DNA of 20,231 nucleotides from a virus: IMG/VR virus record IMGVR_UViG_3300028025_000499, positions 1 through 20,231 of that record; one strand, given 5' to 3'. The position numbers were made by a program, and so were the translations under genes. The notes under the pieces were generated by a model that was not told the DNA's origin, made no database searches, and was given only the letters and a program-made list of their open reading frames with translations. The number at the start of each line of letters is the position of its first letter. Position 1 is the stretch's first letter. Below are positions 1 through 20,231 of this stretch, one piece after another.

Positions 1-44
1 ACAATGGTGGTCTTTTTAGGAATGATTTTATCGAAGGCGGTGGT
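1..44. repeat. 44-bp perfect inverted repeat, left arm
   Basis: Bases 1-44 are the exact reverse complement of bases 401-444. Identity ends sharply on the inner side at 45 against 400. It may extend left of the window, which cannot be seen. Confidence 0.95.
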
Positions 45-499
45 GTGAACACAGGCTCTTGTGGCGGCTGTACTGCCGCATTTCCAGCAGCACCTTTAGG
101 CACTTGTATGTACGCAGGTGTGTCGTCTACATTAAAGCCATTTTGCATCCACTCATTTCCAGCTTCTAATTGTGGTGGCGTGTATGCAGGAGGAGGAGGT
201 GGCGGAGTATAGGCAGCGTTTCCAGCAGCACCTTTAGGTACTTGGATTAGTATGGGTGTGCCATCTTCATTAACACCTTGTTGCATCAAGTCATATTCTG
301 GTGCAACTTGAGGTGGTGGCTGATATGCAGGTTCTGGAGGTGCATACTGTGTAGGATTAAACACAGGCGCATTGCCAGCAAAGAAGTTTGAATAGCCTTG
401 ACCACCGCCTTCGATAAAATCATTCCTAAAAAGACCACCATTGTCTTCGTAGTTTTGATACATCGGGGTATCGCCATCAAAAAAAGGTCTATACATCAT
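1..499 (-). CDS. Proline-rich virion-associated hypothetical protein, C-terminus cut by window edge
   Basis: The frame opens at tandem ATG codons (497-499 and 494-496) behind GGAG, and runs 166 codons off the left edge without a stop. I do not recognise a family. The protein has an N-terminal segment beginning MMYRPFFDGD, a proline-rich body with a run of PPPPPP near residue 100, and two copies of a roughly 26-residue unit (residues 71-96 and 117-142) that both end in IQVPKGAAGNAA. It is the last gene of the late operon in view, after the C1q-like fibre gene, so a virion or host-contact role is possible but only inferred. The final 15 codons (152-166, bases 1-44) are the exact antisense of codons 19-33, so the true C-terminus may differ from what is shown. 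The start is well supported; the end is doubtful. Confidence 0.6.
   Translation of the reverse strand, partial: MMYRPFFDGDTPMYQNYEDNGGLFRNDFIEGGGQGYSNFFAGNAPVFNPTQYAPPEPAYQPPPQVAPEYDLMQQGVNEDGTPILIQVPKGAAGNAAYTPPPPPPAYTPPQLEAGNEWMQNGFNVDDTPAYIQVPKGAAGNAAVQPPQEPVFTPPPSIKSFLKRPPL
401..444. repeat. 44-bp perfect inverted repeat, right arm
   Basis: This is the partner of bases 1-44 and lies in codons 19-33 of the proline-rich gene, in natural reading frame. It therefore looks like the original copy, with the left arm the derived one. Confidence 0.95.
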
Positions 500-558
500 T
501 ATCTCCATAGAGTAATGGACTGCATGATGCGTCATCCTTAGACACAATTATACCTAAA

Positions 559-1347
559 TTATCCAATAACAACATACTTGTATTTCTTATCGGCAGTTGA
601 ATTTGCATAATGAGTCACAGTAGCCGTTCCTTGACCCAAAGAACTAACATATAGCCCTGACGAGCCAGAAGTACCAGAACTTGATACCAAGTTCATTGTG
701 GTAATCAACGAAGCCGTAGAGGGTCTAGTTGGGCTTGTCTGGGTAGGGAAATGTTGCAATGAAATCTGAGTGCTAGTAGCTGACCAATATATCTCAACAT
801 AGTCATTAGCCGCTAACTGTAAAAAGTAGTTCCATCCCACAATTGAATGACCATCTACTCCACCATGAGAATTAGGCACAGAGATAAATCCTGTTGAACC
901 AGCTATATTAGTGCCATTCTTACGCAACCAAACGCTCACATCATGCAATTGGGTATCAGAATTGACAAACTGACCAGACCATTGGAGGTTATAAACACCA
1001 GCGTTCTTAACATTCATCCTAGAACTATTGCTTATCGTTACGCCATTTGAGTAGTCAGTAGTGTCCAAAGTCATGGCATAGGCAGTATTTGCCGTAGCAA
1101 TCGTTTGGTCTACCAAACTCTGAAAAGCCCCATAAGGCATAGAATCAGCAAAAGCAGCAGCCGAGTCAGGGACAAACAAAATAACGCTATCCCCACCAAT
1201 CCTTCTGTCGTTCAGAGTGGTAGTCGTAGCACCACCAGTCGCTAAGGTTAGCGTTCCAGTATTGTTGGTCTTGCCATCCATGATTCCACGGATAATCTCA
1301 GCAGTCTGTCGCTGATCTCCACCAAAAGGAGGAAGCGTTCTAAACAT
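559..1347 (-). CDS. Phage fibre-like structural protein with C1q/TNF-like C-terminal region
   Basis: This 262-residue protein starts at a TAATG overlap with the stop of the upstream stabilisation gene, behind GGGAG. The N-terminus (FRTLPPFGGDQRQ..., then IRGIMDGKTNNTG) matches a short module common in phages from aquatic metagenomes. Residues about 85-205 are rich in beta-strand patterns typical of C1q/TNF-like folds (NAGVYNLQWSGQF, HDVSVWLRKNGTNIAGS, LAANDYVEIYWSA). Such trimeric jelly-roll domains sit at tips of phage fibres or head decorations. Its place downstream of the adaptor and stabilisation genes fits a tail or fibre part. The family recognition is from memory of sequence style; the exact location on the virion is inferred. 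Confidence 0.75.
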   Translation of the reverse strand: MFRTLPPFGGDQRQTAEIIRGIMDGKTNNTGTLTLATGGATTTTLNDRRIGGDSVILFVPDSAAAFADSMPYGAFQSLVDQTIATANTAYAMTLDTTDYSNGVTISNSSRMNVKNAGVYNLQWSGQFVNSDTQLHDVSVWLRKNGTNIAGSTGFISVPNSHGGVDGHSIVGWNYFLQLAANDYVEIYWSATSTQISLQHFPTQTSPTRPSTASLITTMNLVSSSGTSGSSGLYVSSLGQGTATVTHYANSTADKKYKYVVIG

Positions 1348-2792
1348 TATCTAACTCCCTGACCTTGGAAATCTACATCCAAGGCAACAGCAGTCTTCCA
1401 TTGACCAGTAGGAGTTACTTGAAACTGATGGAAGTTACCATTCGATCTCAGAGATACCCTGTTATCAGAATCAGCCGCTAGAGCCGTACCAAAAACAGGT
1501 GCTTCACTTAATAGTGTCCTAGAAGCCACAGCCACATTAGCAGAGCCTCCATCAATCAATGGTCTAGCTAGGGTTACTACTGATCTACCACCTGCATTTA
1601 GATCACCAGTTACGATGTTCCCTGTAGCGTTAGCACCATTGTAAGTAACAACATATCTTCCATTCGTACCTCCAAGGAAGTACTTTCCACCCATGTAAAG
1701 GATAGAGTCCAAGCTAACAGTCAAAGCATCAATGCTTGCTGAGATCGAATCTAGGTTTTCTAGGGTAGTTGCAGCAGTAGAAGCATCAGAGATGTAATCA
1801 GCACCAGCATCGCCATATGTCCACTTTTTAGTGTTGAAGTTGTAAATTAACAACTGTCTGTTACCAAAAGTAGTTCTAAAGTTCCAGATAATCAACTTGC
1901 GAACAGGGTCTACAGCCGCAGACATTAGATTAAACTGGCTCTCATCAGCGTTAGCAAAGAACCACCGATCTACCTTTTCTGTGCCAATCCCAACAACATT
2001 CTGACCATCGCACGAGTAAAAACCATCGTCTGACAGAAAGAAAGTTATGCCTTGGACTTGAGCAATCGAGCCAGAAGCAATACATCCCTTACCACGAGAG
2101 ATGTTGTCAAACTGGAAAATGAATGGAGTACCGATGTAACTCATGCGAGTTATTCCCTTTTCCAAGAGAATAATCCCCACCTCACCACCACGAATTCCCA
2201 TGATCTGACCGCCATCAGGAATGTCTTGGTAGTCAGATTGAGTTACTTGATCTGCATCCCATTCAGTCTCGTCATTGATGCCAGACCATTGAACCCTAGA
2301 TGGATAAAGAACAGACGAAGAATTAATAAACGCAGTCACCACAAAATCACGCACGACAGTTAAATAGCGACAAATAGGAGCATTAGCCGCTAGGTCTGCA
2401 AACGCAGTAGAAGTACCTAGGGTAAACACCTGCATCGGGTCACTAAAGTTAGTCCCAATGATGGCATTGCCAAACTGAGTAAATCTAAATCTGTCAGCAT
2501 AAGCGTTAGGAGTGTACCCACCAGTTTTAGAAACATTGGTCAAAGCACCAACACCACTCACGCTAAAAATCTTGGTAGTTCCAGCAGCAAACAACTTAGT
2601 GTCGTTTGTAGGGGTTTTCCCTGCTACCAATGTAGTAAGGTCTTCAGAGGCTTGTTGAGAGAATGTAGCCGCAGTTGGGAGTGGGCCATAACCCACAGCC
2701 TGAGAGACTACGTTCTTTGCGTCAACCAAAGCACCAGTAATGCTAGGCTGGTCAGGCATCCATTCACCAAAGTTTAGTTTTGTCGTTGCCAT
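1347..2792 (-). CDS. P22 gp10-like tail hub / DNA stabilisation protein
   Basis: The protein has 481 residues, close to the 472 of P22 gp10. Residues about 195-325 show the run I associate with this family: GILLEKGITRMSYIG, IFQFDNISRGKGCIASGS, FFLSDDGFYSCDGQNVVGIG, KVDRWFF and LLIYNFNTKKWTYG, each a likely blade of a beta-propeller-like fold. In P22 this protein caps the adaptor and keeps packaged DNA in the head. Residues 344-366 hold a segment LENLDSISASIDALTVSLDS also found, in related form, in the neighbouring repeat protein. The start overlaps the end of that upstream gene by 19 bp, behind GGGAA. A podovirus tail-hub role is likely; equivalence to gp10 is inferred from order and motifs. 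Confidence 0.75.
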   Translation of the reverse strand: MATTKLNFGEWMPDQPSITGALVDAKNVVSQAVGYGPLPTAATFSQQASEDLTTLVAGKTPTNDTKLFAAGTTKIFSVSGVGALTNVSKTGGYTPNAYADRFRFTQFGNAIIGTNFSDPMQVFTLGTSTAFADLAANAPICRYLTVVRDFVVTAFINSSSVLYPSRVQWSGINDETEWDADQVTQSDYQDIPDGGQIMGIRGGEVGIILLEKGITRMSYIGTPFIFQFDNISRGKGCIASGSIAQVQGITFFLSDDGFYSCDGQNVVGIGTEKVDRWFFANADESQFNLMSAAVDPVRKLIIWNFRTTFGNRQLLIYNFNTKKWTYGDAGADYISDASTAATTLENLDSISASIDALTVSLDSILYMGGKYFLGGTNGRYVVTYNGANATGNIVTGDLNAGGRSVVTLARPLIDGGSANVAVASRTLLSEAPVFGTALAADSDNRVSLRSNGNFHQFQVTPTGQWKTAVALDVDFQGQGVR

Positions 2793-3664
2793 GTGTTATT
2801 CCCTTGAGCCTGAATTGTCCATGTGTTGTCATTAGCAGACACAGGTGTCCATGTGTTTGTGTCACTCGATACTGTCGTCCAAGTGTTTGAATCTGTAGAA
2901 ACAGGTGTCCAAGTATTGTCATCCTCTGGTACTGGTGTCCAGTTCTCACCAAGGATGACACCCTTTGCTGTGATCGTAGCCGTACCAGTAACACTACCAA
3001 CTCCTGCGTAAATTGCGGAAGCTGAGGCCGTAAAATCTGCATTACAGGTAATACTTGCATCACCAGCAACAACTAAACCACCATTGGCTGTAAATGTTGC
3101 GTTACCAGTAATAGTACCTACAGCATCACGAACCCTAATTGCATCAGCAGTAAAAGTCGCATTACCAGTAACAGAGGCAGAACCATTAGCTATGATTCCA
3201 CCTAAAGCAGTTACATCGGCAGTACCAGTTATAGCCGCATTGCCAAATTGAACACGAGTTCCAATTGCAGTTACATCAGCGTTACCTGTAATACTTCCAG
3301 AAGCAAACTGTACTCTTGTACCACTTGCAGTTACTGTAGCGTTAGCATCTATCGCAGCAGAAGCAAATTGAACTCTAGTCGCATCACAAGAAACACTAGC
3401 TGAACCTGTAATGCTTGCACTAGCGTATTGAATCCTTATAGCATCAGCCGTGACTGTTGCCGTTCCATTTACTGCCGCTACACCATTCTGAACCCTTACC
3501 GCATCAGCCGTAACAGTCGCAGAAGCACTCACAGACCCATAAGCATCCCATAGGGTAACTGAAGTGGTGTAGAGTGAACTATCGAGTGTGAGTGTTAAGT
3601 CATCAATGCTAGACTTTAAATTGTCTAGCGAGTCAATTGTCCACGGAGGCAGTAAATCAGCCAT
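2774..3664 (-). CDS. Virion-associated protein made of ten 20-residue repeats and a run of NTWT repeats
   Basis: This 296-residue protein starts 1 bp after the TGA of the upstream gene. Residues 1-42 are unique and include LDNLKSSIDDLTLTLDSSLY (13-32). Residues 43-240 are ten consecutive units, nine of exactly 20 residues and the last of 18, with a consensus like (A/G)SITGNATVTADAIRVQF. Residues 241-296 are a second array of about 10-residue units, each starting NTWT (first copy NWT). There are no indels between the 20-residue units, while third-codon positions drift, so the period is kept by selection on the protein. A beta-solenoid or stacked beta-hairpin fibre is the natural reading. NTWT-type repeats occur in other aquatic phage structural proteins as I recall. 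Function is not known; host contact or capsid decoration is plausible. Confidence 0.7.
   Translation of the reverse strand: MADLLPPWTIDSLDNLKSSIDDLTLTLDSSLYTTSVTLWDAYGSVSASATVTADAVRVQNGVAAVNGTATVTADAIRIQYASASITGSASVSCDATRVQFASAAIDANATVTASGTRVQFASGSITGNADVTAIGTRVQFGNAAITGTADVTALGGIIANGSASVTGNATFTADAIRVRDAVGTITGNATFTANGGLVVAGDASITCNADFTASASAIYAGVGSVTGTATITAKGVILGENWTPVPEDDNTWTPVSTDSNTWTTVSSDTNTWTPVSANDNTWTIQAQGNNTWQRQN
2777..2944 (-). repeat. 30-bp coding repeats (NTWT units)
   Basis: About six units of 27-30 bp encode N(T)WTPVS-like blocks starting at residues 241, 250, 260, 270, 280 and 290 of the repeat protein. A tryptophan recurs every tenth residue. Confidence 0.85.
2945..3538 (-). repeat. 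Ten in-frame 60-bp coding repeats
   Basis: Each 60-bp unit encodes one 20-residue beta-like repeat. Copies differ at many bases but keep length and register. This is a coding repeat, not a CRISPR array. Confidence 0.9.
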
Positions 3665-3665
3665 C

Positions 3666-4052
3666 TCACGCTAAAGTAACGCTCAATGAACCAGAGGCGA
3701 TGCGAAACACATCACCAGTAGCAATCGTCTTAGAAGCGTCTAGTGCTGTGTGATAGAGCAAGTTACCTGTAGTCAGAGCATCACGAATACCGATGTGTGT
3801 AACAGTACCCCATGAGCCACCAGCTTGAGGAAACTCAACAGCCGCAGAGTTGGTAGTCGCACCATTGCTAGGCGCACCAAAAGTCACAGACTGACGAGCA
3901 TAGCTAGTACCAGATACCTCAGTACCTGTATCAGCATCAGTTGGGTCAGAAGTGTACAAAGCCACATACACAGTTGTTGGCGCTGTGTAGCTAGTTGCTC
4001 TCAAAGTTACATTGATAAGAGCATTTTCGAGATAATTGCTTAATTCAGCCAT
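3666..4052 (-). CDS. Small phage virion protein (tail-fibre-like family)
   Basis: This 128-residue protein has an ideal AGGTGA ribosome site that overlaps the stop of the adaptor gene. The opening (LSNYLENALINVTLRATSYTAP then TVYVALYTSDPTDA) and the closing GSWGTVTHIGIRDA...GNLLYH...SKTIATGDVFRIASGSLSVTL match a compact beta-rich family found singly in many phages and usually labelled tail fibre or virion structural protein. The family name is my recollection. Its position between adaptor and repeat protein supports a place on the virion. No transmembrane or signal segment is seen. Confidence 0.7.
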   Translation of the reverse strand: MAELSNYLENALINVTLRATSYTAPTTVYVALYTSDPTDADTGTEVSGTSYARQSVTFGAPSNGATTNSAAVEFPQAGGSWGTVTHIGIRDALTTGNLLYHTALDASKTIATGDVFRIASGSLSVTLA

Positions 4053-4056
4053 AGTT

Positions 4057-4677
4057 TCACCTTGCAGTAAGTTTCATTGCTAATGGGACACCAGAGTACT
4101 GAGTATTTTCATCAGACCTAGTGAGAGAAGAAATCGCACGATCATACATAGAACCCCATGTATTGACACGACCATCATTGAATAAATACGGCTCTGCCTC
4201 AAGCAAAGCAGCGTACAGTAGTGCGTCAGGTGCAACATTTAGAAACACATTAGATGCGTTTGTACTAGACATATACGGAGGAGCAGAATAGTACAAGAGT
4301 CTTAGTGTGTAGACCCCATCAGGAGATGGAGACAACAGAAACTCGTTAGCCAAGATTGTGTAAGACTTAGGAACACCAACTTCTGATGCTCTTGGGTCAT
4401 TAGACAAAGTAGATGGGCTAGAGTAACTTAGAGGTTGAATTGGGTTTGTCAAAACGACAAAATCACGAATCTCTAAAAAGTCGCTAGGCACTTCAACAGT
4501 AGAGTCACCAGATACTGTGGCTGTTGTTACAGACTTGAGCATCTGACGAACACGAAGTTCTCTACGCAGACGATTCTCAGCAAATGTAATGAAGTCTGGA
4601 ATCTGGTTAGTCAGATCAGACCTAGCTAAGTAACCTGCGATTGAGGTCTTTAAATCAGAGTATGTTGCAAAACTCAT
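4057..4677 (-). CDS. Head-tail adaptor (SU10-adaptor-like / tubular protein A-like)
   Basis: This 206-residue protein joins the portal to the short tail. The N-terminus has the typical helical opening (FATYSDLKTSIAGYLARSDL, then IPDFITFAENRLRRELRVRQM), followed by a beta-rich middle (VEVPSDFLEIRDFVV, then YYSAPPYMSS) and a last helix (DALLYAALLEAEPYLFNDGR, residues about 150-170). This is the layout of adaptor proteins in podoviruses of the SU10 and P22 gp4 type. The start overlaps the upstream stop as ATGA and has AGGAG eight bases upstream. The gene follows the capsid gene, as expected for a connector component. Confidence 0.8.
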   Translation of the reverse strand: MSFATYSDLKTSIAGYLARSDLTNQIPDFITFAENRLRRELRVRQMLKSVTTATVSGDSTVEVPSDFLEIRDFVVLTNPIQPLSYSSPSTLSNDPRASEVGVPKSYTILANEFLLSPSPDGVYTLRLLYYSAPPYMSSTNASNVFLNVAPDALLYAALLEAEPYLFNDGRVNTWGSMYDRAISSLTRSDENTQYSGVPLAMKLTAR

Positions 4678-4988
4678 ACTACTCCTGTCCTAGTGCGCCA
4701 TGCACGATTCATTGGGTCATTTAACCAAGCAGCAAAACGCTTGTCATCGAGAACAGCAAAGCCACGCATGATGCCTTGTTTGTTTAGATCATCAATCACA
4801 GTCATTGGAATTGAAGCTACCTTATTGCCAAACAAATTATCAGACCATCTTGCACGTTCATCAAAGGAGTTATATTCCTTTTTATTCTGTTCAACAATGT
4901 CAGTAACATCCTGACGAGTTTGAATAATGATGCCGCCCTCACCATCAGCATGAACAGCAGTTTGTCTAAAATTGTTAGGATTTTGCAT
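4674..4988 (-). CDS. Small head-associated hypothetical protein
   Basis: This 104-residue protein is encoded directly after the major capsid gene and its terminator. It carries GGIIIQTRQDVTDIVEQNKKEY near residues 19-38 and ends with a conserved-looking segment FAAWLNDPMNRAWRTRTGVV. Proteins of this shape, with a C-terminal LNDP...R..PG-type ending, are common right after capsid genes in phages, but no defined function is known to me. It is linked by an ATGA overlap to the adaptor gene, so it is co-translated with connector parts. The context suggests a head completion or decoration role; that is inference. Confidence 0.65.
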   Translation of the reverse strand: MQNPNNFRQTAVHADGEGGIIIQTRQDVTDIVEQNKKEYNSFDERARWSDNLFGNKVASIPMTVIDDLNKQGIMRGFAVLDDKRFAAWLNDPMNRAWRTRTGVV

Positions 4989-5011
4989 AGCCTAATTCTA
5001 TCAGTTTGAGT

Positions 5012-5052
5012 AGAAAAGAAAATGCCCCAGATGTTTAAGTCTGAGGCATTTT
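5012..5052 (-). terminator. Intrinsic terminator after the capsid gene
   Basis: AATGCC(5021-5026)/GGCATT(5045-5050), one mismatch, then CAGA(5028-5031)/TCTG(5040-5043), around an 8-base loop. Leftward RNA then reads UUUUCUUUUC. The element lies 17 bases beyond the capsid stop. It is probably partial, limiting downstream genes relative to capsid, since no clear promoter follows. A U-run on the plus side also makes it nearly bidirectional. Confidence 0.8.
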
Positions 5053-5068
5053 TCGGAGTTACCTTAGA

Positions 5069-6019
5069 TTAAGGTGTGAGGTCAGCAATGATGCCGTGAG
5101 CAGCTTCGTTCTTAACTTCCAATGTGTACTCACACAACAATTGTGTAGACTCATTGTCGCCAGTCACAGCCAACTCGTTGGTCTGGAATGGGCGCAAGTA
5201 AGCAACAGCAGCCATGTCGGGGTCAAGCACAAATGCTGTCTCATCGCATGAGTTGGTAGATGTCATAAATCTGTTCGGAACGATAGAAATTGCTCCGAAG
5301 TCGCTTAAATAAACATCAGCCGCCGACACGATAGTGGTGGGGGTATTGGCAGGAGCCATGAAACGCTGTGCAGCAATACCTGTGAAGGCAGAAACCAACT
5401 GCTTGTGTGCAGGGTTGACCATCAACACTTTAGGATTGCCACCAGAAGCATAAACTTCTTTAACAACAGTCTTCAGCAAGTCTTCTGTGAAAGTGCGGTT
5501 TGTGCCGTTAGTACGAGCAGTAGTGCCAGAAGCACCAGCCACGCCATTAGTTCCAAAATCGCCATTGGTAGCCAACCATGCTTGCAGACCACCCAATTTA
5601 CGAGCAGTAGAGCTATTGCCGTTAGCAGCGACTTGGTTGCTCAACAAAGAGGTTTCCATGTCACGCTTGATTTCGCTAGAAGCCTTAGCCAACTGATAAG
5701 CCTTTTCAGACTTACGACCAGCTTTGTCAACTGCTTGCAAAGTGCCAGAGATCTTTACAGTCTTCTGTGCAATTTGGCAACGATTGCCAACACGGGTTGT
5801 AGGAGACATCGTAGCGTCAGAAGCGGTGTCGCCTTCAACTGCGTAGTTGGTCAATGTAGCAGCAGCCAAGCTGTCAGTCTGCCACTCGTGCAGAACAGCA
5901 GTAGCCTTTGTCTTGCCAATAGAAGACATGAAAGGTGTGTCTGTAGGGCTGATGTTATAGATAACGTCAGAGAGGTCTTCACGCATACCGATAGCGGTAT
6001 ATGTTTGATATGTAGCCAT
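5069..6019 (-). CDS. Major capsid protein (SU10-like / DUF5309 family)
   Basis: This 316-residue protein builds the head shell. The N-terminus is characteristic: TYTAIGMREDLSDVIYNISP then TDTPFMSSIGKTKATAVLHE and WQTDSL (to about residue 50). Also typical are the central QKTVKISGTLQAVDKAGR..., the helix SSEIKRDMETSLLSNQ and the late KVLMVNPAHKQLVSAFTG. This is the HK97-fold capsid family often assigned to DUF5309 and to phage SU10-type heads. GGAG precedes the ATG by 8 bases. It sits between the scaffold gene and a terminator, the usual place for the most abundant virion protein. Confidence is high from sequence style plus gene order. Confidence 0.88.
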   Translation of the reverse strand: MATYQTYTAIGMREDLSDVIYNISPTDTPFMSSIGKTKATAVLHEWQTDSLAAATLTNYAVEGDTASDATMSPTTRVGNRCQIAQKTVKISGTLQAVDKAGRKSEKAYQLAKASSEIKRDMETSLLSNQVAANGNSSTARKLGGLQAWLATNGDFGTNGVAGASGTTARTNGTNRTFTEDLLKTVVKEVYASGGNPKVLMVNPAHKQLVSAFTGIAAQRFMAPANTPTTIVSAADVYLSDFGAISIVPNRFMTSTNSCDETAFVLDPDMAAVAYLRPFQTNELAVTGDNESTQLLCEYTLEVKNEAAHGIIADLTP

Positions 6020-6034
6020 TTTAAAACTCCAAAA

Positions 6035-6955
6035 TTAAAAGAATCGTTCAAATGCTTTGGCAGCGTCTGAGACTTTTCCTGTCTCACGCAACCTTTGCAT
6101 TGCCTGTTTATCACCTGATGACTTAGTAGGAGGGGCAGAAGTTCCTGATCGCATCATCTTAGGAGCAGCTTGAAGTTTCTTGTTTACCTCTGGCTTGCTC
6201 TTTTGAAGTTGCTGATACTTCATCCCGTTATACAAAGTCACCACAGCACGACTGTCATATAGTTGACTGAGTTCTTGGTCAGACCATCCAACAGACTTCG
6301 CATAGTCACGGATTTGTTTCCGAACCGCATCACCCTGTGGCGTAGCCAACTCAGGAATCAAACTGGTTAGCTTCTCAGATTCTTGACGGAGATGGTTTTG
6401 CAGAGAGGCATGATGCTCAGATTGTTGCTGTTGGGCAAGTCTTTGCTGTTCCTGTCTAACTACTGCTAATTGCTTCTCACGCTGACTCTGTTCAGCAACC
6501 GCCACGGCATAGCCAATGGGGTCTGTTTCCTTTAGAACATCTAAGTTAACACCCTGATCTTGCTGCGTAAGGAAGCTATCCAACGCTTGCAACTTCTGGG
6601 CATATGCCTGTCGCTCTTGTTTCACATACTCTAAGTGTTGACGTTCAGCTTCTAAAGCCTTACGTTGTTCAGCTAGAGCCTGAGACTTTTTAGTGTAATC
6701 TGCACCTTGTTGATAACCCTTGATAAGTTCGTCAAGTTCTACCTCAACTTCCTCACCACTTGCCTTGACTTTATATCTAGGCTTGGGTTCTTCTTCTTCA
6801 GAATACTCAACTTCATCACTCGCCTGAAGTTCCTCTGTTTGCTCCTCGGCTTGGCCTTGTTCGGCTTCCTCAGAATCACCCATCAGACTTTCAAACGCTG
6901 AAGCGGCTTCGTTTACATTTAGGCTTTCACTCCCACTTGGGTTGGTGTTTTCCAT
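6035..6955 (-). CDS. Capsid scaffolding protein
   Basis: This 306-residue protein lies immediately upstream of the capsid gene. Residues 27-58 are strongly acidic (EEAEQGQAEEQTEEL..., YSEEEEPKPR). They are followed by a short folded piece with YKVKASGEEVEVELDELIKG and YQQGADYTKKSQALAEQR, then long Gln/Glu-rich coiled-coil helices (residues about 90-205), and a basic, Lys-rich tail. This acidic start, coiled centre and basic end is typical of scaffolds that bind capsid subunits and are lost on maturation. Length also fits P22-type scaffolds (about 300). The scaffold identity rests on composition and position, not catalytic residues. Confidence 0.82.
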   Translation of the reverse strand: MENTNPSGSESLNVNEAASAFESLMGDSEEAEQGQAEEQTEELQASDEVEYSEEEEPKPRYKVKASGEEVEVELDELIKGYQQGADYTKKSQALAEQRKALEAERQHLEYVKQERQAYAQKLQALDSFLTQQDQGVNLDVLKETDPIGYAVAVAEQSQREKQLAVVRQEQQRLAQQQQSEHHASLQNHLRQESEKLTSLIPELATPQGDAVRKQIRDYAKSVGWSDQELSQLYDSRAVVTLYNGMKYQQLQKSKPEVNKKLQAAPKMMRSGTSAPPTKSSGDKQAMQRLRETGKVSDAAKAFERFF

Positions 6956-6965
6956 TTGTCATCTC

Positions 6966-7013
6966 AAAAATCGCTAGAAACCTTCTAGACGGAGGTGTGG
7001 CTTTTATACCACA
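6966..7013 (-). other. Tandem hairpins upstream of the scaffold gene
   Basis: On the transcribed strand TGTGG/CCACA (6996-7013) is followed by CTAGAA-GGT-TTCTAG (6974-6988), then CGAUUUUU. The second stem is A/T-rich with only five Us, so it may be a weak terminator or an RNA-processing site that separates scaffold and capsid mRNA. The functional call is tentative. Confidence 0.4.
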
Positions 7014-7016
7014 GAA

Positions 7017-7256
7017 TTACAAAATCTTCCACTTTTTCTCTTTGATTAGAGTTTCCGAGGCCAAGCCTTCTAGGTGTCCTGTAATCAATTCGATTGTCTT
7101 GATATATCGGTAAGCATCTTCTCTTACACCTATATCACTACTATTTGTGTTAATTATCACACTAATCTGTTGTTTTTTCAAGTTATCTATGACTTCTATG
7201 AAAAAGTCATCGTTTAACAGATTCTTAGCCCATTGAGCCTTGAGGTGTTTGTCCAT
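7017..7256 (-). CDS. Small hypothetical protein between structural genes
   Basis: About 79 residues, counted from ATG at 7256. A longer TTG start at 7277 is possible and would add seven residues, but neither has a well-spaced ribosome site. The gene overlaps the end of the Gly/Ala-rich protein by about 30 bp. The protein has an N-terminal LLNDDFFIEVIDNLKKQQIS and a later REDAYRYIKTIELITGHLEG, an all-helical pattern. Small proteins of this form occur near portal and scaffold genes in many phages, without known function. No membrane segment is seen. Confidence 0.6.
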   Translation of the reverse strand: MDKHLKAQWAKNLLNDDFFIEVIDNLKKQQISVIINTNSSDIGVREDAYRYIKTIELITGHLEGLASETLIKEKKWKIL

Positions 7257-8652
7257 ATTGGCTTTGTATTCCTGCAATTACATCGTTGATTGTTAGGTTT
7301 TGTGTTGGGATTGATTCTCTTGAACCACCCAAGATTCTGGTCAACTCATTAAACGTCATGTTAGATGGGTTGGTAGAAGTTGGCATTGCAGGGGCTTTGC
7401 CGTAGTCAGGGCTTAGTAACTGTTCCCATTGAGTGCCACGGAGCATCTCTTTGTTACCAAAGTCAATCGGGGCTAATGGAGTGAACGCTGCTGTACCTGT
7501 AGGTTTAATTGGGCTAGTCCAATCGCTAGGGATAGGTACTATTGGGAAGCCACCAGAGCCACCACCTTCAAGTGCTTTATTTGCACCTGCGATTGTTGCA
7601 ATAACACCTGCGGCTCGAATGGCATCGGATACGCCTAAACCTTTAGCGGCATTTGAAGCAGTTGATGCGGCTGTACTAGCCACACCTTCATTCAATTTAG
7701 CAGCAACAGACTCAGGAGTTATGCCACCAGCAGCACCTGTAAAGATGCCACTACCACCAGTTAAAGCAGTATTTGTAACTGTTGGTGCGCCTGTAGCCAA
7801 GGCGTTGCCTAATTCAGCAGCACCAGCAGAACCTCCAGAGCCACCCAAAGCCAAATCTAGTTGAGCCAGTTCAGCCTCAGTCATTCCAGCACCAAGCAAG
7901 CCTGTGCTACTACCCATTCCTGTAGCACCTTCAGCCAACTTAGCCGCTACAGAGTCAGCAGTAATTCCACCTGCTGCACCAGTTAAAAGACCACTACCAC
8001 CTGTCAAACTTGTAATTGTTGGTACTGTTGCACCTGTCATTAAAGCATTACCAAGAGTAGTAGCACCAGTAGAACCACCAAGACCACCCAAAGCTAAGTC
8101 TAATTGTGCGAGTTCTGCGGCAGTCATACCAGCAGCACCTGCTCCACCAGTGGCTGCGCCACCTGTTGCACCTGCTCCACCTAAACCTAAAGACTCTAAA
8201 CCACCAATACCAGCAGCCAACAAAGCCATTGTTGCAAAAGGCTTGATGATCTCAGCAGCATTAGAACTAGATGCGCCTGTGGTGTAGAAAACTGGTGTGC
8301 CAGTTGAGAAATCTACTCGATAGCCTGTATTACCTTTGCCTTCGAACGTACCGCCCCAAGCATTGCCTGTTTGACGTTCGCTATAAGTAACTGGTACAGC
8401 TTGACCAGTTATCTTGTTTCCAAAAGTTTGTTCTTCTTGAGTTTGATAAATAGGAGTTCCATCTACACCCTCACCCATATATAACTCAACTTGCTTGGTT
8501 ACAGGGCCAAACTGGTTAATATCGGTAATCCCAATGCTATCCAAGATGCGAGCCATATCTTTGGTAGCCGCATCAGCACCATAGCCGCCTGTCCACTTGT
8601 CGGTAGTGCCTTGCGATTGAATCTGCTTAATGAGATTATCAATGTTTGACAT
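7225..8652 (-). CDS. Gly/Ala-rich structural protein with an internal 81-residue tandem duplication
   Basis: This 475-residue protein is encoded between portal and scaffold, with AAGGG ahead of its ATG. Residues 1-125 look folded (ARILDSIGITDINQFGPVTK, GYRVDFSTGTPVFYTT). Residues 135-345 are low-complexity, rich in Gly, Ala, Ser and Thr, and contain two copies of a 67-residue block: 176-242 and 257-323, offset by 81. Each starts M-T-x-A-E-L-A-Q-L-D-L-A-L-G-G. Residues 341-362 form a hydrophobic helix (VSDAIRAAGVIATIAGANKA). The end carries PIDFGNKEMLRGTQWEQLL. It may be an ejected or internal head protein with membrane-active segments, as podoviruses often encode such proteins near the portal. 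I know no defined family, so function stays inferred. Confidence 0.7.
   Translation of the reverse strand: MSNIDNLIKQIQSQGTTDKWTGGYGADAATKDMARILDSIGITDINQFGPVTKQVELYMGEGVDGTPIYQTQEEQTFGNKITGQAVPVTYSERQTGNAWGGTFEGKGNTGYRVDFSTGTPVFYTTGASSSNAAEIIKPFATMALLAAGIGGLESLGLGGAGATGGAATGGAGAAGMTAAELAQLDLALGGLGGSTGATTLGNALMTGATVPTITSLTGGSGLLTGAAGGITADSVAAKLAEGATGMGSSTGLLGAGMTEAELAQLDLALGGSGGSAGAAELGNALATGAPTVTNTALTGGSGIFTGAAGGITPESVAAKLNEGVASTAASTASNAAKGLGVSDAIRAAGVIATIAGANKALEGGGSGGFPIVPIPSDWTSPIKPTGTAAFTPLAPIDFGNKEMLRGTQWEQLLSPDYGKAPAMPTSTNPSNMTFNELTRILGGSRESIPTQNLTINDVIAGIQSQYGQTPQGSMG
7684..8127 (-). repeat. Internal 243-bp-offset tandem coding duplication
   Basis: Blocks at 7927-8127 and 7684-7884 encode near-matching 67-residue units with AELAQLDLALGG, LTGGSG(L/I)(L/F)TGAAGG and SVAAKL. 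The copies have diverged at the DNA level, so the duplication is not very recent. Confidence 0.85.
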
Positions 8653-8654
8653 GA

Positions 8655-10790
8655 TTAACCCTTAATCTCTACGTTAGAAGTGATACCAGCACCGACCTTC
8701 ATTGCTTTCAATTGAGCCTCAACCTCAAACTCTTGTTGCTTCATAGCAAAGTAAGCCTGTTGTTTCTCACGCTCTAATTGCAACTTAGCTGCTTCTTTCT
8801 CACGCAACAATTGCATCTCAAGACCAGCCTTCTGTTGAGCCATCTGCATATCAATCTGCATTTGCTGTTGTTGCAGTTGCATATCAGCTTGGGCTTTTTG
8901 TTGGTTAGCCTGAATCTCAGCCTGAGTCTTTTGCATCAATGCCTGAACTTCTGGAGGCATCTGTGGTTGCTGTGGAGGAGGAGGGTTAGACAATTGCTGA
9001 TCTTGCTCTGGTGTGATTGCTTTGTAGAACTCACCAGAATCCTTAAATCCTGCCAACTCAACCATCCGACCCAAGGTAGAACGATACTGAGCAGGGGAGA
9101 CATAAGGATTAGCAGGGCCATACTGGTTAATCAATTGCTCTTGTTTGGCAAGAACCATATTCAGCATAGCCATTTGCTCTTGTCTGTTACCAGCACCCAA
9201 GCCCACGTTAATAGCTACATCGTACTGGTTAGCCCATGTGCGAGGGTCAAACTCTACGAACTCACCTCTCATACGCACCAAACGAGGCTTGTCTTGGTAC
9301 TTGCACAATAGATGCAAGATACCTTTAAACAGAGACTTAACACCTGTCTCAGCGAACAAACGAGCCATCAGTTCAATCTTACCTGCGCCAGCTTGTTGCA
9401 TAGAAGCAACAGCCGCAGCAGTCACGTTCTGCAAGATAGATGGGTCTAAACCCTGTGAAGCATCAGACACGCCTGTACGCTTAGACTGCATAGTATCCAA
9501 GTACTGAAGCATTGGGAAAGCAGCAGTCGCTACGTTCTGAACAGCCAATTGAGTTACAGCACCTTGAGACTTGGCACGAATAACACCACCTGCTGTAGAT
9601 GTAAGCAGATCGTCTAAGTTTACTTGACCTTCAACAGCGACCACTCGTGCATTGTTTGTCAGATAGAGGTTATCCAGAATCTGACGAGTGATCGTAGTCT
9701 TGATTAGCTGAATGTCTGTGGTTCTGTCAGCAAGTGAGTTACCAAAGAACTTGTGTGGAATTGGGATGGGGCAGATAGAGTGGAAAGGAACGTAGTCCAC
9801 TTCCTCGACCATCTCTTTACCCTTGGCATCCTCAAGAATCTCGTTAGATGCGTAGAACACCTGAACAAGTGAGGCGATACCTTTACCATTTACATCGGTC
9901 TTAACATAGCACTCAAAGACCTCAATCTCTTGCATGGATGGGTCATCAGTCTGCACTTGGTAAGGTTGCTCACCAGCAGAGAAACGAGCCACACGCTCTG
10001 GAGTGTATGCAAGGGCATCACCCATTTGCAGACCTTCAACTTGCTTCTTGTTAAAGCCCATAGCGATCAAGTCACTACGAGTCAGCATTTGTCTGTGGGC
10101 AACGAATGGGCTATCAGCAATCGTTCTGGCTTTCTTGCTAATCAAGAACTCCTCTGGAGGTACGTTCTCAATGCGAACACGACCGACCATCTTCTTCTGT
10201 TGAACAACAACATTGTGGATTTGGTTAATCATTGGCTGACCCATCTGGTCTAGCGCAGGATTACCCATTTGATCTAGGATAGGGAATTCTTCTGTGTCTT
10301 GCTCGACAATCTCCATTGAGTCGTCAGACATGAGCATTGCCAACTCATCATTGGACAAGTTGAAGTAACGCTCTTTGGTAATGTTTTCCTCATCAGACCA
10401 GTATGCTTTAACTATGCCATTTTTCTGAAGCAAAGCATCTTTAAACCAGTCATGCAGAATGGCTACACCCTCATTGTCACGCAAAAATACCCAGCTACAA
10501 TAGTCTGTGGCCTGTTTTGCGCTGGCTTCATCTCTTGGGCCTTGTGGCTCAAAAACAACAATCTGATCTGAGCCTGTGAAAATGCGAACAAGTGAGGGCA
10601 AAGCACCATCAACGGCCTCTGCAACCTCACCTGTAACGATCTGGCTCTTGCCTTCCACCTCGTTGCCATATGGCTGTCGGAGATAGGCTTCTAATGATTG
10701 TTTTCGCTGCTCGACTGTCTCGGATTCGATGTAACCAATAGAATCATCAATCTCTGCTTGGATTATCGACAGTAACTCGTTCTGTGCCAT
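8655..10790 (-). CDS. Portal protein (P22-like)
   Basis: This 711-residue protein is close to the 725 of P22 gp1. It forms the dodecameric ring through which DNA enters and leaves the head. The N-terminus shows SIGYIESETVEQRKQSLEAY, then EVEGKSQIVTGEVAEAVDGA and LPSLVRIFTGSDQIVVFEPQ, strong portal signatures. The middle has VPPEEFLISKKARTI and HRQMLTRSDLIAMGF. KFFGNSLADRTTDIQLIKTT and the stem-like GVSDASQGLDPSILQNVTAAAV follow. Residues about 605-700 are a Gln-rich coiled coil like the barrel of P22-type portals. AAGGA stands 5 bases ahead of ATG. It sits downstream of terminase, as usual. The start overlaps the end of a 59-residue gene by 44 bp in another frame. Confidence 0.92.
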   Translation of the reverse strand: MAQNELLSIIQAEIDDSIGYIESETVEQRKQSLEAYLRQPYGNEVEGKSQIVTGEVAEAVDGALPSLVRIFTGSDQIVVFEPQGPRDEASAKQATDYCSWVFLRDNEGVAILHDWFKDALLQKNGIVKAYWSDEENITKERYFNLSNDELAMLMSDDSMEIVEQDTEEFPILDQMGNPALDQMGQPMINQIHNVVVQQKKMVGRVRIENVPPEEFLISKKARTIADSPFVAHRQMLTRSDLIAMGFNKKQVEGLQMGDALAYTPERVARFSAGEQPYQVQTDDPSMQEIEVFECYVKTDVNGKGIASLVQVFYASNEILEDAKGKEMVEEVDYVPFHSICPIPIPHKFFGNSLADRTTDIQLIKTTITRQILDNLYLTNNARVVAVEGQVNLDDLLTSTAGGVIRAKSQGAVTQLAVQNVATAAFPMLQYLDTMQSKRTGVSDASQGLDPSILQNVTAAAVASMQQAGAGKIELMARLFAETGVKSLFKGILHLLCKYQDKPRLVRMRGEFVEFDPRTWANQYDVAINVGLGAGNRQEQMAMLNMVLAKQEQLINQYGPANPYVSPAQYRSTLGRMVELAGFKDSGEFYKAITPEQDQQLSNPPPPQQPQMPPEVQALMQKTQAEIQANQQKAQADMQLQQQQMQIDMQMAQQKAGLEMQLLREKEAAKLQLEREKQQAYFAMKQQEFEVEAQLKAMKVGAGITSNVEIKG

Positions 10791-10926
10791 GTTTGTCCTT
10801 TGGAGGGCGACCCATTCGGGGTTTATCCAATTGTAATGCTTTTACCACATTTTCTAACATTTCAACCCTCATTTCAAGTTCTTTTACTTTTGGGGCTAGG
10901 TTTACACCTTGACGCTCTACATACAT
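10747..10926 (-). CDS. 59-residue coiled-coil protein with GRPPK motif, between terminase and portal
   Basis: This short gene is easy to miss. ATG at 10926 has a near-perfect AGGAG six bases upstream, and TGA ends at 10747, inside the portal gene. The protein begins MYVERQGVNLAP, then has a leucine/valine heptad stretch (VKELEMRVEMLENVVKALQL, residues 14-33). It ends basic and polar with RMGRPPKDKHGTER, where GRPPK resembles an AT-hook core. A small DNA-binding or terminase-portal bridging role would fit the place, but I know no described family. The strong ribosome site and the filling of an otherwise empty 148-bp gap are the main support. Confidence 0.65.
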   Translation of the reverse strand: MYVERQGVNLAPKVKELEMRVEMLENVVKALQLDKPRMGRPPKDKHGTERVTVDNPSRD

Positions 10927-10938
10927 ACTTTTCTCCTG

Positions 10939-12198
10939 TTAAACAATCCAACTTGGTGCTTTGTTGATAGGCTTGCTCCAAGTGGAGTGACCCTCATCTA
11001 AACCTAATGCGAGGTATCTGAACGAGTCAGACCCATGACTTGACCAATCGTGTAGTGGTCTTTCATAGAAGATCTTTCGCTTCTCGTCATAGTCTCTGCG
11101 GTAGTTTCTCAGGCAATTCAGTCCAATCTGTACCTTTGGCACATTGAACCAGCATCTAGGCAGTAGTCGCCTCACAGCCTGAATACCATCGTCTAGGCTC
11201 ATTCTGGGGGCGATCTTGATCTCTAGACCTGCTTCCTCAAGCATCTCCATTCGACTCTTACCTGTGCCTAATTCCCTTACCCTAACGTCATGGGGCAAGA
11301 TGTGTTCAGCCTTCTCATAGTCGTTGTCTCTAATCCACTTTACATAGTGGTCTAGTCCTACCCCGTGGTTCTCGTAGTAGTCCAGTAGCCTAACCTCAGT
11401 TCCTACCAGTTGAGCCACCCAGATACTCGTAGAGTCACCCATTCCCAAGTCCCAAGCGGTAAAGGTTCTGCTAAGTTCCTCTCTGGGAATCTCTTGCATA
11501 TGCTTCTTGTCTTCCAGTTCGTTCAGGATTTGCCCGTAGTACGAACCCTCAACGGCAGCATCGAAGGAACACTCAAACTCTTGGCGGTACTTATCCTCGC
11601 CCATTTCGTTCTTAGCTGCTTTCAGTTCTGTGTCATCCACCACCCCTGTCTCAGAGGCTTTGAACTCTAGTAAACCCCAACCATCCTCTTTCTCAGCCCT
11701 GTCTCGCAGTTCTTTGAAGTGGTTGTGTCCCTTTGGTGTGCCAATGAATAGACACCAGCCTTTTCGGTCTGTCAGGGCAGGTCTGACAATATCTGTCCAT
11801 ATCTTAGGGTTCTGATCTCCTACCTCGTCAATAATACACCCATCAAAAAACTGTCCTCGCAAGGAATCAGGATTGTCTGAGCCATACAGTTGGATACGTC
11901 TACCCCAGAAGTCAACCCTCAGTTCTGAGATGTTGTTAGTACCGCCTAGCGGTGTAGTGTATTTAACAAGATAGTCCCAAGCTACCCTCTTAGCCTGACC
12001 ATATGTCGGGGCTATGTAGGCGTATCTGGGTGTTTCTCTCTCGTTTAGCACCGCCTCACGGATTAGGTGATTGAGAGCAGCTACTGTTTTCCCAAATCTT
12101 CGGTGAGCCACCACCACGGCAAAACGCTTGCCTTCTAGCAACTCGTGAACCTTTAGCTGGTGCTCCCTTGGCTTGTAGGGAATGACTATTTCGCCCAT
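10939..12198 (-). CDS. terL: Terminase large subunit
   Basis: This 419-residue DNA-packaging motor has an N-terminal ATPase and C-terminal nuclease. Walker A is AHRRFGKT (31-38), Walker B is IIDE (122-125), and the coupling motif GTPKG is at 153-157. In the nuclease half, D250 (TAWDLG), H303-D304 (LPHDVRVREL) and D391 (GSDSFRY) fit the metal-binding acidic residues of the RNase H-like fold. Length is at the short end for large terminases but both domains look whole. The start overlaps the small-subunit gene by 13 bp. The protein moves DNA into the prohead through the portal encoded next. Confidence 0.93.
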   Translation of the reverse strand: MGEIVIPYKPREHQLKVHELLEGKRFAVVVAHRRFGKTVAALNHLIREAVLNERETPRYAYIAPTYGQAKRVAWDYLVKYTTPLGGTNNISELRVDFWGRRIQLYGSDNPDSLRGQFFDGCIIDEVGDQNPKIWTDIVRPALTDRKGWCLFIGTPKGHNHFKELRDRAEKEDGWGLLEFKASETGVVDDTELKAAKNEMGEDKYRQEFECSFDAAVEGSYYGQILNELEDKKHMQEIPREELSRTFTAWDLGMGDSTSIWVAQLVGTEVRLLDYYENHGVGLDHYVKWIRDNDYEKAEHILPHDVRVRELGTGKSRMEMLEEAGLEIKIAPRMSLDDGIQAVRRLLPRCWFNVPKVQIGLNCLRNYRRDYDEKRKIFYERPLHDWSSHGSDSFRYLALGLDEGHSTWSKPINKAPSWIV

Positions 12199-12419
12199 GT
12201 GACTTTATGCTCGATGGGTTGGTCAGCGTTACCTGTTAGTTGAATTGAAGACAAGTCACTTAGGGATTTACGCAACAGAATCTCTATTGCTTTCATGCGA
12301 GTAGGACTTAAGTCTTCACTTAATCCAAGTGCATGATTTTGCAAAACATTTACAAGCTGACTAGCCTGAATTTTTGCCCTAATTTCGTCTTGATGATAAG
12401 CACGAATTCTTGATGCCAT
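12186..12419 (-). CDS. Putative terminase small subunit
   Basis: This 77-residue protein is encoded just upstream of, and overlapping, the large terminase. GAGGAG stands 10 bases ahead of the ATG. The sequence YHQDEIRAKIQASQLVNVLQ, then LSPTRMKAIEILLRKSLSDL and SSIQLTG, matches a short helical family that I have seen beside large terminases and that is taken to recognise the packaging site. It is much shorter than classic small subunits (about 160 residues), so it may be a reduced form or an accessory protein. Assignment depends mainly on position and this motif. Confidence 0.7.
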   Translation of the reverse strand: MASRIRAYHQDEIRAKIQASQLVNVLQNHALGLSEDLSPTRMKAIEILLRKSLSDLSSIQLTGNADQPIEHKVTWAK

Positions 12420-12464
12420 TTGTGTTTGACTCCTCTAGGGTTGGTCAAGGTTAGTTAGTGATTA

Positions 12465-14657
12465 CTAGTAGTCTAACAGACTTGTTATCTCTTTGCGTTT
12501 TTCTTCATCTAGTAAGCCAGCCGCAGGTATTGCAGGAGTAGCCGCAAATAAGGGTTGACCCTTAGATGTTCCTTGTTTCATTTGAGGAGTAATGTCTAAA
12601 TAGCGGATAGGCTCATCTCTAGCCATATCTCTAAACATTACATCAATTTTGCGCTTTTGTTCACTAGGAAGATTTCTATAAGTCTCGCCTCGTCCATAAA
12701 CTTGTGCGGCTAACTCATCTTTAGATTGTGTTTTGCTGATATTGATTGAAGTCTCGCCTACGCTTGCACCATACTTTTTGCCGTACTTATCCAAGAATTT
12801 AGGATAAATCTCATCATAGTACTTCTTCATTCCTTCGCCACCAACTTGCAAGTCAATGCCTTCGAGAACCTTACGAGAAGCGGCTTGACGACCTTCGCCA
12901 GAGATAATTTTTTGGGCTAATTCTTTGCCAACGATACTAGGCAATTCTTTTTCTGGAATGTTTGATAGAGTTGTTCCACCAAAATCACTTTGGAAAATAC
13001 CTTCTCCCTTTGGTTTAACAGCTATTGCATAAGTACCATCTTTATTTTTCTTGTAATTCATAGCATCAAAACTTTCAGCAAGATTAAATCTGTCTGCTTG
13101 TTGTCTGCCAGTAGTCAATCCAATGCGCTCATAGCCATTGTCGGCAGCGTACTTAGTTAGTCGCTTTAGTGCCAACTGATACCATGTGTCTTTAAATGGC
13201 GCATCAGGTACTGCGTTATCGCCACCCATTCCTGCACTTCTGTTGCGCTCAATAACGCTTCTTTGTTCGCTATTTAAATCAGCAAAAGATGGGTCATCAT
13301 CAAGTTTGTTTTGGTTATACCATTTTTCCAAACTTTCTTTGGATTTGTAACCCTTTTCCCTACCAGCTTGATGCCAATCAGATTGTATTTCCTCAACCAA
13401 TAGCATCTTCTTACCATCAGCATCAATGCGATCATTGACCCTCATGTGGGCTAAGATGTTTGGTTGGGCAAAGTGAGATGATTCAAAGTTTTCTGTTTGC
13501 CTAGTAACAGGTATTTTTTCTAATTGCTTGATATATGCTTGCAAATCATCAGCTTTTGATGCAAATGAAATAGCTTTTTCCATATTACCTGCATTAGCAA
13601 ATTCATTTTGTAATTCACGCATAGTTTCCATGCGTTTTGTAAATCGTTCGATTTCCAGTGCTGTATTAGGCATTGCTTCTGGCAATGTCAGCAATATCTC
13701 ACGATAGTTCTCACCACCAGCTAATTGATACTTGTCGTATTTGCTAGGTCCATAAGGAATACTTGAGTTATATTTATTTACAAATGCGTCAGCTTCATCT
13801 GCTGTGTCATAAATACCTTGCAATCTTGCATCATTTGTATAAATAAAATACTTATTTTCGTCAGGATTAAATTCACTAAATACTGGACTTTTATCACCAG
13901 AACCAGCCAATTGTCTTTCTTGAACATCTACACGATTGTTAGCTAAATAGTCTTGAACCTCTTGTTTAGTAACATTAGGTTTATCTCTTAGGAAATCTTC
14001 TAATCCTGTAAATTGCAGTTCTTCCTTCTTAACATCAGGGGCTTTCATCAAGTCGTTAATGAAAGACTGACCAGTTCCCTTGTTTCTGTTTAAATTTAAT
14101 GCGGCTTGCTCAGTCGCAGAATAGAAACCAATGTCTGAAACTGGTGCTTGTGGCTTAGTCTGTAATAGACTTTCAATTGGCTCTGTTTTAACAGAAAGCA
14201 AACCTTGCTCTGGAGGCACAACAAATAACGGCTGTGGCACTACCTTGCTCATCATGGTGTTAGGGCGCTGACCAAGCATAGTAGCCGCCAGTTCTTCACC
14301 TACTACTTGTCCTACCTTTTGAACACCTCTAACGGCTGGCATTGGGTTTAGCGGAACAAATGATGCCGCCTGACCTGCAACCTGACCAACTCTTGATGTG
14401 GGTGCAAGTGGTAAATCTTTTAAAAACTTTTCTGTTGTGTAAGGAAACTGCGCTGGTGCATCGTAACTTACATCCCCGAACATTTCTGTTGGGCTTGGTG
14501 ATCTAAGCAAATTTGCAATGTCAGCAGGTGCGCCTAGCAATCCAGCCAAACGACCTCGTAAAACATCAATGGGCAGATTAGCAGAATCAGAGGGCAACCC
14601 CTGTCTGCGAGGTTTCATTTGTGGAAAAAAACCAAATGCTGCGCCTAGATCAGACAT
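12465..14657 (-). CDS. Large polyvalent-type protein of the packaging region
   Basis: This 730-residue protein starts by TAATG overlap with the DUF6496 gene. The N-terminal 60 residues carry LPIDVLRGRLAGLLGAPADI, a hydrophobic module common in phage proteins thought to be injected. The rest matches a domain seen in phage polyvalent proteins: FTGLEDFLRDKPNVTKQEVQ (216-235), AGGENYREILLTLP (313-326), QPNILAHMRVNDR (398-410), VEEIQSDWHQ (421-430), LALKRLTKYAADNGYERIGL (495-514) followed by TTGRQQADRF, GEGMKKYYDEIYPKF near 605-620, and LDITPQMK near 687-694. In the family the E-E-I-Q-S-D and T-T-G segments are the most constant, so an unknown enzyme is likely. It may enter the host with DNA to counter defences; that is inference. 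Confidence 0.72.
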   Translation of the reverse strand: MSDLGAAFGFFPQMKPRRQGLPSDSANLPIDVLRGRLAGLLGAPADIANLLRSPSPTEMFGDVSYDAPAQFPYTTEKFLKDLPLAPTSRVGQVAGQAASFVPLNPMPAVRGVQKVGQVVGEELAATMLGQRPNTMMSKVVPQPLFVVPPEQGLLSVKTEPIESLLQTKPQAPVSDIGFYSATEQAALNLNRNKGTGQSFINDLMKAPDVKKEELQFTGLEDFLRDKPNVTKQEVQDYLANNRVDVQERQLAGSGDKSPVFSEFNPDENKYFIYTNDARLQGIYDTADEADAFVNKYNSSIPYGPSKYDKYQLAGGENYREILLTLPEAMPNTALEIERFTKRMETMRELQNEFANAGNMEKAISFASKADDLQAYIKQLEKIPVTRQTENFESSHFAQPNILAHMRVNDRIDADGKKMLLVEEIQSDWHQAGREKGYKSKESLEKWYNQNKLDDDPSFADLNSEQRSVIERNRSAGMGGDNAVPDAPFKDTWYQLALKRLTKYAADNGYERIGLTTGRQQADRFNLAESFDAMNYKKNKDGTYAIAVKPKGEGIFQSDFGGTTLSNIPEKELPSIVGKELAQKIISGEGRQAASRKVLEGIDLQVGGEGMKKYYDEIYPKFLDKYGKKYGASVGETSINISKTQSKDELAAQVYGRGETYRNLPSEQKRKIDVMFRDMARDEPIRYLDITPQMKQGTSKGQPLFAATPAIPAAGLLDEEKRKEITSLLDY

Positions 14658-14821
14658 TATTTCATCCTACCCATTTTCCTAGCTGCCTCTGCCAAAGCAA
14701 TGGCGATTCCTTGCTTACGATTAGTAACGACCTTACCACCCTTACCAGAGTGTAGCTTGCCCTCTTTGAACTCGCCCATTACTTTGGACATTTTCTTTTC
14801 GCCAGCTTTTGTCATTTTCAT
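14657..14821 (-). CDS. DUF6496-type small basic protein
   Basis: This 54-residue protein starts at ATG 14821 within an ATGA overlap and stops in the TAATG that starts the next gene. The core KVMGEFKEGKLHSGKGGKVV, then NRKQGIAIALAEAARKMG, is the DUF6496 pattern (K.M.EFK.GKL.SG...V..RKQAIAIALSEA). Such proteins are frequent in phages and some bacteria and are basic, perhaps DNA-binding. It is short enough to be skipped by length cut-offs. Function is unknown. Confidence 0.78.
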   Translation of the reverse strand: MKMTKAGEKKMSKVMGEFKEGKLHSGKGGKVVTNRKQGIAIALAEAARKMGRMK

Positions 14822-14937
14822 TTTTTAGGCTTCTTTGCTTTATTCTTTGCAGTACGCTCACCCCTGACAGGCTTAGTCTTTTTCTGCATAAGTTTCTGCA
14901 TCATCTCCAACGCTTGCTGATTTGTTGTGCTCATCAT
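14818..14937 (-). CDS. 39-residue basic protein
   Basis: It starts at ATG 14937 with GAGG six bases upstream, and stops at TGA 14818-14820 which overlaps the next ATG. The sequence has a short helical start (QQALEMMQKLMQKKTK) and a Lys/Arg-rich end (RTAKNKAKKPKK). It overlaps the 3' end of the Cys-rich gene by 65 bp in another frame. I do not recognise it. Support is the good ribosome site and tight coupling on both sides. It could be a nucleic-acid-binding peptide. Confidence 0.55.
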   Translation of the reverse strand: MMSTTNQQALEMMQKLMQKKTKPVRGERTAKNKAKKPKK

Positions 14938-15379
14938 CTTTTTCCTCGGTTATTGGCCCACCTGCAATCCATGCCTCACAAGTTCTCTTAGAGGCACACT
15001 TAAAATCGAACACTTCGCAGTAACCTAAGTCACCAGCGTCAATGACTTCCCAAGCATCCATCTCCTCGCCATTCATCTCTAAACCACTCTCAATGCAAGC
15101 AAGCATCTTAGGGGTTTGGATAAAGGCTGAACAGTTGCCACAGCGAGACTTTTTGGCTTGCTCTGGTGAGTTTCTCCAAGTCTTAGAGATCTCACGCCAG
15201 TAATCCATGTTGGCTTCGTTAGGATTCATTGGGCCGTAGTTGGCCTTATCAATGGCTTTCTGACGATTCTCAAGATTGACCTCTACATCGCCTGTAGCAA
15301 CAGGACAAGCATCGCCTTTTTTCTCTTGGCTTTGTATCTCAATTTCAATCTTTACGGATGGTTCTAGCAAGCCTGTCAT
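14873..15379 (-). CDS. Cysteine-rich phage protein, first gene of the late operon
   Basis: 168 residues are counted from ATG 15379, chosen because GAGG lies six bases upstream; the ATG at 15391 would sit only six bases from the predicted transcript start. Residues about 77-135 form a conserved-looking core: KKSRCGNCSAFIQTPKMLAC then AWEVIDAGDLGYCEVFDFKC and KRTCEAW. The cysteines at 80, 83, 95, 121, 128 and 134 could bind zinc or an iron-sulfur cluster. Similar proteins occur near packaging genes in other aquatic phages, as I recall. The segment GDACPVATGDVEVNLENRQK near 22-41 is also typical. Function is unknown. The last 25 residues are low-complexity and overlap the next gene. Confidence 0.75.
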   Translation of the reverse strand: MTGLLEPSVKIEIEIQSQEKKGDACPVATGDVEVNLENRQKAIDKANYGPMNPNEANMDYWREISKTWRNSPEQAKKSRCGNCSAFIQTPKMLACIESGLEMNGEEMDAWEVIDAGDLGYCEVFDFKCASKRTCEAWIAGGPITEEKDDEHNKSASVGDDAETYAEKD

Positions 15380-15403
15380 GGCAATCCTCATGGAGTTTGT
15401 ACC

Positions 15404-15432
15404 ATTATCTCACGAAAAAAAAAGAGAGACAA
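15404..15432 (-). promoter_or_regulatory. Late promoter with its -35 inside the terminator hairpin
   Basis: Leftward -35 TTGTCT (15427-15432) and -10 GATAAT (15404-15409) are separated by exactly 17 bases. The -35 overlaps the loop and 3' arm of the terminator stem and the spacer contains its T-run. The predicted transcript would start near 15397, just ahead of the Cys-rich gene. Confidence 0.6.
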
Positions 15433-15440
15433 GTCTCTCT
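15415..15440 (-). terminator. Strong intrinsic terminator of the early operon
   Basis: AGAGAGAC-TT-GTCTCTCT is an 8-bp perfect stem with a two-base loop (a longer loop if the closing pair opens), followed directly by a run of Ts on the leftward strand (nine in 15415-15423). It lies 22 bases beyond the stop of the HNH gene and separates early from packaging genes. Confidence 0.9.
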
Positions 15441-15462
15441 AAAACTCATGGCAACGAGTGCC

Positions 15463-15720
15463 TTATCCTAACAACTTTCTCAGGGTTTCGTTAAGTACTG
15501 ACATTTCGTCATGCTTCATAACTGCCCAAATGCGTTTCTGCCCGTGAATCCCGTTAAAAGAACCCTGATGGCAATCCTTACAAAGCGGAATACAAAGGTA
15601 TTGCTGATGTTGCTCAATGTGGTGAGCATCACTTGGCCCAGACTGACCACATACCCCACAAGGCATCTCTTTGATTCTTGCGAGGTGCAGCCTCTCTCTG
15701 GCACTTAGTTTGTTATTCAA
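15463..15720 (-). CDS. Ref-like HNH nuclease
   Basis: This 85-residue protein shows a zinc and HNH-type core: C21-G-V-C24, GPSDAHHI (28-35), then YLCIPLCKDCHQGSFNGIHG with C47, C50, H51 and H59. The D-A-H-H and C-x-x-C-H pattern matches the Ref family (P1 recombination enhancement function, a RecA-dependent nuclease) and related phage HNH proteins. It is much shorter than P1 Ref (about 186 residues), consisting of the catalytic core only. It is the last gene of the early operon, overlapping the stop of the gene before it, and directly precedes the terminator. A DNA-cleavage role in recombination or repair is likely; RecA dependence is not shown. Confidence 0.82.
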   Translation of the reverse strand: MNNKLSARERLHLARIKEMPCGVCGQSGPSDAHHIEQHQQYLCIPLCKDCHQGSFNGIHGQKRIWAVMKHDEMSVLNETLRKLLG

Positions 15721-16174
15721 TCTCTACCACCAGATTACTATTTGACCTTATGTGGTCTTTTGTTTTCTGAATGTATCTCTCAAACTCACTTCTTGAGATA
15801 CTTCCTTGCTGTAGATCAGCAAACTGAATCAAGTCTCGACAGGCTTGTATCGTCTGACCATCCAAACCCATCCTCAATGTCTCTTGGTAGCGAATGGCGG
15901 CTTTATGTAGCCCTTCCTGTGCTTTCTCGCAGATAGGTAGCACCTCTGGGCCAACTCCATTCTTTCCCATCATCTCAGACAGGTTTAGAACATCTACCAA
16001 GGTACGCCAATCACCGACAGTTCCTTGTCCCTTAGTGATGGCCTCCAAAGCGGAATACTCAAGCATCCTTAGTTTGTCCAGCTTGTCCCTCTGGGTGATC
16101 GCTGCCCCCACTATTGCATGGGTCACATTGTCCACCAGATTCCAATGCTTTCTCTTTGTTTTCTTGCGCGTCAT
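15713..16174 (-). CDS. Conserved phage hypothetical protein
   Basis: 153 residues are counted from ATG 16174 (MTRKKTKRKHWNLVDNV), which has GGA eight bases upstream; an upstream in-frame ATG at 16210 is less likely. The body is helical: QRDKLDKLRMLEYSALEAIT, then GDWRTLVDVLNLSEMMGKNG and VGPEVLPICEKAQEGLHKAA. I recall this family as a common hypothetical in early regions of phages and prophages of Burkholderiales. The N-terminus is very basic, suggesting contact with DNA or RNA. The 5' 116 bp overlap the preceding gene in a different frame. Function is unknown. Confidence 0.72.
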   Translation of the reverse strand: MTRKKTKRKHWNLVDNVTHAIVGAAITQRDKLDKLRMLEYSALEAITKGQGTVGDWRTLVDVLNLSEMMGKNGVGPEVLPICEKAQEGLHKAAIRYQETLRMGLDGQTIQACRDLIQFADLQQGSISRSEFERYIQKTKDHIRSNSNLVVEIE

Positions 16175-16259
16175 TATCTTTTCCGAAAATGGCATCCCAC
16201 CTATTTGCATATTCTTCGTTAGTTACTGAGAACGGGCGACCCGTTGACCCTTTGCTCAT
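16059..16259 (-). CDS. Small phage protein (MSKGS...RWDAIFG type)
   Basis: This 66-residue protein begins MSKGSTGRPFSVTNEEYANR, then WDAIFGKD. This opening is the part I recognise from short phage proteins that usually stop soon after the AIFG segment. Here the frame continues another 35 residues through the start of the next gene, with a polar, Cys/Gly-rich and probably unstructured tail. The tail sequence is likely a by-product of the overlapping gene. The gene overlaps the preceding stop region by 41 bp. Function is not known. Confidence 0.65.
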   Translation of the reverse strand: MSKGSTGRPFSVTNEEYANRWDAIFGKDNDAQENKEKALESGGQCDPCNSGGSDHPEGQAGQTKDA

Positions 16260-16512
16260 AATTTTTTTCCCTAAGTGCTAGTTCTATGTCTTTTGCGAAA
16301 TCGTGCATGATTACCGAATCTGGTGAAAACTTACTTGAGATGTTCCATAACTCACACCTTTCTTTGTAAGTCAGACCAACCCAAGGCTTTTCAGGAGTGT
16401 CAATTACCTCTAGCAAAGCATCGTGAGCCTTATTCAAGTCAGTCGTTTCGCCAGTCCAATGCCATAAATGCAAGGCATCTAACGCTAATTTAATTGCTTC
16501 GTCTTTGCTCAT
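16219..16512 (-). CDS. Conserved small phage protein
   Basis: This 97-residue protein starts by ATGA overlap with the gene before it. The N-terminal helix DEAIKLALDALHLW is followed by LNKAHDALLEVIDT and the short motif KPWVGLTYKERCELWN (residues 42-57), then a last helix. The W-V-G-L-T-x-x-E segment is frequent in small early phage proteins near replication genes. No catalytic motif is seen, and I do not know the function. Confidence 0.65.
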   Translation of the reverse strand: MSKDEAIKLALDALHLWHWTGETTDLNKAHDALLEVIDTPEKPWVGLTYKERCELWNISSKFSPDSVIMHDFAKDIELALREKNYEQRVNGSPVLSN

Positions 16513-16742
16513 GTTTTCATATTCCTTACAAAAGCAGCAAAACTCTGCGCTGTGTCACCAAAGGCTTTTAGCTTATCAATCTCTAAAGCCACCTCCTCTA
16601 GAACTACGTTTCTTTGAGATGGTGATACATAAATATCAAAGTGGTAAGGCTGGCCTAAATCTCTCAGGATTTGTTTGCCAAGGTTACTTTGCTTTTCAAC
16701 ATCGTTAAAAGCCTCGTCTTCCTCTTTTGTCCATTCAGTCAT
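16509..16742 (-). CDS. Hypothetical early phage protein
   Basis: 77 residues. The N-terminus is acidic (TKEEDEAFNDVEKQ). The C-terminus LEEVALEIDKLKAFGDTAQS followed by FAAFVRNMK is a helical segment that I have seen in small phage proteins of similar length. Both ends overlap the neighbours by ATGA, so it is translationally coupled. Function is unknown. Confidence 0.62.
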   Translation of the reverse strand: MTEWTKEEDEAFNDVEKQSNLGKQILRDLGQPYHFDIYVSPSQRNVVLEEVALEIDKLKAFGDTAQSFAAFVRNMKT

Positions 16743-16969
16743 GTGTTCTTCTCCTTGAGTTTGGCTTCGGTTTCATCAAATATGCTGCCCTCTGATCTTA
16801 AAATTGCATCTCTCTCATCTTCAGTCAACCCTTGCCACTCACGCTTTGGCAGTTCTTTTTTTGCAAACATCATGGCTTGCCCCAATTTCTTGACAAGCAC
16901 CTCCTCGATTAACGGCACTATGACCTCTTGCAAATAGTCACGCAACGCTTCTTCTTGTTTTGGTGTCAT
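16739..16969 (-). CDS. Hypothetical early phage protein
   Basis: This 76-residue, mostly helical, charged protein contains RDYLQEVIVPLIEEVLVKKL near residues 10-29 and LTEDERDAILRSEGS near 48-62. I do not recognise it. It is linked by ATGA overlaps to the 49-residue gene upstream and to the gene downstream, so it belongs to the early operon. No membrane or signal segment is present. Confidence 0.58.
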   Translation of the reverse strand: MTPKQEEALRDYLQEVIVPLIEEVLVKKLGQAMMFAKKELPKREWQGLTEDERDAILRSEGSIFDETEAKLKEKNT

Positions 16970-17115
16970 GTCTTCACCTGTAAAGATTTAGGAACATAAA
17001 TGCAAGCCTTGTCCTTGCTGTTAATGACATGGACTGTCGTTTTATGCTCAGACAATGGCCTTTTGCAGTTTGCACACTTTGCGTCTGGATGGGATGGTTT
17101 GCAGCCTAAAAGCAT
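16966..17115 (-). CDS. 49-residue Cys-containing protein
   Basis: This gene fills a gap between two clear genes. ATG 17113-17115 overlaps the preceding TAA (TAATG), and TGA 16966-16968 overlaps the next ATG. The protein starts MLLGCKPSHPDAKCANCKRP, with Cys at 5, 14 and 17 and His at 9, then 24 and 29, so a small zinc-binding knuckle is possible. It is below usual length cut-offs. Exact coupling on both sides is the main evidence; function is unknown. Confidence 0.65.
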   Translation of the reverse strand: MLLGCKPSHPDAKCANCKRPLSEHKTTVHVINSKDKACIYVPKSLQVKT

Positions 17116-17372
17116 TAGATACCCCTCATGTCGTAGTCAACAGAAGCTGAGTGGTCTGCTTCCTCAATGAGATGCTTCTGGAGGCGCATACATCCTTCGA
17201 TCTCCAGTTCTTTGTACTGCTCAACAGTAAAGATGCCCATGACGTTGCGCCCCTCAAACCAGATTTCCTCGATGTTCTCGTTATAAACACCCTCCTCGTC
17301 TTGCTCGTATTCCATGACGACAGTAACGATTACAGAGCCTTCACCAACAGTTGTGTCAAATTCGTATTTCAT
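17115..17372 (-). CDS. Acidic small protein, first gene after the internal promoter
   Basis: This 85-residue, strongly acidic protein (e.g. VVMEYEQDEEGVYNENIEEI, then WFEGRNVMGIFTVEQYKELE) has beta-like strands at the start and a helix in the second half. I do not recognise a family. It is the first gene downstream of the promoter at 17419-17447, with a leader of about 40 bases. Acidic small early proteins sometimes mimic DNA to block host factors; that is speculation here. Confidence 0.6.
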   Translation of the reverse strand: MKYEFDTTVGEGSVIVTVVMEYEQDEEGVYNENIEEIWFEGRNVMGIFTVEQYKELEIEGCMRLQKHLIEEADHSASVDYDMRGI

Positions 17373-17418
17373 TTCTTAATCCTTAAAAGCACCCTTGCGA
17401 ATTGCTTGGGCTGAGTGA

Positions 17419-17447
17419 AGTATAGCAAAGAAATAAACAAAATGTTT
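17419..17447 (-). promoter_or_regulatory. Internal early promoter
   Basis: Leftward -10 TATACT (17419-17424) lies 47 bases ahead of the acidic gene. The -35 region is poor (AAACAT with a 17-base spacer) and is covered by the 15-bp operator-like site. The stretch TAAACATTT(T/C)GTTTATTT is shared with the rightward promoter at 20072-20100. Confidence 0.6.
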
Positions 17448-17448
17448 A
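17434..17448. promoter_or_regulatory. Operator-like site TAAAC-N5-GTTTA
   Basis: TAAACAAAATGTTTA is a perfect 5+5 inverted repeat with a 5-base centre. It overlaps the -35 region of the internal promoter and repeats the site at 20073-20087. Confidence 0.6.
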
Positions 17449-17478
17449 CCGATCAACAAATATATCTAGGTACTTTCC

Positions 17479-17811
17479 CTACTCTGTAGTTTTTATACCA
17501 AGACGTTCACTTGCTTGCTCTGATCGCCATATGTCTGATTTCATTTGTGCAGCAATGAGTTTCCATTTAAGACCCTCCTCACGCTCGGTAGCCGCTTGTA
17601 AGCCTCGTAGTAGTTCTTGGTACTCTGGGTGTGCATAGGCTTCTCTTTCCTGTGCTACGCCAGAATCTATGCCTTTGGTCAATGCCTCTTTCATAAGCAA
17701 CGCCTTCTTTGTACGCAAGAAGTTTTCGATGTACACACGCTGTGCCTTTGCCTCGGCAAAACGAGGGGCTTGTTCCAAAATAAACTCAATGGCTTTGTAA
17801 GGTGCTTTCAT
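17479..17811 (-). CDS. Conserved early phage protein (KAPYKAIEFILEQAP type)
   Basis: 110 residues are counted from ATG 17811, which overlaps the nuclease stop as ATGA; a longer frame reaching 17880 would run through the nuclease gene. The sequence MKAPYKAIEFILEQAPRFAE, then FLRTKKALLMKEAL, EREAYAHPEYQELL and ATEREEGLKWKLIAAQMKSD, matches a phage family that I recall from early operons of P22-like phages. It is highly helical and charged, perhaps a coiled coil. Function is unknown to me; gene order suggests replication or recombination support. Confidence 0.72.
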   Translation of the reverse strand: MKAPYKAIEFILEQAPRFAEAKAQRVYIENFLRTKKALLMKEALTKGIDSGVAQEREAYAHPEYQELLRGLQAATEREEGLKWKLIAAQMKSDIWRSEQASERLGIKTTE

Positions 17812-18074
17812 TTGACTACTCCAATCATTCTCAATGCCGCTTCTGGGCAATCTATTCTCGCCAAGGTACTTCCAGACCAATTTTCGAAAAAGTCGGCTTG
17901 TAGCTTGGTTAAACGCTTTTTAGAGCCATCTTTGATCTCCACCAAAAAGGTGTGACCCTTGTAGCCAACCAAAAGGTCAACTGGTAGGCCAATAATCCAG
18001 ACATAAGCCCCTGCACCACGCAAGGCAGAAACTATCTGTTCTTGGTTAGCATCAACTCTTGCTGCTCGCCTCAT
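17808..18074 (-). CDS. VRR-NUC-type nuclease (Holliday-junction-resolvase-like)
   Basis: This 88-residue protein has the minimal VRR-NUC core. It shows D8 in RVDANQEQIVSALRGAGA, D33 in PVDLLVG, E46-x-K48 in FLVEIKDG and Q59 in LTKLQADFF, the metal-site and PD-(D/E)xK elements. The usual G-x-P-D-L motif reads L-P-V-D-L here, a mild change with the Asp kept. Stand-alone phage forms are of this size and are taken to cut branched or flap DNA during replication. The start overlaps the upstream frame ending at 18071 as ATGA. Confidence 0.85.
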   Translation of the reverse strand: MRRAARVDANQEQIVSALRGAGAYVWIIGLPVDLLVGYKGHTFLVEIKDGSKKRLTKLQADFFENWSGSTLARIDCPEAALRMIGVVK

Positions 18075-18267
18075 TTCGTAACCTCGTCATGCGGTTTCTC
18101 AAATCCAAAGTAGCGGACTCGCCTCTGATTCGTTCCAAGTCCACGCACACTCCCTGCCACCAGAGCAACGCTTTGCTTGAGCCAATCATCGACTTCTTTT
18201 TGTTGAATCTGCGTATCCACTCTTGGGCTTCGCAATCCTTGAAGTTTTCCAATTCTGCTGGAGTCAT
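18052..18267 (-). CDS. Hypothetical early phage protein, frame A of an overlapping pair
   Basis: 71 residues: MTPAELENFKDCEAQEWIRR, later ALLWWQGVCVDLERIRGESA and RNRMTRLRNE. The pattern C-E-A-x-x-W...WW..V..D.ERIRG..A...LR..M resembles small proteins that I recall from early operons of Burkholderiales phages, so this frame is my first choice for the region. It lacks a clear ribosome site and overlaps the nuclease gene by 23 bp. A second frame (18071-18289) covers almost the same DNA. Confidence 0.6.
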   Translation of the reverse strand: MTPAELENFKDCEAQEWIRRFNKKKSMIGSSKALLWWQGVCVDLERIRGESATLDLRNRMTRLRNEASSKS

Positions 18268-18289
18268 TTATGGGCCATTCAAAGTTCAT
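18071..18289 (-). CDS. Hypothetical early phage protein, frame B of an overlapping pair
   Basis: 72 residues: MNFEWPINDSSRIGKLQGLR, then VDTQIQQKEVDDWLKQSVAL and QRRVRYFGFEKPHDEVTK. I do not recognise it. Its signals are better than those of frame A: GGAG six bases ahead of ATG, ATGA overlap with the replication gene stop, and ATGA overlap with the nuclease start. Either both frames are used or this one is a fortunate shadow. Confidence 0.4.
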   Translation of the reverse strand: MNFEWPINDSSRIGKLQGLRSPRVDTQIQQKEVDDWLKQSVALVAGSVRGLGTNQRRVRYFGFEKPHDEVTK

Positions 18290-19059
18290 GCTTTTCTCCG
18301 CAACTCTGCCATCTTTGCTAAAACTTCTAGCGGAATAGGAACTGCTTTTTTTCTATCAGCTTCAATCTTTAGTAAAGCAGGTTCAGGCTCATTTGATGGA
18401 GGAACTGTGAGCCTTATGTTGTCGGCAGGATTAGCTTTAGGTGCATTTGTGTTTCTCACCCAATTACGCCATGTAGCAAACCAATCTAGCTTTACACCCT
18501 TTTGACCAGCTTGGGCTATCCAGTAGTCCTTAAACTTCTCAAAGGTTTGATGAGAATTTAGTTCTGGTCTTTCTTGTTTACAGAATTCATCCCATTCATC
18601 AGGCAAAGTAAAAGTTGGATGGAGGCGTGAGCCTCTGTGTTGTTTAACTATTGGTTCTTGGTTATTGGTTAGTGGTTCTTGGTTAGGGTTATGTTTGGAA
18701 ACCACTTGGGTTTTTTGTGGGTTAGCATCTGGGTTTGATTTTGGTCTTCCACCAAGTTTTCCAACCTCACGATTACGCTCTGCTTTGGCTTGATAGTCTG
18801 CAATTGCCTTGTCACAACGCTTGTGAAACCAACAATCTCGTTCTTCGTCAAAAGTAAAAAACTCTTGTAAAACAGATAAAACAGCAGTTTCGTTGTTTAT
18901 TAAACGAATCCTTCTGGAAACCTCTTGGGTTTTGTTTGGGATAGGTTTTTCGCTTGTGTAATACAAGTCAAGTAAGCGTCTAAATGCCAAGTCCTCATAG
19001 GCTGACAAGTGCGCTGTGTCGTGAATGTAGTCACTCACATGAAAAGAGTAGTAGTGCAT
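18286..19059 (-). CDS. DUF1376 (YdaU-like) replication-associated protein
   Basis: 257 residues are counted from ATG 19059; a GTG at 19143 would add an uncharacteristic 28 residues. The N-terminus HYYSFHVSDYIHDTAHLSAY, then EDLAFRRLLDLYYTSEKPIP, is the classic DUF1376 opening, extending to about residue 90 (CWFHKRCDKAIADYQ). A basic hinge GKLGGRPKSNP (101-110) and a low-complexity linker with N-Q-E-P repeats follow. A C-terminal segment LPDEWDEFCKQERPELNSHQ, then FKDYWIAQAG and LDWFATWRNWVRN, is typical of phage replication initiators. In many phages this gene takes the place of O-like initiators. The linker DNA carries direct repeats that may be the origin. Confidence 0.85.
   Translation of the reverse strand: MHYYSFHVSDYIHDTAHLSAYEDLAFRRLLDLYYTSEKPIPNKTQEVSRRIRLINNETAVLSVLQEFFTFDEERDCWFHKRCDKAIADYQAKAERNREVGKLGGRPKSNPDANPQKTQVVSKHNPNQEPLTNNQEPIVKQHRGSRLHPTFTLPDEWDEFCKQERPELNSHQTFEKFKDYWIAQAGQKGVKLDWFATWRNWVRNTNAPKANPADNIRLTVPPSNEPEPALLKIEADRKKAVPIPLEVLAKMAELRRKA
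18621..18685. repeat. Iteron-like direct repeats and hairpin, candidate replication origin
   Basis: TGGTTCTTGGTTA occurs at 18652-18664 and 18673-18685, exactly 21 bp apart, with a partial copy TTGGTTAG (18665-18672) between them. A perfect hairpin GAGGC-GTGA-GCCTC lies at 18622-18635. All are inside the replication-protein gene, as lambda iterons lie inside O. Confidence 0.5.
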
Positions 19060-19167
19060 AGCTGTCTCTAGTTCCAATTCTCCCTGAAAGAAACTGCGGC
19101 AGGAGGGGAGACTTCTCTTTTCGGTGCGCTCATGACTTCGCACCTAGCCGTGTTTCAAAACATTGTA

Positions 19168-19530
19168 TCAAATAAATTGATTGTTGGTAATTTCTTTTTT
19201 GACTGGTCTACCAAGCAATCGTTTAGCTTGTGCGTTCATCACCGCATACTCTGATTTGCTAAAGATACCCTTGGCGTTACGAATATCAAAAGGGTTCAGC
19301 AAGCAGCGAGTTTCGTCTTTTGGCCTGTTCTCAATCAAGTGGTCAGCAAGGGTGTACTTAGCCACTCTGTAGCGACCAACCAGAACCTCCTCGGTTGTTA
19401 GATCACCTTTGTAGCGTAGTTTCTTAGCCGTAGACAGCACAGAGGACTTGGGCATCCCTGTTAAATCACAGACTTCTTGTGAAGTAAGTGGGCCATTCTG
19501 GAGGGCTTTAATTATTGCTTCTTGTGTCAT
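19168..19530 (-). CDS. Winged-helix DNA-binding protein
   Basis: This 120-residue protein has a winged-HTH pattern in residues 3-60: EAIIKALQNGPLTSQEVCDL, TGMPKSSVLSTAKKLRYKGD (recognition helix), then a wing EEVLVGRYRVAKYTL. The remaining half (NPFDIRNAKGIFSKSEYAVM) is specific to phage proteins of this type and is not known to me. It overlaps the HNH gene by 23 bp. A role in early transcription or helping the replication protein encoded next is plausible. DNA binding is likely; target unknown. Confidence 0.72.
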   Translation of the reverse strand: MTQEAIIKALQNGPLTSQEVCDLTGMPKSSVLSTAKKLRYKGDLTTEEVLVGRYRVAKYTLADHLIENRPKDETRCLLNPFDIRNAKGIFSKSEYAVMNAQAKRLLGRPVKKEITNNQFI

Positions 19531-19834
19531 TTGTTTCTTGGTTCAATGGAATAGCTGGGCCTCTACGAATGTTGCAACCTTTGCAAGTCGGCACAACTTC
19601 TAGCGGCTTGTTGTAATCTCTATGCTCATAGCATTGGGCAGGTTTGCCACAATCTACACATATCAATGTAGATACAGATGGAAGAATACCATTTCTGACT
19701 GCTTTATTAACTTGATATGCAGCTTGTGCTTGACCATTTTTTTTAGGTCTTAACTTAGAACATCCCCAGCAAAATCTTGCACTTGGTTCTCTACCAGTTA
19801 TTTCCTGATTGCAATCGGCACACAATTTAGTCAT
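19508..19834 (-). CDS. Zinc-binding HNH-like protein
   Basis: This 108-residue protein has two zinc-knuckle regions. The first is C5-x-x-C8 with C22-x-x-C25 (FCWGCSKLRPKK). The second is C59-x-x-C62 with EHRDYNKPLEVVPTCKGCN (70-88), where C84 and C87 complete a treble clef and H71 lies where the catalytic His of HNH-type folds is found. This second part resembles small phage HNH nucleases, but a full set of catalytic residues is not clear, so it may only bind DNA. Four bases overlap the regulator gene (ATGA). Confidence 0.7.
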   Translation of the reverse strand: MTKLCADCNQEITGREPSARFCWGCSKLRPKKNGQAQAAYQVNKAVRNGILPSVSTLICVDCGKPAQCYEHRDYNKPLEVVPTCKGCNIRRGPAIPLNQETNDTRSNN

Positions 19835-20019
19835 TTCTTAATCCTTTTGTTTAAGAAAAGTTTTGGGTAAGCCAATTTGACAGATGCGGGTATTCCCCTA
19901 GTCATCCAGTTATTAATTCTTTGCTTAGATGTAATGCCTAGCTTTTTTGCAAGCATGGTAGTTCCACCTAAAAGTGCTATCAATTCTTTGTCTGATTGGA
20001 TTTGATCTTGTTTGTTCAT
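19831..20019 (-). CDS. Small Cro/YdaS-like HTH regulator
   Basis: 62 residues are counted from ATG 20019, in place of a longer open frame up to 20118 that would run through the promoter. Residues 12-42 form an HTH: LIALLGGTTMLAKKLGITSK with recognition helix SKQRINNWMTRG, then IPASVKLAYP as in YdaS/Cro-like proteins. No ribosome site precedes the ATG; the predicted transcript would start at or next to the A of ATG, like lambda cI from PRM, so leaderless translation is likely. It lies next to the two operator-like sites, which it probably binds. It heads the early operon. Whether it acts as repressor or Cro is unclear. Confidence 0.75.
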   Translation of the reverse strand: MNKQDQIQSDKELIALLGGTTMLAKKLGITSKQRINNWMTRGIPASVKLAYPKLFLNKRIKK

Positions 20020-20025
20020 AGTTGC

Positions 20026-20054
20026 ATCATAACAACAAAATTCATAAAAGTAAA
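20026..20054 (-). promoter_or_regulatory. Leftward promoter of the HTH gene and early operon
   Basis: -35 TTTACT (20049-20054), -10 TATGAT (20026-20031), 17-base spacer. The -35 overlaps the imperfect operator-like site at 20051-20065. Six bases separate the -10 from the ATG at 20019, which predicts a leaderless message. Confidence 0.65.
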
Positions 20055-20065
20055 CGCTTTGTGAA
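20051..20065. promoter_or_regulatory. Operator-like site, imperfect copy
   Basis: TAAACGCTTTGTGAA matches TAAAC-N5-GTTTA in the left half fully and in 3 of 5 bases of the right half. Its centre is 22 bp, about two helical turns, from the perfect site at 20073-20087. Confidence 0.5.
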
Positions 20066-20071
20066 AATAAT

Positions 20072-20100
20072 TTAAACATTTCGTTTATTTGCGTTATACT
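20072..20100 (+). promoter_or_regulatory. Rightward promoter
   Basis: -10 TATACT (20095-20100) lies 48 bases ahead of the rightward ATG. The -35 is weak (TTAAAC with a 17-base spacer) and is covered by the perfect operator-like site. Layout and sequence match the internal promoter at 17419-17447, apart from a 2-base difference in spacing. Confidence 0.6.
20073..20087. promoter_or_regulatory. Operator-like site TAAAC-N5-GTTTA, perfect copy
   Basis: TAAACATTTCGTTTA is a perfect 5+5 inverted repeat. On opposite strand reading the copy at 17434-17448 differs from it only in the central bases (TAAACATTTTGTTTA). Confidence 0.6.
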
Positions 20101-20108
20101 AACATCAG

Positions 20109-20137
20109 CCCACAACAAATCGTAAGTGGGTCTTTTT
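20109..20137 (+). other. Leader hairpin followed by T-run, possible attenuator
   Basis: CCCAC (20109-20113) pairs with GTGGG (20126-20130) over a 12-base loop, followed by TCTTTTT. It lies in the leader between the rightward promoter and the ribosome site AAGGA. The stem is only 5 bp, so termination would be weak. Confidence 0.35.
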
Positions 20138-20148
20138 AAGGAAACAAG

Positions 20149-20231
20149 ATGAACTTCGAGAAAATCATGGATTACGTTACAGCAATATCAATCGGTGTTG
20201 GCATGGCAGTTTTACTGGTTGCATGGTGGTC
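20149..20231 (+). CDS. Small membrane protein, start only (runs off window)
   Basis: This is the only plus-strand gene. ATG 20149-20151 has AAGGA six bases upstream and a promoter at 20072-20100. The visible 27 residues read MNFEKIMDYVTAISIGVGMA, then VLLVAWW: a short charged start and a hydrophobic span from about residue 10, which looks like a transmembrane helix with its N-terminus near the surface. It is under the same operator-like site as the divergent regulator. The rest is outside the window, so no family can be named. Confidence 0.65.
   Translation, partial: MNFEKIMDYVTAISIGVGMAVLLVAWW

Follow-up and report, generated by a model that had tools for sequence, protein, structure and literature searches.

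Can one short stretch of DNA close an early phage operon and, over the same bases, open the next one? We addressed this question for a single IMG/VR virus record of 20,231 bases (the window), which is classed as linear and is possibly a fragment. All genes named here lie on its minus strand. According to the original prediction, the terminator that ends the early operon and the promoter that starts the packaging operon share the same bases. This was borne out, as the two elements do overlap and relatives keep both in register. We conclude that an intrinsic terminator closing the early operon probably overlaps a sigma70-type promoter of the late (packaging) operon. The coordinates of the features are collected in Table 1, where L numbers designate related or compared loci.

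Table 1. Positions of the features in the window and in the other loci.
Feature	Position	Strand	Basis or remark
Last gene of the upstream operon, 85 aa	15463..15720	(-)	phrog_1588 (function unknown) and a weak HNH endonuclease match
Stop codon TAA of the 85-aa gene	15465-15463	(-)	sequence
Upstream stem-loop ACTC-GTTGCCAT-GAGT with (A)GTTGCC	15444..15459	(-)	just past the early-operon stop codon
Intrinsic terminator hairpin AGAGAGACTTGTCTCTCT	15423..15440	(-)	18-nt perfect palindrome; arms covary in relatives
-35 element TTGTCT	15427..15432	(-)	inside the hairpin loop and 3' arm
T-run, nine Ts, the first being the last stem base	15415..15423	(-)	most of the promoter spacer
Extended -10: TG (15412-15411), a, GATAAT (15409-15404)	15404..15412	(-)	TGnGA[T/A]AAT in 76/76 junctions
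Predicted late-operon transcription start	15397	(-)	inferred, 7 nt past the -10
First gene of the downstream operon, 168 aa	14873..15379	(-)	distant relatives annotated as high potential iron-sulfur protein
Large terminase subunit (TerL), downstream (packaging) operon	10939..12198	(-)	tblastn, <=63.9% identity to annotated terminases
Second terminator-then-promoter junction	4988..5052	(-)	hairpin 5052-5019, TG 5003-5002, TAGAAT 5000-4995, ATG 4988
RNA-like insert copies	L264:2259-2396; L298:2159-2251, 2348-2422; L273:2300-2390; L276:1345-1437		
L146 terminator-embedded promoter	L146:5247-5277		TTGACT-17-TATAAT
L155 terminator-embedded promoter	L155:7064-7094		TTGCTT-18-TGaTATAAT

The gene content agrees with the predicted placing of an early operon upstream and a packaging operon downstream. 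The scan of the upstream proteins gave a primosomal/DUF1376 protein and weak matches to nucleases, several proteins having no match at all, and the downstream operon carries TerL. The labels "early" and "packaging" are fair as descriptions of gene content, not of measured timing. The downstream operon encodes, in order, proteins of 168, 54, 730 and 77 aa, then TerL and further proteins. The 77-aa protein, without a Pfam or PHROG match, is a putative small terminase subunit named from its position, and the genes beyond TerL are read as portal, capsid and tail by their order, as in Methylophilales phage Venkman, whose terminase shares 61.7% identity with TerL of the window. The iron-sulfur-like 168-aa protein has no Pfam or PHROG match either; it has 279 confirmed relatives in viral contigs. 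The 730-aa protein (12465-14657), encoded between the iron-sulfur-like gene and the terminase genes, matches phrog_7348, a 2,564-residue PHROG profile labelled endolysin, partially (residues 359-639), and it also weakly matches Ntox4, below the cut-off. Near-identical DNA was absent from annotated phages, and the 55-nt junction element had no blastn match. A host and prophage search of genome contigs with the 168-aa protein and TerL as queries gave no confirmed relative. Rfam returned three matches in 14800-16000, all far below the gathering scores.

On the minus strand, the stop codon is followed by the stem-loop, TTT, the palindrome, which reads AGAGAGAC-TT-GTCTCTCT (15440-15423), and eight more Ts (TTTTTTTT, 15422-15415). 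Then come CG, the TG, a, the GATAAT, a short leader with GAGGA and the ATG 15379. The gap between the TAA and the -10 is 53 nt. With GAGGA at 15389-15385, this ATG is a more likely start codon than the ATG 15391. The junction thus holds a GC-containing RNA hairpin directly before a U-run, as expected of an intrinsic terminator. An 8-bp perfect stem followed by nine Ts had been predicted. The palindrome and the nine Ts are there; however, folding of the RNA gives a 7-bp stem closed by a CUUG loop (-7.5 kcal/mol), a stem of 8 bp would have a loop of just 2 nt, and the nine Ts include the last stem T, so that the count is either 7 bp and 9 T or 8 bp and 8 T. The hairpin is modest when compared to the mean of -9.8 kcal/mol across 35 nested hairpins. 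The -35 TTGTCT (4/6 matches) was found where it had been predicted, in the loop and the 3' arm, and it is separated by exactly 17 bp from GATAAT (5/6 matches). The TG of the extended -10 was not part of the original prediction. With it, the site has the features of a sigma70-type extended -10 promoter, namely TGn with a TATAAT-like hexamer and a -35 within 16-18 bp.

A single window is weak evidence for this arrangement, because its promoter-like matches are not above chance: 23 were found and 30.3 (sd 5.5) were expected from shuffles. Terminator-like matches numbered 19, with 16.0 (sd 4.0) expected, and we rejected both counts as evidence. The full nested configuration was defined as a hairpin with a stem of >=6 bp with >=3 GC pairs and >=6 T in 8, and a promoter with a -35 of >=4/6 overlapping the hairpin, a spacer of 16-18, TGn and a -10 of >=5/6. 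It occurs once on the two strands of the window and arose in 2 of 2,000 dinucleotide-preserving shuffles, under thresholds chosen after the site was seen. Conservation among relatives is therefore the main evidence, and it is the comparison of their sequences that makes the case strong.

To collect relatives, viral contigs were scanned with the downstream protein only; 280 stretches matched, 279 were confirmed and 80 were kept. L017, L038, L056, L057 and L060, which are cut by contig ends, were left out, and 75 relatives together with the window gave 76 junctions in 43 distinct forms. A hairpin of >=6 bp, a T-run (>=5 Ts) and the extended -10 were present in all 76, and TTG lay exactly 17 bp from the -10 in 72. 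In the four exceptions, L005 and L006 have TATACA at 17, and L019 and L031 have TTG at 16. Thus, among these junctions, the expectation that relatives with the hairpin would also keep the promoter spacing held well, as none lacks the -10. We also searched viral contigs with a motif pattern. It gave at least 120 stretches, of which 114 were read, and being motif-selected they were excluded from the counts. Among the matches listed, the full element precedes the same gene except at a contig end (L149), and many other matches were plainly unrelated. In L220, which belongs to the window clade, the hairpin and GTTGCC are lost and a -10 is kept.

The register was assessed after adding 15 junctions from the first of the three further scans described below, which were chosen for TTGCC and TGnGANAAT and are hence biased to presence; L217, a cut member of the window clade, is not in this set. 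The resulting 91 elements contain 39 distinct hairpin and tail combinations. TTG stands at 17 bp in 37 of these 39 forms and in 87 of the 91 elements. It turned out that the lengths compensate each other: counted as the stretch from TTG to the end of the stem plus the tail, they are 11+12 nt in 16 forms, 12+11 in 13, 13+10 in 7 and 10+13 in one, the window. When tails were shuffled among hairpins, a mean of 12.9 forms (at most 25) stood at 17 bp, and none of 20,000 shuffles reached 37. The set includes 28 distinct hairpins with 23 distinct arm pairs, and the loop-side pair is T-A in 10, A-T in 11, C-G in 4 and G-C in 3. The full pairing of all arms in this set is true by construction, since the finder takes only paired arms. 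As a control, the same finder was applied to 35 distinct protein-selected elements, and the mean best hairpin score was 10.51. After the right halves were re-dealt among them it was 6.93 (highest 7.93; 0/300 as high as 10.51). Pairing is thus conserved while the letters change, as is expected of a terminator. The shuffles ignore kinship, so these permutation counts overstate independence and should not be taken as probabilities; the covariation evidence is more robust in its four length classes and its four pair types. We have shown by this comparison that both signals exist and are kept in register though their letters differ.

In the relatives, the -35 is poor outside TTG (mostly 3/6 matches), and the promoter may thus depend solely on the extended -10. 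It could then be argued that the junction holds only a terminator and an extended -10, with the loop TTG kept for the hairpin as part of a CUUG-type loop and the 17 bp incidental. This would fit the observation that TTG is the only well-kept part of the -35 and that none of the 54 distinct nested forms in the window clade lacks the TG. L005 and L006 have no TTG, and the motif-selected L168 has none at 17 bp. However, TTG persists in loops whose length is 4, 5 or 6 nt and in which it is preceded by C, by T or by no base at all, and once it lies partly in the stem (GAGGGGT[TGAT]ACCCCTC). Given that TTG keeps its distance to the -10 in 37 of 39 forms, with tails that lengthen or shorten to match, we consider the extended -10 on its own an improbable explanation. 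Since a perfect dyad overlaps the promoter, the palindrome might alternatively be a protein-binding operator and not a terminator. An operator would not tolerate compensatory change into 23 arm pairs, and the T-run is kept in 76/76 junctions, which makes the operator very hard to believe.

How far the overlap extends was assessed with three further scans, seeded with proteins about 38% identical to that of the window. In these, 44 of 45 matches were confirmed; 181 of 202, with 80 kept; and 100 of 111, with 80 kept, only contigs absent from the first scan being used from the third. The contig-edge loci L221, L243, L308, L309, L322, L378 and L382 were left out. Also removed were loci in which no start was present, the upstream sequence was too short or the protein fell outside 100-230 aa. 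We classified 225 junctions from 120 nt of upstream sequence, the -10 being sought 14-42 nt before the start codon. Both signals were nested in 118, namely 91 of the window clade and 27 of a distant clade with other hairpins; 31 had the terminator only, 28 the -10 only and 48 neither. Here the expectation that hairpin and promoter go together fared less well, as 31 junctions have the terminator without a -10 and 28 the reverse. Since some lineages are terminator-only or promoter-only, the coupling is not obligatory. In the two named phages inspected here the signals are split: ctnlZ23 has TGtGATAAT without the hairpin, and ct2t2046 has GTTGCC and a hairpin without this -10.

The distant nested junctions are of two types. 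One reads GGGTAG-TTGATT-CTGCCC with TTGATT in the loop, a spacer of 16 and TGgTAAAAT. The other reads GGCGGT-TTACGG-ACTGCC with the -35 TTTACG, a spacer of 17 and TAAAAT or TAGAAT; its -10 is without TG and its -35 without TTG. At least 10 changes of the nested state are required on a tree of 80 rows. Of the 23 rows on the window side, 22 are nested, the fork being weakly supported (66/98), and the distant clade mixes all states. The "neither" labels of L264 and L307 are artefacts of the 120-nt search: both carry a nested element about 190-300 nt upstream of the gene, before an RNA-like insert. At such a far-upstream place, L270 has kept the promoter without the hairpin. Judged from these sequences, both signals are firmly kept in the window clade, and outside it the two modules separate.

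In distant relatives, the RNA-like insert separates the junction from the iron-sulfur gene. Its arms ACGCATG(A/G)GGATTG ... TCCTCA..C.TGTTGG are paired, and its middle is variable, with units of 65-138 nt. Besides the loci listed in Table 1, it is present in L263, L268, L270, L294, L299, L307, L310, L311, L314 and L315, and in L273 and L298 it occurs as two tandem copies. In total, 15 distinct copies were found at 16 loci by an arm-pattern search, so the constancy of the arms is partly by construction. The insert region of L298 folds at z -4.45, and Rfam gave no match at the insert sites of the 8 loci searched. Upstream of the junction, L298:1195-1261 is the Rfam int-alpA RNA (43.1 bits, above the gathering score).

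Another conserved element of the junction is (A)GTTGCC. One of GTTGCC, GTTGCA and ATTGCC occurs in 144 of the 149 junctions that have a terminator, as opposed to 9 of the 76 that have none, and GTTGC is found in 26 of the 31 terminator-only junctions. When GTTGC occurs <=45 nt upstream, the terminator is nested in 96 of 111 distinct cases, as against 7 of 113 other terminators of the same loci; among those 7, L215 and L060 are the junction element itself, with the motif outside the criterion, and two more are the L146 and L155 elements of Table 1. (A)GTTGCC tracks the terminator and not the promoter, and it may be a regulatory RNA site; we read it as a putative RNA element in the terminal part of the early transcript. 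It is surrounded by stems such as ACTCA/TGAGT, ACCAA/TTGGT and AAACTCA/TGAGTTT, although several forms of the window clade have none. The stem score was 5.81 in the window clade and 4.74 for re-dealt flanks, and 4.83 and 3.88, respectively, over all lineages (0/1,000 as high in both cases). We rejected three other roles. An activator site does not fit, as the spacing between GTTGCC and the -10 ranges over all values from 43 to 50 and the motif is also present where no promoter is seen. Pairing of GTTGCC with the terminator, as in an attenuator, is absent in the window clade and so is not a general role; by eye, such pairing is possible in some distant lineages, as between GTTGCC and GGCGGT in the L266 type. 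For a long-range pairing GAGTTTT/AAACTC, the upstream copy changes while the downstream one stays, again by eye.

The terminator of the capsid gene (5052-5019), followed by CAAACTGATAGAATTAGGCTATG, is the other strong terminator of the window. Scanning with the capsid protein matched at least 600 relatives, of which 599 were confirmed, 80 kept and 79 long enough. This hairpin type is present in 76 of the 79, and TGnTAGAAT stands exactly 6 nt before the ATG in 76 of the 79; L437, L450 and L464 have no such -10, yet they have a hairpin with a T-run. The predicted start would be the A of ATG 4988, giving a leaderless message. No TTG-type -35 was found in the hairpin of this second junction, and no GTTGCC at its terminator.

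How could the first junction work? RNA polymerase arriving from the early genes would meet the 7-8 bp hairpin and the U-run and terminate. The terminator loop would give the TTG of the -35, the 3' arm and the U-run would form the 17-bp spacer, and TGnGATAAT would come next. Late transcripts would start about 26 nt past the last base of the hairpin; since this start lies beyond it, late RNAs could not form the hairpin and would escape termination. The terminator would also shield the late promoter against upstream transcription. A terminating polymerase would stop on the U-run, some 17-26 nt short of the predicted start, where its footprint would cover the -35 and the -10, and a polymerase bound at the promoter for initiation would block an incoming one. 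Because each would cover or block the other, termination and initiation should be mutually exclusive at any one moment. We infer the use of the host polymerase, the start site, the shielding and the mutual exclusion. Shielding and mutual exclusion follow from the anatomy of the junction; the timing that had also been proposed does not, and any downstream tandem promoter, nested or not, would suffer readthrough interference.

Whether the overlap regulates anything can be weighed against several alternatives. The layout may simply be compact and unregulated, arising from the short junction space and exerting no control beyond insulation. The small intergenic space (53 nt from the TAA to the -10) and the frequent changes of module states in the distant clade are consistent with this, whereas L264 and L307 have ample room, with the terminator about 190-300 nt upstream, and are still nested. 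We regard the compact layout as a real possibility, somewhat short of an even chance. It is also conceivable that the terminated polymerase stays on the DNA and re-initiates at the promoter beneath, early transcription thereby feeding late transcription, because in vitro, according to excerpts of PMC6978380, PMC11347151 and PMC6978322, post-termination polymerase remains on DNA and re-initiates at nearby promoters. The second phage terminator, too, is directly followed by a conserved extended -10 (76/79). However, the diffusion given in these excerpts extends over about a thousand bp or more, so the sharing of bases is not needed for a hand-off, and we find it doubtful.

Regulated antitermination would mean that the GTTGCC stem-loop binds a phage or host factor and allows readthrough into the late genes, the nested promoter being a second supply. 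The position of (A)GTTGCC just upstream of the terminator in very different lineages speaks for it, as do its association with the terminator and not with the promoter alone and the stem scores above those of re-dealt flanks. Lineages with a terminator and no visible promoter need either readthrough or a promoter elsewhere. In MW202481.1, a named phage whose terminase is related, a gene located ahead of the terminase is annotated "phage antitermination protein Q", which makes this mechanism conceivable. On the other hand, the early proteins scanned in the window gave no antiterminator match (many match nothing, and the record is a fragment), several window-clade forms are without the stem, and GTTGCC could instead mark a recombination boundary. 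All in all, we consider antitermination unlikely. Still more speculative, and in our opinion distinctly improbable, is a one-step early-to-late switch in which the GTTGCC stem-loop sets the efficiency of the terminator and the stopped polymerase is handed to the embedded promoter, with a repetition after the capsid gene at a leaderless promoter. If it were true, the last act of early transcription would load late transcription.

The overlap of terminator and promoter, which is our preferred reading, matters in practice. It is customary to predict and design terminators and promoters as independent elements, and 118 of 225 junctions hold both over the same bases; annotation that masks terminators can lose promoters. 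The offsetting lengths in the window clade are natural variants for studying polymerase between termination and re-initiation. For early/late control in this uncultured group of phages, GTTGCC offers a specific candidate.

In the filamentous phage M13, both the terminator and the gene III promoter at the gene VIII/III junction are active. As in the window, the terminator of the upstream gene and sigma70-type hexamers share one short intergenic stretch, which reads TCGAAA-17-TACAAT, one base, then AAAGGCTCC-TTTT-GGAGCCTTT and a T-run (NC_003287.2). The two genomes are unrelated, and the geometry differs: in M13 the -10 precedes the hairpin and the start would fall inside it, whereas in the window the -35 is part of the hairpin and the start comes after it. 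Closer in geometry are two other phage contigs, L146 and L155, where a hairpin arm or loop supplies the -35. They differ from the window in their hairpins and in their genes; judging by eye from the translations, a T4-like DNA polymerase follows the L146 element and a capsid-like protein precedes that of L155. As both look genuinely nested in unrelated phages, the arrangement may arise repeatedly. Late control of phage lambda (pR', Q, tR') also places a promoter and a terminator at the early/late boundary. There, however, the terminator is downstream of the late promoter, whereas that of the window is upstream and overlapping. Lambda has Q, and no Q gene was recognised in the window, although MW202481.1 has one so annotated.

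In the excerpts of PMC6978380, PMC6978322 and PMC11347151, recycling of bacterial polymerase likewise links a terminator to initiation at an adjacent promoter. It is described there as an enzyme property on separated elements, and base-sharing with a conserved register is not part of that description. The available part of PMC4351075 reports predicted leaderless promoters in Cluster O mycobacteriophages and contains no nested terminator, and that of PMC10319736 holds nothing relevant to nested terminator-promoters. Among the open-access matches listed, there was no description of a -35 inside a phage terminator loop with a conserved register, which is weak evidence. When compared to the known systems, each half of the junction is an ordinary element, and the conserved overlap is what is new.
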